NCBI GenBank assembly: GCA_949948735.1
Contig: CATLGV010000004.1
Coordinates: 62,001-126,000 of the forward strand
Direction: 5' to 3'
DNA: 64,000 nucleotides
Origin: an uncultured Lachnospiraceae bacterium
GTDB taxonomy: Bacteria; Bacillota; Clostridia; Lachnospirales; Lachnospiraceae
Positions 1 to 64,000 of this stretch are shown in pieces. Made by a program: the position numbers and the translations under genes. The notes beneath the pieces are model-generated. The model was not told the DNA's origin. It made no database searches and saw only the letters and a list, made by a program, of their open reading frames with translations. Positions within the stretch are counted from its first letter, which is position 1. The number at the start of each line of letters is the position of its first letter.

Positions 1-753
1 CAGGATTTTATTACAAAGCCGCTGGACAGAAGGCAGCTGCATGAGGCTCTGCTGAGATGGATTCCCGGGGAGCGGCGGATAGCGTGCGCCGCGTGGGGCG
101 GCAGCCGGCCGGAGGAGAACAGGCGGAGAATGGAATTCCAGAGTATTCTTATCGAAGGGATCGATACGGACGAGGCGCTGAAGCGCTATTCCGGCAGCGT
201 AGAGGAATATCGGGAGCTTTTGAATCTGTACTGGCTGGACGGTAAACGCAAGCTGGCGCTTCTGCGGACGCTTTTGGATAAACGGGATTACAAAACCTAC
301 GGTATAGAAGTGCATGGACTAAAGAGCGCTTCCGCCAACGTGGGCGCCATGAAGATTTCCGAGAGTGCAAGAGAGCAGGAATATGCGGTGGACAGGGGAG
401 ACGAGACCTTTGTTGACAGCCATGCGCCAAGGCTTTTTGAGGCTTACGAGGAACAGCTGGCGCATATCGCAAGGTTCCTCGAAGAGGCGCCGGCGGCGGG
501 CGGCGGGGAGGAGAAGGCGCGCGCGCCGGAGAAAGCGGAGCTTTTGGAGGAGCTTCGCAAGGCGCTGGCGCAGCTGGAGAATTTCCGTGCCAAGGAGTGT
601 GCGCGCCGGATAGAGGGCCTTCTGCGGAGCCGGCTTGCACCGGATACGGAGAATAAGCTTAAGGAAATACAGGAACAGCTGAAGCTGTATGAGGATGAGG
701 CGGCCGAAGAGCTTTTGCGAAAGCTGCTGGAACAAATAGAGAAGGGAGACTGA
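1..753 (+). CDS. C-terminal part of a hybrid sensor kinase: receiver end plus HPt domain (5' truncated)
   Basis: The reading frame is open from base 1, so the gene begins outside the window. The first residues (DFITKPLDRRQLHEAL) are the end of a receiver domain with its conserved Lys-Pro. After a short linker comes an HPt domain with the motif VHGLKSASANVG; the phosphorylatable His codon is at 313-315. A charged helical tail of about 90 residues, probably coiled coil, follows. HPt domains pass phosphate from a receiver to a separate response regulator, and the stand-alone regulator starting 6 bp downstream is the obvious candidate partner. The sensor and kinase parts cannot be seen. The HPt assignment is firm; the input signal is unknown. 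Confidence 0.85.
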   Translation, partial: QDFITKPLDRRQLHEALLRWIPGERRIACAAWGGSRPEENRRRMEFQSILIEGIDTDEALKRYSGSVEEYRELLNLYWLDGKRKLALLRTLLDKRDYKTYGIEVHGLKSASANVGAMKISESAREQEYAVDRGDETFVDSHAPRLFEAYEEQLAHIARFLEEAPAAGGGEEKARAPEKAELLEELRKALAQLENFRAKECARRIEGLLRSRLAPDTENKLKEIQEQLKLYEDEAAEELLRKLLEQIEKGD

Positions 754-759
754 GGTCAG

Positions 760-1131
760 ATGATAAATAAATTAAGAATATTGGCGGTAGACGACAACAG
801 CATCAGTCTTGCGACAATTGAGCAGGCTCTGAAGCGGGATTATGAGGTTACGCCTCTCAATTCCGGCACGCGTGCCATACAATATCTGAAGCGGGAAAGG
901 CCTGACTTGATTCTTCTTGATATTCAGATGTCAGGCAAGGACGGAATCGAGACGCTGCGGGAAATCCGCGAAATGAAAAGCTGTAAGGAAATACCGGTAA
1001 TTATGCTCACGTCAAAACAGGATAAGTCGGCGGTGCTTGAAAGCTCAAAGCTTGGTATTTATGATTATGTGCTCAAGCCCTTTGACGCGCAGGATTTGCA
1101 TGAGCGGATAGACCGGGTTCTGAAGAGATAG
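760..1131 (+). CDS. Single-domain response regulator (CheY-like receiver)
   Basis: This 123-residue protein is one complete receiver domain with no output domain. The acidic pair D11-D12, phospho-acceptor D54 (LLDIQM), T84 (MLTS) and K106 (LKPF) are all in place. The gene lies between two hybrid-kinase genes, 6 bp after the first and 11 bp before the second, which indicates one transcript. By family precedent it either carries phosphate between the two kinases or acts by protein contact; it cannot bind DNA by itself. It is not evidently the chemotaxis CheY, because no chemotaxis gene adjoins it. Confidence 0.88.
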   Translation: MINKLRILAVDDNSISLATIEQALKRDYEVTPLNSGTRAIQYLKRERPDLILLDIQMSGKDGIETLREIREMKSCKEIPVIMLTSKQDKSAVLESSKLGIYDYVLKPFDAQDLHERIDRVLKR

Positions 1132-1142
1132 GAGGATTGTAT

Positions 1143-4100
1143 ATGTATCACTGTCATATTCAATTTTATTTCATTGGAAATCCATGCAGCGTATTCGAAG
1201 TGATAAAGGGAATGCCCGCATTGGAGCATTTTACGCATACCTTTTTAGAAAGCGCCGGGCCGGAGGCGTCTTTGGCGGCACAGGCGGACGTGATGATTGC
1301 CAATTTACAGGATGTGGACGTGCAGGCGGCGCTTGGCGCGGCCGGGCTGCGCCGGGGCGGTCCGGCAGAGCTTATTCTGCTCGCGGATAAAGCGCAGATG
1401 GGGCTTGCTGACGAGGTGTACAGGCAAATCCGGGATATATGGGTGATGCCCATGACGGAGGAGGAGGTGCGGTTTCGCTTTCTGCGGTGGCAGCAGGGCT
1501 GTAAGCTGGACAGAGACTTCCGGCAGACGGATCATTATCTGGAAGCATCCATCAACAATTCGCCGAATCTTGTCTGGTATAAAGATAAGGACGGCGTACA
1601 TGAGCGGGTAAACAACAGCTTCTGCAAGGCAGTCAACAAGACCAGAGAACAGGTGCAGGGGCAGCGGCATGCTTACATATGGGATGTTGAGCAGGACGAC
1701 CCTGCCTGCATCGAGTCGGAGCGCGAGGTTATGGAGACGCGCAGGACCTGCATAGCCGAGGAGGTTATACAGACCGGCGACGGAGAGCGGACGCTGATGA
1801 CCTACAAGTCCCCGCTGTATGACTTTGACGGGAGCGTGATGGGCACGGTTGGCGTCGGGATTGATGTGACGCAGGAACGCGCCTATGAGCGGGAGATTAT
1901 CAGAAAGAACCGCATGCTGGAGTCGGTTTTTACCAGTATTGACTGCGGCGTTATCTGCCATTCCATGGACGGAGGGCGCATTCTGAGCATCAACAGGGCC
2001 GCGCTTAAGATTTTGGGCTATGAATCAAAAAGCGAGCTGGAGGAGCAGGGCTTTGACATGATTGCGGAGTCCGTTGTGGAGGAGGACAGAGAGGCCCTTA
2101 AGGAATGCATCGCAAGGCTGGAAAAAGAAGGAGACAGCGTCAGCGTGTCGTATCGTGTGCGTCATAAGGACGGCGCACTGCTGCATGTTATGGGAAATGT
2201 CAAGCTGCTGCGGGAGAACGGAGAGCTGTTTTACCAGCGGTTTCTTTTGGACTGCACGGATCAGAAGCAGCAGGAAAAGAAAAATGAGCTGCATCAGAAG
2301 GAGCTGATACAGGCACTGAGTATTGATTATGAGCTCGTGTACTTTTTTGAACTCGATACGGGCGAGGGTTCATTGCTGCGCAACGGCGGCAACGAGGACG
2401 TCAACGGGGAATTGTCCTATACCGAGAGCATGGAACAGTATATTGAGAAATTCGTATATAAAGAAGACCGGGAAGTGCTGCGGGAGGCGTGCGCGCAGGA
2501 CAAACTGATGGAGGAGCTTTCCGAAAAGGAGCTTTACAGCGTAAACTACCGCACAGGCAGCGGCGATGCGCCGCAGTATTTCCAGATGCGCGTTGTGCGT
2601 GCCGGAAGCTGGGAGGAGAGCCACGGTATTGTTCTGGGTATTCACAGTGTGGATGAGGAGACCCGCAGTGAGCTGGAGAAGAAGAGCCTGCTGGAGGACG
2701 CGCTTTTGCAGGCAAACCGGGCAAGCAAGGCCAAAAGTATCTTCCTTTCCAATATGTCCCACGACATCCGTACGCCGATGAATGCGATAGTCGGCTTTAC
2801 ATCGCTGGCAATCGCCCATATCGACCGCAGGGAGCAGGTGGAGGAGTACCTGAAAAAGATTATGTCATCGGGCAATCATCTGTTGAGCCTGATCAATGAC
2901 GTTCTGGACATGAGCCGAATCGAGAGCGGCAAGATGCATCTGGAGGAGACGCTGTGCAGCCTGCCGGATATACTGCACGGCCTGCGCAATATCGTACAGG
3001 CGGACATCCATGCAAAGCGGATGGAGCTGCAGATTGACGCGGTGGATGTGACGGACGAAGAGATTTACTGTGATAAGCTGCGCCTGAATCAGGTGCTTTT
3101 AAACCTGATAAGCAATTCGGTCAAATATACGAAGCCGGGCGGTACGATCAGCGTGCGCGTGATTGAGCGTGCCGGTATGACAAAGGGCTATGCCGCCTAT
3201 GAATTCCACATCAAGGACAACGGCATCGGCATGAGTAAGGAGTTTTTGTCGCATATTTTTGAACCGTTTGAGCGCGAGGAGAGCAGCACGATTCGGGGAA
3301 TACAGGGAACGGGCCTTGGTATGGCGATTACCAAGAATATCGTGGATATGATGAACGGTTCCATTGAGGTAAAGAGCGAGCTGGGAGTCGGTTCGGAATT
3401 CAGCGTTGCGTTTACCTTCCGTCTGCATTCGGGCGGGCGGGAGCTGCCGGATATACCGGAATTAAAGAACTGCAGAGCGCTGGTGGTGGACGATGATTTC
3501 AATACCTGCGACAGCGTATCCTACATGCTGCAGCAAATCGGAATGCGCGCGGAGTGGACGCTGTCTGGAAAAGAGGCGGTGCTGCGCACACATCAGGCGG
3601 CTATGCGGGGCAACAGCTACGAGGTATATATTTTGGACTGGATGATGCCGGATATGAACGGCGTTGAGGTTGCCCGCAGAATCCGCAAGGAGATGGGGGA
3701 TACGGTTCCGATAATCATTCTGACCGCATATGACTGGACGGATATTGAAGAGGAGGCGAAGGAGGCGGGGGTTACGGCGTTTTGCAGTAAGCCGATTTTC
3801 CTTTCCGAGCTGAGAAGCTGCCTGTATTCGGTTATCGGGACGGACACGGCCGGCGGCGAGGCGGCGGCTGCGCGGTTTGACGGAGTCGAGACGGGGCGTA
3901 TCCTGCTGGCGGAGGACAATGAGCTGAATCAGGAAATTGCGCTGGCAATCCTGGAGGATGCGGGCTTTTCAGTGGAGGTTGCGCGCAACGGGCGGATTGC
4001 CGTGGAGATGATGAAGAACGCGAAGCCGGGATATTATCAGATGGTGCTGATGGATGTACAGATGCCGGAGATGAACGGCTATGAGGCGACAAAGGAGATA

Positions 4101-4277
4101 CGGAAGCTGGAGGACAAGGCGCTGTCCGATATACCGATTATCGCAATGACCGCCAATGCCTTTGAGGAGGATAAGCGGGAGGCGCTGCGCTGCGGTATGG
4201 ACGGACATATTGCGAAGCCCATCAACGTCGATGTGCTTCTGGATACATTGAGTAAAATATTATCGTCGGCGAAATAG
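1143..4277 (+). CDS. PAS-domain hybrid sensor histidine kinase with two receiver domains
   Basis: This is a cytosolic-looking kinase of 1044 residues without clear membrane segments. An N-terminal region of about 120 residues of unknown type is followed by two or three PAS-like domains (about 130-510), the dimerisation/phospho-acceptor domain with MSHDIRTPMNAIVGF (His540), and an HATPase domain with N box NLISNSVKYT, DNGIGMS and GTGLGMAI. Two receiver domains follow, with acceptors near Asp832 (ILDWMMP) and Asp971 (LMDVQMP). ATG 1143 is preferred over TTG 1137 because GGAGG at 1131-1135 stands 7 bases before the ATG. Together with the HPt protein and the lone receiver it can form a multistep phosphorelay. 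The signal is unknown. Confidence 0.9.
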   Translation: MYHCHIQFYFIGNPCSVFEVIKGMPALEHFTHTFLESAGPEASLAAQADVMIANLQDVDVQAALGAAGLRRGGPAELILLADKAQMGLADEVYRQIRDIWVMPMTEEEVRFRFLRWQQGCKLDRDFRQTDHYLEASINNSPNLVWYKDKDGVHERVNNSFCKAVNKTREQVQGQRHAYIWDVEQDDPACIESEREVMETRRTCIAEEVIQTGDGERTLMTYKSPLYDFDGSVMGTVGVGIDVTQERAYEREIIRKNRMLESVFTSIDCGVICHSMDGGRILSINRAALKILGYESKSELEEQGFDMIAESVVEEDREALKECIARLEKEGDSVSVSYRVRHKDGALLHVMGNVKLLRENGELFYQRFLLDCTDQKQQEKKNELHQKELIQALSIDYELVYFFELDTGEGSLLRNGGNEDVNGELSYTESMEQYIEKFVYKEDREVLREACAQDKLMEELSEKELYSVNYRTGSGDAPQYFQMRVVRAGSWEESHGIVLGIHSVDEETRSELEKKSLLEDALLQANRASKAKSIFLSNMSHDIRTPMNAIVGFTSLAIAHIDRREQVEEYLKKIMSSGNHLLSLINDVLDMSRIESGKMHLEETLCSLPDILHGLRNIVQADIHAKRMELQIDAVDVTDEEIYCDKLRLNQVLLNLISNSVKYTKPGGTISVRVIERAGMTKGYAAYEFHIKDNGIGMSKEFLSHIFEPFEREESSTIRGIQGTGLGMAITKNIVDMMNGSIEVKSELGVGSEFSVAFTFRLHSGGRELPDIPELKNCRALVVDDDFNTCDSVSYMLQQIGMRAEWTLSGKEAVLRTHQAAMRGNSYEVYILDWMMPDMNGVEVARRIRKEMGDTVPIIILTAYDWTDIEEEAKEAGVTAFCSKPIFLSELRSCLYSVIGTDTAGGEAAAARFDGVETGRILLAEDNELNQEIALAILEDAGFSVEVARNGRIAVEMMKNAKPGYYQMVLMDVQMPEMNGYEATKEIRKLEDKALSDIPIIAMTANAFEEDKREALRCGMDGHIAKPINVDVLLDTLSKILSSAK

Positions 4278-4364
4278 AGAAGGAAGTATCTATGCCGCCG
4301 AAACAGCATGAAGCATGAAAATGTGCGCTTCAGGCGCAGCTTGTGAGAAAGGCATGGTTTTAAG

Positions 4365-5348
4365 ATGATTAGAATTGGAATTATGGGGTACGGGAATCTT
4401 GGAAGGGGCATTGAATGCGCCGTGAAGCAAAACGCGGACATGGAGCTGAAGGCGGTATTTACCCGCAGGAATCCGGAAACGGTCAGGATATTGACGGAGG
4501 GCGTTCCCGTGTATCCCGCAGAGGAAGCGGTGAAGAGGAAAGAGGAGATTGACGTGCTGATTCTCTGCGGCGGGAGTGCGACCGACCTTCCCGGACAGAC
4601 ACCGGAATACGCGAAACATTTTACGGTTGTGGACAGCTTTGACACACATGCGCGAATCCCGGAGCATTTTGCAAACGTGGATAAGGCTGCCGTGGAGGGG
4701 GGCAATATTGCCGTTATATCTGCCGGCTGGGATCCGGGCATGTTTTCCCTGAACCGGCTGTATGCCAACGCAGTACTCCCAAACGGTAACGATTATACCT
4801 TCTGGGGCAAGGGCGTGAGCCAGGGGCATTCCGACGCGATACGGCGGGTTGCGGGCGTTGCGGACGGCAAGCAGTACACGATACCGGTGGAGCAGGCGCT
4901 GGCGGCAGTGCGAAGCGGGGAGAATCCGGAGCTTTCGGTTCGCGATAAGCATATAAGAGAGTGCTTCGTCGTGCCCGAGGAGGGCGCCGATTTGGCCAAA
5001 ATCGAAGAAGAGATCAAGACCATGCCCAATTATTTTTCCGATTATGATACGACGGTTCATTTTATCACGCAGGAGGAGCTGAATCGGAATCACAGCGGCA
5101 TCCCGCACGGCGGGTTTGTCATCCGCAGCGGCAAGACCGGATGGAATGAGGAGAACAGCCATGTGATTGAGTACAGCCTCAGGCTTGACTCGAATCCGGA
5201 GTTTACGGCGTCTGTGATTGCTGCCTGTGCAAGGGCGGCATACCGGATGAAGGCGGAAGGGATGAAGGGGTGCAAGACGGTATTTGATATTGCGCCGGCT
5301 TATCTGAGTGCGCTTGACGGAGCGCAGCTGCGGGCAAGTATGCTGTGA
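4365..5348 (+). CDS. ddh: meso-Diaminopimelate D-dehydrogenase
   Basis: The 327-residue protein matches the NADPH-dependent enzyme that makes meso-diaminopimelate from tetrahydrodipicolinate in one step, for lysine and peptidoglycan synthesis. The N-terminus MIRIGIMGYGNLGRG is the dinucleotide-binding loop. Also visible are the family segments VVDSFDTHARIP, SAGWDPGMFSLNR and FWGKGVSQGHSDA, and a C-terminal NPEFTASV stretch. Length is normal for the family. The 88 bp upstream hold no strong promoter, and the ribosome site (GAGAAAGG) is rather distant, so the start is reasonable but not proven. The gene is followed by the leuA regulatory region. Confidence 0.93.
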   Translation: MIRIGIMGYGNLGRGIECAVKQNADMELKAVFTRRNPETVRILTEGVPVYPAEEAVKRKEEIDVLILCGGSATDLPGQTPEYAKHFTVVDSFDTHARIPEHFANVDKAAVEGGNIAVISAGWDPGMFSLNRLYANAVLPNGNDYTFWGKGVSQGHSDAIRRVAGVADGKQYTIPVEQALAAVRSGENPELSVRDKHIRECFVVPEEGADLAKIEEEIKTMPNYFSDYDTTVHFITQEELNRNHSGIPHGGFVIRSGKTGWNEENSHVIEYSLRLDSNPEFTASVIAACARAAYRMKAEGMKGCKTVFDIAPAYLSALDGAQLRASML

Positions 5349-5390
5349 TTGATTAAAATAAATCAATAAAAATGATTAATTTTAATCATT
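5349..5390. promoter_or_regulatory. Two adjacent inverted repeats upstream of leuA (candidate operator)
   Basis: TTGATT-6-AATCAA occupies 5349-5366. AATGATTAA-TT-TTAATCATT, a perfect 9-bp arm palindrome, occupies 5371-5390. Both contain the core TGATTAA/TTAATCA. The second lies about 17 bp ahead of a possible -10 (TATGAT, 5407-5412). It could be a regulator-binding site for leuA or, less likely, a weak AT-rich terminator for ddh. Function is inferred. Confidence 0.5.
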
Positions 5391-5430
5391 CCGTTTCACA
5401 CAGGATTATGATAAGATAGGAACACGATAA

Positions 5431-5542
5431 AAGCAATGAAGAGGAATAGTATGATAATGGGAGTAGAGTGGTACCGCGAAGGAATAAGGGTGGGTAAATC
5501 TTTCGTCTCTACAACGTAGGTTGTGAGGCGGAAGATTTTTTT
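5431..5542 (+). promoter_or_regulatory. Short T-box-type leader with antiterminator/terminator ahead of leuA
   Basis: The T-box motif AGAGTGGTACCGCG lies at 5465-5478. AGAG (5465-5468) can pair with CTCT (5507-5510), leaving the hallmark bulge TGGTACC, and GCGAAGG (5476-5482) can pair with bases 5500-5506. The competing terminator pairs 5496-5515 with 5520-5538 around loop GTAG (19 pairs, one bulged T) and ends in seven T. The 5' side retains a stem-I-like start (GAAGAGGAATAGTA, 5440-5453), but only 11 bases separate it from the T-box motif. The specifier stem I and stem III of ordinary T-boxes are therefore absent or deleted. In this family uncharged tRNA stabilises the antiterminator; whether this short version still responds is unknown. 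Confidence 0.75.
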
Positions 5543-5593
5543 GCGGCCTTCGTACATCGAATAACAATAAAACAGATTTTGGAGGATTTGAAC

Positions 5594-7579
5594 ATGAAAA
5601 ATGCAAGCAAGTATCAAAAGGCATATTTTATGCCGCCGGTATGTACCTATGACTGGGTAAAGAAGGATGCGGTTGACGCGCCGCCGATTTGGTGCTCCGT
5701 GGATTTGCGCGACGGCAATCAGGCGTTGATAGAGCCGATGAGCCTCGACGAAAAGCTGCAGTTCTTTCAGATGCTGGTGGATATCGGCTTTAAGGAAATA
5801 GAGGTTGGCTTTCCTGCGGCGTCAGAGACCGAATACGAATTTATGCGCGCCCTGATTGAGCGCGATATGATACCGGCGGACGTCACGGTACAGGTGTTGA
5901 CACAGGCAAGGGACCACATCATACGAAAAACCTTCGAGGCAGTCAAGGGCGCGCCGCATGCGATCATCCATCTGTATAATTCAACCTCTGTTGCGCAGCG
6001 CGAGCAGGTCTTTAAGAAGAGCAGGGAAGAGGTCAAGCAGATAGCCATTGACGGCGCAAAGCTGTTGAAGGAGCTGGCGGAGGAGACCGACGGGAGCTTC
6101 TCCTTTGAATACAGCCCGGAGAGCTTTCCGGGGACGGAGGTGGACTACGCGGTAGAGGTGTGCAATGCGGTGCTGGATGTGTGGCAGCCGACAACCGACA
6201 ACAAGGTTATCATCAATATTCCGACGACGGTCGAGAATGCCATGCCGCATGTATTCGCGACACAGGTGGAGTATGTGCACAAGAACCTGAAATACAGGGA
6301 TGCGGTGACGATTTCACTCCATCCGCACAATGACAGGGGCTGCGGCGTCTGCGACGCGGAGCTTGGCATTCTTGCAGGGGCCGACAGAATCGAGGGCACG
6401 CTGTTTGGCAACGGGGAGCGTACCGGCAATGTGGATATTGTCACGGTTGCGATGAACATGTTTTCACACGGGGTGGATCCGAAGCTGGATTTCTCGGATA
6501 TGAGCAGAATCCGCGCCAACTATGAGCGCTTTACGCGCATGCATGTGCACGAGCGCCAGCCGTATGCGGGGGATCTGGTATTTACCGCCTTCTCCGGTTC
6601 ACATCAGGACGCTATCGCAAAAGGCATGCAGTGGCGCGAGGATAAGCGCACCGATAAATGGACGGTGCCTTATCTGCCGATTGACCCTAAGGATGTGGGA
6701 AGGAATTACGAGGCGGATGTGATTCGCATCAACAGCCAGTCCGGAAAGGGCGGCGTGAATTATATCTTAAAGCAGAATTTCGGCATATCGCTGCCGGAGG
6801 CCATGCGTGAGGAAGTGGGATATCTGGTAAAGGACATCTCCGATCAGGAGCATAAGGAGCTGTCGCCGCAGTGGGTTTATGAGATTTTCAGTGAGAATTA
6901 CATTGAGAACATGCCGTTTTTCCAGATTCCGGAGTGCCATTTCAAGCAGATAGACGGCATTATGGCGGAGACGGTCATTGTGTGCGGGGATAAGCGGACA
7001 GTGGTGGACGCGAACGGGAACGGCCGGCTTGACGCGGTCAGCAATACGATTAAGCAGTATTTTGACATCAGCTATCAGTTATCCGATTATGAGGAGCATG
7101 CGCTGACAAAGGGCTCCTCCTCCAAGGCGATTGCCTATGTCAGCGTTACCTGTAACGGCGTAAAATACTGGGGCGTCGGCATGGACGACGATATTATCAA
7201 GGCCTCCATACACGCGCTCTGCGTCAGTGTCAACAAGCTGCCGGGACTTCAGGACAACAAGGCGTGTCAGGATGAACGGCTGATGGAGATTATGAATTAT
7301 ATTCAGGCCAATTATCAGAATATTGCGCTGGGGGATGTGGCGGAGCATTTCCACCTCTCGGAGCAGTATCTGAGCAAATACATCCATGAGAAGTCCGGTA
7401 AGACCTTTGGCGATTTGGTGACGAACGTACGCATGAAGAAGGCAAAGACGCTGCTGCGCAACGGGAATATGACAATAGAAAATGTCGCGGCGGCTGTGGG
7501 ATATCCGAATGTGGAGCATTTTAACCGCACCTTCAAGAAAAAGATGGGCATGACGCCAGTGCAGTACAGGAATGAGTAG
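5594..7579 (+). CDS. leuA: 2-Isopropylmalate synthase fused to a C-terminal AraC-type DNA-binding domain
   Basis: Residues 1 to about 555 form a complete long-type 2-isopropylmalate synthase, which condenses acetyl-CoA with 2-ketoisovalerate in the first committed step of leucine synthesis. Catalytic-barrel markers are SVDLRDGNQALIEPMSLDEK, the metal-binding SLHPHNDRG, and GNGERTGNVD. The C-terminal leucine-feedback domain spans about 430-555 (AETVIVCGD to HALCVSVNKLPG). Without a stop, residues 560-661 continue as a full AraC-family double helix-turn-helix: ALGDVAEHFHLSEQYLSKYI, then TIENVAAAVGYPNVEHFNRT and FKKKMGMTPVQYR. Usual LeuA proteins end near 555. ATG 5594 is chosen because GGAGG (5581-5585) stands 8 bases before it; TTG 5579 overlaps that site. 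A combined enzyme and leucine-responsive regulator is inferred. Confidence 0.95.
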   Translation: MKNASKYQKAYFMPPVCTYDWVKKDAVDAPPIWCSVDLRDGNQALIEPMSLDEKLQFFQMLVDIGFKEIEVGFPAASETEYEFMRALIERDMIPADVTVQVLTQARDHIIRKTFEAVKGAPHAIIHLYNSTSVAQREQVFKKSREEVKQIAIDGAKLLKELAEETDGSFSFEYSPESFPGTEVDYAVEVCNAVLDVWQPTTDNKVIINIPTTVENAMPHVFATQVEYVHKNLKYRDAVTISLHPHNDRGCGVCDAELGILAGADRIEGTLFGNGERTGNVDIVTVAMNMFSHGVDPKLDFSDMSRIRANYERFTRMHVHERQPYAGDLVFTAFSGSHQDAIAKGMQWREDKRTDKWTVPYLPIDPKDVGRNYEADVIRINSQSGKGGVNYILKQNFGISLPEAMREEVGYLVKDISDQEHKELSPQWVYEIFSENYIENMPFFQIPECHFKQIDGIMAETVIVCGDKRTVVDANGNGRLDAVSNTIKQYFDISYQLSDYEEHALTKGSSSKAIAYVSVTCNGVKYWGVGMDDDIIKASIHALCVSVNKLPGLQDNKACQDERLMEIMNYIQANYQNIALGDVAEHFHLSEQYLSKYIHEKSGKTFGDLVTNVRMKKAKTLLRNGNMTIENVAAAVGYPNVEHFNRTFKKKMGMTPVQYRNE

Positions 7580-7611
7580 GCCAGGCAAAAAAAGAAAGGG
7601 AACGTATACGA

Positions 7612-8430
7612 ATGAGAGCAGAGATAAGGACGCGACTGACTGCGTTGGCGGAGGAAGGCTATCGGGATTTTTCGGCAGGTCTGCTGCCGAATTTGTCCCA
7701 ACCAATGCTGGGCGTACGGCTGCCAAAGCTTCGGCGCATTGCCGGAGAGCTTGTCCGGGAGGACTGGCGCAGCGAGGTCTCGTCCTTTGAGGGCGCATAC
7801 AAGGACATTTATTTTGAGGAAACGATGCTGCGTGCGATGACAATCGGCTATGGGACGCAGAAGAAGGAGGTATCCGCTGCGGAAGGGATTTCTTTTCTGC
7901 GGATGCTCATTCCGCATATCGATAACTGGTCGGTGTGCGACAGCTTCTGCAATTCGTTTGGGCTTGCGGCAAGGTATCCGGCGCAGGTATGGGAAGCCTT
8001 GCAGGAATATCTGTATTCGGACCGGGAATTTGAGGTGCGCACGGGACTGGTTCTTTTGCTGGCGCAGTATTTGAAATACGGCGCCGGCGGGGAAAAGCGG
8101 CAGCGCAAAACAGAGCTTCGGCCGCAGGACTTTGCCGACTCCCCGGCCAATGCGGCGCAGGCCGTGCAGAACCGGATGCAGTATCCGTATCTGGAAAAAA
8201 TCCTTGCGGTCCTGAACCGTCCGTATACGCAGGGGTATTATGCACAGATGGCGGCGGCATGGACGGCGGCCGAGGCATTTGTTCTTTTTCCCTATGAAAC
8301 GCACAAAATGCTCACGCAGGACAATCAAATGGATGAATGGACCTATCGCAGGGCGCTTCAAAAGATATGCGAATCCCGCAATCCGGACGCGGCGGTCAAA
8401 CAGTACATAAAAGCGCTGAAAAAAGCGTGA
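7612..8430 (+). CDS. DNA alkylation repair protein (AlkD-like HEAT-repeat glycosylase family)
   Basis: This is a 272-residue, all-helical protein. The segments MLGVRLPKLRRIA, YFEETMLRAMTIGY and HIDNWSVCDSFCNSF are characteristic of the AlkC/AlkD family. Members remove positively charged alkylated bases such as 3-methyladenine and 7-methylguanine from DNA using a HEAT-repeat fold. Asp in the NWSVCD motif is the likely catalytic or cation-stabilising residue. An AAAGGGAA ribosome site precedes the start. The gene follows leuA by 32 bp and may be read through from it, but there is no functional link. Substrate range is not predictable from sequence. Confidence 0.85.
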   Translation: MRAEIRTRLTALAEEGYRDFSAGLLPNLSQPMLGVRLPKLRRIAGELVREDWRSEVSSFEGAYKDIYFEETMLRAMTIGYGTQKKEVSAAEGISFLRMLIPHIDNWSVCDSFCNSFGLAARYPAQVWEALQEYLYSDREFEVRTGLVLLLAQYLKYGAGGEKRQRKTELRPQDFADSPANAAQAVQNRMQYPYLEKILAVLNRPYTQGYYAQMAAAWTAAEAFVLFPYETHKMLTQDNQMDEWTYRRALQKICESRNPDAAVKQYIKALKKA

Positions 8431-8455
8431 CAAACTGTCAAAAAAATGATAAAAT
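8427..8455 (+). promoter_or_regulatory. Sigma-A promoter for the gene at 8504
   Basis: GTGACA (8427-8432), a 17-bp spacer and TAAAAT (8450-8455) match five of six positions in each box. The -35 overlaps the stop codon of the alkylation-repair gene. Confidence 0.55.
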
Positions 8456-8503
8456 CAGAAAGATCACAATATTTCAACAGGAACGCATTTGACGGAGGCC
8501 GGC

Positions 8504-8875
8504 ATGGGGGACTTTAAAGAGAATCTGTACCAGAGAAAAAGCTTTATCTATCAGGTTGGAGAGGAGTACTATGCAATAGGCGCCAATACATTTGCGAGAA
8601 TAACGGATTCGCCGGAGGTGGATACCGTGGAGCTGCTGCGCAACGCACTGAAAAAGGGAAACGACCGGCAGGCGGCCAAGTATCTCGATAAGATTGTACG
8701 TACCGCCAACGCCTATCGTGTGGATGCAAAGGAGCATTTCCGGCTGCGGGAGCGGCTGTTCCACTTTGTGGACGCTCTGGAGCGGGAGGACAGGGAGGCA
8801 TACCGGCAGCTGCAGGAGCAGTTATTCGCATTTGATGCGCTGATGGAAAAATATAGCGTGGACAAATTGAAATAA
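8504..8875 (+). CDS. Conserved-looking hypothetical protein, 123 residues
   Basis: I do not recognise this family. The protein starts MGDFKENLYQRKSFIYQVGE and is strongly charged and helical in its second half (KEHFRLRERLFHFVDALERE). It has no signal peptide, membrane segment or metal motif. ATG 8504 is chosen because GGAGG at 8494-8498 lies 5 bases before it; the in-frame TTG 8489 lies upstream of that site. Codon use matches its neighbours. It has its own promoter and sits directly ahead of a tRNA gene, with the tRNA promoter inside its end. Confidence 0.75.
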   Translation: MGDFKENLYQRKSFIYQVGEEYYAIGANTFARITDSPEVDTVELLRNALKKGNDRQAAKYLDKIVRTANAYRVDAKEHFRLRERLFHFVDALEREDREAYRQLQEQLFAFDALMEKYSVDKLK

Positions 8876-8887
8876 ATGTGGTATTAT
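8859..8887 (+). promoter_or_regulatory. Sigma-A promoter for tRNA-Arg
   Basis: TGGACA (8859-8864), a 17-bp spacer and TATTAT (8882-8887) lie about 40 bp ahead of the mature tRNA 5' end. Each box matches five of six consensus bases. The -35 lies within the end of the upstream gene. Confidence 0.55.
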
Positions 8888-8928
8888 AAGAAAAGCGACG
8901 TGATGATGTCGCCATATTTCATGCTTTA

Positions 8929-9000
8929 GCACCCGTAGTCTAATGGATAGAACGGAGGCCTCCGACGCCTTTAATGCAGGTTCGATTCCTGCCGGGTGCA
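8929..9000 (+). tRNA. tRNA-Arg (anticodon CCG)
   Basis: The acceptor arm GCACCCG (8929-8935) pairs with CGGGTGC (8993-8999), with discriminator A9000. The T arm is GCAGG-TTCGATT-CCTGC. The anticodon arm GAGGC/GCCTT closes the seven-base loop CTCCGAC, giving anticodon CCG, which reads CGG. The CCA end is not encoded. Total length is 72 nt. Confidence 0.95.
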
Positions 9001-9055
9001 TTATTATTGCATTTTACCGCATAGGGTACTGTGGAACGGAAGAATGAGGTAGGAA

Positions 9056-10441
9056 ATGGACAACAATAATAACGGTAGCGAAAAGAAGATAAAGAACAAA
9101 AGCCAAAAACAGCAAAGCATAGAACCGGCCAGGCGGGCAGTCCGGCAGCGGGAGCGGAGGCGTTTTTCCGACAGGATGGCATCCGCGCTGGAGCCGCGGA
9201 ATATGCGGGTTATGCTGATCACGGCGCTGAAGGTGCTGCTGCCGATAGCGGCCTGCGTGATTGTGATAGCGGTAGTTGTTTCCTTTATCCACACAAGAAA
9301 GCAGAACGCCTCACAAGAGTCGGGGAATTTGCTGGATGAGCCGCTTGCAAAGGACGAGTACCCGGAGGTCAATACGCTGATGCGCGATTTTTATAAAGCG
9401 CTTGCGGACGGCGACATGGATACGGTAAGAGCGCTTCGGGATTACAATGAAGAGACGGCCATTATTACCTACGATAAGAAGAGCGAGTTTATAGAGGCTT
9501 ATGAGGATGTGACATGCTACACCAAGGACGGTGTGGAGGAAGGCTCCTATTTTGTGTATGTCACATACATGGTGAAGATTGAGGGCATCGATACAAAAGC
9601 GCCGGGCTTGAACGCCTTTTATGTATATCCCGCCGAAGACGGGAGACTGATGATCGACGGCGCGATGGAGAAGAATATAGAAGCGTCCTTAAAGCTTGTC
9701 ACCAGTCAGGACGATGTGGTGGATCTCTATACGAGAATCGACGTAAGCTATAAGGAGGCGCTTGCGGCGGACGAGACGCTGAACGCGTTTATGAAGGACC
9801 TCCCGGTACGGATTAAGAACGAAGTGGGCGAGGCGCTTGCGCTTGCGCAGCTGGAACAGCAGGATACCGCGGATACATCGGTTGCGGGCCTGATAGAGGA
9901 TACGGTTTCACAGATAGAAGGACTGGGTGACGCCAACGGCGCCGGCGCCGGTGCGGCGGTCACGGGGGAGACGCCCGGCGAGGGGGCGCCTGCGGAGGGA
10001 GACACACAGTCCCAGCCTCAGGAAGAAGAGATCCTTGAGAACAAGACCGTTAATCAGATTGTCCGGGCGACTGCGACAGTGAATGTGCGTTCTTCAGACA
10101 GTGAAGAGGCGGATCGCATCGGGCGCGTTGCGGAGGGAACCGAGCTTACACGGCTGGAGGAGCGGATTAACGGCTGGAGCAAAATCATATACGAGGGAAA
10201 GGAAGCCTTTATCAAGAGCGATTACCTTGAGGTTATTTCCACAGAGGCAGAAGGCGCGGTGGTAGGCACCGTTAAGGCGTCCACGAATGTCAATGTGCGC
10301 AATGCGGCGAGCCAGGATGCACCGAAAATCGGCGTTGCCGAGGCGGGGAAATCCTACGATTTGCTTGAGGACCTTGGCGAGTGGTATAAAATCAATTATA
10401 ACGGACAAAACGGATTTGCAAAAGCAGAATTCTTTGAGTAG
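9056..10441 (+). CDS. Membrane-anchored protein with two C-terminal SH3b domains
   Basis: The 461-residue protein has a short, highly basic cytoplasmic N-terminus, one membrane segment (about residues 52-78) and a large extracellular part. A folded domain of about 170 residues of unknown type (about 90-270) precedes a Gly/Ala/Glu-rich linker. Two bacterial SH3 repeats follow, starting at ATATVNVRSSDSEEADRIG and STNVNVRNAASQDAPKIG and each ending in a Trp-Ser/Tyr-Lys-Ile core. Such repeats usually bind cell-wall peptides. There is no catalytic domain, so a wall-binding or envelope-sensing role is inferred. A terminator follows directly. Confidence 0.8.
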   Translation: MDNNNNGSEKKIKNKSQKQQSIEPARRAVRQRERRRFSDRMASALEPRNMRVMLITALKVLLPIAACVIVIAVVVSFIHTRKQNASQESGNLLDEPLAKDEYPEVNTLMRDFYKALADGDMDTVRALRDYNEETAIITYDKKSEFIEAYEDVTCYTKDGVEEGSYFVYVTYMVKIEGIDTKAPGLNAFYVYPAEDGRLMIDGAMEKNIEASLKLVTSQDDVVDLYTRIDVSYKEALAADETLNAFMKDLPVRIKNEVGEALALAQLEQQDTADTSVAGLIEDTVSQIEGLGDANGAGAGAAVTGETPGEGAPAEGDTQSQPQEEEILENKTVNQIVRATATVNVRSSDSEEADRIGRVAEGTELTRLEERINGWSKIIYEGKEAFIKSDYLEVISTEAEGAVVGTVKASTNVNVRNAASQDAPKIGVAEAGKSYDLLEDLGEWYKINYNGQNGFAKAEFFE

Positions 10442-10447
10442 AGAGTA

Positions 10448-10482
10448 CCCATGCAGCCTTAGCGGCCGCATGGGCTTTACTT
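10448..10482 (+). terminator. Rho-independent terminator after the SH3 protein gene
   Basis: CCCATGC (10448-10454) pairs with GCATGGG (10468-10474), and GCC/GGC extends the stem inside after one mismatch. An interrupted T-rich tract (CTTTACTTT) follows. Confidence 0.7.
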
Positions 10483-10516
10483 TATGATATGGAAGCATTT
10501 CAGGGAGAGGAAGGAC

Positions 10517-11527
10517 ATGTTTAAACAAAAGAAAGTGGGAATCATGGGAACCGGAGCGATTGCGGAGGTAATGGCCGGTACAATCAAACGGATGAAGAAC
10601 GTAAAGTGTTACGGCGTCGCATCAAGAGACGAGGAGCGGGCGCGCGCGTTTGCGCAGAAATACGGGATGAAGACCGCTTATACCTCCTATGAGGAGATGG
10701 CGCTTGATGAGAAGCTGGATTTGATTTATATCGCGACGCCGCATTCGGAGCACTATAACAATATGAAGCTGTGTATCGAAAACGGCAGAAATATTCTCTG
10801 TGAAAAAGCCTTTACCGTGAATGCGAAGCAGGCGGAGGAGATTTTGCGCCTTGCAAGGGAGAAGGGCGTTTTTGTGGCGGAGGCGATGTGGACGAGATAT
10901 ATGCCGATGCTTACCACCATAAAAGGCATTCTAAGCTCCGGCATTATCGGGGAGCCGGTAATGCTTGCGGCCAATCTCGGCTACGCCATTTCCCATAAGC
11001 AGCGGCTCACGGATCCTGCGCTTGCGGGCGGCGCGCTGCTGGATTTGGGCGTGTACACGATTAATTTTGCGCTGATGATGTTTGGGAAGGACATTGAGAA
11101 GGTGGAAAGCTCCTGCAGAATGACCGATACGGGGGTAGACGCCGCGCACAGTATAACGATGACCTTCCGGGACGGGAGGATGGCGGTCCTCAACAGCACC
11201 ATGGACGGAATCAGCGACCGCAGAGGCGTAATTTACGGCTCCAAGGGTTATATCGTAGTGGAAAATATCAACAACTTCGAATCGGCGACGGTTTACGACG
11301 CGGGCCATCAGGCAGGAAAGCCGGTTAAAGCGCCCAAACAGATTACCGGCTATGAATATGAGGTTGCTTCCTGTCTCTCGGCGATCGAGAAGGGACAGTC
11401 CGAGTGCTGGGAAATGCCGCATGAGGAGATTGTGCGGGTTATGAAGCTGATGGACGGACTCCGCGAAAGCTGGGGCCTGCAATATCCCTGCGAAAAGGAA
11501 GCGGACATGCAGGACGGCGGCGAATAA
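10517..11527 (+). CDS. Gfo/Idh/MocA-family NAD(P)-dependent oxidoreductase
   Basis: The 336-residue protein has an N-terminal Rossmann fold (VGIMGTGAIAEVMAGTI) and the family motif CEKAFTVNAKQAEE, whose Glu-Lys is the usual catalytic/NAD-site pair. The C-terminal alpha/beta domain starts near GEPVMLAANLGY. These enzymes oxidise or reduce sugars, inositols or related compounds, and the substrate cannot be told from sequence. Start ATG 10517 is placed behind GAGAGGAAGG; the in-frame ATG 10484 overlaps the preceding terminator and is less likely. There are no sugar-transport or catabolic genes nearby. Confidence 0.88.
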   Translation: MFKQKKVGIMGTGAIAEVMAGTIKRMKNVKCYGVASRDEERARAFAQKYGMKTAYTSYEEMALDEKLDLIYIATPHSEHYNNMKLCIENGRNILCEKAFTVNAKQAEEILRLAREKGVFVAEAMWTRYMPMLTTIKGILSSGIIGEPVMLAANLGYAISHKQRLTDPALAGGALLDLGVYTINFALMMFGKDIEKVESSCRMTDTGVDAAHSITMTFRDGRMAVLNSTMDGISDRRGVIYGSKGYIVVENINNFESATVYDAGHQAGKPVKAPKQITGYEYEVASCLSAIEKGQSECWEMPHEEIVRVMKLMDGLRESWGLQYPCEKEADMQDGGE

Positions 11528-11582
11528 ACCGGCATAATCAGGGCAGACTATAGCTATCAATCATGGGAAGAAGGGGATAGCT

Positions 11583-12014
11583 ATGAAAAAGGACGATCAG
11601 GAAATCCTGAAGGAGGTTCAGAAAAATACGGGTATGGCGCTCAAGGCGATTGACACCATATCAGAGAAGGTGAGAGACGATGCGCTTTCGATGGAGCTTT
11701 CCAAGGAGCGGCTGCTTTATTCCGTTATACAGAACAAGGCGACCGACAGGCTCCAGCGTGAAAAGGCGGACAGTTATCACAAGAGCGCGATGGAGGATCT
11801 CATGCTTGAGGGCGGCATTCATATGAATACGCTGACCAACTGCAGTACGGGAAAGATCGCGGAGATGATGATACAGGGCAGCAACAGGGGGCTTACAAGT
11901 ATGTGGAAATCCATCAATCATCACCGGGATTCCGGAGCAGCCTCGATGGAGGTGGCAAAGGAGCTGATGGATTTTGAGGAAAAATGCATTAACCGGCTGA
12001 AAGAATTTTTGTAG
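11583..12014 (+). CDS. Hypothetical helical protein, 143 residues
   Basis: I do not recognise a named family. The sequence is soluble and almost entirely helical, with a repeated amphipathic pattern and a central stretch MEDLMLEGGIHMNTLTNCST. It has no signal peptide or metal cluster. The spacing of His and Glu residues (SYHKSAME, NHHRDS) recalls four-helix bundle proteins, but no diiron site is evident. A GGAAGAAGGGG site precedes ATG 11583. It lies in a same-strand run from the oxidoreductase gene into the pseudouridine synthase, 21 bp before the latter. Confidence 0.7.
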   Translation: MKKDDQEILKEVQKNTGMALKAIDTISEKVRDDALSMELSKERLLYSVIQNKATDRLQREKADSYHKSAMEDLMLEGGIHMNTLTNCSTGKIAEMMIQGSNRGLTSMWKSINHHRDSGAASMEVAKELMDFEEKCINRLKEFL

Positions 12015-12034
12015 ACCGAAGGGGCAATGGCCAT

Positions 12035-12754
12035 ATGACCAGATTGAACAAATATCTTGCGGAATGCGGCGTCTGTTCCCGCAGGGAAGCGGACAGACTG
12101 ATAGAAATGGGCAGGGTAACGGTAAATAACAAACCGGCGGAGGCAGGTATGCAGATAGAGGCGGGAGCTGCGGTTGCGCTTGACGGCGTACTGCTTTCCC
12201 CGCCTTCTGCGCGGGTGGTGCTTGCGTATAACAAGCCGGCGGGCGTTACCTGTACGGAAAAGGATGCGCATGCGCGGCAGACGATTATTGAGGCGCTCGA
12301 TTACCCGCAGCGTCTGACTTATGCAGGGCGCCTTGACAGGGAGTCGGAGGGCCTGATCATTATGACGAATGACGGGGAGCTGATACAGCGCATGACCCGG
12401 GCAAAGAACTGCCACGAAAAAGAATATGTCGTAACGGTGCATAAGGCGGTAACGAAGGCATTTCTCGAAAGTATGGCAAAAGGGGTCTATCTGCCGGAGC
12501 TTGAACAGACGACCCGCCCCTGCAGGACACAGCGGCTTGGAAGCGATACCTTCCGCATTGTACTGACGCAGGGCCTGAACCGGCAGATCCGGCGTATGTG
12601 CAAGGCCTTCGGCTATGAGGTAAAGCGCCTCGTGCGGGTGCGTGTGATGAATGTTGTGCTGGGCGACTTAAAAAGCGGTGCGTACAGAGAGCTCCAGGGA
12701 GAGGAGCTGGAGGCGCTGTATGGGATGTGCGGGATGAATGGAGGCAGACAATGA
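12035..12754 (+). CDS. rluF: Ribosomal large-subunit pseudouridine synthase, RluF type
   Basis: The 239-residue protein has an N-terminal S4 RNA-binding domain (RLNKYLAECGVCSRREADRL). The RsuA/RluB/E/F-class catalytic domain follows with YAGRLDRESEGLIIMTNDG, whose Asp is the nucleophile. LTQGLNRQIRRMCKAFGYEV and VRVRVMNV resemble RluF more than RsuA or RluB. RluF converts U2604 of E. coli 23S rRNA; the site here is inferred. The stop codon overlaps the start of ligA (ATGA), indicating translational coupling. Confidence 0.87.
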   Translation: MTRLNKYLAECGVCSRREADRLIEMGRVTVNNKPAEAGMQIEAGAAVALDGVLLSPPSARVVLAYNKPAGVTCTEKDAHARQTIIEALDYPQRLTYAGRLDRESEGLIIMTNDGELIQRMTRAKNCHEKEYVVTVHKAVTKAFLESMAKGVYLPELEQTTRPCRTQRLGSDTFRIVLTQGLNRQIRRMCKAFGYEVKRLVRVRVMNVVLGDLKSGAYRELQGEELEALYGMCGMNGGRQ

Positions 12755-14730
12755 GTGCGAGTGACAAGTCTATACATAGAATGAAGGAATTAGCGGAAAC
12801 GCTGTGCGCCGCGTCCAAAGCGTATTATGCCGAGGACAGAGAGATTATGAGCAATCGGGAGTATGACGCGCTTTATGACGAGCTGGAGGCGCTGGAGCGG
12901 GAAACCGGTATGGTGCTGGCGGGCAGTCCGACAGCCAGCGTCGGTTACGAGGCGGTGGAGGAGCTGCCCAAGGAGGCACATGCGGCGCCGATGCTCTCCC
13001 TTGGAAAGACCAAGGAACGGGAGGAGCTACGAAGCTGGCTGGACGGAAAGGACGGGATTCTGAGCTGGAAGCTGGACGGGCTTACGGTGGTGCTCACCTA
13101 TCGGGACGGCGCGCTTTTAAAGGCAGTTACCCGCGGGAACGGGGAGATTGGCGAGGTGGTGACCAACAATGCGAAGGTGTTCCGGAATATTCCGCTTCAT
13201 ATCCCGTATCAGGGAGAGCTTGTGGTGCGCGGGGAAGCCGTTATTACCTACAGGGACTTTGAGGAAATCAACAGCCGCATAGAGGATGTTGAAGCCCGAT
13301 ATAAAAATCCGCGCAACCTCTGCTCGGGGTCTGTCCGGCAGCTGAATAATCGGATAACGGCGGAGCGGAATGTGCGTTTCTTCGCGTATGCGCTGGTGCA
13401 GGCACAGGATGCGGACTTTCAAAATTCACGGGAAAATCAGTTTATTTTTTTAAAGGAGCAGGGCTTTGAGGTTGTTGATTATACGCGGGTGACTGCGGAT
13501 ACCGTTGTTGAGGCGGTGGGGGATTACGAGAAGCGGATTGCGTCCAATGAGGTTCCCTCCGACGGGCTTGTACTGATTTACGACGATATCGAATACGGGC
13601 GTTCGCTGGGAAGAACCGCGAAGTTCCCGCGGGATTCGATTGCGTTTAAATGGGCTGACGAGATGATGGAAACGATTCTGACGGAAATCGAGTGGAGCCC
13701 AAGCCGCACGGGGCTGATTAATCCGGTGGCTGTTTTTGAGCCGGTGGAGCTGGAGGGAACGACCGTGAGCCGTGCTTCCGTGCACAATATCAGCATTTTG
13801 CGGGGATTAAAGCTTGGGATAGGGGACAGGATTACGGTTTACAAGGCGAATATGATCATTCCGCAGATTGCGGAGAACCTGACGCAGAGCGACAATGTGG
13901 AGATACCCGCGCATTGCCCGGTGTGCGGCGGGGATACGCAGACGAGGGCGGTGAACGGGGCGGAGTCCCTGTATTGTACAAATCCGCAGTGTGAGGCAAA
14001 GAAGATTAAAGCCTTTACGCTTTTTGTAAGCCGCGACGCGCTGAACATTGACGGCCTGTCGGAGGCGACGCTTGAGAAATTTATCGCCAGAGGCTTTATC
14101 CATGAATATCGGGATATATTCCGGCTGGAGCGGTATCGGGACGAAATCATCGGGATGGAGGGCTTTGGAGAAAAGTCGTACCAAAACCTGATGGACAGTA
14201 TTGACGCGGCGCGCAGTGTTTCGCTGCCGAAGCTGATTTACAGCCTCGGCATTGCCAATATCGGCCTTGCAAATGCAAAGCTTATCTGCAGGTATTACCG
14301 CTATGATTTGGAGGCGATGCGCCGTGCTACGGCACAGGAGCTGAGCGAGATTGACGGTATCGGCGGGGTGATCGGGGCGGCCTTTGAGGCGTTTTTTGCC
14401 GGTGAAGAAAACAATCTTCGATTAGACCGTCTGCTGCAGGAGCTGAGGCTGGAGCAGGAAGAGGCGGATGACGGCGCGCAGGAGCAGCCCCTGGCGGGGA
14501 TGGCGTTTGTGGTGACCGGAAGCCTTGCGCATTTTGCGGGCAGGGATGAGCTGAAGGCGCTGATAGAGAAGAAGGGCGGGAAGGTGACCGGAAGCGTGAC
14601 CTCTAAAACGGTCTGCCTGATCAACAATGATAACGCCTCCGGCTCCGCCAAGAATAAAAAGGCAAAAGAGCTCGGCATACCGATTATGACGGAGGAAGCT
14701 TTTATGGAGGAATACCTGGAGCGCGGTTAG
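12751..14730 (+). CDS. ligA: NAD-dependent DNA ligase
   Basis: The 659-residue protein has the LigA layout. The adenylation domain carries the catalytic lysine in SWKLDGLTV (Lys107; KLDG in place of the commoner KIDG or KVDG). OB-fold, Cys4 zinc finger (CPVCGG...CTNPQC), helix-hairpin-helix repeats (GMEGFGEKSYQNLMDSI) and a C-terminal BRCT domain (LAGMAFVVTGSL) follow. It seals nicks in replication and repair. ATG 12751 is preferred because GGAGG lies 6-7 bases before it and overlaps the preceding stop; the in-frame ATG 12727 lacks a site. Several motif residues differ from E. coli LigA, but all domains are intact. Confidence 0.93.
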   Translation: MSASDKSIHRMKELAETLCAASKAYYAEDREIMSNREYDALYDELEALERETGMVLAGSPTASVGYEAVEELPKEAHAAPMLSLGKTKEREELRSWLDGKDGILSWKLDGLTVVLTYRDGALLKAVTRGNGEIGEVVTNNAKVFRNIPLHIPYQGELVVRGEAVITYRDFEEINSRIEDVEARYKNPRNLCSGSVRQLNNRITAERNVRFFAYALVQAQDADFQNSRENQFIFLKEQGFEVVDYTRVTADTVVEAVGDYEKRIASNEVPSDGLVLIYDDIEYGRSLGRTAKFPRDSIAFKWADEMMETILTEIEWSPSRTGLINPVAVFEPVELEGTTVSRASVHNISILRGLKLGIGDRITVYKANMIIPQIAENLTQSDNVEIPAHCPVCGGDTQTRAVNGAESLYCTNPQCEAKKIKAFTLFVSRDALNIDGLSEATLEKFIARGFIHEYRDIFRLERYRDEIIGMEGFGEKSYQNLMDSIDAARSVSLPKLIYSLGIANIGLANAKLICRYYRYDLEAMRRATAQELSEIDGIGGVIGAAFEAFFAGEENNLRLDRLLQELRLEQEEADDGAQEQPLAGMAFVVTGSLAHFAGRDELKALIEKKGGKVTGSVTSKTVCLINNDNASGSAKNKKAKELGIPIMTEEAFMEEYLERG

Positions 14731-14761
14731 CGCTCCGCGGACTGGAAAAGGAGGGATTTGG

Positions 14762-15667
14762 ATGCCAATCAAGGTACAAAATGATTTGCCTGCCAAGGAA
14801 ATACTGGAAAACGAAAACATATTTGTAATGGATGAGAACCGGGCGACGCATCAGGACATCCGTCCGATACGGGTCTGCATATTGAATCTGATGCCCGTAA
14901 AGCAGGACACAGAGCTGCAGCTGCTTCGCGCGCTTTCCAATACGCCGCTGCAGGTGGATGTGACTTTTCTGATGGTTACAAGCCATGTGTCGCTCAACAC
15001 CTCGGCGAACCATCTGAACCGTTTTTATTCCACCTTTGAGGAAATACGGGAGAAACGCTTCGACGGTTTGATTATCACGGGCGCGCCGGTCGAGGACATC
15101 GCCTTTGAGGAGGTGGACTACTGGACGGAGGTCTGCGGGATCATGGACTGGGCCGAGTCGCATGTCACCTCTACGCTGCATATCTGCTGGGGGGCGCAGG
15201 CAGGCTTTTACCATTATTACGGGATACAGAAGCGGATGCTGCCCGAGAAGCTTTTCGGGCTTTACTACCACAAGGTGCAGAACAGGAAGGTCCCTCTGGT
15301 CAGAGGCTTTGACGATTATTTTCTTGCGCCGCACAGCCGGCATACGGAGACGCCGGCGGCGGAGATACATAAATGCCCGGCGGTTACGGTTTTGGCCGAA
15401 TCGGACGAAGCAGGGATATTTCTTGCCTGTGCGGAAAACGGAAAGAAAATATTTGTAAACGGCCATCCCGAGTATGACCGCTACACGCTGGATGCGGAGT
15501 ATAAGCGGGATCTCGGAAAAGGGCTCCCGATTCATATGCCGAGAAATTATTATCCGGAGGATAATCTGGAGGGCAGGCCGGGGCTGCAGTGGCGTTCACA
15601 CAGCAACAATCTTTATACAAACTGGTTGAATTACTACGTTTACCAGGCGACGCCGTATGAGCTGTAA
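14762..15667 (+). CDS. metA: Homoserine O-acetyltransferase (MetA family)
   Basis: This protein activates homoserine for methionine synthesis. The MetA fold is clear over all 301 residues. The acyl-enzyme Cys142 is in HICWGAQA, and His235 and Glu237 are in GHPEYD. Residue 111 is Glu in GAPVEDIAF. In characterised MetA proteins Glu111 goes with acetyl-CoA and Gly111 with succinyl-CoA, so acetyl transfer is predicted despite the common name succinyltransferase. A ribosome site GGAGG lies before the start. The gene is 31 bp behind ligA. Confidence 0.93.
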   Translation: MPIKVQNDLPAKEILENENIFVMDENRATHQDIRPIRVCILNLMPVKQDTELQLLRALSNTPLQVDVTFLMVTSHVSLNTSANHLNRFYSTFEEIREKRFDGLIITGAPVEDIAFEEVDYWTEVCGIMDWAESHVTSTLHICWGAQAGFYHYYGIQKRMLPEKLFGLYYHKVQNRKVPLVRGFDDYFLAPHSRHTETPAAEIHKCPAVTVLAESDEAGIFLACAENGKKIFVNGHPEYDRYTLDAEYKRDLGKGLPIHMPRNYYPEDNLEGRPGLQWRSHSNNLYTNWLNYYVYQATPYEL

Positions 15668-15748
15668 GCGGCGCTTTCGGGGCTGAGGGAGGCGCTGGCG
15701 CATGATGCGGGCGGCAGCCATGCCGGTGTTTTAAAATATGTGGATAGG

Positions 15749-15777
15749 CACAGAAAAACCGACTTTCACATAGAATA
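15749..15777 (+). promoter_or_regulatory. Sigma-K-like (mother-cell) promoter of sigK
   Basis: CACA (15749-15752), a 16-bp spacer and CATAGAATA (15769-15777) fit the known sigma-K consensus mACm-N16-CATAnnnTA. The same -10 also fits seven of eight positions of the sigma-E -10, but no sigma-E -35 is present. Transcription would begin near 15784. Confidence 0.5.
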
Positions 15778-15804
15778 TTAGAAATGAGTCCCCGGGGGCG
15801 TTCC

Positions 15805-16464
15805 TTGAAAACCTTTGAGCAACCTTTATCAATGGAAGAGGAGTCAGAATATCTGGAGATGATGCACGGCGAGGACAAAGAAGCCGCCCATAGGGCGCGT
15901 CAGGTCTTAATAGAAAGGAATCTGCGGCTTGTGGCACATGTGGCCAAGAAATATATGGGCAGTAACGAGGACATGGAGGACTTGATATCAATAGGAACCA
16001 TCGGACTTATCAAAGCAGTGAATACGTTTAAGGTGGAAAAGGGCAGCCGGCTGGCGACCTATGCCGCCAGGTGTATTGACAACGAGCTGCTGATGATGTT
16101 CCGCATGAAGAAGAAAATCACGCGAGAGGTATCGTTTTATGAGCCGATAGGAACGGATAAGGAGGGCAATGAAATCAATCTGCTGGATATCTGCGTGCAG
16201 GAGCAGAGCGACATCGTGGAGGATATGGATATTGCGGCAAAGATTCAATGCCTTTCCAGATTGATTGAGGAGAAGCTTGACGACAGAGAGAAAAAGATTA
16301 TCCGGCTCCGATACGGCATGGCAGGCGAAAAAAACGACGGAACCGAGATGACACAGAAGGAAATCGGCAGAATGCTGGGCATTTCAAGAAGCTATGTATC
16401 CCGAATAGAAAAAAAGGCGCTGGGAAAATTGAGAATCGGTCTTGAGGAAGCGAAGCTGTATTAA
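15805..16464 (+). CDS. sigK: RNA polymerase sporulation sigma factor sigma-K, lacking a pro-peptide
   Basis: The protein aligns over its length with SigK of Bacillus: FEQPLSMEEESEYL, NLRLVAHVAKKY, EDLISIGTIGLIKAV, LATYAARCIDNELLM, region 3 DPIGTDKEGNE-like EPIGTDKEGNE, and region 4 GISRSYVSRIEKKAL. It directs late mother-cell gene expression in sporulation. Bacillus pro-SigK has about 20 hydrophobic N-terminal residues removed by SpoIVFB. Here the frame is closed by a TAG at 15745, and the codons from there to the start are not hydrophobic, so no pro-peptide exists. TTG 15805 is preferred because GGGGG (15794-15798) lies 6 bases before it. ATG 15784 has no ribosome site and coincides with the predicted transcription start, but remains possible. 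Confidence 0.88.
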   Translation: MKTFEQPLSMEEESEYLEMMHGEDKEAAHRARQVLIERNLRLVAHVAKKYMGSNEDMEDLISIGTIGLIKAVNTFKVEKGSRLATYAARCIDNELLMMFRMKKKITREVSFYEPIGTDKEGNEINLLDICVQEQSDIVEDMDIAAKIQCLSRLIEEKLDDREKKIIRLRYGMAGEKNDGTEMTQKEIGRMLGISRSYVSRIEKKALGKLRIGLEEAKLY

Positions 16465-16469
16465 TTTTT

Positions 16470-16490
16470 ACATTTCAGAAACGTTTTTTT
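16470..16490 (+). promoter_or_regulatory. Palindrome followed by T-run between sigK and comM
   Basis: ACATTTCAGAAACGT (16470-16484) is a near-perfect palindrome directly followed by six T. It may be a weak terminator for sigK. It also matches 11 of 15 positions of the Gram-positive CodY box (AATTTTCWGAAAATT) and lies 16 bp ahead of the comM -35. The sequence alone does not decide between these. Confidence 0.35.
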
Positions 16491-16499
16491 ACCAAAGGA

Positions 16500-16528
16500 T
16501 TGTCGGATAAAGTGCTTTGTGATATAAG
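16500..16528 (+). promoter_or_regulatory. Sigma-A promoter for comM-dprA
   Basis: TTGTCG (16500-16505), a 17-bp spacer and TATAAG (16523-16528) lie 54 bp upstream of comM. Confidence 0.65.
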
Positions 16529-16581
16529 GAAAATCAGACGGTATTACGAAGCAGAATGCAGACACGGAGGAAACGTATCAA

Positions 16582-18123
16582 ATGTACAGCAGGGTAATAA
16601 CAGGCGCGGTCAGTGGAATTGACAGTCAGATTGCCACGGTGGAGGTGGATGCCTCAAAAGGGATGCCCGGTTTTGAAATGGTAGGGCAGCTTAGCAATGA
16701 GGTTCGGGAGGCAAAGGAGCGCGTGCGTGTGGCGCTTAAGAATGCCGGGATGAATATTCCGGCTATGCGGATTACTATCAGCATATCGCCGGCGCAGATG
16801 CGCAAGGAGGGCGCCTCTTATGACCTGCCGATAGCGGTTGGCATGTTGGTTTCGCTTGGATATATTCCGGAAGAAAATATCAAAAATACTCTCATTATCG
16901 GTGAGCTGGGGCTGGACGGTGAGGTTAAGACGGTGAAGGGCGTGCTCCCTGTAGTGCAGAGGGCACGGACTGAGAATATGAAAAGATGCATCGTGCCAAA
17001 AGCAAATGTAAAGGAAGGCGCGGTTATAGATAAGATTGAAGTGATAGGGGTCTCCACTTTACAGGAGACCATTGATTATCTACAGGAGAAGGAAGCAAAT
17101 AAAGCACAGAGGATAGCCCCGGCTGAGCTTACCGGCATGGAGGCGCTGACGGAGGAGGCCGAGGAGGCGGATTTTGCGGATATCAACGGGCAGGAGGCCG
17201 TAAAAAGAGCTGTGGAGGTAGCGGCTGCAGGATTTCATCATGTGCTGCTGATAGGGCCGCCGGGCTCCGGCAAGACAATGATTGCCCAGCGGATTCCGAC
17301 GATACTGCCCGACATGACGATGAAGGAGAGCCTTGAAGTATCGACGATATACAGCGTAGCAGGGCTGCTGGATGACAAAAGGGCATTGATGACAAGACGG
17401 CCCTTTCTGGATCCACATCACACAATATCTGAACAGGCACTTGCAGGCGGCGGGCGTATACCCAGGCCGGGTGTCATATCACTTGCCCACAGAGGCGTTC
17501 TATTCATGGATGAGATTCCCGAATTTCGAAGAGATACATTGGAAATACTGCGTCAGCCTATGGAAGACAGGCGGATACATATTGCGCGCGCACACGGCAG
17601 CTTCGTGTATCCCGCGGACTTTATGCTTGTGGCGGCGATGAATCCCTGCCCTTGCGGCTATTTTCCCGACCGGAATAAATGCACCTGCTCGGAGGGCGAG
17701 GTAAAGCGGTATTTGTCGAGGATTTCAGGACCGATACTGGACAGAATAGACATTATGGCAGAGGCGCCCCGCATCGACATCCGGCAGCTCTGTGCCGGCA
17801 TGCACAATGAGCGCAGCCGTGATATCCGGGGGCGGGTTATGGAGGCAAGGCAGCGTCAGCTGCGTCGTTTTCGCGGCAGCAGATACCGCTTTAACGCGGA
17901 GCTTTCCGCCGGGGACGTCCTCAAATATTGTCCGCTTGGCATGGCAGAGCAGGAGCTGATGGAGCAGATTTTCAACAAAATGAATTTATCGGCAAGGGCC
18001 TATCATAAAATAATAAAAATATCGAGAACCATCGCCGATTTGGATGGGGCGGACAACATTCAGACCGACCATATCGGCGAGGCGGTTTGCTACCGCATGA
18101 ATGAGCGGGAATACTGGCGTTAG
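16582..18123 (+). CDS. comM: YifB/ComM family AAA+ ATPase (Mg-chelatase-like)
   Basis: The 513-residue protein has the N-terminal ComM domain (MYSRVITGAVSGIDSQIATV, MPGFEMVGQLSNEVREAKER). The Mg-chelatase-type AAA+ module carries Walker A GPPGSGKTM near residue 225 and Walker B GVLFMDEIPEF. The loop MNPCPCGYFPD is followed by a C-terminal lid domain. ComM is a hexameric helicase that promotes branch migration when single-stranded DNA is integrated in natural transformation. The gene overlaps dprA, which protects the same incoming DNA. A sigma-A promoter precedes it. Confidence 0.92.
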   Translation: MYSRVITGAVSGIDSQIATVEVDASKGMPGFEMVGQLSNEVREAKERVRVALKNAGMNIPAMRITISISPAQMRKEGASYDLPIAVGMLVSLGYIPEENIKNTLIIGELGLDGEVKTVKGVLPVVQRARTENMKRCIVPKANVKEGAVIDKIEVIGVSTLQETIDYLQEKEANKAQRIAPAELTGMEALTEEAEEADFADINGQEAVKRAVEVAAAGFHHVLLIGPPGSGKTMIAQRIPTILPDMTMKESLEVSTIYSVAGLLDDKRALMTRRPFLDPHHTISEQALAGGGRIPRPGVISLAHRGVLFMDEIPEFRRDTLEILRQPMEDRRIHIARAHGSFVYPADFMLVAAMNPCPCGYFPDRNKCTCSEGEVKRYLSRISGPILDRIDIMAEAPRIDIRQLCAGMHNERSRDIRGRVMEARQRQLRRFRGSRYRFNAELSAGDVLKYCPLGMAEQELMEQIFNKMNLSARAYHKIIKISRTIADLDGADNIQTDHIGEAVCYRMNEREYWR

Positions 18124-19246
18124 GAGAAGAATCATAGAAAGACAGAAGATATATGCCTGCTGGCTGGATAGCGGCATTTGGGTGGACCGGAGGGCAAAGC
18201 ACGCGCTGCTTCGCGCGGCGGGATCGCCGGAGGAGATTTACCGCAGGACGGACGGCAGGGCGGATGCCTGGCTTACGGCGATTGCGGGGCAAAAGAACTG
18301 CGACCGCTTGAAGCAGCATCGACGGCAGGCGCAGCCGGAAGCGCTCTGGGATAAAATGAACAAAGACGGGATACAATACACCTTCTGTAAGGCGGCGGAT
18401 TTCCCGCAGCGGCTGACAGATATTCCGGATCCGCCGTTTGGGATATTTTATAAGGGACGGCTGCCCGACGCCGCCGCTGCGTCGGCAGCGGTTATCGGCG
18501 CGCGCAAATGCAGCGAATACGGGAAATATATGGCGGAGCATATTACGGAGGGGCTTGTGCGGCATGGCATTGCGATTATAAGCGGCATGGCGATGGGGAT
18601 TGACGGTATCAGCCAGCGGACGGCACTCAAGGCGGGGGGCAGATCCTATGCAGTCCTTGGCTGCGGCGCAGATGTGATTTACCCGCCTTCTAACGAGCCG
18701 CTGTATCACGGGCTGCTTGCGGGCGGGGGTGTTCTCTCGGAATATCCGCCGCAGACGGCGCCCAGAGCGGCGCTCTTTCCGCCGAGAAACAGGATTATCA
18801 GCGCGCTTGCGGATGTTGTGCTGGTGATAGAGGCACGGGAGAAAAGCGGCACATTCATCACGGTGGATATGGCGCTGGAGCAGGGACGGGAGGTTTATGC
18901 GGTGCCGGGCCGGTGCAACGATGCATTGAGCGTGGGCTGTAACAGGCTGTTAAGGCAGGGGGCCGGCGTCGTCATATCGGCCGAAGACATCATAGAGGAT
19001 ATGGGCTGGGGCCGCACCGCGCCCGGAAACGCGGATGCAGAGGCGCGGACGGAAACGCTTTCACCGCTTGCACAGGACGTATACGGCATGATGAATCCGG
19101 GAACGCTGACGACGCAGGAGGCGCTTGTCGCGGCACTGCGCGGGACGGGCAACAACACGCCCTTTGCGCAAATCTGCGGGGCTGTTCTCGAGCTGGAGCT
19201 CAAAAACCTGATAGAAAAAACAGGCGGCGCTTATCGGCGCAGGTAA
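18101..19246 (+). CDS. dprA: DNA-processing protein DprA
   Basis: DprA loads RecA on incoming single-stranded DNA. The Rossmann-like core runs from about residue 95 to 305, with AAVIGARKCSEYGK, IISGMAMGIDGISQRTAL, PPRNRIISALADVVLVIEA and SGTFITVDMALEQGR. A C-terminal winged-helix domain (about 320-381) follows. ATG 18101 overlaps the end of comM by 23 bp but has no good ribosome site. An AGGAGAAG element at 18121-18128 lies farther in without a standard start codon after it. Either weak coupled initiation from ATG 18101 or a rare start (ATC/ATA) is possible. Length is normal for the family. Confidence 0.9.
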   Translation: MSGNTGVRRRIIERQKIYACWLDSGIWVDRRAKHALLRAAGSPEEIYRRTDGRADAWLTAIAGQKNCDRLKQHRRQAQPEALWDKMNKDGIQYTFCKAADFPQRLTDIPDPPFGIFYKGRLPDAAAASAAVIGARKCSEYGKYMAEHITEGLVRHGIAIISGMAMGIDGISQRTALKAGGRSYAVLGCGADVIYPPSNEPLYHGLLAGGGVLSEYPPQTAPRAALFPPRNRIISALADVVLVIEAREKSGTFITVDMALEQGREVYAVPGRCNDALSVGCNRLLRQGAGVVISAEDIIEDMGWGRTAPGNADAEARTETLSPLAQDVYGMMNPGTLTTQEALVAALRGTGNNTPFAQICGAVLELELKNLIEKTGGAYRRR

Positions 19247-19262
19247 AAATTTTAGATTTTAC

Positions 19263-19291
19263 TTGCATCGGAAAAAATTTTGGTTTATAGT
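19263..19291 (+). promoter_or_regulatory. Sigma-A promoter of topA
   Basis: TTGCAT (19263-19268), a 17-bp spacer and TATAGT (19286-19291) lie 39 bp ahead of the start. Confidence 0.7.
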
Positions 19292-19330
19292 TGTGAACTG
19301 TAAATGACAAAATGAAAAAGGGGAAACGGT

Positions 19331-21394
19331 ATGGCAAAATACTTAGTGATTGTAGAGTCACCCGCAAAGGTAAAGACGATTAAGAAATTTCTTGGGGCAA
19401 ATTATGAAGTGCTCGCAAGCAATGGTCATGTACGGGACATGCCAAAGAGCCAGCTTGGCTTCGACGCGGCAAACGATTACGAACCTAAATATATAACCAT
19501 TCGCGGCAAAGGAGACATTCTGGCGAAGCTTCGCAAGGAAGTAAAGAAAGCGGAGAAGGTCTATCTTGCGACGGACCCTGACCGTGAAGGGGAAGCAATT
19601 TCATGGCATTTATATATGGCGCTGAAGCTTGAAGATAAGAAGGTTTATCGTATAACATTTAATGAGATTACGAAAAACGCCGTCAAGGATTCCTTTAAGA
19701 ACCCCAGAGAGATTGACATGAGCCTTGTAGATGCCCAGCAGGCAAGGCGTATGCTGGACAGAATGGTAGGCTATCGGATATCGCCGCTTTTGTGGGCCAA
19801 GATAAAGCGGGGGCTGAGCGCAGGACGCGTACAGTCCGTGGCGCTGCGTATTATCTGTGACAGGGAGGAGGAGATCAACGCCTTTATTCCCGAGGAGTAT
19901 TGGACGCTTGACGCGTCGCTGAAGGTAAAGGGGGAGAAGAAGCCGCTTCTGGCCAAATACAGCGCAAGTACCGGGATTTCCTCGCGGGAGGAGATGGATA
20001 AGCTTCTGAAGGAGCTGGAAAATGCCAGCTTTGAGATAACCGATATCCGGAAGGGGGAGCGCACAAAGAAGGCGCCGCTGCCGTTTACGACCTCCACGCT
20101 GCAGCAGGAGGCAAGCAAGGTGCTGAATTTTTCAACACAGAAGACGATGCGTCTTGCGCAGCAGCTTTACGAGGGCGTAGAGCTCAAGGGGCAGGGGACT
20201 GTCGGTATCATTACCTATTTAAGAACGGATTCTACCAGGATTTCGGATGAGGCTGTGACGGCGGCCAGGGCATATATTACAGAAAACTATGGCGCCGCCT
20301 ATGCGGCAGGAGAGGCTGCCGTAAAGAAAAAGGAGCAGAAGATTCAGGATGCGCATGAGGCGATACGCCCTACGGATATTGCGAATACGCCGGCTGCGAT
20401 AAAGGATTCCTTAAGCCGCGACCAGTTCCGGCTTTATCAGCTTATCTGGAAGCGTTTTACGGCATGCCGCATGGCAAACGCGCAGTATGAGACGACGTCC
20501 GTTAAAATAGAAGCAAACGGGCACAAATTTACAGTGGCAGCCTCCAATCTGGTGTTTGAAGGCTTTATGAGCGTATACAGGGAAGAGGATGAAGAAAAGG
20601 CGGATTCCAATAAGGCGGTGAACGCGCTGTCAAAGGATACGCAGCTTACGCTGGACCGGCTGGAGCCCAGGCAGCATTTTACGCAGCCGCCCGCCCACTA
20701 CACGGAGGCGTCTCTTGTAAGAGCGCTGGAGGAGCTGGGTATCGGGCGGCCGAGTACCTATGCGCCGACCATCACGACGATTATGGCGAGAAGATATGTT
20801 GTGAAGGAAGATAAAAACCTCTATGTGTCGGAGCTTGGCGAGGTTGTGAACAATATGATGAAGGATGCGTTCCCGTCGATTGTGGACGTCAACTTTACGG
20901 CGAATCTCGAAGCGCTGCTCGACAAAGTAGAGGAAGGCGTTATCGGCTGGAAAACGGTCGTTTCAAACTTCTATCCGGACCTGGACGAGGCGGTCAAAAA
21001 GGCGGAGAAGGAGCTTGAGGAGGTAGAGATTGCGGATGAGGTATCGGAAGAGGTCTGCGATGTATGCGGCAGAAACATGGTTATCAAGTATGGGCCGCAC
21101 GGGAAGTTCCTTGCCTGTCCGGGCTTTCCGGAGTGCCGCAATACAAAGCCCTATTTTGAGAAAATCGGCGTTGCCTGTCCTAAATGCGGCGGGGAGATCG
21201 TGATCAGAAAGACGAAGAAGGGCAGGAAATACTATGGCTGTGAGAATATTCCGGAGTGTGATTTCATGGTATGGCAGCGGCCTTCAAAGGAGAAATGTGA
21301 AAAATGCGGCGGCATTCAGCTGATAAAGGGCAATCAGCTTGTCTGTATGAACGAGCAGTGCGGGCACGTGCAAAAGCTTCTGAATAATTCATAA
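19331..21394 (+). CDS. topA: DNA topoisomerase I (type IA)
   Basis: The 687-residue enzyme relaxes negative supercoils. The N-terminal TOPRIM domain shows KYLVIVESPAKVKTI and ATDPDREGEAISWH. The active-site Tyr296 is in GIITYLRTDSTRISDEA. Three C-terminal Cys4 zinc ribbons follow (CDVCG...CPGFPEC, CPKCGG...CENIPEC, CEKCGG...CMNEQC). A GGGGAAACGG site precedes ATG 19331. The order dprA-topA-codY-flgB resembles the Bacillus order dprA-topA-...-codY-flgB, without the intervening trmFO, xerC and clpQY. Confidence 0.96.
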   Translation: MAKYLVIVESPAKVKTIKKFLGANYEVLASNGHVRDMPKSQLGFDAANDYEPKYITIRGKGDILAKLRKEVKKAEKVYLATDPDREGEAISWHLYMALKLEDKKVYRITFNEITKNAVKDSFKNPREIDMSLVDAQQARRMLDRMVGYRISPLLWAKIKRGLSAGRVQSVALRIICDREEEINAFIPEEYWTLDASLKVKGEKKPLLAKYSASTGISSREEMDKLLKELENASFEITDIRKGERTKKAPLPFTTSTLQQEASKVLNFSTQKTMRLAQQLYEGVELKGQGTVGIITYLRTDSTRISDEAVTAARAYITENYGAAYAAGEAAVKKKEQKIQDAHEAIRPTDIANTPAAIKDSLSRDQFRLYQLIWKRFTACRMANAQYETTSVKIEANGHKFTVAASNLVFEGFMSVYREEDEEKADSNKAVNALSKDTQLTLDRLEPRQHFTQPPAHYTEASLVRALEELGIGRPSTYAPTITTIMARRYVVKEDKNLYVSELGEVVNNMMKDAFPSIVDVNFTANLEALLDKVEEGVIGWKTVVSNFYPDLDEAVKKAEKELEEVEIADEVSEEVCDVCGRNMVIKYGPHGKFLACPGFPECRNTKPYFEKIGVACPKCGGEIVIRKTKKGRKYYGCENIPECDFMVWQRPSKEKCEKCGGIQLIKGNQLVCMNEQCGHVQKLLNNS

Positions 21395-21439
21395 AAAAGG
21401 CTGAATTGTGGAAAAACTCATAAATAACAACCACAACTA

Positions 21440-21468
21440 TTGAAAAATGGCTGGTCCTGTGTTAAAAT
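21440..21468 (+). promoter_or_regulatory. Sigma-A promoter of codY
   Basis: TTGAAA (21440-21445), a 17-bp spacer and TAAAAT (21463-21468) lie 45 bp ahead of the codY start. Confidence 0.7.
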
Positions 21469-21513
21469 TTACTGTAATAGACGCAGACGACAAATAGAAC
21501 TTGGAGGTTGGAT

Positions 21514-22299
21514 ATGAGCAGTGTACAATTGTTAGACAAGACAAGAAAGATTGGAAAGCTTTTGCACAACAACAATTCCAGCAAGGTCGTTTTTAATGAT
21601 ATTTGCAAGGTGATTCGTGATATTGTGGATTCCAATGTACTGGTGATCAGCAAGAAGGGCAAGGTCCTGGGAGTCGGCAATTGTGAGGGGGTAGAGGTAT
21701 TGACGGAGCTGGTTGAGGGTAACGTCGGCGGCTTCATTGATCCGATGCTCAACGAACGGCTTCTGGGAGTGCTTTCCACAAAGGAAAACGTCAATCTTGC
21801 CACCTTAGGCTTTGAGAACACGGATATCCGCAAGTTTCAGGCGATTATCACGCCGATTGAGATTGCGGGAGAACGGCTTGGCACACTGTTTATTTACAAG
21901 TGCAATGAACAGTATGACATCGATGATATTATTTTATGCGAGTATGGCGTGACGGTAGTAGGATTGGAGATGCTTCGCGCCGTCAGTGAGGAGAGCGCCG
22001 AGGAGAGCCGTAAGGTAGCGGTTGTAAAATCTGCCATTTCGACACTGTCCTTTTCTGAAATGGAGGCGATTACGCATATCTTTGACGAGCTGGGCGGGAC
22101 GGAGGGCATCCTTGTGGCCAGCAAGATTGCGGATCGTGTCGGCATTACGCGCAGTGTGATTGTCAATGCGCTGCGTAAGTTTGAAAGCGCCGGCGTGATT
22201 GAATCACGCTCCTCCGGTATGAAGGGGACCTATATCAAGGTCTTGAACGACGTGGTTTTTGAGGAAGTGGCTGCGCTGAAACGCCAGCTGAGCAAATAG
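21514..22299 (+). CDS. codY: GTP- and branched-chain amino acid-sensing global regulator CodY
   Basis: The 261-residue protein has an N-terminal GAF domain that senses isoleucine, leucine and valine (LLDKTRKIGKLLHN, NVNLATLGFENTDIRKFQAI). A long helix links it to the C-terminal winged helix-turn-helix, which contains ASKIADRVGITRSVIVNALR and FESAGVIESRSSGMKG. CodY represses biosynthesis, competence and motility genes when nutrients are plentiful. ATG 21514 is preferred because GGAGG (21503-21507) lies 6 bases before it; TTG 21508 is too close. The gene stands directly ahead of the flagellar operon but is separated from it by a terminator and a new promoter. Confidence 0.96.
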   Translation: MSSVQLLDKTRKIGKLLHNNNSSKVVFNDICKVIRDIVDSNVLVISKKGKVLGVGNCEGVEVLTELVEGNVGGFIDPMLNERLLGVLSTKENVNLATLGFENTDIRKFQAIITPIEIAGERLGTLFIYKCNEQYDIDDIILCEYGVTVVGLEMLRAVSEESAEESRKVAVVKSAISTLSFSEMEAITHIFDELGGTEGILVASKIADRVGITRSVIVNALRKFESAGVIESRSSGMKGTYIKVLNDVVFEEVAALKRQLSK

Positions 22300-22378
22300 C
22301 CGGGGCAGTGCTGCACCGCACAGATGAAATCAATACAGTGTATAAAGGATTATTGCTGTTACGTCAGAACAAGGGAGA

Positions 22379-22416
22379 ACGCAGGGACGCGGAGAGAGGG
22401 CGGCCTGCGTTTTTTG
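22379..22416 (+). terminator. Rho-independent terminator of codY
   Basis: ACGCAGG (22379-22385) pairs with CCTGCGT (22404-22410), followed by a run of T. The 18-base interior is G-rich and may form further pairs. Confidence 0.75.
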
Positions 22417-22453
22417 CGTGTCGGGACAGGCGGGGTGCCGCACAAAAAAATGC

Positions 22454-22481
22454 TTGAAATATTCTAGAAATACTCTATAAT
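22454..22481 (+). promoter_or_regulatory. Sigma-A promoter of the flagellar operon
   Basis: TTGAAA (22454-22459), a 16-bp spacer and the perfect -10 TATAAT (22476-22481) leave an 80-base leader before flgB. The leader contains ATGCC-9-GGCAT and AGCAT-5-ATGCT inverted repeats of unknown role. Confidence 0.75.
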
Positions 22482-22561
22482 AGAATAAGGGACAGCATGT
22501 ATTATGCTATGTAAAGTCATGCCTGAATATACGGCATAGGGGATAAACAGGAGGAATGCAG

Positions 22562-22951
22562 ATGCTGGGTAAAGGGATATTTGATTATGTGAATGTGTTG
22601 GAGAACTCGCTGGATGCGGCGTCGGCAAGATACAGTCTGATTTCCAATAATCTTGCAAACGTGAATACGCCTCATTATAAGCGTAAGGATATTCGGTTTG
22701 AGACAGAGCTGAAGCAGGCGTTTATACGCGCCGGCGGCGACAGCGTGGACGCAAAGGTTAAGAAGCTGGATTGGAACGGGCTAAAGCCTCAGGCATATAC
22801 GGACTATTCAGAGCTTTCGTTCCGTTATGACGGCAATAATGTGGACGTCAACAACGAGGAAGGAATCCTTGCGAAGACAGAGACCAAATACAACGGAATG
22901 ATGGATTTGCTGAATAAGAATTTTTCTCAGATTCAGTCTGTATTGAAATAG
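22562..22951 (+). CDS. flgB: Flagellar basal-body rod protein FlgB
   Basis: This is the proximal rod subunit and the first gene of the operon. The N-terminal motif ARYSLISNNLANVNTPHYKR is the rod/hook family signature, and the C-terminal helix (YNGMMDLLNKNFSQIQSVL) pairs with the N-terminal one. The mature length is about 130 residues, normal for FlgB. ATG 22562 is chosen because AGGAGG (22549-22554) stands 7 bases before it; the in-frame ATG 22556 is one base away from that site. It is followed by flgC after 13 bp. Confidence 0.93.
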   Translation: MLGKGIFDYVNVLENSLDAASARYSLISNNLANVNTPHYKRKDIRFETELKQAFIRAGGDSVDAKVKKLDWNGLKPQAYTDYSELSFRYDGNNVDVNNEEGILAKTETKYNGMMDLLNKNFSQIQSVLK

Positions 22952-22964
22952 GAGGAGATAAGGA

Positions 22965-23456
22965 ATGGGAATTTTTGATTCATTTGATATCAGTGCTTCC
23001 GGCATGTCGGCGGAAAGATTTCGCATGGATATTATTTCACAAAATCTGGCAAATGCCAACACCACCAGAACAGAGGACGGTACGCCTTATGTCAGAAAGG
23101 TAGTGACATTTCAGGAGAAGACGGACGCGAGATCCGGAAAGTTTTCGCATGTGTTCAATAACGTATGCAATGGCGTAAGCGGTAAGATGATTGGTAATCT
23201 TGGCTCTGCGAAGCTGACGACTCCGGGAATTGGCGTGAAGATAGGCGGCATATATGAGGATACATGGACACCGGAGGTTCTCACCTATGAGCCGGAGCAT
23301 CCCGATGCGGATGAGAACGGCTATGTACATTCCCCAAACGTAAATATCATTACAGAGATGACGAATATGATTGACGCGAGCCGCGGCTATGACGCGAACC
23401 GCGCTGCGTTTGATGCCGGAAAGAAGATGGCGCTCAAGGGACTGGAAATGAATTAA
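22965..23456 (+). CDS. flgC: Flagellar basal-body rod protein FlgC
   Basis: This 163-residue rod subunit has the N-terminal signature SGMSAERFRMDIISQNLANANTT shortened as SQNLANANTT, and the C-terminal NVNIITEMTNMIDASRGYDA motif. It polymerises above FlgB and FliE across the periplasm-equivalent zone of the Gram-positive wall. A GGAGGAGATAAGGA site precedes the start. Length and motifs are normal. Confidence 0.94.
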   Translation: MGIFDSFDISASGMSAERFRMDIISQNLANANTTRTEDGTPYVRKVVTFQEKTDARSGKFSHVFNNVCNGVSGKMIGNLGSAKLTTPGIGVKIGGIYEDTWTPEVLTYEPEHPDADENGYVHSPNVNIITEMTNMIDASRGYDANRAAFDAGKKMALKGLEMN

Positions 23457-23476
23457 GCTAAGAAGCGGGGAGAAAA

Positions 23477-23815
23477 ATGAAAATTACAAATACAAGTGAT
23501 ATCAACAGCTTATACAGCATAAACTCTAATGCAATTCGGGATACATTGTCCAGCGCGCAAAATGCCGCGGCGGGCACGGAGCGGGCGAACGTTTTCGATA
23601 CGTTTTTGAATGCCGCGGTGAGCAATATTACAGACACGAATGAGGCGCTTTCCAATCAGGAAAACGAGATTATGAAATGGGCCATGGGTATTTCCGAGAA
23701 TACACATGACCTTACAGTTGCGGTCGGCAAAGCAGATGCGGCCCTGGCATATACAACAGCGATTCGTGACAAGCTGCTGGAGGCATATAAGGAGATCATG
23801 CAGATTCAGATATAG
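23477..23815 (+). CDS. fliE: Flagellar hook-basal body complex protein FliE
   Basis: This 112-residue protein joins the MS ring to the rod. Its conserved C-terminal half is present (NVFDTFLNAAVSNITDTNEA, ALAYTTAIRDKLLEAYKEIM), and its N-terminus is variable as usual. A GGGGAG site lies before ATG 23477. It sits 20 bp behind flgC in the normal gene order. Confidence 0.9.
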   Translation: MKITNTSDINSLYSINSNAIRDTLSSAQNAAAGTERANVFDTFLNAAVSNITDTNEALSNQENEIMKWAMGISENTHDLTVAVGKADAALAYTTAIRDKLLEAYKEIMQIQI

Positions 23816-23873
23816 AGGGGTAGAGCCTTAGCGTAATGAATATGGGGAACTATGGGAGAAGGAGACACTTCAG

Positions 23874-25490
23874 ATGGTTGACAAGATACTGGAATTTGGC
23901 AAAAAGATTTTAGACAGGGTGAAGGAATGGTGGAATAAATTCCAGCCAAAGCAGAAAACCCTGATTATCGGTATCGGCGTAGCATTATTGCTGGCTGTTT
24001 CCATACTGATATTTGTCCTTGCAAAGAAACAGTATGTACCGTTGGCAAGCTGTGAGTCCACAAAGGAGGCTGCGGCAATCCGGGATTTGCTTGACGGGCA
24101 GGATTTGGACTATGATATTTCAAGCGACGGGCTGAACTTTCAAATTCTAAAATCACAGGAAGCTGACGCGAGTCTGCTGCTTGGGGCGAACGACATACCG
24201 ACGGCGGCATATACGCTGGAGGACGTAGTGGACGGCAGCTTTTCCACCACGGAGGCCGACAAACAGAAAAAATACAAGTACTACAAGGAAAGCCGCATGG
24301 AGGACCATCTGGAGCACATGCAGGCTATAACGGAGGCAACAGTAGACATTACGATACCGGACGATAACGGCACGCTGATTGCGCAGAACCTTGAGAGCTA
24401 CGCAAGCGTTATGCTCACGCTCAATCCGGACGTCAGCTTTACGGAGGAGAACGCGGCGGCGGTAGCAAGGTTTGTTGCAACGGCCCTGGGGAACGATACG
24501 ACGGACAATGTCACGATTACAGACACTGCAACCGGAAGCACCCTGTTTCCGGTAGAACAGGCGTATTCCACGATAGAGAAGGCCGACAACATGATGATGC
24601 TCAAGCAGGAAGCGGAGAGCCTTATCAAGAACGAGGTCAAACAGGTGCTGCTTGGCACGAACGAGTTCAACCAGATTGAGGTGGCGCCGAATGTCGTAAT
24701 GGACTTCTCACAGATTAAGACGACAACGCATGATTACTATGCGCCCGAGGGGCATGATCAGGGACTGTATTCCCATCAGGAGATTTATAAGTCCAATACG
24801 CAGGAGGGCGTCGGCGACGTGCCGGGAACAGACTCCAATTCCGAGACCGGCTATGACATTGAGGAGTCGACGGGCGGCGTGATAAGCTCTTACCAGAGTA
24901 TAACGGATTATCTTCCCGGAGAGAAAATCACGGAGGAGATACCGGCAATCGGCACAATCGTGTATAACAGCAGTACGATTTCCGTGGCGGCGGTGCGGTT
25001 CCGGGTAGTCCGTGAGGATGATGTAAGGCTCCAGGGATTTTTGGACGGCATCACATGGGAAGAATACAAGCTTGCCAACGACACCAGAGAGAAGATAGAG
25101 GTGGACGAGGATCTTGTAAGCCTGGTTGCGAACGCGACCGGAGTTCCGACAAGGAATGTTACGGTTGTGGCATATGAGGAAGTGCATTTTGTTGACAGCG
25201 TTGAGACGCCAGTCGCTTATAAGGATATTATTCAGATCGTTCTGATTGTTATTATCCTGCTGCTTTTGGCATTTGTCGTATTTATGAGCCTGCGGACAAA
25301 GCGGGAGGTCGAAGAGGAGGAAGAGCTTTCTGTTGAGGACCTGCTGCAGTCCGGTCAACAGGAAGAGCTTGAGAGTATAGAGACAGAGCAGAAATCCGAG
25401 GCCAGAAGACTTATTGAGAATTTCGTAGAGGAGAATCCCGAAGCGGTTGCGACTCTTCTGAGAAATTGGCTTGATGAGGATTGGGGGTAA
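23874..25490 (+). CDS. fliF: Flagellar MS-ring protein FliF
   Basis: The 538-residue protein forms the membrane ring that starts flagellar assembly. Two membrane segments enclose the ring-building motifs: about residues 29-50 (LIIGIGVALLLAVSILIFVL) and about 447-468 (IIQIVLIVIILLLLAFVVF). The extracytoplasmic part contains KYKYYKESRMEDHLEHM and DNMMMLKQEAESLI. The C-terminal tail (LIENFVEENPEAVATLLRNW) is the FliG-binding segment. It lies 6 bp before fliG. Confidence 0.95.
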   Translation: MVDKILEFGKKILDRVKEWWNKFQPKQKTLIIGIGVALLLAVSILIFVLAKKQYVPLASCESTKEAAAIRDLLDGQDLDYDISSDGLNFQILKSQEADASLLLGANDIPTAAYTLEDVVDGSFSTTEADKQKKYKYYKESRMEDHLEHMQAITEATVDITIPDDNGTLIAQNLESYASVMLTLNPDVSFTEENAAAVARFVATALGNDTTDNVTITDTATGSTLFPVEQAYSTIEKADNMMMLKQEAESLIKNEVKQVLLGTNEFNQIEVAPNVVMDFSQIKTTTHDYYAPEGHDQGLYSHQEIYKSNTQEGVGDVPGTDSNSETGYDIEESTGGVISSYQSITDYLPGEKITEEIPAIGTIVYNSSTISVAAVRFRVVREDDVRLQGFLDGITWEEYKLANDTREKIEVDEDLVSLVANATGVPTRNVTVVAYEEVHFVDSVETPVAYKDIIQIVLIVIILLLLAFVVFMSLRTKREVEEEEELSVEDLLQSGQQEELESIETEQKSEARRLIENFVEENPEAVATLLRNWLDEDWG

Positions 25491-25496
25491 TACATA

Positions 25497-26507
25497 ATGG
25501 CAGAAAAAGATGAGTTAAAAGGAATACAGAAGGCGGCTATCCTGCTGATAGCGCTCGGGCCTGAGAAATCCTCCCTGATATTTAAGCACTTAAAGGAAGA
25601 GGAGATCGAGGACCTTACATTGGAGATTGCCAATACAAAGAGTATTACGCCTCAGATAAAGGAAAAAGTTATCAACGAGTTTTATGAGGTGTGTCTGGCG
25701 CAGCAGTATATCGCGGAGGGCGGTATCGGCTATGCAAAGGAGCTCTTGGAGAAGGCGCTTGGTTCAGACAAGGCCATGGATGTTATCGGCAAGCTGACAG
25801 CGTCATTGCAGGTAAAGCCGTTTGAATTTGTCAAGAAAACGGATGCGTCACAGCTTTTGAACTTTATTCAGGATGAGCATCCGCAGACAATTGCTTTGAT
25901 TTTGTCTTATCTGTCTTCGGGACAGGCTGCGACAATCCTTGGCGCGCTGGCGCCGGAGAAGCAGGCAGATGTAGCCAAGCGTATTGCGATTATGGACAGA
26001 ACCAGTCCGGATGTCATCAAAGAAGTGGAAAGAGTGCTCGAATCGAAGCTGTCCTCGCTTGTTAATCAGGATTACACGATTATCGGCGGTGTCGATGCGG
26101 TTGTAGAGATTTTGAATACCGTGGACAGAGGTACGGAAAAGCATATTATGGAAACGCTCGAAGTGGAGGAGCCGGAGCTTGCAGACGAGATCCGGAAGAA
26201 GATGTTCGTATTCGAGGATATTCTCCTTCTCGACGACAGATCCATCCAGCGTGTGCTTAGGGATGTCGACAATAATGACCTTGCGATTGCCTGCAAGGGC
26301 TCCAATGAAGAAGTGCAGGGCGCGATTTTCAGCAATATGTCCAAGCGTCTTGCCGAGATGATCAAGGAAGATATGGAATTTATGGGTCCTGTCAGAATGA
26401 AGGACGTGGAAGAGGCGCAGCAGAAGATAGTAAACATTATCAGAAAGCTGGAAGACAGTGGCGAGATTGTTATTTCCAGAGGCGGAGGTGACGAGATAGT
26501 TGTCTAA
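25497..26507 (+). CDS. fliG: Flagellar motor switch protein FliG
   Basis: The 336-residue protein is the rotor subunit that meets the stator. The N-terminal FliF-binding domain starts KGIQKAAILLIALGPEKSS. The middle domain has the EHPQT motif in QDEHPQTIALILSYL. The C-terminal torque helix contains IQRVLRDVDNNDLAIACKGS with the charged residues used in rotation. It overlaps fliH by 8 bp, indicating coupled translation. Confidence 0.96.
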   Translation: MAEKDELKGIQKAAILLIALGPEKSSLIFKHLKEEEIEDLTLEIANTKSITPQIKEKVINEFYEVCLAQQYIAEGGIGYAKELLEKALGSDKAMDVIGKLTASLQVKPFEFVKKTDASQLLNFIQDEHPQTIALILSYLSSGQAATILGALAPEKQADVAKRIAIMDRTSPDVIKEVERVLESKLSSLVNQDYTIIGGVDAVVEILNTVDRGTEKHIMETLEVEEPELADEIRKKMFVFEDILLLDDRSIQRVLRDVDNNDLAIACKGSNEEVQGAIFSNMSKRLAEMIKEDMEFMGPVRMKDVEEAQQKIVNIIRKLEDSGEIVISRGGGDEIVV

Positions 26508-27429
26508 AGGCAGTGTACTGAAATCCGGATGGGTGGTGGTAAACCCAGCCGATACAAGAGTGATTGACTCAAATGCGCTGGCGGAGCTGAAGCTAAAAGA
26601 GCTTTCGGATAAGCTTGCGCAGCAGTATGGCGAAGAGCCGGAGTTCGCGGAGGGTTTTTCACAGGGAATTGACGCGGCGCAGGTTTCCGAGCTGGTGGGG
26701 AACGATATCAATATTATCGGCGGTGAGGATGCCTCCTTTGCGGCGGAGGACGCGGACGGACAGCAGGATATGCCCAGGCAGCCAGCGGCAGCTCCGCAGG
26801 AGGAGCTGATTTTGGAGGCACAGGCGCAAATCGAGCAGATGAAGCAGGAGGCGATGGCCGAGATCGAACAGGCAAGAGCGCAGGCTCTGGAGGAAGGCAA
26901 AGCGGCCGGTTATCAGGAGGGCCTGGAGCTTGGCCGGAAGGAAGGCTTTGAGCAGGGACACAGGGACGGGCTTGACAGCGTGGCCGAGGAGCGGGAACAG
27001 GCTTTGGCCGAGGCGGAGGCAGCGCGTGCCGGCATGGAACAGGAATACCAGCGCAAGCTTAAAGAGATGGAGCCGGTATTTATTGATACCCTCACCGGAA
27101 TATATGAGCATATATTCCATGTAAAGCTTCAGAACTCACGGGATATTATTGTATATCTGATTCAGAACACCATGAAGAATATCGAGGGGAACAGCTCTTA
27201 TTTGATTCATGTATCTAAGGAGGACTATCCGTTTGCGAGTATGCAGAAAAAGGAGCTGGTACAGAATACAAGCATTGCGATAGATACTGTGGAGATTGTT
27301 GAGGACGCGACGCTGAACAGAAACGAGTGTATGATAGAGACGGGCAACGGCGTTTTTGACTGCAGTCTTGGTACACAGCTGGAGGCCTTGAACGAGGAGC
27401 TTCGGCTGTTGTCCTATGAACCCGATTAG
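26500..27429 (+). CDS. fliH: Flagellar export-apparatus protein FliH
   Basis: This 309-residue protein is the regulatory partner of the export ATPase FliI. A variable acidic N-terminus is followed by a long Ala/Glu/Gln-rich coiled coil (about 105-200). The C-terminal FliI-binding domain (HVKLQNSRDIIVYLIQNTMK, CMIETGNGVFDCSLGTQLEA) closes the protein. It begins at TTG 26500 inside the fliG end, with GGAGGTG (26484-26490) 9 bases before. The end overlaps the longest possible fliI frame. Confidence 0.87.
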   Translation: MSKGSVLKSGWVVVNPADTRVIDSNALAELKLKELSDKLAQQYGEEPEFAEGFSQGIDAAQVSELVGNDINIIGGEDASFAAEDADGQQDMPRQPAAAPQEELILEAQAQIEQMKQEAMAEIEQARAQALEEGKAAGYQEGLELGRKEGFEQGHRDGLDSVAEEREQALAEAEAARAGMEQEYQRKLKEMEPVFIDTLTGIYEHIFHVKLQNSRDIIVYLIQNTMKNIEGNSSYLIHVSKEDYPFASMQKKELVQNTSIAIDTVEIVEDATLNRNECMIETGNGVFDCSLGTQLEALNEELRLLSYEPD

Positions 27430-27451
27430 TGTCATGCCGGAGAAGGATGGA

Positions 27452-28774
27452 ATGGAAACAGCGATATCTTTTGATAAATATTTGACTGTATTAAATAAAT
27501 CTTTTTTTAAAAAGCTTGGAAAAGTGGCAAACGTTGTGGGACTGACGATTGAGTCGGCGGGGCCGGATGCCAAAATGGGCGATTTGTGTAAGATATATAC
27601 GGATTCCGACAAGAAAAATGGCATTCTGGCAGAGGTTGTCGGCTTTAAGGACGGGAAGACCCTGTTGATGCCCTACGAGGAAACAGAGGGCATCGGACTG
27701 GGCTGTATCGTGGAGAATATGAATTATCCGCTCAGTGTGTCGGTTGGGGACAGTCTTTTGGGGAAGACGCTTGACGGGCTTGGCAGATGCATCGACGGGT
27801 ATGTGCCCGACCCGCATACAGTGAAGAGATACCCGCTGGAGGCGCCGCCGCCGGACCCGATGAGCAGGACCATCATCAGCGAGGTGCTCTCTTTGGGCGT
27901 AAAGGCCGTTGACGGACTGATCACGGTAGGCAAAGGGCAGCGTATCGGTATTTTTGCGGGCTCCGGCGTAGGTAAATCTACGCTGATGGGCATGTTTGCG
28001 AGAAATACCAGGGCAGATATCAATGTGATTGCGTTGATCGGGGAGCGCGGCCGTGAGGTGCGCGAGTTTATAGAAAGGGACCTTGGCGAGGAGGGCATGC
28101 GCCGCTCTATTGTCGTGGTCGCTACCTCTGACAGACCTGCCCTGGAGCGCAACAAGGCGGCAAAGACTGCAACCGCAATAGCGGAGTATTTTCGCGATCA
28201 GGGAAAGGACGTCCTGCTTATGATGGATTCCCTTACGCGTTTTTCGATGGCACAGCGGGAAATCGGGCTTGCCAGCGGAGAACCGCCTGTGACGCGCGGT
28301 TATCCGCCGAGCGTATATTCCGAGATGCCAAGGCTTCTGGAGCGCGCGGGCTGCTCGGAACGGGGGTCTATTACAGGATTATATACGGTTTTGGTTGAGG
28401 GCGAGGACTTCAACGAGCCGATATGCGATACGGCACGAAGCATTCTCGACGGGCATATTATGTTGACGAGGAAGCTGGCGAACAGAAACCACTATCCGGC
28501 GATCGATATTCTGCAGAGTATATCCAGATGCATGTCGATGGTGGCGACGCGGGAGCATAAGGCGGCCGCGGGAAAGCTCAAAAATATTATGGCTACTTAT
28601 AATGAGGCGGAGGATTTGATCAATATCGGCGCCTACAAAAAGGGAAGCAATCCGAACATAGACCGGGCAATCAGCAAGATTGACGAGGTAAACGAATATC
28701 TGTTACAGGAGACGGAGGAGAAAATCAATTTTGAGGAATCCGTAGAGCTGCTGGAAGCACTTTTTTCCGAATAA
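27452..28774 (+). CDS. fliI: Flagellum-specific ATPase FliI
   Basis: The 440-residue protein is the ATPase of the flagellar type III export system and resembles F1-ATPase beta. Walker A is GIFAGSGVGKSTLMGMF near residue 169, Walker B is VLLMMDSLTRFSMAQREIG, and the RGYPPSVYSEMPRLLERAG segment is present. ATG 27452 is selected because GGAGAAGG (27439-27446) lies 5 bases before it, giving the usual family length; ATG 27416 within fliH would add 12 residues. Confidence 0.95.
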   Translation: METAISFDKYLTVLNKSFFKKLGKVANVVGLTIESAGPDAKMGDLCKIYTDSDKKNGILAEVVGFKDGKTLLMPYEETEGIGLGCIVENMNYPLSVSVGDSLLGKTLDGLGRCIDGYVPDPHTVKRYPLEAPPPDPMSRTIISEVLSLGVKAVDGLITVGKGQRIGIFAGSGVGKSTLMGMFARNTRADINVIALIGERGREVREFIERDLGEEGMRRSIVVVATSDRPALERNKAAKTATAIAEYFRDQGKDVLLMMDSLTRFSMAQREIGLASGEPPVTRGYPPSVYSEMPRLLERAGCSERGSITGLYTVLVEGEDFNEPICDTARSILDGHIMLTRKLANRNHYPAIDILQSISRCMSMVATREHKAAAGKLKNIMATYNEAEDLINIGAYKKGSNPNIDRAISKIDEVNEYLLQETEEKINFEESVELLEALFSE

Positions 28775-28790
28775 AGGATGGGGATAACAG

Positions 28791-29249
28791 ATGGCGGTTT
28801 TTCGCTATAAGATGCAGGGAATCCTTGATATTAAGGAGAAGCTGGAAAATGAAGCAAAGCAGGAATTTGCGCAGGCGAATATGCGGCTTGAGAACGAGAA
28901 GCAGAAGCTGATTGAGCTGCAGAAGCGGCGCAGCGTCTATATGGAGGAAGGCGTGCGGCTGCGGATGTCATTGATTGACGTAAGGAAGATCCGTGAAAAC
29001 AAAATGGCGGTTCTGAAAATGGACGACTACATCAGGGATCAGATGAAGGAGATCAATAAGGCAGCGAAAGCCGTGGAAAAGGCAAGAATTACGCTTCAGG
29101 AGCTGATGAAGGAGCGCAAGGCTCACGAAAAGCTCAAGGAAAACGCCTTTCAGGATTTCCTGAAGGAGGAGCAGGCTGAGGAGAGCAAGGCGATCGATGA
29201 ATTGACGACCTATACGCATGGGCAGAAGCTAATGGAGGAGCACGAATAG
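28791..29249 (+). CDS. fliJ: Flagellar export chaperone FliJ
   Basis: This 152-residue, almost purely coiled-coil protein starts FRYKMQGILDIKEKLENEAK, as in FliJ. In the export gate FliJ forms the central stalk of the FliI hexamer and brings chaperones back to the gate. Sequence identity is low across this family, so the assignment rests on position directly behind fliI, length and coiled-coil character. Confidence 0.85.
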   Translation: MAVFRYKMQGILDIKEKLENEAKQEFAQANMRLENEKQKLIELQKRRSVYMEEGVRLRMSLIDVRKIRENKMAVLKMDDYIRDQMKEINKAAKAVEKARITLQELMKERKAHEKLKENAFQDFLKEEQAEESKAIDELTTYTHGQKLMEEHE

Positions 29250-29250
29250 G

Positions 29251-30126
29251 ATGGCACGCAGAAACGAAAATTTAAGCCCTGACGCACCGGAAATGCAGTT
29301 AAAGCAGGTAAGAGAAAGTCAGAAGCAGTTCAAAAAAGAGCAGAAGAGTCAGAAAAAAGAGGCCAGGAAACGGGCTAAGGAGCTTGAGAATCAGGAACGG
29401 GAGCTTGACGAGCAGATAGAGGGAACCAATGCTTCGGTAGTTGTAGTGACGCTCTTTATTATTTTCATATGGCTTGGCATTTTGTGCCTGCTTATTAAGA
29501 TGGATGTAGGCGGCTTCGGATCCAATATATTGAAGCCTATTTTGCAGGATATTCCGGTGGTAAACAAGATACTGCCCTCGGAATCGGAGACGGAGACAAA
29601 GGATGAACAGGCTTATGGCGGGTACAACAGTCTGAAGGAAGCAGTGGATGAGATTAACCGTCTGGAGAAACAGATGGAGCAGCTGCAGAATACAAACGCG
29701 ACTTACTCCGAACAGATCGATGTACTGCAGGCGGAGGTTGAAAGGCTCGGGACATTTGAGGCGAGGATGGATGCCTTTCAGGAGGTTAAGGAGCGGTTTT
29801 TCGAAGAGGTAGTCTACGCTGAGAACGGACCGGGGCCGGAGGAGTACCGCAAGTACTATGAAGAAATGGATCCTGCCACAGCGGAGGCGCTCTATAAGCA
29901 GGTAATCCAGAGCGAGGCGGTCAGTGCGCGGATGAAGGATTACGCGGCGACCTTCAGCGGCATGGAGGCGGCGGATGCCGCGGATATTCTTGAGAATATG
30001 ACGGACAGTCTCGAACTGGCGGCGGAAATTCTCGACACACTGGATGCAACGAGCAGAGGCGCCATTATGGCGGAAATGGATCCGGCCGTAGCGGCGCGGG
30101 TAGCAAAGCTTTTAAGGCCGAACTAG
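29251..30126 (+). CDS. MotE-like flagellar protein (YlxF family)
   Basis: The 291-residue protein has a charged cytoplasmic coil, one membrane segment (about 63-83, SVVVVTLFIIFIWLGILCLL) and an extracellular coiled coil (about 125-175). The C-terminal domain resembles the N-terminal domain of the MgtE magnesium transporter (MEAADAADILENMTDSLEL, ATSRGAIMAEMDPAVAARV). This layout is that of MotE/YlxF, found between fliJ and fliK and thought to help stator assembly. It starts one base after the fliJ stop region. Confidence 0.82.
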   Translation: MARRNENLSPDAPEMQLKQVRESQKQFKKEQKSQKKEARKRAKELENQERELDEQIEGTNASVVVVTLFIIFIWLGILCLLIKMDVGGFGSNILKPILQDIPVVNKILPSESETETKDEQAYGGYNSLKEAVDEINRLEKQMEQLQNTNATYSEQIDVLQAEVERLGTFEARMDAFQEVKERFFEEVVYAENGPGPEEYRKYYEEMDPATAEALYKQVIQSEAVSARMKDYAATFSGMEAADAADILENMTDSLELAAEILDTLDATSRGAIMAEMDPAVAARVAKLLRPN

Positions 30127-30133
30127 ATACACC

Positions 30134-30161
30134 TAATGTTTTACGGGGAAATTACCGATAT
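30134..30161 (+). promoter_or_regulatory. Possible sigma-D (FliA-type) promoter ahead of fliK
   Basis: TAAT (30134-30137), a 16-base spacer and ACCGATAT (30154-30161) resemble TAAA-N15/16-GCCGATAT. The leader to fliK then contains the hairpin GAAACGC-12-GCGTTTC (30185-30210). A second -10-like GTCGATAA (30169-30176) has no matching -35. Confidence 0.4.
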
Positions 30162-30256
30162 ATATTATGTCGATAATTTATAGAGAAACGCTGTCTGACG
30201 GCGGCGTTTCGGACACAACGCTGCACATTGGCAATTAAAGAAAGGAGGAATGGTGA

Positions 30257-31756
30257 ATGGCAAATGCGACCGTAGGAAAAGCGGCATTTGAGCCGAATTT
30301 GGCGTTAAGCGCGGTGGCAAAAAATCAGAAGACGGCAGGCATTACGCAGGATTTTGGCAATGTTCTTGACAAGACCAGCCAGAATCTGAAGCAGTCGGAT
30401 TCCCAGGTAGGAACAGCAAAGCCTTCTGACAGCAAGAGCACTCAGAAGACGGAGGTATCCAAGGAGCCGGTAAACCGCAAGGATCCTGTAAGCGAGACGT
30501 CCACACAAAAGGAGCCGACAGAGGAGACTCCGGTACAGGAGATTACGGAGTCGGCAGCGGAAGAGGCTGTGGATACGGAGGCGGCCGAGGAAGCGATGGA
30601 GTCGGTAAAACAGATTATCGAGGAAATCAAGAAGCTTTTGGGTGTGTCCGAGGAGGAAATCACGGATGCGATGGAACGTATCGGACTGCAGGCGTTTGCA
30701 CTGCTTGATTCTGACAACATGGCACAGCTGCTGGCGGCTGTTACCGGACAGGATACGACAATCGGTCTTGTAGCGGATGAGGGGCTGTACGCGGCATTGC
30801 AGGAGCTGATAGGAGTTGTGGATTTACAGGCAGGCAGCTTGGCCGAAGAGCTGGGGCTGACGCAGGAGGAGCTGGAGGCTGTACTTCAAAAGCTGGAGGC
30901 GGCGATGACAGCACCGGAGGAGAACGGCGTGCAGGAAGGCATGCTTGAAGAGGCTTCACAGGAAAGCCAGAGCAAAGCGGTTCCCGCAGAGACAGCAGAG
31001 CAGGCGGCGCCGGTGGTAGTTGTCGAGGATAAGATTTCGACAAACCAGAAGGAGCTTTCGCAGCTTGGTCAGTCTCCGGAGAGCGAGGCCGGTAAGGATG
31101 CAACCGTGAATTTGTCCTCACAGTCACAGAAGGCCCATGAGGATAAGCATGAGGCGAAGGATAATGGACAGCAGCAAAATAACCTTCTGCAGAATTACCA
31201 GAATAATCCGAACGAGGCAGTGCAGACAGCGGCCGAAGCTGTAGTGGAGCGGTATACTTCCGTAGATACGGAAAATATTCTCAGGCAGATTGCGGATATG
31301 GTAAAGATTGTGAAGGGTGAAGAGCTTACCGAGATGGAATTGCAGCTGCATCCCGCGAGTCTTGGCACCGTCAATGTATCGCTCACGACAAAGGGCGGCG
31401 TGGTTACGGCTGAGTTTCTCACGCAGAACGAGATGGTGAAGAACGCGATAGAGGCACAGGCGGCACAGCTTCAGGCAAGCCTTGAAGAACAGGGCGTGAA
31501 GGTGGAGGCTATCGAGGTGTCCGTAGCAAGTCATCAGCTTGAGAGAAATCTTGAAGAGGACAGCAGACAGCAGCAAAGCGGGGAGCAGGATCAGCAGGCG
31601 GAACGCGTGCGCGGCACAAGAAAGAACAGCATCAACTTCAATTCCTTTGAGGATGACGAGGAGCTGCTCGAAGAGATGCAGGGCGCCGATGATGCGACGC
31701 GCATCGCGATGGAGATGATGGCAATCAACGGAAATTCCATGGATTTATTGGCATAA
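30257..31756 (+). CDS. fliK: Flagellar hook-length control protein FliK
   Basis: The 499-residue protein is secreted and measures hook length. The N-terminal two thirds are low-complexity (Glu, Thr, Ala, Gln), as in other FliK proteins. The conserved C-terminal domain at about 345-430 has ELTEMELQLHPASLGTVNVS, and VTAEFLTQNEMVKNAIEAQA follows, switching export specificity from hook to filament. The very acidic tail ends EDDEELLEEMQGADDATRI. AAAGGAGG lies before the start. Confidence 0.88.
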   Translation: MANATVGKAAFEPNLALSAVAKNQKTAGITQDFGNVLDKTSQNLKQSDSQVGTAKPSDSKSTQKTEVSKEPVNRKDPVSETSTQKEPTEETPVQEITESAAEEAVDTEAAEEAMESVKQIIEEIKKLLGVSEEEITDAMERIGLQAFALLDSDNMAQLLAAVTGQDTTIGLVADEGLYAALQELIGVVDLQAGSLAEELGLTQEELEAVLQKLEAAMTAPEENGVQEGMLEEASQESQSKAVPAETAEQAAPVVVVEDKISTNQKELSQLGQSPESEAGKDATVNLSSQSQKAHEDKHEAKDNGQQQNNLLQNYQNNPNEAVQTAAEAVVERYTSVDTENILRQIADMVKIVKGEELTEMELQLHPASLGTVNVSLTTKGGVVTAEFLTQNEMVKNAIEAQAAQLQASLEEQGVKVEAIEVSVASHQLERNLEEDSRQQQSGEQDQQAERVRGTRKNSINFNSFEDDEELLEEMQGADDATRIAMEMMAINGNSMDLLA

Positions 31757-31793
31757 CAGTTATGAACATAACAGTAGGAAAGGAGGATGTTAT

Positions 31794-32786
31794 ATGGCAT
31801 TAGTAGCACCTATTGTGGACGGAGTACTCCAGACAAGAACGGATTCGGGGGATTCTCTGGCGGCCAAGAAGAATAACAGCACGATTGACAGTGACATGTT
31901 CCTGTCGCTTCTGGTAGCGGAAATGCAGAATCAGGACCCGTTAGAGCCGACAAGCAACACGGAGTGGGTATCACAGTACGCAACCTTTACACAGGTACAG
32001 AAGATGAGCGAAATGGGCGAGTCGATGGATCAGCTGCGTGCGAACAGCCTGATTGGCAAGGAGGTTGTAGTGAGCTTCCGCAACAGCGCGACAGGCGAGG
32101 TCAACTCCAAGAAGGGTGTTGTTGAGTATGTAAGCGTTGAGGACGGCAAATCTATACTGGTTATTGATGGTGAGAAGTATAAGCTGGATGATTTGGACAG
32201 CGTTATCAGCGATGAGTATTCCAAGGCATATGACCTGTACAGAGAGTTTGTTGCAAAGATGGAGGCGCTGCCGCCGGTTGATTATATCAGCAAGAGCTAT
32301 GCAGACATTATACAGGAGCTTTACGACAGCATAAACAGCATGGACGAATATCAGCAGGGCTTTATGAAGACTTACGCTGCGGATGAGATTGCCGCGCTGG
32401 TAAATTATATCGCAAAGCTGCGTGACGATTTCGGCGTTGAGTTTGTAGATATTTCCCAGAAGAAGGAGACCACGCTGGACGATATTCTGGCAAGCTTTAA
32501 TACCAGAATGGACGCGATTCTTGAGAAGCTGAAGGCGCTCTCTACAACGGTTGAGGAGAACTCAGCGAAAATGGAAGAGCTGAATAATAAGCCTGCGGAA
32601 AAGGTGGTAATTTACGACAAGACGGAGCCTGCGGATAAGGATACCACGGACAAGACGGAGCCTGCGGATAAGGATACTACCGATAAGACGGAGCCTGCGG
32701 ATAAGACAGAGACGCCGGGGGACGCTTCCGGGGGAGAAAACAGCGGGAATGATACGGCCGGCGAAGGAACCGGGTCAGAAGCGTAA
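31794..32786 (+). CDS. flgD: Flagellar hook-capping protein FlgD with a long C-terminal extension
   Basis: FlgD caps the growing hook. The conserved part is residues 30-90 (DSDMFLSLLVAEMQNQDPLE, TEWVSQYATFTQVQKM) plus the small domain SLIGKEVVVSFRNSATGEV to about 145. Typical FlgD ends near 140-230, whereas this one has 330 residues. The extra part is helical (about 145-260), then 2.7 copies of an 11-residue repeat DKTEPADKDTT, then a Gly/Asp/Glu-rich end. A GGAGG site precedes ATG 31794. The extension may be a spacer or wall-spanning tail; no function is known to me. Confidence 0.9.
   Translation: MALVAPIVDGVLQTRTDSGDSLAAKKNNSTIDSDMFLSLLVAEMQNQDPLEPTSNTEWVSQYATFTQVQKMSEMGESMDQLRANSLIGKEVVVSFRNSATGEVNSKKGVVEYVSVEDGKSILVIDGEKYKLDDLDSVISDEYSKAYDLYREFVAKMEALPPVDYISKSYADIIQELYDSINSMDEYQQGFMKTYAADEIAALVNYIAKLRDDFGVEFVDISQKKETTLDDILASFNTRMDAILEKLKALSTTVEENSAKMEELNNKPAEKVVIYDKTEPADKDTTDKTEPADKDTTDKTEPADKTETPGDASGGENSGNDTAGEGTGSEA
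32616..32705 (+). repeat. 33-bp coding tandem repeat in flgD
   Basis: Units at 32616-32648 and 32649-32681 and a partial unit at 32682-32705 encode DKTEPADKDTT. Units differ only at a few wobble positions, so slippage and copy-number variation are likely. Confidence 0.85.
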
Positions 32787-32820
32787 GGCGAAATCAAAAT
32801 TATGGTAAGGAGGAATGCAT

Positions 32821-33216
32821 ATGAATATTGGCAATAACCAATTCCTTTCCATTGAGCAGCTACAGGATACCTACCTAAAACAGCAAAAGGCCGCCAGGGC
32901 CGATAAGACGCCGCAGGGGATGAGCTTTGAGGAAATCCTGCAAAAGCATCAGACGCAGGAAAGCGCCTTGAAATTTTCAAAGCATGCGTCAAACCGGTTA
33001 AGCGACAGAAATATCGAGCTGACGGACGCGCAACTGGAAAGGTTGAACGACGGTACGAAAAAGGCGGGGCAGAAAGGCATCAAGGAAAGTCTTGTGCTGG
33101 TCGATAAGCTTGCTTTTATCGTGAATACCAAGAACAACACAGTGATTACAGCAATGGAACAGACAGAGACAGACGAAAACATATTCACCAATATTGACGG
33201 AGCCGTAATTATTTAA
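32821..33216 (+). CDS. Flagellar operon protein, TIGR02530-like
   Basis: The 131-residue protein is of the small family found between flgD and flgE in Gram-positive flagellar operons. Marker segments are KFSKHASNRLSDRNIELTDA, KAGQKGIKESLVLVDKLAF and NNTVITAM. Its role is unproven; an export or hook-assembly function is presumed from position. ATG 32821 is preferred over ATG 32815 because AAGGAGG (32806-32812) then has 8-base spacing. Confidence 0.85.
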   Translation: MNIGNNQFLSIEQLQDTYLKQQKAARADKTPQGMSFEEILQKHQTQESALKFSKHASNRLSDRNIELTDAQLERLNDGTKKAGQKGIKESLVLVDKLAFIVNTKNNTVITAMEQTETDENIFTNIDGAVII

Positions 33217-33267
33217 ATACAGGCCGGACCTTTTAGGAGGCTTGAATTCCCTGAATGACAGAGGGGA

Positions 33268-33376
33268 AACTGAAAACCTGCGGTTTTCAGTTAGAAGAAC
33301 CTGCGGTTCTTCGCACTGAAGCTTCGAATAAGTAGCGGTTTTTCACACTGAATTTTCGAATAAGCAGCGGTTTTCA
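33268..33376 (+). repeat. Four-copy GCGGTT repeat with two perfect hairpins in the flgE leader
   Basis: AACTGAAAACC-TGC-GGTTTTCAGTT (33268-33292) and GAAGAACC-TGC-GGTTCTTC (33294-33312) are perfect hairpins sharing the loop CCTGCGGTT. They are followed by two imperfect direct repeats of about 32 bp, each holding CACTGAA, TTCGAATAAG and GCGGTTTT (about 33314-33376). Thus GCGGTTYTTC-like cores occur four times. No gene overlaps. The array ends about 25 bp before the flgE ribosome site, so it should be transcribed. Confidence 0.8.
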
Positions 33377-33416
33377 GACATTATGGCGACAGAAAGAATC
33401 AGGAGGTCACTTAATT

Positions 33417-35447
33417 ATGATGAGATCACTTTTCTCTGGTGTATCGGGCTTAAAGACACATCAGACAAGAATGGACGTTATCGGTAATAATATTGCAAAC
33501 GTAAATACGACGGGCTACAAGTCCAAGTCGATTAATTTCTCGGATATGCTTTATCAGACGACGCAGGCAGCGACAGGCCCCAATGTGGAGAGTGCGATTG
33601 GCGGTACGAACCCCAGACAGATCGGTCTTGGCGTAAAGACAGGTGCGATTAATACCTCTATCACGACGCAGGGTGCGACACAGTCGACAGGTAATCCTTT
33701 TGATATTAAGCTAAACGGCGAGGCGTTCTTTGTTGTCAGCGACGGTACGAGCAACTACTTTACAAGAGACGGATCCTTTGGCGTTGACGCGGCGGGCTAT
33801 TTGTGTATGGCAAACACCGGCTATACGGTTATGGGCTGGACGCAGAAGCAGGCGACCGAGGACGGCGGCGAGGCCATTATCGCAAGCACGGTAAAGCCGA
33901 TTAACGTCATGGGTGAGCAGACATATCCGGCGGCTTATACGACGATGGCAAACATTACCGGAATCATCGATAAATTCGACGATAACCTTGGAACGACCAG
34001 CGGCAGACAGATTAATATCCAGACCTACGACAACAGAGGCTATGAGTATAATCTGAAGTTTGGTATTAAGCCCGTGACAAACGAGCAGACGTCGACAAAG
34101 GACGTAACCAATACCGAGAAGCTGTATCAGCTGCCGGGCTCCATTATGCTTGAGGATATTTCTACACTGAAGTTTTATAAGACGGTTGCAGGCACAGGCG
34201 GCGCCGGTAATACGCTGGGTGATCAGATAAGCGCGACGGGAATGCCAAGCGCGTTGCTGGAGGCCATTGAGAAAGAGGCGAGAGCGAATTATACGAATAC
34301 TACTGGAGCAAAGGATGTGCCTGTAGAGGTTACGATTACCGACAAGTTCCTGACGGATAATAAGATTACCGATTTGGGAGACGCCTCTACCTTAAAGGGT
34401 GCAACAATAACGGTTGTGTTCTCCGGAGACACGGGATATGTCGGATATAAGGATGCGGGCGGATCTGCTACGGCAGGGAATACAAGACTTGGCGTTCTGG
34501 ACATAGACGATGCCGCTTTAACTACTTTATACGGGGCGGTTCCGACCCTGGGGAACTCCGTAAATGTATCTGCGAATTTTGCCGGCGGTCTGCTGGTTAC
34601 GGAAAAGGTATATACGGACGGGACGCCGACACAGTATGCGTTTAATCAGGTTGCAGCGACAGCCGCACCAAACGGCAGCATGGCGGGCGCTTCGGTAACG
34701 CTGAATTATGCGGACATATCGTCGCTTCTGGCAACGGACGGTTCGCCAAAGAATCAGGCGCAGTATACCTCCGTGGAGCAGACGACATTGAATACCCGGA
34801 TAGAAGGCAATTACAGAATCACACTGCTTGGTATGACGGACAGCAGCGGTGCCGACGTAGATATCCGGAATCTGGGAGATACGCTGTCCTACAATGTGGT
34901 ATATAACACCGATAACGGTGAGCTTGAGTATGTCGGAAGTGAGGGGAACGACAGCTTTACGCTGAATTTGAGCGCGCTGGGCGGACAGTTCTCAAACGTA
35001 ACCTTTGATATGTCCAAGACGACAAACGTTGACAACGGAAATAAGTCAACCGTAGCCGGCAAGAAGGTGGACGGACGAAAGGTCGGCGTTATGACAGGCG
35101 CATTCATCGGTACGGACGGTACGGTTACGATTAACTACAGCAACGGTATGTCAAGAGCGATTGCGAAGATTGCGGTTGCGACCTTTGCAAACGCAATGGG
35201 TCTTCAGAATGAGGGTAATAACCTCTATACCGCGACGGCCAACTCCGGTGAGTTTGACGGTATCGGCGTGGATATCAAGGCGAGCGGTACCGGCGATATG
35301 ACCACCGGCGTATTGGAGATGAGTAATGTAGACCTTTCACAGGAGTTTACGGATATGATTACGACACAGAGAGGCTTCCAGGCAAACAGCCGTATTATTA
35401 CGGTATCGGATACGCTTCTCGAGGAGCTTGTCAATCTGAAGAGATAA
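33417..35447 (+). CDS. flgE: Flagellar hook protein FlgE
   Basis: The 676-residue hook subunit has the conserved N-terminus MMRSLFSGVSGLKTHQTRMD with GNNIANVNTTGYK, and the C-terminus EFTDMITTQRGFQANSRIIT, which form the coiled-coil D0/D1 domains. The middle (about 220-560) is a Thr/Gly/Asn-rich, variable surface region, making the protein longer than the roughly 400-residue enteric FlgE. AGGAGG (33401-33406) lies 10 bases before ATG 33417. It is the last gene of this operon segment and is followed by a strong terminator. Confidence 0.95.
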   Translation: MMRSLFSGVSGLKTHQTRMDVIGNNIANVNTTGYKSKSINFSDMLYQTTQAATGPNVESAIGGTNPRQIGLGVKTGAINTSITTQGATQSTGNPFDIKLNGEAFFVVSDGTSNYFTRDGSFGVDAAGYLCMANTGYTVMGWTQKQATEDGGEAIIASTVKPINVMGEQTYPAAYTTMANITGIIDKFDDNLGTTSGRQINIQTYDNRGYEYNLKFGIKPVTNEQTSTKDVTNTEKLYQLPGSIMLEDISTLKFYKTVAGTGGAGNTLGDQISATGMPSALLEAIEKEARANYTNTTGAKDVPVEVTITDKFLTDNKITDLGDASTLKGATITVVFSGDTGYVGYKDAGGSATAGNTRLGVLDIDDAALTTLYGAVPTLGNSVNVSANFAGGLLVTEKVYTDGTPTQYAFNQVAATAAPNGSMAGASVTLNYADISSLLATDGSPKNQAQYTSVEQTTLNTRIEGNYRITLLGMTDSSGADVDIRNLGDTLSYNVVYNTDNGELEYVGSEGNDSFTLNLSALGGQFSNVTFDMSKTTNVDNGNKSTVAGKKVDGRKVGVMTGAFIGTDGTVTINYSNGMSRAIAKIAVATFANAMGLQNEGNNLYTATANSGEFDGIGVDIKASGTGDMTTGVLEMSNVDLSQEFTDMITTQRGFQANSRIITVSDTLLEELVNLKR

Positions 35448-35464
35448 TATAAGGTGAAGCGACA

Positions 35465-35503
35465 GAAGAACGCCTTTCGGTTAAAGCCGGAGGGCGTTCT
35501 TTA
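35465..35503 (+). terminator. Rho-independent terminator of the flagellar operon
   Basis: AAGAACGCC (35465-35473) pairs with GGCGTTCTT (35492-35500), and TCGG/CCGG extends the stem inside. A short T-rich tail follows. Confidence 0.75.
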
Positions 35504-35527
35504 TGTTACAGGAAATGTTTATTTGCA

Positions 35528-35576
35528 GATACCCTCAATTGACAAGAGCATACACGCCTTGTCAATTGAGGGTATC
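35528..35576. repeat. Perfect 19-bp inverted repeat downstream of flgE
   Basis: GATACCCTCAATTGACAAG (35528-35546) is repeated inverted at 35558-35576 around an 11-base loop. No T tract follows on either strand, so it does not look like a terminator. It may be a trace of a mobile element, a small structured RNA or a protein-binding site. Confidence 0.8.
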
Positions 35577-35685
35577 ATTATTGATCAGGAGTCTCGCCGA
35601 TAAGAATAGACTTTGTATCTCAGTTGTGATATAGTACATCTATATAATGGTACGGTATGTAGAGCACAAAAAGGTGGTGACAGAT

Positions 35686-35997
35686 ATGACAGACAGTGAA
35701 AAACTTGATATGCTTCTTCTTGAAATGCAGGGCATGAAATCCGAAATGTAGGGTATGAAATCCGAAATGCAGGGCCTAAAGCAGCGTACAGAAAACATCG
35801 AAACGAATGTAAAAGACATTAAATCAGTGCTTGAAAATGAAATCCGTGTGAATATCCAACGTGTAGCCGAAGGGCATTTTGATTTGTCAAGAAATCTGCA
35901 CGATGCGATGCGCCCCAGCAATGAAGTTGAAATGCTGGCGATAAAGGTCAGGATGCTCGAGACAGATGTCAAAGAGTTAAAGGCGAGATTGGCATAG
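35686..35997 (+). pseudogene. Small coiled-coil protein gene interrupted by an amber codon
   Basis: The frame from ATG 35686 (MTDSEKLDMLLLEMQGMKSE) is closed by TAG at 35749-35751 and then continues open to 35997 (ETNVKDIKSVLENEIRVNI... to KELKARLA). The TAG falls at the place where the 21-base repeat encoding MQGMKSE has CAG in the neighbouring copies, so it is a CAG-to-TAG change. Without it the product would be 104 residues of coiled coil, resembling small conserved proteins I associate with Lachnospiraceae genomes. Either the gene is dead or translation restarts at ATG 35755 to give 80 residues. An AGGTGGTGA ribosome site and a possible promoter (TAGACT-N17-TATAGT) are intact. Confidence 0.75.
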
Positions 35998-36095
35998 CTT
36001 CTGATTTGGATATATGAGAATGTGATGTTACATTGAACGGTGTACAAAGGAATAATCTTCCTGACTTTTCCTTCCCGATGAATATTTCCGGAATC

Positions 36096-36124
36096 TTGTC
36101 CATATAATATAGTAGAAATGTAAT
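36096..36124 (+). promoter_or_regulatory. Sigma-A promoter for the gene at 36174
   Basis: TTGTCC (36096-36101), a 17-bp spacer and TGTAAT (36119-36124) precede the start by 49 bp. Confidence 0.55.
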
Positions 36125-36173
36125 ATGATGTCCGACTAATGGCGGCATCCATAAAAGGACAAGGAGAATAGAC

Positions 36174-36395
36174 ATGGCAAGAGGCGTAAAGAAATCATTG
36201 CAGGAAAAGATCGCACAGAAGGAGGAGCTGATCGAGGCGTTATCCACCCGTATCAAAAAGGAGCGCGAGGAGCTTAACGGCCTTCTGAATATGCAGAAAA
36301 TGGAGGAGCTGAACGAGCTGCGCGAGGCGGTGGAGCAGTCGGGCATGGAGATTGCCGATATTATCCAGATTGCCCAGATGCAGACGGCGCAATAA
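36174..36395 (+). CDS. Small coiled-coil hypothetical protein, 73 residues
   Basis: The protein is highly charged and helical (SLQEKIAQKEELIEALSTRI), followed by a short C-terminal helix EIADIIQIAQMQ. The length and two-helix layout recall the DUF4315 type of small accessory proteins, but I cannot confirm that family. It has an AAGGAG site, its own promoter and codon use like its neighbours. No function can be given. Confidence 0.65.
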   Translation: MARGVKKSLQEKIAQKEELIEALSTRIKKEREELNGLLNMQKMEELNELREAVEQSGMEIADIIQIAQMQTAQ

Positions 36396-36464
36396 ACAGA
36401 TTAGATTACAAACGATATGAAGAGAAGGTCCTAAAAATTATATGAAGAAAAAGCCCAAACACAA

Positions 36465-36493
36465 TTGCGTACATAGCCTTAAAAAGGTATAAT
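36465..36493 (+). promoter_or_regulatory. Sigma-A promoter of asnS
   Basis: TTGCGT (36465-36470), a 17-bp spacer and the perfect -10 TATAAT (36488-36493) lie 68 bp before asnS. No T-box leader is present. Confidence 0.75.
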
Positions 36494-36561
36494 GGAAAGC
36501 ATGTGGATGGGCTTTTATGATTGAGGGAGTCCGCTTTATAGGTCATAAGGAGGTAAAGAGA

Positions 36562-37947
36562 ATGACGAACATACGAGAATTGTACCGCAATTACAAAGAG
36601 TATGCGGACAAGGAGGTGACAATCGGGGGATGGCTTAGGAGTAAAAGAGACTCTAAGACTTTTGGCTTTCTGGTGGTGAATGACGGTACCTTTTTTGAGG
36701 CGCTCCAGGTGGTTTACAGCGATTCGCTGGATAATTTCGGCGCGATTTCGAAGCTGAACGTGGGGGCGGCTGTAATTGCCACCGGTATTGTGACATTGAC
36801 GCCGGATGCCAAGCAGCCGTTTGAGATACAGGCGACCCGCGTTGAGATTGAGGGGGATTCCACGCCGGATTATCCGCTGCAGAAGAAGCGGCACAGCTTT
36901 GAGTATCTTCGGACAATCTCACATCTCAGGCCGCGGACAAACACCTTTCAGGCAGTGTTCCGTGTCCGTTCCCTTTGCGCTTATGCGATACACCGCTTTT
37001 TCCAGGAACGGGATTTTGTGTATGTGCACACGCCCCTGATAACCGGAAGCGACTGCGAAGGCGCCGGCGAGATGTTCCAGGTGACGACGCTTGACCTGAA
37101 CAATCTGCCCATGACAGCGGACGGGAAGATTGATTTTTCAAAGGATTTCTTTAACAAGCCTACCAACCTTACGGTGAGCGGGCAGCTCAACGGTGAGACG
37201 TATGCGATGGCCTTTAAAAATATTTATACATTCGGGCCGACCTTCCGCGCCGAGAATTCAAACACAACGCGCCATGCCGCAGAGTTTTGGATGATTGAAC
37301 CGGAGATCGCGTTTGCGGATTTAAAGGACGATATGATGCTGGCGGAGAGCATGCTCAAATATATTATCCGGTATGTGCTGGAAAATGCGCCGGAGGAGAT
37401 GGCGTTTTTCAATCAGTTTGTCGATAAGGGACTGATAGAGCGGCTGGAGCATGTGGCGAATTCGGAATTCGGGCATATTACCTACACCGATGCGATTAAG
37501 GAGCTGGAGAAGCACAATGACGCGTTCGAATATAAGGTGTCATGGGGCTGCGATTTGCAGACGGAGCATGAGCGGTATCTGACGGAAACGCTGTTTGGGC
37601 GTCCGGTGTTTGTCACGGATTATCCCAAGGAGATCAAGGCTTTTTATATGAAGCTCAATGCGGATGGGAAAACGGTTGCCGCAATGGACTGCCTTGTTCC
37701 GGGAATCGGTGAAATCATTGGCGGAAGCCAGAGGGAGGACAAGCTGGAGGTCCTTGAGCAGAGAATGGAGGAATGCCATTTAAAGCCGGAGGACTATGAC
37801 TTTTATCTGGATTTGAGAAAATATGGCAGCACGCGCCATGCCGGCTTTGGCCTTGGCTTTGAGCGCTGTGTCATGTATCTGACCGGGATGGGGAATATTC
37901 GCGATGTTATTCCGTTCCCGCGGACGGTAAACAATTGCGAGCTGTAG
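36562..37947 (+). CDS. asnS: Asparaginyl-tRNA synthetase
   Basis: The 461-residue class IIb enzyme charges tRNA-Asn. The N-terminal OB-fold anticodon-binding domain runs to about residue 110 ([20 protein letters not shown]). The catalytic core has motif 1 near [17 protein letters not shown], motif 2 [20 protein letters not shown] and motif 3 [20 protein letters not shown]. The FRAENSNT segment favours AsnRS over AspRS. ATG 36562 is preferred because AAGGAGG (36548-36554) lies 7 bases before it. Confidence 0.95.
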
Positions 37948-37962
37948 GCGCGAAAATATCAT

Positions 37963-37991
37963 TTGACACGGAAGCATATCGTCAGTATGAT
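37963..37991 (+). promoter_or_regulatory. Strong sigma-A promoter of the 5'-nucleotidase gene
   Basis: The perfect -35 TTGACA (37963-37968), a 17-bp spacer and TATGAT (37986-37991) lie 38 bp before the start. Confidence 0.8.
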
Positions 37992-38029
37992 TGAAGTGTA
38001 CGATAAATACAAAAAGGAGGAAGTAGGCT

Positions 38030-39670
38030 ATGAACAAATTTTTTAAGCGTCTCGCTGTCGGTATTCTGTCGCTTGCGATGGTAGCCGGGATTGCTGCGTA
38101 TACGCCCGCAGTAACAGCCGAGGCGAAGGATGACCTCGCAGGAAAGCTTGTGGTGATTCATACGAATGACATGCACGGGCACTACGAGAAGATTGAGGAG
38201 GAAGGCGGACTGGGGATGTCTTCCGTGAAGGCGTTGAAGGGCTACTACGAGCGGCAGGGAGCAAATGTACTGCTCCTGGATGCCGGGGATTTCAGCCAGG
38301 GAACCAATCTTGTAAATTATTACAAGGGTCTGGATTCCATCTATTTTATGAACGCGGCAGGCTATGACGCGGCGTCTCTTGGCAACCATGAGTTTGACTT
38401 CGGCTTTGACGCGCTTCAGGAAATGGCTGCGGCAGCGGATTTCCCTATCCTTGACGCGAACATTATCAACAAGGAGACAGGAAAGCCGTACTTTGGCGAC
38501 AATAAGGTGTTTGCGTTCGGCAATATGACAGTCGGCGTATTTGGACTGGATACACCGGAGACACAGACGAAGGCAAGCCCCAAGAATGTGAAGGATGTAA
38601 CATTCCTTGACAATGAGGAGCTGTATGCGTGCGCTCAGGCACAGGTGGACGCGTTAAAGGCGGCAGGCTGTGATTACATTATCTGCATCGGACATCTGGG
38701 TGTGGATGAGGAGAGCGTAGGCAGACGTTCGGTAGATGTTGTCGCACAGGTAACGGGCATAGACCTCTTTGTCGACGGTCACAGCCACACAAGAATAGAC
38801 GGTGGCTTTGATTTTAACGGTACAAAGATCGTAAGCACAGGCAGCTATCTGGAAAAAATCGGCGTAGTAATCTATGACGGCGAGAAAACAACGGCAAGAC
38901 TGATAGACGATCTCTATTACATCGGCGGCTGCCCGGATATGGACGCATTTGTAAAGACCTTTGCGGATGTCGTAAATGAAGCCTATGCGGGTACTTTTGC
39001 CACAACGATAAGCAGACTGGACGGCAGCCGTGCACCGGGCGTTCGTACAGAGGAGACAAATCTCGGTGATTTTTCCGCAGATGCGTACAAATATATTGCG
39101 CAGACCTATGTGGATGAAAATGACATGAATATGACCATTGACGGCGCAATCCAGAATGGCGGCGGAATCCGCGCGAGCATTGAGCCGGGCGATATTTCCA
39201 TGGATACGCTCTATACGGTGTTCCCTTACGGCAATACGATTTCGATTGTAACGCTTACGGGAGAAGAGCTGCTGGAGGCGCTGGAGGCATCCTGCTTTGC
39301 GTGTCCTGACGCGCTGGGCGGCTTCCCGCAGGTATCCGGTATTGTGTTCACGATAGACACCACCGTACCGTACGCACAGGGTGCGCAGTATCCGGATTCT
39401 ACATATTATGCGCCTGCCAATCCCGGCAGCCGCGTAACGATTAAGAGTGTCGGCGGTAAGGAATTTGACTTAAAGGCTACATACAATATTGCGGTAAACA
39501 ACTTTATGGCGGACGGCGGGGATACCTATTATGTACTGTCCGAGGCGGAAAACGTTATCGATACGGGGGTTGTTGACGCGGAAGGGCTCATTTCCTACGT
39601 AAACTCATTAAACGGGGTTATCGGAGAGGAATATGCAGCCTCCAGGGGAAATATTACGATTATACGTTAA
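38030..39670 (+). CDS. Secreted bifunctional metallophosphatase/5'-nucleotidase
   Basis: The 546-residue protein has a signal peptide (MNKFFKRLAVGILSLAMVAG, cleavage likely after the Ala-Glu-Ala near residue 32). The N-terminal metallophosphatase domain has VVIHTNDMHGHYEK, LLDAGDFSQG, GNHEFDFG and FVDGHSHTRIDGG, which hold two metal ions. The C-terminal 5'-nucleotidase domain has NGGGIRASIEPGDIS and TVFPYGNTISIVTLTG. It releases phosphate and nucleosides from extracellular nucleotides. No sortase motif or membrane anchor is seen, so it is probably released. A consensus promoter indicates strong expression. Confidence 0.92.
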   Translation: MNKFFKRLAVGILSLAMVAGIAAYTPAVTAEAKDDLAGKLVVIHTNDMHGHYEKIEEEGGLGMSSVKALKGYYERQGANVLLLDAGDFSQGTNLVNYYKGLDSIYFMNAAGYDAASLGNHEFDFGFDALQEMAAAADFPILDANIINKETGKPYFGDNKVFAFGNMTVGVFGLDTPETQTKASPKNVKDVTFLDNEELYACAQAQVDALKAAGCDYIICIGHLGVDEESVGRRSVDVVAQVTGIDLFVDGHSHTRIDGGFDFNGTKIVSTGSYLEKIGVVIYDGEKTTARLIDDLYYIGGCPDMDAFVKTFADVVNEAYAGTFATTISRLDGSRAPGVRTEETNLGDFSADAYKYIAQTYVDENDMNMTIDGAIQNGGGIRASIEPGDISMDTLYTVFPYGNTISIVTLTGEELLEALEASCFACPDALGGFPQVSGIVFTIDTTVPYAQGAQYPDSTYYAPANPGSRVTIKSVGGKEFDLKATYNIAVNNFMADGGDTYYVLSEAENVIDTGVVDAEGLISYVNSLNGVIGEEYAASRGNITIIR

Positions 39671-39716
39671 GCGGGATCAAACGGAATTATTTCCCATAAA
39701 GAAGCTTTGACAGCAT

Positions 39717-39775
39717 AAAGGCATCGGCAGATGTACGGGCCTCCATCGGGGGCCGCGTATATTGCCGATGCCTTT
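39717..39775. terminator. Bidirectional terminator between convergent genes
   Basis: AAAGGCATCGGCA (39717-39729) pairs with TGCCGATGCCTTT (39763-39775), with GGGCC/GGCCG-type pairing inside. T runs flank both ends, so it can serve both the nucleotidase gene and the convergent chemoreceptor gene. Confidence 0.8.
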
Positions 39776-39806
39776 TATCTATCTGTTGCAGGTGCGGTTA
39801 TGCGGG

Positions 39807-41162
39807 TTAAGCGTTTGTAAGCTGCAATATCTTTTCCATATCCGCAATCAGCTCTTTGGAATAGTTTTCGGCGTCGCGGTAGATCTGCCGTGCTTCTTCA
39901 AAGGAGCTGCGGTTGATAGCGGCGATAACGTTCGCGCCGTACCGATGGAATTTGCGGTGCTTTTCGCCCAGCCCTTCCCATATGGGCGTAACGCCGGGAA
40001 TATCCGGAGTCATGGCATAATAGAAATGTCCGAAACCGCATTTGGAGGAATCCAGCTGCAGCGGGATAACCGCTCTGCCGTCAACCATTTTCCGGAGTGT
40101 GCCAAGCCAGGTCTGATGGGAGGAGATCGCAGTGGTCATATACTGCGCAAATTCGCTGTTCTCCAGATGGAAGAAAGCGTCCTTAGCCATGCTGCCCATC
40201 TGCTTTACCGTGTCATCAAGCGTTTTTTCGATGCCGGCCACCGGTTCGGTTGCCAGCTGCAGATCCTGGCCGACCTTACGCATGAAATTCGAGCTTTCCT
40301 TGAGCTGTCCTTCCATCTCTGCCATAGAGCTGCTGATTTCTTCGCTGACTGCGGCAATGGAGCTGACGGATTCATTGATAATCGAAACGTGCTGCTGGCT
40401 TTCGCTGTTTAATTCCCACGCGGTATTGATTTTAGTCGCCATGGAGGACAACGCGTCGATTGTATTTGTGGAGCTTTGCGTGCTCTTCTGGGAAGCCTTC
40501 TTCATATTTTCGACAAAGGCATTCATATTGCCTGTCAGCTTCTGGGTTTCTTCTGCCAGCTCCCGTATTTCGTTTGCGACGACGGCAAAGCCCTTGCCGG
40601 ATTCGCCCGCCCTTGCAGCCTCTACAGAGGCATTCAGCGCAAGCAGATTTGTCTGCAGGGAGATGGAATCAATGCCTGCGACAACGGCGCTGATACGGTT
40701 GATAATATTCATTAATTCCGCCATATCGGTCTGCATTTCCTTGGAGATTGCAAGCGTATGGTCGGAAAGCTCCTTGATTCCTGTCAGCTCATTCTGGCCG
40801 GCCTCCATCTTCTGATAGGCCTCATCGGTCTGCTCGGAAACACGGATAATGGTGTTGGTCAGTTCCTCGTGCTGATTGCTTGCGTGCCCGGCGGCAGAAC
40901 CGAAAATCGTTTCTGTAGCCGCTGTCACCTTTCTTGAAATATCGATGATTTTTTCTGTCTGGTGCTGCATTGTCAAATCGAGAGAGCTGATTTGCATGAC
41001 GGCTTTCACATTCTTTTCAAAAACCTCTGCAAACTGCCGCCGTCCTCTTGACAGCCGCCGGTAAATCTCATTTAGCTCCGGTTCTTTGGAGTAGTCCATT
41101 TCTTTTAATTGTGAGACTGCCCGCATAAGTACCGCTTTTTTCTTTGTGGTTGCCATTCGCAT
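39807..41162 (-). CDS. Cytosolic methyl-accepting chemotaxis protein with C-terminal CZB domain
   Basis: The 451-residue receptor has no membrane segment. Residues about 60-340 are the coiled-coil signalling domain with the hairpin tip [20 protein letters not shown] and [20 protein letters not shown]. The C-terminal chemoreceptor zinc-binding domain has the His/Cys ligand set in [21 protein letters not shown] and [13 protein letters not shown] domains bind zinc and in studied cases respond to zinc or hypochlorite. The N-terminus ([13 protein letters not shown]) carries no ligand domain. The ribosome site GGAAGAGG supports ATG 41162; ATG 41156 is also possible. It fits the motile lifestyle shown by the flagellar operon. 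Confidence 0.92.
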
Positions 41163-41206
41163 TTCCTCTTCCTTTCATTTAAATGTTAATAAAACATCTT
41201 AATACC

Positions 41207-41234
41207 ATCATACGGGATTTTAAGCTTTTTGCAA
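41207..41234 (-). promoter_or_regulatory. Sigma-A promoter of the chemoreceptor gene
   Basis: Read on the minus strand, TTGCAA (41234-41229), a 16-bp spacer and TATGAT (41212-41207) lie 45 bp before the start. Confidence 0.65.
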
Positions 41235-41319
41235 GGCTTTTCTTATTTTTTCTTATGGATATATTTTCAAAAAAATTTGTAAAGATATTGCGGTTCGTGA
41301 TATATTCAACCGCGTAGTT

Positions 41320-41328
41320 TGATATAAT
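41320..41328 (+). promoter_or_regulatory. Extended -10 promoter for the gene at 41385
   Basis: TGATATAAT (41320-41328) is a TG-extended perfect -10 element; no clear -35 is seen. It is divergent from the chemoreceptor promoter. Confidence 0.55.
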
Positions 41329-41384
41329 AAGAGTAAAACGGTGTCCGGCGCAAAAATGCGCGGAATTATCAGGGAGGGCATGGT

Positions 41385-41732
41385 ATGTCGATGAAGGGTA
41401 TAACAGCGGAGGAAAGTACGATAAGCCGGCTGCTTGCGCTGGGAACGGTTACTTATGAGGCAACAGGATGGGGAAGCGGCAGAATTTCCGTCAAATGCAG
41501 GTCAAACATAAGATGCGAAAAGGAGTCGCTCAATAAGCCGCTGATAGCGTTATCGGTGGATGAGGATAAGGTGGAGCAGGAAAACATTGAAGGTTATGTT
41601 ATCCGCGAATTAGGACAGAAGCTCAGGGATCGGGAAATACGCGTATTGACGATAGAGGATAAGCGCTACAGCGCGGCCAAGCGCAAATTCAAGCTTTGGA
41701 AAAATGCCTATAAGAAATTGCGGCAGGAATAG
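41385..41732 (+). CDS. Hypothetical protein, 115 residues
   Basis: I do not recognise a family. The basic, soluble protein has a beta-rich N-terminal half (LLALGTVTYEATGWGSGRIS) and a Lys/Arg-rich helical C-terminus (RKFKLWKNAYKKLRQE) that could contact nucleic acid. A GGGAGGG site lies 6 bases before ATG 41385. It is a single-gene unit with its own promoter and a bidirectional terminator behind it. Confidence 0.7.
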   Translation: MSMKGITAEESTISRLLALGTVTYEATGWGSGRISVKCRSNIRCEKESLNKPLIALSVDEDKVEQENIEGYVIRELGQKLRDREIRVLTIEDKRYSAAKRKFKLWKNAYKKLRQE

Positions 41733-41740
41733 CGTTCATT

Positions 41741-41776
41741 AAAAAGGATATACAGCGAGGCTGCATATCCTTTTTT
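41741..41776. terminator. Bidirectional terminator
   Basis: AAAAAGGATAT (41741-41751) pairs with ATATCCTTTTTT (41765-41776), and CAGC/GCTG pairs inside. It ends the genes on both sides. Confidence 0.85.
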
Positions 41777-41804
41777 GATGCGGGCGCCGTCAGGCACCTG
41801 GTTT

Positions 41805-44800
41805 TTATGCGGATTTATTTTTGGTGTGTTCTTTATTGACAGGCGATGTGCCGATTGCGGCGTCGCGGATTGCTCCGGAAGCCTGCCTGGGCTTTTCGGC
41901 TTCTCTGGCAGCGGCTTCTTTGGCAGGGGCATCTTTGACGGCGGCATCTATGACGGCGTCATTTATGACGCTGCTGTCTTTCAGATTTTTCTGCGCCGTT
42001 GAGAGCATCAGCTTAATACGGTTGAGCTGGTTGACCTCCGAAGCGCCCGGGTCATAGTCGATAGCGACAATGTTTGCCTCGGGATGGCGCCGGCGCAGCT
42101 CCTTGATAACGCCCTTGCCCACTACGTGGTTGGGCAGACAGCCAAACGGCTGCGTACATACAATATTGGGCGTGCCTGTATGTATCAGCTCCAGCATCTC
42201 ACCGGTAAGGAACCATCCTTCCCCGGTCTGGTTGCCGAGCGAGACGATTTCGGAAGCATTCCTTGCGGTCTCATAGATGTCCGCAGGAGCGGTAAAGTGC
42301 CTGCTCGCCGCAAAAGCCTCTGACATGGGCCTGCGCAGCATCTGAATGGCCTTGATGCCAAGCCTGCTCAGGTCCGCGCCCTTCTTGCCGGTGCCGAGGT
42401 TTTCTGCCTTATACAGCTGGTTATAGAAGCAGTAGAACATAAAGTCCATCAGGTCGGGTACGACTGCCTCTGCGCCCTCCTGCTCAAGAAGCTCGACAAG
42501 ACGGTTATTCGCGGCGGGAGAGAACTTTACAAGGATCTCTCCGACAACGCCGACACGCGGCTTTTGAATCGCCAGTGTCGGGATTGCGTCAAACTCCGCG
42601 ATCATCTCCCGGCACATCCGTTTGTAGCGGCCAAAGGACAGATATTTACGGCCAAGGAAATCGCAGCACTTTTTAATCCATTTCTGATGCACCTCGTTTA
42701 CGGAGCCGGGAACGGCCTCGTAAGGGCGCATCCGGTATACGCAGCGCATAAAGATGTCGCCGAAATTGACGGCATATACGGCGCGCAGCAGAAGCATCGG
42801 GCTGAGCTTAAAGCCCGGATTGCTCTCCAGCTTTGACAGATTAATCGAGATAACCGGTATCTGCGGATAGCCGGCCTTTTCCAGGGCACGGCGGATAAAA
42901 CCGATGTAATTTGTCGCACGGCAGCCGCCGCCGGTTTGTGACATGACAACTGCCAGCTGCGAGGTGTCATATTTTCCGGAAAGCACCGCTTCCATGATCT
43001 GCCCTACCACCAGAAGAGATGGATAGCAGGCGTCATTGTTTACATATTTCAGGCCGACGTCCACACTGTTGCGGTTGTCGTTATTCAATACGACCAGATT
43101 ATAGCCGCATCTGCGGAAGGTTGGTTCCAGCAAATCAAAGTGAATCGGAGACATCTGCGGGCATAAAATCGTATAGGTCTTTCGCATTTCCTTTGTGAAA
43201 AGGACGCGGTTCATCCTGCTCGAGCGGATGGTGCGCGTCTGGCCGCGCTGTTCGCGCACACGGATGGCGGAGAGCAACGATCGGATTCGAATCCGGGCGG
43301 CGCCAAGGTTATTGACCTCGTCAATCTTGAGACAGGTATAAATCTTGCCGGAACCGGTCAGAATGTCGTTTACCTGGTCGGTAGTAACGGCGTCAAGCCC
43401 GCAGCCAAAGGAGTTGAGCTGAATCAAATCAATATCATCCCGCGTCTTAACATAGCTTGCGGCGGCGTAAAGCCGGGAATGGTACATCCACTGGTCGGAT
43501 ACAATCAGCGGGCGCTCCGGTTTTGCCAGATGGGAGACGGAATCCTCCGTCAGTACCGCGATGCCGTATGAGGTAATCAGCTCGGGAATACCGTGGTTAA
43601 TCTCCGGATCAATATGATAAGGCCGTCCTGCAAGCACGATGCCCCGTGTTCCGCTTTCCTCCAGATAGGAGAGCACCTCCTCTCCCTTTCTGTACATGTC
43701 CTGGCGCACAGCCTCCAGCTCATGCCAGCCGGCTTCAACGGCGGCATTCAGCTCATCTACGGGAATATCCGGAAATTCTTTTGTGAGAGCCTGCGCAATC
43801 AGGGAAGGCTCCCGGAAGGACATAAACGGATTTTTGAAAATCACCTCGCCGCGTCCGATAGCCTCTACATTGTTCTTGATATTTTCGGAATAAGAGGTGA
43901 CAATCGGGCAGTTATAGTGATTGTTGGCGTCCTCAAATTCGTTCCGCTCATAAAACAGGGACGGATAGAAGATAAAGTCCACGTTCTGTCCAATCAGCCA
44001 TTCAATATGGCCGTGCGCAAGCTTTGCGGGGTAGCACTCCGACTCGCTGGGGATGGATTCGATTCCCAGTTCGTAAATTTTGCGGTTGGACACCGGCGAC
44101 AGTACGACCTGATACTTCAGCTTCGTAAAAAATGTATACCAGAACGGATAGTTTTCGTACATATTCAGAACACGCGGGATTCCCACGCGTCCGCGGACAG
44201 CTTCAGCGCCGGAGAGCGGTTCATAGGAAAACAGCCGCTTCAATTTGTAGGCAAAGAGATTCGGAACGGTGTCGTCTGTCCTATCCTTGCCAAGGCCGCG
44301 TTCACAGCGGTTTCCGGAGATAAAGCTTCTGCCGTCGGAAAACTTGTTGACCGTCAGACGGCAGGAATTGGTACAGCCCCGGCACTTCACAAGGGAGGTG
44401 TTAAAGGTGAGGCTGTCAATCTGCTCAATGGTCAGCATGGTAGTGGGAACCTCCGGTGCGGCCTGGTAACGTTCTCTTGCGATAAGTGCGGCGCCGAACG
44501 CGCCCATGATTCCGGCAATATCAGGTCTTACAGCCTCGCAGTCCGCAATTTTCTCAAAGCTTCTGAGAACGGCGTCATTGTAGAAGGTGCCGCCCTGAAC
44601 AACGATATTTTTCCCAAGCTCGCTGGCGTCGGAAACCTTGATAACCTTAAACAGCGCGTTCTTTATGACGGAGTACGCAAGACCGGCGGAAATATCAGAT
44701 ACCTCCGCGCCCTCCTTCTGCGCCTGCTTCACCTTGGAATTCATAAACACGGTGCAGCGGGTACCCAAATCAATCGGGTGCTTTGCAAACAGCGCGGCCT

Positions 44801-46208
44801 TTGCAAAGTCTTCCACGCTGTAATTCAATGATTTCGCAAAGGTTTCGATAAAGGAGCCGCAGCCGGAGGAGCAGGCTTCGTTGAGCTGCACGGAGTCAAC
44901 GGTCTGATTTTTGATCTTGATGCATTTCATATCCTGGCCGCCGATGTCAATAATGCAGTCCACGTCGGGATTAAAGAACGCAGCCGCATAGTAATGGGCA
45001 ACGGTCTCGACCTCGCCCTCATCCAGCATAAAGGCGGCCTTAAATAAAGCTTCCCCGTAGCCGGTTGAGCAGGAGCGCACAATCTGTGCGTCCGCGGGAA
45101 GAAGCCTGAATATTTCCTGAATGGAGGCAATCGCGGTATTCAGCGGATTGCCGTTGTTATTGCTGTAGAATGAATAGAGCAGGGTACCGTCTTCGGCGAC
45201 GACGGCAATCTTTGTCGTTGTCGAGCCGGCGTCAATGCCCAGAAAGCATTTCCCGTGATACGCCTGCAGGGCGGCATTTTTGACATGATGCGCGCCGTGG
45301 CGCCGCTGAAATGATATGTATTCGTCCTCGTCCGCAAACAGCGGTTCCATGCGGGCAACTTCAAATTCCATTTTGATATCGGACGCGAGCTTGCCGACCA
45401 TCTCCTCCATCGTATAGGATACTTCTTCTTTGGCGTTCAGGGCGGAGCCGATTGCGGCAAAGAGGTGGGAGTTGTCGGTGTTGATAATATGCTCGTCGTC
45501 AAGCTTCAGGGTGCGGATAAAGGCGGCCTTGAGCTCTGACAGGAAGTGCAGCGGGCCGCCCAGAAACGCGACATGGCCGCGGATAGGCTTACCGCAGGCA
45601 AGTCCGCTGATGGTCTGGTTGACTACCGCCTGGAAAATCGAAGCGGACAAGTCCTCCTTCGTGGCGCCTTCATTGATAAGCGGCTGGATATCTGTCTTGG
45701 CGAATACGCCGCAGCGCGCCGCGATTGTATATAAAGAATGGTAGCCTTTGGCATATTCGTTCAGGCCGGAGGCGTCCGTCTGAATCAGCGAAGCCATCTG
45801 GTCGATGAAGGAGCCGGTGCCGCCTGCGCAGATACCGTTCATACGCTGTTCCACATTGCCGCCTTCAAAATAAATGATTTTCGCGTCCTCGCCGCCAAGC
45901 TCGATCGCGACGTCTGTCCTGGGCGCCAGCTCCTGCAGTGCGGTGGAAACGGAGATAACCTCCTGCACAAAGGGAACGGCAAGGTGGTTGGCAAGCGTCA
46001 GACCGCCTGATCCCGTAATCATCGGATGGAGCGTGATATTGCCAAGCAGCCCGTAAGCATCCTGCAGCAGGTTGGAAAGAGTTTCTCTGATATTTGCATA
46101 ATGCCGCCTGTAATCAGAGAATAATAAATGATGCGAAGCATCTAAAATCGCGACCTTGACGGTAGTGGAGCCGATATCAATGCCGAGTGTATAAAATTCT
46201 TTACTCAT
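41805..46208 (-). CDS. Giant acyl-CoA dehydratase activase-related protein (two BadF/HgdC ATPase domains, DUF2229, HgdB-like region)
   Basis: The 1467-residue protein joins several modules of the 2-hydroxyacyl-CoA dehydratase system. ASKHA ATPase domain 1 begins [20 protein letters not shown] and contains [15 protein letters not shown]. Domain 2 (from about 320) begins [17 protein letters not shown] and contains [15 protein letters not shown], with the iron-sulfur Cys of the activase type. A Cys-rich link [15 protein letters not shown], a DUF2229 region (about 660-880) and a C-terminal part resembling dehydratase subunit HgdB follow. The tail is Ala/Lys-rich. Known activases use ATP to push an electron into the dehydratase. 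No dehydratase or CoA-transferase gene is near, so the substrate is unknown. Confidence 0.9.
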
Positions 46209-46282
46209 GTAATAACCATGCCTTTCTAAATATCAACAATATAAATAGTGACACAAAGAAACTATTTAAACATACATTTGCT

Positions 46283-46311
46283 ATTATACGACAGTGCTTA
46301 AAAAAAGGCAA
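46283..46311 (-). promoter_or_regulatory. Sigma-A promoter of the activase-related gene
   Basis: On the minus strand TTGCCT (46311-46306), a 17-bp spacer and the perfect -10 TATAAT (46288-46283) lie 75 bp before the start. Confidence 0.7.
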
Positions 46312-46458
46312 CCAAACAGAAGCTTAAAAGTTCGTGAAAAATCGCGAAAATTATTCCAAATATGGAGATATCAGGGCAGAAGGCGGGATGTCCGTGCTTT
46401 AGCATATGTTGCAAAATCTTAAAAAAGTATTATTTTTTATAAGTGAAATTGAGATTGG

Positions 46459-46487
46459 TTTACTTTTTGCCCGGTGAATGATACAAT
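46459..46487 (+). promoter_or_regulatory. Sigma-A promoter of the rhomboid-like gene
   Basis: TTTACT (46459-46464), a 17-bp spacer and TACAAT (46482-46487) lie 50 bp before the start. The 330-bp intergenic region holds this and the divergent minus-strand promoter and nothing else evident. Confidence 0.65.
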
Positions 46488-46537
46488 GGTAAGAAAATGG
46501 CGTCCGCCGGGACTGGAAGGAAGGGCTTGGTTATAAT

Positions 46538-47419
46538 ATGAATTTTTTGAATAAGCTTGAAAGAAAATTTGGGAGATACGCGATTTCAAACATATCCCTG
46601 TATTTGATTTTGTGCTATGCATGCGGATACCTGATCAATTTGATTAATCCTGCATTTCTGAATTATCTTACGCTCAATCCCTATATGATTCTGCGTGGTC
46701 AGGTCTGGCGGATTGTTACGTGGATTATCGTCCCCCCCTCCGGGCTGGATTTCTGGACGATTATTATGCTGTATTTCTATTATTCCATCGGTACGAGCCT
46801 GGAGCGGACATGGGGGGCTTTTTATTACAATGTCTATCTGTTTATGGGCATGATTTTTACCGTGCTCGGCAGCTTTGTGATTATGGGCCTGAGCTATATT
46901 TCCGGCACCAGCCTGAACGTAACGATGCTTTTGGGCGGAGAGGCATATTATTTTGAATATATCGCGCTGTTTTTCAGCACGTATTATATTAATATGTCAA
47001 TTTTCCTTGCCTTTGCCGCCACTTTCCCGAATGTGCAGGTGCTTTTGATGTTTATTATTCCCATCAAGGTGAAATGGATGGGCGTGGTGTACGGAATACT
47101 GCTGGTGGCGTCGATGGTGCAGGGCGGTGTTATTATCCGGATTGTCATCGGGGCGTCCCTGCTGAACTTTGTGGTATTTTTCCTGATGACGCGCCGGGGG
47201 CTTGGTATGCGGATATCACCCAGACAGGTCAGGCGGCGTCACGAGTACCGGCAGGAGGTAAAAAAGGCAAGGCCGGTCTCCATCTCCAGACATAAGTGCG
47301 CGGTCTGCGGGAAGAACAGTGAGGATAATCCGGACGTGGAGTTCCGATTCTGCTCCAAGTGCAATGGGAATTACGAGTACTGTCAGGATCATTTGTTTAC
47401 GCATACACATGTCAGATAG
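46538..47419 (+). CDS. Rhomboid-like integral membrane protein with C-terminal zinc ribbon
   Basis: The 293-residue protein has about six membrane segments in a rhomboid-like arrangement. The segment RGQVWRIVTWIIVPP resembles the rhomboid first loop (QPWRLVTYMF type). The catalytic GxSG serine and the following helix His of active rhomboid proteases are not evident: the expected region reads GTSLNVTMLLGGEAYYFEY. The cytosolic tail has CAVC-CSKC-CQDH ligands of a zinc ribbon. It is therefore more likely a rhomboid or derlin-type pseudoprotease than a protease. Function is unknown. Confidence 0.75.
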   Translation: MNFLNKLERKFGRYAISNISLYLILCYACGYLINLINPAFLNYLTLNPYMILRGQVWRIVTWIIVPPSGLDFWTIIMLYFYYSIGTSLERTWGAFYYNVYLFMGMIFTVLGSFVIMGLSYISGTSLNVTMLLGGEAYYFEYIALFFSTYYINMSIFLAFAATFPNVQVLLMFIIPIKVKWMGVVYGILLVASMVQGGVIIRIVIGASLLNFVVFFLMTRRGLGMRISPRQVRRRHEYRQEVKKARPVSISRHKCAVCGKNSEDNPDVEFRFCSKCNGNYEYCQDHLFTHTHVR

Positions 47420-47453
47420 CGCATATGGCGCCGGGGGCAACAGGCCATATGCG
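47420..47453 (+). terminator. Hairpin after the rhomboid-like gene
   Basis: CGCATATGGC (47420-47429) pairs perfectly with GCCATATGCG (47444-47453) around 14 bases. No T tract follows, so termination is uncertain; it may stabilise the mRNA end. Confidence 0.45.
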
Positions 47454-47502
47454 GCATGTCGACATATCAACATTATTCATATGAAAGAGGTGTCTGTACT
47501 GC

Positions 47503-48261
47503 ATGGAATTAAACGAGTTTACATTTGCAAGAGTCCTGAAGGAGCTTAAGGACACCGCGAGGCTGCAGGGGAACCTTCTGACCAGCGCGCAGATTGCGGA
47601 GGCCTTTGGGACGTGGCAGCTGGAGGAAGAGCGGATGGCCCTGATACACGGTTATCTGCGGGAGAATCATATCGGCATTGATACGCCGGATGAGTCCGGG
47701 GAGCGCTTATCCGGTGAGGACGCCGGATTCCTCTCGATGTATCTGCATGAGTTAAAAGCGCTGCCGAAGGCCTCTGACGGGGAACGGCGCGCGGTTATGA
47801 TGTCCGCGATGGCGGGGGATAAGGATGCGCAGGCGAGGCTTTTGGAGCTTTTTCTGCCGCAGGTGGTTGAAATATCAAAGCTCTACGCGGGACAGGGAGC
47901 GCTTGTGGAGGATTTGATCGGCGAGGGAAATGTTGCAGCCGCGGCAGGTGTGGCGATGCTGGACTGTGTGGAGACGGTTGATGAGATAGAGGGCTTCATC
48001 GGGCGGCTGGTGATGGATGCGATGGAGCGCTGTATCACGGACGACATGGACAACAGGCAGACGGATGAGACCGTGCTCGAGCGGGTGAACCTTGTCAACG
48101 ACAAGGCAAAGGAGCTGTATGACAATCTGATGCGCAAGGTGACCGTGAAGGAGGTCGCGGTGGAGCTTGGCATGGATGAGGAGGCGGTGCGGGAGGCGGT
48201 AAAGCTTTCCGTAAATAATATCGCGTATATAGCGGATGGAGGGACGGATGACAACGGATGA
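47503..48261 (+). CDS. Divergent sigma-70-like protein lacking region 4
   Basis: The 252-residue protein resembles group 3 sigma factors. Residues about 75-90 (FLSMYLHELKALPKASDGER) look like region 1.2. Residues 100-155 (RLLELFLPQVVEISKLYAGQ, VEDLIGEGNVAAAAGVAML) look like regions 2.1-2.2. A helix-turn-helix near 215-240 (TVKEVAVELGMDEEAVREAV) could be region 3. The chain then ends, so the -35-binding region 4 is missing, and the aromatic DNA-melting residues of region 2.3 are weak. An upstream GAAAGAGGTG site is present. The gene overlaps the next by 14 bp. It may be a degenerate sigma factor or a polymerase-binding regulator. Confidence 0.75.
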   Translation: MELNEFTFARVLKELKDTARLQGNLLTSAQIAEAFGTWQLEEERMALIHGYLRENHIGIDTPDESGERLSGEDAGFLSMYLHELKALPKASDGERRAVMMSAMAGDKDAQARLLELFLPQVVEISKLYAGQGALVEDLIGEGNVAAAAGVAMLDCVETVDEIEGFIGRLVMDAMERCITDDMDNRQTDETVLERVNLVNDKAKELYDNLMRKVTVKEVAVELGMDEEAVREAVKLSVNNIAYIADGGTDDNG

Positions 48262-48712
48262 GATGAATACGCCGGCAGACGGCGAAGGCGTTGTACGGGC
48301 GGATACAAAGAATGAAGATTTCAAGTATGTCCTTCAGGACGTGAGCAGCCTTTATTTCGGAAGAGAGCTGACTTATGCGGAGATGCTCGACAGAGAGGAT
48401 GTCCCGTTCAAATTTAAGGCGATTGTCAACGGCTGCATACAAAAGGACGCCGGCCTGGATAAGACGCTTGCGGAGCATTTGCTTGACATTACGCAGGAGC
48501 AGTTTTCCTACAGGGTTTACGAGCAGCTCAAGCTGTCCGTAAAGATATGCTGTAAAAAGGAAAAAGGCGGAAGGAAAAAGGATAAGTGGGTGCACAAGGG
48601 CTGTACGATACGACAGTTTTGTGAAACATATCAGGCCAGGGCGGCAGCAGGAGACGTCCGGATAGAGGAGGTTTCCATTTCGAAGCTTGCGCTGATGGTA
48701 ACCAGCGTCTAG
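48248..48712 (+). CDS. Hypothetical protein translationally coupled to the sigma-like gene
   Basis: The 154-residue protein is soluble and not recognised. It has an acidic start, helices KFKAIVNGCIQKDAG and KTLAEHLLDITQEQFSYRVY, and a basic stretch CCKKEKGGRKKDKWVHKG, followed by a possible helix-turn-helix-like end (TIRQFCETYQARAAAGDVRI). ATG 48248 lies 14 bp inside the sigma-like gene with GGAGGG before it; this overlap suggests the two proteins act together. Confidence 0.7.
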   Translation: MTTDEMNTPADGEGVVRADTKNEDFKYVLQDVSSLYFGRELTYAEMLDREDVPFKFKAIVNGCIQKDAGLDKTLAEHLLDITQEQFSYRVYEQLKLSVKICCKKEKGGRKKDKWVHKGCTIRQFCETYQARAAAGDVRIEEVSISKLALMVTSV

Positions 48713-48747
48713 ACGGACAAACAGTAACATAAAATGGAGGATGGGTT

Positions 48748-51675
48748 ATGAAAAGGGTAGAAGATGTAGCAGCATATGAAGTTGTGGAGAAAAGGGAGCT
48801 TACGGATATTCATTCTACGGGATATCTGCTCCGTCATAAAAAAACGGGAGCGCGTGTGGCGCTTTTGAGCAATGAGGATGACAATAAGGTGTTTCACATA
48901 GGCTTCCGCACACCGCCGGAGGATTCGACAGGCGTTCCGCATATTATAGAGCATTCCGTTCTCTGCGGCTCTGAGCTTTTTCCGGTGAAGGATCCGTTTG
49001 TGGAGCTGGTAAAGGGCTCTCTCAACACCTTTTTAAATGCGATGACTTATCCGGATAAGACGGTGTATCCGGTCGCAAGCTGTAATGACAAGGATTTTCA
49101 GAATTTAATGCATGTTTATCTGGACGCGGTATTTTACCCCAATATATATAAGGAAGAAAAAATATTTATGCAGGAGGGCTGGCACTATGAGATGGAGAGT
49201 GCAGACAGCCCGCTGACGTTCAACGGCGTTGTGTATAATGAGATGAAGGGCGCCTTTTCGTCCCCCGACGCGGTGAACGACCGGGAGGTGCTTCATGCGC
49301 TGTTTCCGGATACCGCGTACGGTGTGGAGTCGGGAGGAGACCCGGATAATATCCCCGATCTCACCTATAAGCAGTTTCTGGCGTTTCACGGCCGCTACTA
49401 TCATCCGTCCAACAGTTATATTTATCTTTATGGCGATATGGATATGGCGGAGAAGCTGGAATGGATGGACGAGCAGTACCTGAGCCGGTTTGACCGGCTT
49501 GAGATTGATTCCACGGTAAAGCTGCAGAAGCCTTTTGACGGGCCAAGACAGATTGAACGGGAATACCCGGTGATGGATGGGGAGTCTCTGGAGAATAATA
49601 CGTACCTCTCTTATAATACGGTGGTCGGAACCAGCCTTGATAAGGAGCTGTATTACGCAATGCAGATATTGGAATACGCAATCTGCGCCTCATCAGCAGC
49701 GCCCTTAAAGCTTGCCCTGATTCACAGGAATATCGGCACGGAGGTTTACTCCGTCTATGATAACGGAATCTACCAGCCGTATTTTTCGATTGTGGCCAAG
49801 AATGCCAACGACAGCCAGAAAGAGGAATTTGTGGCGACGATTGAGGAGGAGCTGGCGCGCCTTGTCCGGGAAGGAATAGATAAAAAGGCGCTGCTGGCGG
49901 GCCTGAATTATTATGAATTCCGATACAGGGAGGCGGATTTCGGATCGTATCCCAAGGGACTGATGTACGGTCTGCAAATGTTTGATTCGTGGCTGTACGA
50001 TGAGAACATGCCGTTTGACATGATAGAAGCGATAGAGGTGTTCCGCACGCTGAAGGATAAGATTGACACAGATTATTATGAAGGGCTGATTGAGAAATAC
50101 CTGATCAATAACCCGCATAAGGCCGTGGTGGCCCTGTCTCCCCGGGAAGGAATGAACGCCCGTAAGGAGAAGGCGCTTGCGGAGAAGCTGCAGGCCTACA
50201 AGGAGAGCCTTGGTGCGGAGGAAATCGAGAAAATTGTCGCGGATACGAAGGCGCTTAAGGCGTATCAGGAGGCGGAGGACGCACCGGAGGAGCTGGCGAA
50301 AATCCCGATGCTCCGGCGTGAGGACATGAAAAAGGAGGCAGAGGGCTTTGTCAACGAGGTGCGGGAAATCGACGGCACCAAGGTTCTATTCCACGATATA
50401 GCAACGAACGGAATTGCATATATCCGCCTGATTTTTGACGCGTCGAATATTCCGGCGGAGCTGTTTTCGTATATCGGCGTACTCAAAAATATCCTGGGCT
50501 ATGTGGATACGCAGCACTACGATTTCGGTGCGCTCTATAATGAAATGAATATCCATACCGGCGGCATCACGAGTACAGTGAACACTTACGTGAATGCAAA
50601 GAACCTGAATGAATACAAGCTGACCTTTGAGGTCAAAACAAAAGCGATGTACGGGGAGCTGGGTGCGGCATTTGAGCTGCTGACAGAGATTATGACGGCC
50701 TCAAGCCTTGCGGATCAGGGCAGGATACTGGAAATCATTGAGGAGCTAAAGTCCAGAATGCAGAGCGATATGACCTCGGCGGGACATTCTCTGGCAGCAG
50801 TCCGTGCAATGTCTTATTTCAGCGAGACGGCGGCGGTTTCGGAGCTGGTGAGCGGGATTCCCTGTTACCGGCTGCTGGAGAAGCTGACCGGCGATTTTGA
50901 CGCGAATAAGGAGGAGCTGACGCAAAAGCTGACGACGCTTATCCGATGCATTTTCCGGCCTGAAAATATGATGGTGGATATTACGGCGTCCCGGGAAGGG
51001 CTGCAGCCGCTGGAGAAGCTTGTGCCGCAGCTTAAGGCAAAGCTTTACACGCAGGAGGTTCCAGGGGCACTCTTTGCGCTGGAGCCAAAGAAGAAAAACG
51101 AGGCATTTTCTACTTCCGCTCAGATTCAGTATGTGTGCCGCGCGGGCAGCTTCAAGCGCGGGAAGGATTACCCGTATACCGGTGCGCTTCGTGCATTGAA
51201 GGTGATTTTGGGATACGATTATCTGTGGAACAATGTCCGTGTAAAGGGCGGGGCTTACGGCTGCATGTGCAATTTCGGCAAGACCGGCGACAGCTATTTT
51301 GTATCGTACAGAGATCCGAATCTGAAGAAAACCATTGATACCTTTGAGCGGGCGGGCGCGTATCTTCGAGGCTTTACCGCGGATGAGAAGGCGATGACGA
51401 AATATATTATCGGTGCGGTCAGTGAGCTGGATGTTCCGCTGACGCCTGCGCAGAAGGGCGCCCGCTCATCGAGTGCATATCTGACCAACCTGGAATGGGA
51501 GGAGCTTCAGCGGGAGCGCGATGAGCTTTTGTCGTGTACGGAGAAGGACATCCGGGGACTTGCGGATTATATGGATGCGATTATGGCGGAAGAGGCGGTC
51601 TGCGTTGTCGGCAACGGTCAGGCGATTGACGAGAACCGGGCGCTGTTTGGCAGCGTCGAGAACCTGTTTCATTAA
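48748..51675 (+). CDS. M16C-family zinc metallopeptidase (presequence protease-like)
   Basis: The 975-residue peptidase has the inverted zinc motif HIIEH (His65, Glu68, His69) in STGVPHIIEHSVLCGSELF, with the family segments FPVKDPFVELVKGSLNTFLN and YPDKTVYPVASCNDKDFQNL. The downstream Glu ligand is in NEMKGAFSSPDA. Four M16 domains, the later ones inactive, fold into a chamber that degrades peptides. It matches the single-chain PreP/Cym1 type (about 970 residues). There is no signal peptide, so it is cytosolic. A GGAGG site precedes the start. Confidence 0.93.
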   Translation: MKRVEDVAAYEVVEKRELTDIHSTGYLLRHKKTGARVALLSNEDDNKVFHIGFRTPPEDSTGVPHIIEHSVLCGSELFPVKDPFVELVKGSLNTFLNAMTYPDKTVYPVASCNDKDFQNLMHVYLDAVFYPNIYKEEKIFMQEGWHYEMESADSPLTFNGVVYNEMKGAFSSPDAVNDREVLHALFPDTAYGVESGGDPDNIPDLTYKQFLAFHGRYYHPSNSYIYLYGDMDMAEKLEWMDEQYLSRFDRLEIDSTVKLQKPFDGPRQIEREYPVMDGESLENNTYLSYNTVVGTSLDKELYYAMQILEYAICASSAAPLKLALIHRNIGTEVYSVYDNGIYQPYFSIVAKNANDSQKEEFVATIEEELARLVREGIDKKALLAGLNYYEFRYREADFGSYPKGLMYGLQMFDSWLYDENMPFDMIEAIEVFRTLKDKIDTDYYEGLIEKYLINNPHKAVVALSPREGMNARKEKALAEKLQAYKESLGAEEIEKIVADTKALKAYQEAEDAPEELAKIPMLRREDMKKEAEGFVNEVREIDGTKVLFHDIATNGIAYIRLIFDASNIPAELFSYIGVLKNILGYVDTQHYDFGALYNEMNIHTGGITSTVNTYVNAKNLNEYKLTFEVKTKAMYGELGAAFELLTEIMTASSLADQGRILEIIEELKSRMQSDMTSAGHSLAAVRAMSYFSETAAVSELVSGIPCYRLLEKLTGDFDANKEELTQKLTTLIRCIFRPENMMVDITASREGLQPLEKLVPQLKAKLYTQEVPGALFALEPKKKNEAFSTSAQIQYVCRAGSFKRGKDYPYTGALRALKVILGYDYLWNNVRVKGGAYGCMCNFGKTGDSYFVSYRDPNLKKTIDTFERAGAYLRGFTADEKAMTKYIIGAVSELDVPLTPAQKGARSSSAYLTNLEWEELQRERDELLSCTEKDIRGLADYMDAIMAEEAVCVVGNGQAIDENRALFGSVENLFH

Positions 51676-51709
51676 ATGTCTGTATAGCGGAAAGGGATTG
51701 GTATCGCAT

Positions 51710-52840
51710 ATGCGCAATAAGAAGATACACAGGAGGATAACGGCGGCCGCGCTGGCCGCGGTGATGGTGCTGGCACTGGCCGGCTGCGGGGGAAAGAGCA
51801 GCAGCAGTACAGAGACGGCTTATACTACCGCTGCTTATGACAATGCAGCAGCGTCTGACGGCGGAATGCTCTATGCAGAGAGCAGGTATCAGGAGGCCGA
51901 GGAAGCTCCCCTGACAGCAGACATGCCGTCGGAACAGGCTGCGTTGAATGAAAGCACACAGAACAAAAGCGAGCGTAAGCTGATTAAGACGGTCAATCTG
52001 AGTGTGGAAACGGCGGAATACGACACGCTGGTGGCGCAGCTTGGCCAAAAGGTGGAGGCGCTTGGCGGGTATACGGAATATTTCAGTACGAGCGGCACGG
52101 ATACCAACCGTTACGGCAGTATGACGGCACGGATTCCCAGACAGAATTTGGACGCGTTTCTGGAGACGGTGGCGGGCGTGTCGAATATTACCTATCGCCA
52201 GGAAAATGTAGAGGATGTTACGCTCAGCTATGTGGATCTGGAAAGCCGCAAGCGGATGCTGCAAAAGGAGCAGGAGCGGCTTCTGGAGCTGCTCGGCCAG
52301 GCGGAGACCATAGAGGATATTATTCTGCTGGAGAGCAGGCTGACAGAGGTGCAGTATCAGCTGGAGAGCATGGAAGCCCAGCTGCGCACTTATGATAACC
52401 GCATTGATTACAGTACGGTATATCTGGATATAAGGGAGGTTGTGCGGTATACGCCGCAGGAGCCGACCGGAGCCTGGGACAGAATACGTACCGGATTCTC
52501 GGAAAATCTGTACGCAGTCTGGGACGGCATCGTAGATTTTGGAATCGGCATGGTGATACATATTCCGAATATAGCGGTATTTCTTGTTGTGGCAGGGATT
52601 TTGGCGCTGATAGTGAGAACGGCGCTGCGGCGTCACAGGAAAAAGCAGGAAAAGCGGCAGCAGGCATATATGCAGGCGGGAAACGTCCCGATGCAGGGAG
52701 GCAGTATGCAGGCAGGGAGTTTCCCGATGCAGGGAGGCAGTATGCAGGCAGGGAGCTTCCCGATGCAGGGAGGCAGTATGCAGGCAGGGAACACACCGCA
52801 GACAGAGGAAAGGAATGCAGGGGATGAAGGAAAATTATAA
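51710..52840 (+). CDS. DUF4349 lipoprotein with Met/Gln-rich C-terminal repeats
   Basis: The 376-residue protein has a lipoprotein signal peptide with lipobox LALAGC (lipidated Cys near 24). The DUF4349 domain (about 85-270) shows RKLIKTVNLSVETAEYDTLV, ARIPRQNLDAFLETV and the coiled segment RLLELLGQAETIEDIILLES. A membrane segment (about 285-307, IPNIAVFLVVAGILALIV) precedes a cytosolic tail of three 12-residue repeats MQAGSFPMQGGS. The start at ATG 51710 gives the intact signal peptide. The tail overlaps the era start. Function of DUF4349 is unknown. Confidence 0.87.
   Translation: MRNKKIHRRITAAALAAVMVLALAGCGGKSSSSTETAYTTAAYDNAAASDGGMLYAESRYQEAEEAPLTADMPSEQAALNESTQNKSERKLIKTVNLSVETAEYDTLVAQLGQKVEALGGYTEYFSTSGTDTNRYGSMTARIPRQNLDAFLETVAGVSNITYRQENVEDVTLSYVDLESRKRMLQKEQERLLELLGQAETIEDIILLESRLTEVQYQLESMEAQLRTYDNRIDYSTVYLDIREVVRYTPQEPTGAWDRIRTGFSENLYAVWDGIVDFGIGMVIHIPNIAVFLVVAGILALIVRTALRRHRKKQEKRQQAYMQAGNVPMQGGSMQAGSFPMQGGSMQAGSFPMQGGSMQAGNTPQTEERNAGDEGKL
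52670..52792 (+). repeat. 36-bp coding tandem repeat (3.4 copies)
   Basis: Units start at 52670, 52706, 52742 and 52778 (the last partial). They encode MQAGN/SxPMQGGS and are nearly identical, so copy number may vary between strains. Confidence 0.9.
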
Positions 52841-53723
52841 ATCCGGTTTTGCGGCGCTGATAGGCCGTCCCAATGTCGGGAAGTCAACCTTGATGAACTG
52901 TCTGATTGGGCAGAAGATTGCGATTACCTCTAAGAAGCCGCAGACGACAAGAAACCGCATCCAGACGGTTTATACGGCTGAGGAGGGACAGATTGTTTTT
53001 GTCGATACGCCGGGGATCCACAAGGCGAAGAATAAGCTGGGCGATTACATGGTGAATGTGGCGGAGCGTACCCTCCGGGAGGTCGACGTGATTTTGTGGC
53101 TGGTGGAGCCGACAGATTATATCGGCGCGGGTGAGCGGCATATTATCGAACAGCTCAAAAAGGTCAAGACGCCGGTTATTCTGGTAATCAACAAGATTGA
53201 TACGGTCAGGCGTGAGCAGCTGCTGGGGTATATTGACGCATACCGGACGCAGCTTGACTTTGCGGAAATCGTACCGGTGTCCGCATTAAAGCGCGATAAC
53301 ACAGAGGTGCTGCTTGAGCAGATTATGAAATATCTGCCCTGCGGTCCTGCGTTTTATGACGAGGACACGATTACCGACCAGCCGACGCGTCAGATTGTGG
53401 CGGAAATCATTCGGGAGAAGGTGTTGCGCAGCGTTGACGAGGAGATACCGCACGGCGTTGCCGTAATGATTGAGGCGATGAAGTACGGTAAAAAGCTGGT
53501 AGAAATCGAGGCGACCATTGTCTGTGAAAAGGACTCCCACAAGGGCATTATTATAGGGAAAGGCGGCGCTATGCTCAAGAAAATCGGGACGCTTGCCCGT
53601 CCGGAGATTGAGGAGCTGCTGGAGCGGCATGTTCATCTGCAGCTCTGGGTGAAGGTCAAGAAGGACTGGCGCGACAGTGATTTCCTGATTAAGAATTTCG
53701 GCTACAATGCCAAAGAAGAGTAA
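52815..53723 (+). CDS. era: GTPase Era
   Basis: The 302-residue GTPase binds 16S rRNA and assists 30S assembly. The G domain has G1 GRPNVGKS, G3 DTPG, G4 NKID and G5 SAL. The C-terminal KH domain has HKGIIIGKGGAMLKKIG. ATG 52815 has GAGG 6 bases before it; ATG 52824 is an alternative. It overlaps the end of the lipoprotein gene. Era-yqzL-recO is a conserved Firmicutes order and holds here. Confidence 0.95.
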   Translation: MQGMKENYKSGFAALIGRPNVGKSTLMNCLIGQKIAITSKKPQTTRNRIQTVYTAEEGQIVFVDTPGIHKAKNKLGDYMVNVAERTLREVDVILWLVEPTDYIGAGERHIIEQLKKVKTPVILVINKIDTVRREQLLGYIDAYRTQLDFAEIVPVSALKRDNTEVLLEQIMKYLPCGPAFYDEDTITDQPTRQIVAEIIREKVLRSVDEEIPHGVAVMIEAMKYGKKLVEIEATIVCEKDSHKGIIIGKGGAMLKKIGTLARPEIEELLERHVHLQLWVKVKKDWRDSDFLIKNFGYNAKEE

Positions 53724-53842
53724 ATGGATATGACAGTGAATAAAATCGGCGCATAAGCACACCCTAACTGTGTAGGCAAATGACTGTGAACAGTCGTGAA
53801 CAGCCGTTAGAATATCGTCACACGGAAAGGATATGGATATAG

Positions 53843-54028
53843 ATGTACGAGGATGGATGGAGCCGGTTTATGCGGACAGGGCAGATACGCGATTATTTGG
53901 CTTATAAGGAGCATCCTAAAATGGAAAGCGCCGTAGACAGGGCAGGAGATACATGTGAGTTTAGGTATGCAGGAAATCGTGGTATTGACGGGAATCGTCA
54001 TCAAGGCGGAGCCAATCGGGGAATATGA
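53843..54028 (+). CDS. YqzL-like small protein between era and recO
   Basis: The first 30 residues (EDGWSRFMRTGQIRDYLAYK then EHPK) match the YqzL pattern W-x2-F-x2-TG-x-I-x2-YL-x-YKE, and the position between era and recO is that of yqzL in Bacillus. The family is usually near 45-50 residues, whereas this frame runs to 61 and overlaps the recO start by 74 bp. Function is unknown. A GGAAAGGA site lies before ATG 53843. Confidence 0.7.
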   Translation: MYEDGWSRFMRTGQIRDYLAYKEHPKMESAVDRAGDTCEFRYAGNRGIDGNRHQGGANRGI

Positions 54029-54614
54029 CAGAAGAGTGGTTCTGCTGACAAAGGAACGAGGGAAAATATCGGCGTTTGCAAGAGGCTCCCGAAAGCCCGG
54101 GAGCCGGCTGATGGCGCCGACCAATCCCTTTTCCTTCGGACAGTTCAGGCTATATGCCGGAAGAAGCTCCTACAGTATGTCCGAGGCAGAGATCTCAAAT
54201 TATTTTGAAGAGCTGCGGGCGGATTTTGCAGGCGCGTATTACGGCATGTATTTTCTGGAAATATGCGATTATTATACAAGGGAAAATAATGATGAGACCG
54301 GGATGCTCAAGCTCTTATACCAGTCTCTGCGGGCAGTTGCCTCTCCAGGCTTTGACAATCGTTTGGTGAGGTGCGTTTTTGAGTTAAAGGCAATTATGAT
54401 AAACGGGGAATTTCCGCAGGAAAAGGCCCGGACGCTCGGAGAGACGGCGGCATATACCGTCGACTTTATTATGAGGACACCGGTGGAGAAGCTGTTTACG
54501 TTTGAGCTGAAGGACGAGGTTTTACAGGAGCTGCGGCGCTTTTGCGGACAACTGTGCAAAAGACTGCTGGACAAAAATTTTAAAAGCCTTGAAATACTTG
54601 AAAATATGGAATAA
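53955..54614 (+). CDS. recO: DNA repair protein RecO
   Basis: The 219-residue protein helps RecFOR load RecA at gaps. The N-terminal OB fold has TGIVIKAEPIGEYDRRVVLL and TKERGKISAFARGSRKPGS. The helical domain with YYGMYFLEICDYYTRENND follows, and the zinc Cys cluster of some RecO proteins is absent. GTG 53955 is chosen because AGGAG (53944-53948) stands 6 bases before it. Length is slightly short for RecO (about 240). Confidence 0.88.
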   Translation: MSLGMQEIVVLTGIVIKAEPIGEYDRRVVLLTKERGKISAFARGSRKPGSRLMAPTNPFSFGQFRLYAGRSSYSMSEAEISNYFEELRADFAGAYYGMYFLEICDYYTRENNDETGMLKLLYQSLRAVASPGFDNRLVRCVFELKAIMINGEFPQEKARTLGETAAYTVDFIMRTPVEKLFTFELKDEVLQELRRFCGQLCKRLLDKNFKSLEILENME

Positions 54615-54626
54615 GTTGGGTATAAT
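54598..54626 (+). promoter_or_regulatory. Sigma-A promoter of the lipoprotein gene at 54678
   Basis: TTGAAA (54598-54603), a 17-bp spacer and the perfect -10 TATAAT (54621-54626) lie at the end of recO. Confidence 0.75.
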
Positions 54627-54677
54627 GGACGCAGTTCCAAAAAATATAGAGAAGATGGTAAGAAGATGGAGAGAGAC

Positions 54678-55358
54678 ATGAAAAAGGTTACGAGGGTGAA
54701 CATCTTAGGAGCGCTGCTTTTATGCGTGCTTTGTCTGACTGCCTGCGGTAATAGGGAACAGCAGAATAAACCGTCGGACAAGGGGAATGCGAAGGATGAA
54801 ATGGTTACATCGATTTCCGTCAATAAGGATGGATCCATAGAGAGCAGAATCGTGGAAGAATTTGAGGCAGCTTATTATGATGTGTCGGCGCTGCAGGCCA
54901 TGATTGAGGAGGCTGCGGCCGATTATTCCCGGGAGACCGCAGCGGCGGAGGTATCCCTGAAGGGCTGTAAGGTCGTAGATAACAAGGTAAACGTTGAGAT
55001 AACGTACAACGACTGTAACGCGTATGCCGGCTTTAACGGCGAGACCTTTTTTGCCGGAACGATACAGGATGCGTATGAGGCGGGATATGACCTGAACGTG
55101 ACACTGAAGGCAGTATCCTCCAAGGATGGGGCCCAGACGGTCTCGAAGCAGGAGCTTCTTGGCATGGGCGACAGCCATATCGTTATCTTTGAAAGGCCGG
55201 TGCAGGAGGATGGAGCCGGTGAAGAGGCGGCAGGAGCGACGATGCGCATCAACTGCTACGGCAATATTCTGTATGTGGGGGACGGCGTGTCAACGGTAGG
55301 AAAGAAGAGTGCGGACGTCAGCATTGATCAGGGCGTTGGCATTATTGTATTCAAATAA
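54678..55358 (+). CDS. Putative lipoprotein, 226 residues
   Basis: The N-terminus has a basic start, a hydrophobic core and the lipobox LCLTAC, so it is lipid-anchored outside the membrane. The rest is acidic and mixed alpha/beta; I do not recognise a family. ATG 54678 has GGAGAG 5 bases before it, whereas the in-frame ATG 54666 would lengthen the signal peptide. It has its own consensus promoter and is followed by glyQS after 36 bp. Confidence 0.8.
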   Translation: MKKVTRVNILGALLLCVLCLTACGNREQQNKPSDKGNAKDEMVTSISVNKDGSIESRIVEEFEAAYYDVSALQAMIEEAAADYSRETAAAEVSLKGCKVVDNKVNVEITYNDCNAYAGFNGETFFAGTIQDAYEAGYDLNVTLKAVSSKDGAQTVSKQELLGMGDSHIVIFERPVQEDGAGEEAAGATMRINCYGNILYVGDGVSTVGKKSADVSIDQGVGIIVFK

Positions 55359-55394
55359 GCAGGATTGTTACGGAAAGGGTAAGGGGATTGAATA

Positions 55395-56783
55395 ATGGAA
55401 AAAACAATGGAAAAAATCGTAGCGTTGGCAAAGTCAAGAGGGTTTGTGTATCCGGGCTCGGAGATTTACGGCGGCCTTGCGAACACCTGGGATTACGGGA
55501 ATCTCGGCGTTGAGCTGAAGAACAACGTAAAGAAGGCGTGGTGGCAGAAATTCGTCATGGAGAATCCTTATAATGTCGGCGTAGACTGTGCGATTCTGAT
55601 GAATCCGCAGACATGGGTTGCCTCCGGCCACCTGGGCGGTTTTTCGGATCCGCTGATGGACTGTAAGGAATGCCATGAACGGTTCCGCGCGGATCAGATC
55701 ATTGAGCATTATGTGGAGGAGAAGGGGATGACGCTGGAGAGCGCCGTAGACGGCTGGAGCCAGGAGCAGATGAAGGCGTTCATAGACGAGAATCAGATTC
55801 CGTGCCCGACCTGCGGTAAACATAATTTTACGGATATCCGTCAGTTTAACCTGATGTTCAAGACCTTTCAGGGCGTAACGGAGGACGCAAAGAACACCGT
55901 ATACTTAAGACCCGAGACCGCACAGGGTATTTTTGTGAATTTTAAGAATGTACAGAGAACCTCGAGGAAGAAGATTCCGTTTGGAATCTGCCAAATCGGC
56001 AAATCCTTCCGCAACGAGATTACGCCGGGCAATTTCATTTTCCGCGTAAGGGAATTTGAGCAGATGGAGATGGAATTTTTCTGCGAGCCGGATACGGATT
56101 TGGAGTGGTTTGCATATTGGAAGCAGCACTGCATCGACTTTTTAAAGAGCCTTGGCATGAAGGAGGAGGAGATGAGAGTCCGCGACCATGAGCAGGAGGA
56201 GCTGTCCTTCTATTCCAAGGCAACGACGGATATTGAGTTTTTGTTCCCGTTTGGCTGGGGCGAGCTGTGGGGAATTGCGGACAGAACCGACTATGACCTG
56301 ACGCAGCATCAGAATGTATCCGGACAGGATATGAGCTATTTTGACGATGAAAAGAGAGAGAAATATATCCCGTATGTTATTGAGCCGTCCCTTGGCGTAG
56401 AGCGTCTGTTCCTTGCGGTGCTCTGCGGCGCGTACGATGAGGAGGAACTTGGCGAGGGGGACATGCGTACCGTGCTGCGGTTCCATCCGGCGCTGGCACC
56501 GGTAAAGATCGGCGTGCTGCCGTTGTCAAAGAAGCTCAATGAAGGCGCGGAGAAGATTTATACACAGCTGTCAAAGAAATACAACTGCGAATTTGACGAC
56601 AGAGGCAATATCGGTAAGAGATACCGCCGTCAGGATGAAATCGGTACGCCATTCTGCGTTACATATGATTTTGAGTCCGAGACCGATCAGGCCGTAACGG
56701 TGCGGTTCAGGGATTCCATGGAGCAGGTGCGCATAAAGATTGACGAGCTGGATGCTTACTTTGCGGATAAGTTTGTTCTTTGA
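55395..56783 (+). CDS. glyQS: Glycyl-tRNA synthetase (homodimeric class II type)
   Basis: The 462-residue single-chain enzyme is the alpha2 type, not the alpha/beta type. Motifs seen are [54 protein letters not shown] (motif 2) and [14 protein letters not shown] (motif 3). The C-terminal anticodon-binding domain starts near [16 protein letters not shown] zinc-type CxxC ([16 protein letters not shown]) lies in the insertion. The AAGGGG site supports ATG 55395. No T-box leader is present. Confidence 0.95.
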
Positions 56784-56796
56784 GATACCAGGGGCA

Positions 56797-56838
56797 AAAG
56801 GTCATGTGTGACATGCCTGCATGTCGGCACATGACTTT
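56797..56838. repeat. Long interrupted hairpin after glyQS
   Basis: TCATGTG pairs with CACATGA and GACATGC with GCATGTC, flanked by AAAG/CTTT, spanning 56797-56838. Both ends read T or A runs, so it could terminate on either strand, though the T run is short. Confidence 0.55.
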
Positions 56839-56894
56839 GGGACCCGCAAAAACATGAGAAAGCAGCCCGACAGGGCGGATTTTGAATGTTTTTA

Positions 56895-56936
56895 GGATTG
56901 CGGGAGCATGAAATGCGGAGCAATCCGCAGGTATCG
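56895..56936. repeat. Inverted repeat in the alaS leader
   Basis: GGATTGC (56895-56901) and GCAATCC (56930-56936) flank 28 bases containing a partly repeated GCGGAGC/GCGGGAGC. Its role is unknown; the rest of this 199-bp gap shows only the alaS ribosome site. Confidence 0.45.
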
Positions 56937-56982
56937 GAGTTCTATAAAATGAAATATACCAGTTAGATTTGGAGGAATTATT

Positions 56983-59640
56983 GTGAAAAATTATGGAGTA
57001 AACGAGCTTCGGAGAATGTTCCTTGAGTTCTTCGAGAGCAAGGATCATCTGGCAATGAAAAGCTTTTCTCTGGTGCCGCATAACGATAACAGCCTGCTGA
57101 TTATCAACTCCGGCATGGCGCCGTTAAAGCCATATTTTACAGGACAGGAGATACCGCCCAGACGCCGCGTGACCACGTGCCAGAAGTGCGTCCGGACGGG
57201 AGACATCGACAATGTCGGCAAGACGGCAAGACATCTTACCTTCTTTGAGATGCTGGGGAACTTCTCCTTTGGAGACTATTTCAAGAAGGAGGCGCTTGCG
57301 TGGAGCTGGGAGTTTCTGACGGAGGTGGTAGGTCTTGACCCCGAGCGGCTGTATCCGTCTATTTACAGCGAGGACGACGAGGCATTTCAGATCTGGACGG
57401 AGCAAATCGGTGTTCCTGCGGAGAAGATTACACGGTTTTATCGAGATCCCGAGACGGGCGAGTGCGACAATTTCTGGGAGCACGGCGCAGGCCCCTGCGG
57501 CCCCTGCTCGGAGATTTATTATGACAGAGGTGTCAAATATGGCTGCGGCAGACCGGACTGCAAGGTCGGATGCGAATGCGATCGCTTTGTAGAGGTATGG
57601 AACAACGTATTTACGCAGTTTGAAGGGGATGGACACGGGCATTACGAGGAGCTTGCGCAGAAGAATATTGATACCGGTATGGGAATGGAGCGTCTTGCGC
57701 TGGTGGTGCAGGATGTGGATACGGTTTTTGACATTAACACCATGAAGGCGATTCGCGACAAGGTTTGCGAGGTGGCGGGTGTCGTGTATCAGAAGGAGGA
57801 GAAGACAGATATGTCCATCCGTCTGATTACCGATCACATGCGTTCTTCGACTTTTATGATTTCAGACGGGATTCTGCCGTCAAACGAGGGCAGGGGCTAT
57901 GTGCTCAGGCGACTGATAAGGCGTGTGGCGCGGCATGGCAGGCTTCTGGGTATAGAGGGCAAATTCCTCACGAGGATTGCGCAGACGGTGATTGACGAGT
58001 GTAAGGACGGCTATCCGGAGCTGGAGGAGAAGAAGGACTTCATCTTTAATGTGCTTGTGCAGGAGGAGGATAAGTTCAGCCGGACGATAGATCAGGGGCT
58101 CAGTATTCTTGCGGATATGGAGGAAGCGCTGAATAAAAACGGCCAGAAGACGCTTGCAGGTGCGGATGCCTTTAAGCTGTATGACACCTATGGCTTCCCG
58201 ATAGATCTGACAATCGAGATCCTGGAGGAGAAGGGATTCCGGGTGGACGAGGAAGGCTTTCAGGCCGCAATGCAGGAGCAGCGGCAGACTGCCCGTAAGG
58301 CCCGCAAGGAAACGAATTATATGGGGGCCGATGTGACTGTCTATGAGTCGATAGATCCGGCAGTTACAAGTGAATTTGTCGGTTATGACAGACTGACGCA
58401 TACCTCCAGGGTGACAGTGCTTACGACGGAAGAGGAGATTGTAGATGCGCTGACGGATGGACAGGCCGGTACGGTTATTGTAGAGGAAACACCCTTCTAC
58501 GCTACGATGGGCGGCCAGGAGGCTGACACGGGTATTATTACGCTGCAGGATGCAGAATTTGAAGTAAAGGATACCGTAAAGCTGCTTGGCGGTAAGATCG
58601 GACATATCGGTGTTGTAACGAAGGGTATGATTAAGACAGGCGATGTGGTGACCTTGCAGGTCAACGAAGCAAAGCGTGCGGATACCTGTAAGAATCACAG
58701 TGCAACCCATCTTTTGCAGAAGGCGCTCCGCGTTGTTCTCGGCAACCATGTGGAGCAGGCGGGTTCCTTTGTCAACGCGGACAGACTTCGTTTTGACTTT
58801 ACGCACTTTCAGGCGATGACGGAGGAAGAGCTGGCGCAGGTTGAACAGCTTGTGATGGAGCAGATTGCCAATAATATCGCGGTTCACACGCAGGAGATGA
58901 GTCTTGACGAGGCCAAGAAAACGGGCGCGATGGCGTTGTTTGGGGAGAAATACGGTGAGACGGTCCGCGTCGTAAAGATGGGCGGCTTCTCGACGGAGCT
59001 CTGCGGCGGTACGCACGTCGCGGCTACCGGCGCGATTATGGCATTTAAGATTGTTTCCGAGAGCGGCGTGGCGGCAGGCGTCAGGAGAATCGAGGCGCTT
59101 ACCGGCAGCGGCGTATTTGCGTATTATAAGGATTTGGAAAAGACGCTTACGGAGAGCGCAAGAATCGTAAAGACGACGCCGGGCAGCCTTGCGGAGCGGC
59201 TGGAGCATCTGATGGCGGAGCTTAAGGCCCTGCAGGGTGAGAACGAAGCCTTAAAGAGCAAGGCGGCTAAGGAAGCTCTCGGCGACGTGATGAATCAGGT
59301 TGTGGATGTAAAGGGCGTGAAGCTGCTTGCGGCGCGGGTAGACGGCGTCGATATGAACGGCCTGAGGGATTTGGGTGATCAGCTGAAGGAGAAGCTCGGC
59401 AATGGCGTTGTCGTGCTTGCTTCCTCGTCGGAGGGCAAGGTAAATCTGATTGCGATGGCGACGGATGCCGCGATGGCGCAGGGCGCGCATGCGGGCAATC
59501 TGATCAAGGGGATTGCGGCGCTTGTCGGCGGCGGCGGCGGCGGACGGCCGAATATGGCGCAGGCCGGCGGAAAAAATCCCGCGGGAATTGACCAGGCGGT
59601 TGCGGAAGCAAAGACGGTGCTGGCGGGACAGATAAATTAA
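56983..59640 (+). CDS. alaS: Alanyl-tRNA synthetase
   Basis: The 885-residue class II enzyme shows the N-terminal catalytic core (LRRMFLEFFESKDHLAMKSF, RRRVTTCQKCVRTGDIDNVG, GMGMERLALVVQ). The editing domain has HSATHLLQKALRVVLG, and the zinc-site Cys is in STELCGGTHVAATG. The Gly-rich C-terminal DHHA1 domain (ALVGGGGGGRPNMAQAGG) closes the protein. GTG 56983 is the start, with GGAGG 7 bases before it. An insertion CGRPDCKVGCECD in the core suggests an additional metal site seen in some bacteria. Confidence 0.96.
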   Translation: MKNYGVNELRRMFLEFFESKDHLAMKSFSLVPHNDNSLLIINSGMAPLKPYFTGQEIPPRRRVTTCQKCVRTGDIDNVGKTARHLTFFEMLGNFSFGDYFKKEALAWSWEFLTEVVGLDPERLYPSIYSEDDEAFQIWTEQIGVPAEKITRFYRDPETGECDNFWEHGAGPCGPCSEIYYDRGVKYGCGRPDCKVGCECDRFVEVWNNVFTQFEGDGHGHYEELAQKNIDTGMGMERLALVVQDVDTVFDINTMKAIRDKVCEVAGVVYQKEEKTDMSIRLITDHMRSSTFMISDGILPSNEGRGYVLRRLIRRVARHGRLLGIEGKFLTRIAQTVIDECKDGYPELEEKKDFIFNVLVQEEDKFSRTIDQGLSILADMEEALNKNGQKTLAGADAFKLYDTYGFPIDLTIEILEEKGFRVDEEGFQAAMQEQRQTARKARKETNYMGADVTVYESIDPAVTSEFVGYDRLTHTSRVTVLTTEEEIVDALTDGQAGTVIVEETPFYATMGGQEADTGIITLQDAEFEVKDTVKLLGGKIGHIGVVTKGMIKTGDVVTLQVNEAKRADTCKNHSATHLLQKALRVVLGNHVEQAGSFVNADRLRFDFTHFQAMTEEELAQVEQLVMEQIANNIAVHTQEMSLDEAKKTGAMALFGEKYGETVRVVKMGGFSTELCGGTHVAATGAIMAFKIVSESGVAAGVRRIEALTGSGVFAYYKDLEKTLTESARIVKTTPGSLAERLEHLMAELKALQGENEALKSKAAKEALGDVMNQVVDVKGVKLLAARVDGVDMNGLRDLGDQLKEKLGNGVVVLASSSEGKVNLIAMATDAAMAQGAHAGNLIKGIAALVGGGGGGRPNMAQAGGKNPAGIDQAVAEAKTVLAGQIN

Positions 59641-59643
59641 GAA

Positions 59644-59668
59644 AGCGCTGATAAAGGCAGCGTTTTCC
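59644..59668 (+). terminator. Rho-independent terminator of alaS
   Basis: GCGCTG and CAGCGT flank ATAAAGG, followed by TTT-CC; a short T run follows. The strength is moderate. Confidence 0.6.
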
Positions 59669-59709
59669 TAAAAAAATATGAAAAATCCAAATATATTATA
59701 AAAAAACTG

Positions 59710-59737
59710 TTGACGTATTCTTAATTTGTGCTATAAT
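59710..59737 (+). promoter_or_regulatory. Strong sigma-A promoter of rpsU
   Basis: TTGACG (59710-59715), a 16-bp spacer and the perfect -10 TATAAT (59732-59737) lie 75 bp ahead of rpsU. Confidence 0.8.
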
Positions 59738-59812
59738 CAATTTGTGCAATTAAGAATACCCGTACAGTCTGGCACACAATAATAGGACTGGAGGGAGGTT
59801 GGGTGTGAGAGC

Positions 59813-59989
59813 ATGTCAAATGTAATCGTTAAAGAGAACGAGACTTTGGATAGCGCTTTACGCAGATTCAAGAGAAGCTGTGCTAAAGCTGGGATTCAGC
59901 AGGAAATCCGTAAAAGAGAGCATTACGAGAAGCCAAGCGTAAAACGTAAGAAGAAGTCTGAGGCAGCAAGAAAACGTAAATATAATTAA
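59813..59989 (+). CDS. rpsU: 30S ribosomal protein S21
   Basis: This 58-residue protein ([38 protein letters not shown], basic [13 protein letters not shown] end) is S21, a small basic protein of the 30S platform. The Shine-Dalgarno GGGAGG (59793-59798) lies 14 bases before ATG 59813, longer than usual, and the intervening leader may fold. It has its own strong promoter and terminator. Confidence 0.97.
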
Positions 59990-59995
59990 TCAATT

Positions 59996-60028
59996 AAATC
60001 CTTGGCTTCTGTCAAGGATTTTTCCTTG
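59996..60028 (+). terminator. Rho-independent terminator of rpsU
   Basis: AAATCCTTG (59996-60004) pairs with CAAGGATTT (60013-60021) and is followed by T. The right arm could also pair with TCCTTG just downstream (CAAGGA-TTTT-TCCTTG). Confidence 0.8.
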
Positions 60029-60114
60029 GATTTTATCAGTTTTTTCATTGTATAAAAGCAACGGCAGTTTACCTGTATCAGGGATTTGCAGTGCTTGGAA
60101 AGGGAGGAGTAACG

Positions 60115-60729
60115 ATGGGAGTAGGAGATTTTCAGCTTGCAGGATATGACCTCTATCATCTGATTGCATGTTTTTTTCTTTTTAGTGTTATCGGATGGAT
60201 GGTGGAGTCAATCTATATGTCATTTTGCAACAGGAAGCTGACGAACAGGGGATTTATGTCAGGCCCGTTCTGCCCGATATACGGGTTCGGTGCGACGGCG
60301 GGATACATTATCCTGCATCCGTTTGCGGACAACATTGTTTTGCTTTACATAGTAGGCGCGCTCTCTGCCACATTGTTTGAATTCCTGGTAGCGAAGCTTA
60401 TGCTCAAGCTGTTTGGCGAGGTATGGTGGGATTATAATGATAAGTTCTGCAATTACAAAGGCGTCCTGTGCCTTGAGAGCACGCTTGCATGGGGGTTATA
60501 TGCCGTTATCATTATTACCTTTTTGTTTGATAAGGTAATGCGTCTGATCGATATGTATCCTGTTGTATGGGGTGTTCGCATCATCGGGCTGTGCTTTATT
60601 ATGGTGCTTCTCGATTTCGGTTATCATTTCGCAATAGCCGTTAAGATTAATGAGGAGACCAGAGAAGATTTAAGAGAGAAAAAAGAAGAAATTGTGGAAT
60701 TTTGCCACAGGCTGATAGGCAGGTCTTAG
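60115..60729 (+). CDS. Predicted membrane protein of the CmpB-like ABC-transporter family
   Basis: The 204-residue protein has about four to five membrane segments. The conserved SVIGWMVESIYMSFCNRKLT and NRGFMSGPFCPIYGFGA stretches mark the PF06541 family (putative ABC transporter type IV, CmpB). The charged C-terminal tail lies in the cytosol. No ATPase gene is near, so a transport role is not supported locally. ATG 60115 is chosen because GGGAGGAG lies 7-8 bases before it; the in-frame GTG 60091 overlaps that site. Confidence 0.82.
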   Translation: MGVGDFQLAGYDLYHLIACFFLFSVIGWMVESIYMSFCNRKLTNRGFMSGPFCPIYGFGATAGYIILHPFADNIVLLYIVGALSATLFEFLVAKLMLKLFGEVWWDYNDKFCNYKGVLCLESTLAWGLYAVIIITFLFDKVMRLIDMYPVVWGVRIIGLCFIMVLLDFGYHFAIAVKINEETREDLREKKEEIVEFCHRLIGRS

Positions 60730-60816
60730 GATCTGCCTTTTTTACGCTGTCCGCATACATACAAAGCGCCTAAAATGCATAGATTTCATAATAAATGAAG
60801 AATAGGCGGGTAGCTT

Positions 60817-62034
60817 ATGCGGCTTAAGAAAAAGGCATGGTGTATATTCACGGTTTGGATATTGCTTGCGTCTGTCATAATGGCTTCCGTGTTTATGGGA
60901 GAGACAGTATATGCGGAACAGGGGGAAAACGGCACGGGTGCGCGGCAGAGCGGAATGCAGCTGACGTCCCCGTCGGCTATTTTGATGGAGGCATCCACCG
61001 GAACCATTTTGTTCGAAAAAAATCCGGACGAAATCCGGAGTCCGGCGAGTATTACAAAGATAATGACGCTGATATTGACCTTTGAGGCGTTGGAAAAGGG
61101 AAGGATAAAGCTGGAGGACGAAGTAGTCACCAGCGGGTATGCGATGTCGATGGGGGGCTCCCAGGTATTTCTGGAGGAGGGAGAAATCCAGACAGTCGAT
61201 ACGCTGATTAAATGTATTGTGGTAGCAAGCGGAAATGACGCGTCGGTGGCGATGGCAGAGTTTATCGCGGGGAGCGAGGCGGAGTTTGTCAGCCAGATGA
61301 ACGACAAGGCGGCGCAGCTTGGAATGAAAAACACACATTTTATGGACTGCTGCGGGCTTTCCTCCGATGCGCAGCATCATACGACTGCCAGAGACGTGGC
61401 GATTATGTCGCGGGAGCTGATAACAAAGTATCCGGATATATATAATTATACGAAGATCTGGATGGAGGACATTACCCATGTAACAAGGCAGGGGAGCAAA
61501 AACTTTACGCTCTCGAGTACCAATAAGCTTTTGAAGCAGTATCAGTGGACAACGGGGTTGAAAACGGGCTCTACGAGCCAGGCAAAATATTGTTTCAGTG
61601 CGACGGCGAGTAAGGACGGAATAGATCTGATTGCGGTGATTATGGGGGCGCCGGATTTTAAGGTGCGCTTTGCGGAGGCGAGGAGTCTGCTGGAATACGG
61701 CTTTGCCATGACGAGACTGTATGTCGATACGAATGACAATGAGCTTCCGCTGATGAAGGTCAAGGGCGGAAAACAGGAGAAGGTGGAGGTCGTTGCGGAT
61801 GGAGATTTCCGGTATCTGGACGTCAACGGCGCTGATTTCAGCCAGATAGAGAAAATTTACGAATTCAGCGAAGCGCTTGAGGCGCCGGTGGAAGCGGGAA
61901 CGCAGGCGGGGCGCGTTGTGTACCGGCTTGGCGGCAGAGAGATTGGCAGCGTGCCGATTCGAACCATGGACAGCGTTGAAAAGGCGCATTATTTTGATTA
62001 TTTAAAGCGCGTAATGCTTGCGTGGCTGATATGA
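60817..62034 (+). CDS. D-alanyl-D-alanine carboxypeptidase (DacF-like, S11 family)
   Basis: The 405-residue penicillin-binding protein trims the terminal D-Ala from peptidoglycan side chains. A signal peptide (about residues 1-34) is followed by the serine-peptidase motifs SxxK in RSPASITKIM, SxN in VVASGNDAS and KTG in TGLKTGSTSQA. A C-terminal PBP5-type beta domain (about 285-385) ends in a short helix that may dock on the membrane. It resembles DacF, which serves in spore or vegetative wall maturation. ATG 60817 has AGGCGGG before it. Confidence 0.92.
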   Translation: MRLKKKAWCIFTVWILLASVIMASVFMGETVYAEQGENGTGARQSGMQLTSPSAILMEASTGTILFEKNPDEIRSPASITKIMTLILTFEALEKGRIKLEDEVVTSGYAMSMGGSQVFLEEGEIQTVDTLIKCIVVASGNDASVAMAEFIAGSEAEFVSQMNDKAAQLGMKNTHFMDCCGLSSDAQHHTTARDVAIMSRELITKYPDIYNYTKIWMEDITHVTRQGSKNFTLSSTNKLLKQYQWTTGLKTGSTSQAKYCFSATASKDGIDLIAVIMGAPDFKVRFAEARSLLEYGFAMTRLYVDTNDNELPLMKVKGGKQEKVEVVADGDFRYLDVNGADFSQIEKIYEFSEALEAPVEAGTQAGRVVYRLGGREIGSVPIRTMDSVEKAHYFDYLKRVMLAWLI

Positions 62035-62047
62035 TGTGGGATATAAT
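62018..62047 (+). promoter_or_regulatory. Possible promoter directly ahead of the dac terminator
   Basis: TTGCGT (62018-62023), an 18-bp spacer and the perfect -10 TATAAT (62042-62047) would start transcription at about the terminator hairpin. It could feed the phosphoesterase gene by read-through. Confidence 0.45.
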
Positions 62048-62049
62048 AG

Positions 62050-62074
62050 ACGCAGGCCGAACGGCCTGCGTTTT
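62050..62074 (+). terminator. Rho-independent terminator
   Basis: ACGCAGGCC (62050-62058) pairs with GGCCTGCGT (62063-62071) around GAAC, followed by TTT. The stem is very stable. Confidence 0.85.
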
Positions 62075-62132
62075 AGGGTGGTTTGACAGGGGCCTGAAAA
62101 TATTTTAGCAAAAACAGAAAGGTTTGTTATAC

Positions 62133-62996
62133 ATGCAGAGCTTTGGAATAATTGTAGTGTGGGTGCTTGTCGGTATGGCGGCCGCTTTACTGCTTGTCGG
62201 GATTATAGACGGCAACCGGTTTGAGGTGGTGCGGGAGACGTTTGCACTTCCCGATTTGTCAAAGGACTGCCGGTTTGTGCTGATTTCGGACCTGCATAAT
62301 AAGGTTTACGGGAAGCATAATGACAAGGTGATCGCGGCCGTCAGGCAGATAGATCCGGACTTTATTCTGCTGGCAGGGGATATGGTGACGTCTAAGGCAG
62401 GCGAGGATATGACGCCGGCGATAGAGCTTGTGCAGGCGCTTTGCCGCGAGTACAGGGTGTATTATGGCCTGGGTAACCATGAGGCGAAGATAAAGGCCTG
62501 CCGTAATAAGTTCGGGGATAAGTATGCGGCGCTCAGGAAAGCGGTGACAGCGGCAGGGGTAGTGCTGCTGGATAATGAGAGCTGCACCCTGCCGGAGTAC
62601 AATATGGTGATCACAGGCCTGAATCTTGACCTGAAATATTTTGCGCATTTCAAGAAAGGACGGATGGCAGAAAACTATCTGAATAAAGAGATCGGGCGGG
62701 CGCAGAGCCATCGCTGCAATATTCTGATTGCGCACAATCCCGATTATTTTGAAGAATATGCGGCGTGGGGAGCGGATTTGGTCGTCTCGGGACATGTGCA
62801 CGGCGGTATTATGCGGCTGCCGCTGCTTGGCGGCGTGATTTCGCCTTCGTATACGCTTTTTCCCAAATATGACGGCGGAGTATTTACGGAGGCGGATTCT
62901 GTGATGCTTTTGGGGCGGGGAATGGGTTCCCATACGCTGCCGTTTCGCTTTTTTAATCCGGCGCAGCTGTACGCGGTGGAGCTGAAGAAGCGGTAG
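62133..62996 (+). CDS. Membrane-anchored metallophosphoesterase (YkuE/YaeI type)
   Basis: The 287-residue protein has one N-terminal membrane segment (IIVVWVLVGMAAALLLVGI). A calcineurin-like phosphoesterase follows with metal motifs LISDLHNK, LLAGDMVTS, YGLGNHEAK and VVSGHVHGG. YkuE-like proteins hydrolyse phosphate esters near the membrane; the substrate here is unknown. ATG 62133 has AGAAAGG about 11 bases before it; TTG 62124 overlaps that site. Confidence 0.88.
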   Translation: MQSFGIIVVWVLVGMAAALLLVGIIDGNRFEVVRETFALPDLSKDCRFVLISDLHNKVYGKHNDKVIAAVRQIDPDFILLAGDMVTSKAGEDMTPAIELVQALCREYRVYYGLGNHEAKIKACRNKFGDKYAALRKAVTAAGVVLLDNESCTLPEYNMVITGLNLDLKYFAHFKKGRMAENYLNKEIGRAQSHRCNILIAHNPDYFEEYAAWGADLVVSGHVHGGIMRLPLLGGVISPSYTLFPKYDGGVFTEADSVMLLGRGMGSHTLPFRFFNPAQLYAVELKKR

Positions 62997-63013
62997 CGTA
63001 TGGCATTGAGTGC

Positions 63014-63074
63014 ATACGGAAGAAGCAATAAGATAATCACACTGAGACACACGGAAGAATCAATAAAGTAATCA
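63014..63074 (+). repeat. Two 26-bp imperfect direct repeats before the hydrolase gene
   Basis: Copies at 63014-63039 and 63049-63074 share 22 of 26 bases (ACGGAAGAA-CAATAA-TAATCA) with a period of 35 bp. This may be a duplicated binding site or a simple duplication. Confidence 0.6.
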
Positions 63075-63089
63075 GAAAGGACGAAGCCT

Positions 63090-64000
63090 GTGAAGAAGGA
63101 AAAGAACTATCAGGAGGAGTACGTATCTCTTTCCGGGATACGCCATTATCTGCTGCATTATCCGGCAAAACCGGAAGATCCGGTTTTGCTTTTTATTCAC
63201 GGAGGGCCGGGCCAGTCGGAGGCCAGTCTGGCTTATACTGTAGAAGCGTATTCGATGCGCAACTACAATATCGTGTATTATGACCAGCGCGGCGCAGGGA
63301 AAACTTATTTGAAGAATAAGAAGGCAAGGCCGGATACGGCGCTGCTGAAGCAGGACTTGCTGGAGCTTGTGCTATACCTTAAGAAACGGTATCACAGGGA
63401 GAAAATAGGGATTTTGGGGCATTCGTGGGGCAGCGTGCTGGGCAGTATGTTTGCGCTGGAGCATCCGGAGCATACATTGCTGTATATCGGTTGCGGACAG
63501 GTCGTGAATCTGATGGAGAATGAGCGGACTGGTTATGCGAAATTAAAGGAAGCCATTGAAAAGGCGGGAGACCGTAAGGACTTAAGGAAGCTTGCCCAAA
63601 TCGGTGAATATCCCGTCAGCGATTTCGATATGGCGGTGTGCCGCAAAATGGGCATGGTGCGGAAGCTGCAGGGAAAATATAAGCTGGCGGCGTCCTTCGA
63701 TAAGAATATGATAAAGCTTATCCGCCGGTCGCCGATTATGGGCATAAGGGACCTGCTGCCGCTTGTCACGGGGATGATGGTCAATATGCAGGTGATGAAA
63801 GAGCTGATGGCTTTTGACCTCAGGGCGCACGGCCTATGCTATCAGGTCCCGGTATATTATGTGCTTGGAGAACTGGATCAGCAGACGCCGATAGAAATCA
63901 GCATGCAGTATTTTAATGAGATGAAAGCGCCGGATAAAAAGCTGTACCTGATTTCAAACGCAGGACATCTTACCATGATAGACAATATGGATGAATACCG
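63090..64000 (+). CDS. Alpha/beta hydrolase (prolyl aminopeptidase-like), 3' truncated by the window
   Basis: The frame from GTG 63090 is open to the window end, so the C-terminus is missing. HGGPG and GQSE form the oxyanion region. The nucleophile Ser is in GHSWGS, and Asp in GELDQQTP and His in SNAGHLT complete the triad. The HGGPG motif and length favour the proline iminopeptidase (S33) branch, but esterase activity is equally possible. A GAAAGGA site precedes the GTG. Confidence 0.87.
   Translation, partial: MKKEKNYQEEYVSLSGIRHYLLHYPAKPEDPVLLFIHGGPGQSEASLAYTVEAYSMRNYNIVYYDQRGAGKTYLKNKKARPDTALLKQDLLELVLYLKKRYHREKIGILGHSWGSVLGSMFALEHPEHTLLYIGCGQVVNLMENERTGYAKLKEAIEKAGDRKDLRKLAQIGEYPVSDFDMAVCRKMGMVRKLQGKYKLAASFDKNMIKLIRRSPIMGIRDLLPLVTGMMVNMQVMKELMAFDLRAHGLCYQVPVYYVLGELDQQTPIEISMQYFNEMKAPDKKLYLISNAGHLTMIDNMDEY

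Follow-up and report, generated by a model that had tools for sequence, protein, structure and literature searches.

Enzymes that also regulate transcription are mostly known as single cases. Among these trigger enzymes, BirA and NadR carry helix-turn-helix (HTH) domains and, like the LeuA-AraC protein as proposed here, combine a biosynthetic enzyme and a regulator responsive to the pathway product in one chain. They represent other enzyme classes, however, with an N-terminal HTH of other families, and repress other genes, whereas for LeuA-AraC one target is predicted, the enzyme's own gene. Ada likewise joins an enzyme to an AraC-type HTH and activates its own promoter, but it is a DNA alkyltransferase and repair protein, and its trigger is covalent methylation and not a pathway end product. 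Leucine T-box leaders of leuA serve the same gene and the same regulatory aim by means of RNA, with uncharged tRNA as the signal; at the locus described here, only the antiterminator-terminator tail of such a leader remains. The DNA-binding domain of PutA is a ribbon-helix-helix. In passages on PutA, the protein is described as a proline dehydrogenase that doubles as the repressor of the put operon (PMC6978683), and it thus resembles LeuA-AraC, as proposed here, in being both a metabolic enzyme and a transcription regulator of the operon that encodes it. It differs in being catabolic and a repressor, whereas LeuA-AraC is biosynthetic and of AraC type, with activation being more likely. The 2-isopropylmalate synthase of Mycobacterium tuberculosis (1sr9, 3fig) has the same barrel and leucine-binding dimer domain but no DNA-binding domain; passages on this enzyme locate the leucine pockets where the regulatory domains dimerise and describe a loop that closes on leucine (PMC11057210).

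In the window, i.e. the whole analysed stretch of 64,000 nucleotides from an uncultured Lachnospiraceae bacterium, a single uninterrupted frame of 661 residues (5594-7579, + strand) follows a leuA ribosome binding site GGAGG (5581-5585, +) and holds a complete LeuA, the enzyme that opens leucine synthesis, and then a complete AraC-type HTH. The original prediction had claimed such a LeuA-AraC frame from reading the DNA, and the open frame together with Pfam and NCBIfam matches bore this out. The LeuA part spans residues 1-549 (5594-7240, +), as delimited by Pfam, NCBIfam and alignment to M. tuberculosis LeuA, with Pfam matches above cut-off to the HMGL-like DRE-TIM barrel (residues 32-307), IPMS_D2 (residues 327-393) and the leucine domain LeuA_dimer (residues 424-549). 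This is the domain set and order of a PRK03739-type LeuA, and PRK03739.1 (2-isopropylmalate synthase) was also the best NCBIfam model (804 bits, residues 4-548, cut-off 455). When aligned with residues 26-519 of the LeuA part (1sr9/3fig; 518 bits), M. tuberculosis LeuA placed its R80, D81, H285, H287 and H379 opposite R39, D40, H243, H245 and H337, which are identical in 35/35 aligned rows and which we take to be the catalytic and metal residues. The same holds for G475, N476, G477, Y499, H502 and A512 of the regulatory domain, identical in all 35 rows, whose M. tuberculosis counterparts presumably line the leucine pocket. A variable linker (residues 550-562; 7241-7279, +) leads to the AraC-type double HTH at residues 563-660 (7280-7573, +), where HTH_18 (residues 583-660, 80.2 bits, cut-off 33.6) and HTH_AraC (residues 621-660, 62.6 bits, cut-off 26.6) were both detected, in keeping with an AraC/XylS domain, which comprises two HTH motifs in about 100 residues. 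The protein is therefore a predicted 2-isopropylmalate synthase with an AraC-type domain at its C-terminus. An enzyme and a DNA-binding domain, both conserved, thus share one chain, the architecture of a trigger enzyme of the PutA type.

Across 133 fused proteins, the mean pairwise identity of the HTH (0.63) was close to that of the leucine domain (0.65), and the linker reached 0.34 compared to 0.63-0.82 in the flanking domains. Median dN/dS was 0.013 for the HTH (computable in 20/31 pairs, the others being saturated) and 0.021 for LeuA (computable in 25/31 pairs, the others being saturated). The HTH is under purifying selection, and its conservation at the level of the leucine domain together with the low dN/dS indicates that it is in use.

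A LeuA match at 1e-80 was obtained in 270 of 299 genomes of the family, and the fusion lies in one open frame in at least 68 of the 299, the window's genome included; the exact-pattern counts below use 70 fused genomes, the two additional ones being G100 (frame break) and G202 (match ending at residue 583). Within the genus, the fusion is full-length and in a single frame in 21/23 genomes, the other two showing a fusion split over two contig ends and a 51% match stopping at residue 518, respectively. Carriers include the isolates Roseburia porci (L078), Butyrivibrio hungatei DSM 14810 (L099) and Lachnotalea glycerini DSM 28816 (L109), and the Lachnospiraceae genera Roseburia, Butyrivibrio, Acetatifactor and Lachnotalea are represented; one locus (L107) bears the label Syntrophomonas. 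Among the matches listed in an order-level search, no genome outside the family extended beyond residue 574, and among those listed in a phylum-level search there was one fusion from outside the family (G869, locus L237). Three HTH-bearing loci (L105, L121 and L165) show a frame break in the linker, as might be expected if an assembly error or frameshift had joined two adjacent genes. The one-frame fusion in 21/23 genomes of the genus and in at least 68 of the family, named isolates among them, reduces the probability of such an artefact to a negligible level, and we rejected it. Neither condition named as fatal to the original prediction, a frameshift or assembly error near 7260-7280 or separate LeuA and AraC genes in close relatives, was borne out. 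In L121 and L165, the HTH continues in the -1 frame right after an A9 or A8 run in the linker (window equivalent 7241-7279), and frame 0 runs into a stop one or two codons past the run; this possibly reflects a programmed frameshift yielding both LeuA and LeuA-HTH, or a homopolymer error. The break in L105 is a different one. Transcriptional slippage as a general design was rejected, since linker runs of A8 or longer occur in only 2/135 HTH-bearing alignment rows (L072, with an open frame, and L121); L165 has one too.

Upstream of leuA, we found a predicted operator of two direct half-sites at 5353-5389 (+), supported by a position weight matrix (PWM), pattern searches and a 102-locus logo. 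It lies in the region 5349-5390 that had been singled out earlier for leucine-dependent binding. Its half-sites, TTAAAATAAATCAA (5353-5366) and TTAATTTTAATCAT (5376-5389), repeat in the same orientation with an offset of 23 bp, and the operator includes the conserved core ATCAAnnnAAnTGATTAA (5362-5379). The element was first seen by reading 18 upstream regions, 11 of which seeded the PWM (20-base core). A PWM score of at least 15 was reached at 102/133 fused leuA loci, with L105 and L121 classed as fused, compared to 0/59 unfused loci; leaving out the 18 loci read first, the counts were 87/116 and 0/58 (Fisher p 2.5e-24, relatedness among the loci uncorrected). Eleven of the 133 fused loci scored 10-15, and 17 scored below 10, with no recognisable site in the upstream sequence examined; both groups were counted against the autoregulation model. 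The highest-scoring unfused locus was L165 (14.6), where an intact HTH persists in the -1 frame, and the site was also found at L237, the fusion from outside the family. When the same loci were scanned beyond the 1-kb upstream stretches (1.24 Mb), only four matches were detected (leuA strand, A- or G-initial sites). Three of them are displaced sites of L050, L051 and L053, which lack a nearby site but have one with a score of 25.4 located 1.3-1.5 kb upstream of leuA. These three loci are from relatives 94-95% and 88% identical. Between the displaced site and leuA of L051 lies a same-strand ORF (5055-5846), which by eye we take to be acetyltransferase-like. The gene directly upstream of leuA in the window (4365-5348, +), is by eye presumably a diaminopimelate dehydrogenase, and an ORF resembling it is located upstream in L051 as well.

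A search for the exact pattern in the 299 family genomes led to 53 matches, 37 of which fall within 1 kb upstream of a fused leuA and are spread over 36/70 fused genomes. This leaves 16 matches, the same number as a reversed control pattern gave; eight of them are in the 70 fused genomes and eight in the other 229. In the window's genome, there was a single match when up to 1 mismatch was allowed, and again a single match to a longer form of the pattern at up to 3 mismatches. Across 15 fused genomes, the longer form was matched 73 times at up to 3 mismatches; 15 of these matches are the leuA sites, and the other 58 compare with 54 for the control. The leuA site had the fewest mismatches in 13/15 genomes, G074 and G177 having a better match elsewhere. 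A wider regulon was rejected, as the pattern searches gave no second target and matches away from leuA were near control level. With one match in the window's genome and the remainder at control level, the data fit a single candidate target, leuA itself. In the leuC/leuD-like region (G000:C4:31000-44000), neither an exact site on the + strand nor an Rfam match was detected. Isomerase-like genes form two tandem pairs there, each of one small and one large gene (G000:C4:33795-37546; L289 2796-6547), likewise with no Rfam match; the large ones match Aconitase, and the small ones are presumed isomerase-like by eye. Among the open-licence literature matches listed (titles and abstract openings), no LeuA-AraC protein was found. 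Domain databases probably show this order of domains, but we know of no report of the site, of its uniqueness or of its absence without the HTH, and the promoter element tracking the HTH is new in this analysis.

When the 102 loci were aligned on the core, TAAAAnAnATCAAnnAAAnTGATTAAAtTTA was followed by a poor -35 slot and an extended -10 element (TGnTAnnAT), the distance from core to extended -10 being 29 nt in 86/102 and 28-30 nt in 95/102 loci. In the window, the poor -35 slot ttccgt (5389-5394, +) touches the operator, and the extended -10 reads TGaTAAGAT (5409-5417, +; -10 hexamer 5412-5417); no consensus sigma-70 promoter was detected in 5300-5650 (shuffles, mean 1.3). AraC-family proteins are mostly activators, and direct-repeat half-sites beside the -35 of the target promoter are typical of AraC/XylS regulators. 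Two half-sites offset by 23 bp at a near-fixed distance to the -10, putatively the site of this HTH, resemble AraC-type activator promoters such as AraC I1-I2, and the geometry of poor -35 slot, extended -10 and near-invariant spacing suggests an activator role. G124 and G335 each carry another site-like repeat, of the RACAAnnAAGTTGATTAA type, in the stretch from the promoter to leuA, starting 73-74 bp downstream of the first one (G124:C1:1977092-1977116 and G335:C1:1872846-1872870).

Between promoter and gene, alignment with seven relatives and a low Rfam score (T-box RF00230, 17.4 bits, cut-off 93) revealed a T-box remnant at 5441-5542 (+), consisting of GAGGAATAGTA (5441-5451), the antiterminator GAGTGGTACCGCG (5466-5478) and a terminator hairpin with a T run. 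The stretch between GAGGAATAGTA and the antiterminator, present in the seven aligned relatives, is missing in the window, as are the sensor stems, and an intact T-box was rejected for the window on account of this and the score. By a simple pattern, a T-box core was found near leuA at 33/59 unfused and 36/133 fused loci, together with a leucine-like specifier at 22 unfused and 11 fused loci. Of 20 core-selected loci submitted to Rfam, 19 carry a T-box at cut-off (10/10 unfused, 9/10 fused), the sole miss being L001, the window's own copy; neither L001 nor the window had a T-box gathering match in Rfam. As nine of the ten core-selected fused loci keep a complete T-box, its replacement is not universal. 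The simplest history would be a T-box leader first, then the fusion together with the operator, and then loss of the T-box in many lineages. A Clostridiales-1 RNA (RF01699; 123 bits) was detected at window position 56783-56936 (+), and L161 has another one upstream of its leuA.

A quick tree of 110 LeuA domains with midpoint root placed 60/61 fused rows in one group of 70 that also includes 10 unfused rows (support 91), and 38/61 fused rows in the tree have a site score of at least 15. The fused and unfused states require 10 changes, at least six of them forced by the starred branches. Nine relatives that stop before the HTH (L116, L160, L161, L163, L166, L168, L169, L170 and L175) are nested in the fused group, the others lying outside, and the site score among these nine is 7.7 at most. 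The tenth nested unfused row is L165, with a score of 14.6 and an intact -1-frame HTH after an A8 run; it was the only one of the 59 unfused loci with a downstream HTH match of any weight. In six independent pairs on the starred branches, the site went with the fusion in 4.3 pairs on average, against it in 0.0 and showed no difference in 1.7, a sign test that with 6 pairs is not significant (median p 0.125); a cut-off of 12 instead of 15 gave 3.5 for and 0.0 against. T-box and fusion showed no clear association in the independent pairs.

From the fused frame, the site that accompanies the HTH and the promoter geometry, LeuA-AraC is likely a trigger enzyme that controls its own gene, leuA, as its single target, probably as an activator that leucine releases. 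We infer that this HTH binds the site, that activation is favoured over repression and that leucine is the ligand. The LeuA dimer would set two AraC domains on the direct half-sites at 5353-5389 beside the poor -35 slot, and the bound pair would most likely help RNA polymerase to use the extended -10. Leucine in the regulatory dimer domain would inhibit catalysis, and the same movement may release or reorient the HTH pair, so that enzyme activity and enzyme synthesis would be lowered together. Since 13 linker residues separate the HTH from the preceding leucine-binding dimer domain, a leucine-driven change could reach the HTH pair, and leucine control of DNA binding is plausible. The proposal of a trigger enzyme, made originally from the domain fusion, thus gains comparative support from a leuA promoter site that tracks the HTH across genomes and has a single match in the window's genome; the T-box remnant and the single-site pattern are additions to that proposal. 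In this lineage, the fused enzyme with its operator has apparently displaced a leucine T-box leader.

The sign of regulation may be the opposite one, with leucine-bound LeuA-AraC sitting at the -35 region and blocking leuA transcription as in end-product repression, which is common in amino-acid biosynthesis. A protein bound to an operator that touches the -35 slot could obstruct the polymerase, and the second repeat of G124 and G335, 73-74 bp downstream, is placed as a downstream operator might be. We nevertheless regard repression as unlikely, because a poor -35, an extended -10 and a spacing kept in 86/102 loci are what an activator needs, the region 5300-5650 holds no consensus sigma-70 promoter, and the AraC family mostly activates. 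Considerably less probable still is that the HTH has other DNA targets and the leuA element serves another regulator, both merely sharing a clade. Two features of one clade can co-occur by descent, 17 of the 133 fused loci have no recognisable site, and the test on independent pairs is too small for significance. The nine nested unfused rows without a site argue against such coincidence, however, as do the fusion and site at L237 outside the family, the retention of the site at the loci whose HTH persists out of frame (L105, L121 and, weakly, L165), and the control-level number of other genomic matches.

Enzyme tails can also be recruited as structural parts, and an AraC-like tail that no longer binds DNA might stabilise or regulate the enzyme. 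With an HTH about as conserved as the leucine domain, its dN/dS of 0.013 and its association with a DNA site, we consider this very improbable. For autoregulation of leuA by LeuA-AraC, the evolutionary reading in full, in which the enzyme has become a transcription activator for its own gene only, one leucine pocket sets both catalysis and promoter occupancy, the circuit replaced the T-box in many lineages and several lineages returned separately to an unfused, operator-less state, is slightly favoured.

The fusion is present in at least 68/299 sampled genomes of a gut-bacterial family and comes with a candidate DNA site and a promoter layout, as well as natural cases of gain and loss. If the reading is true, it would add a trigger enzyme that catalyses the committed step in the synthesis of an amino acid and an AraC domain with an allosteric enzyme as its sensor, and it would make the takeover of a riboregulator by a protein circuit traceable, with LeuA-AraC and its promoter forming a compact, probably leucine-responsive regulator-promoter pair.
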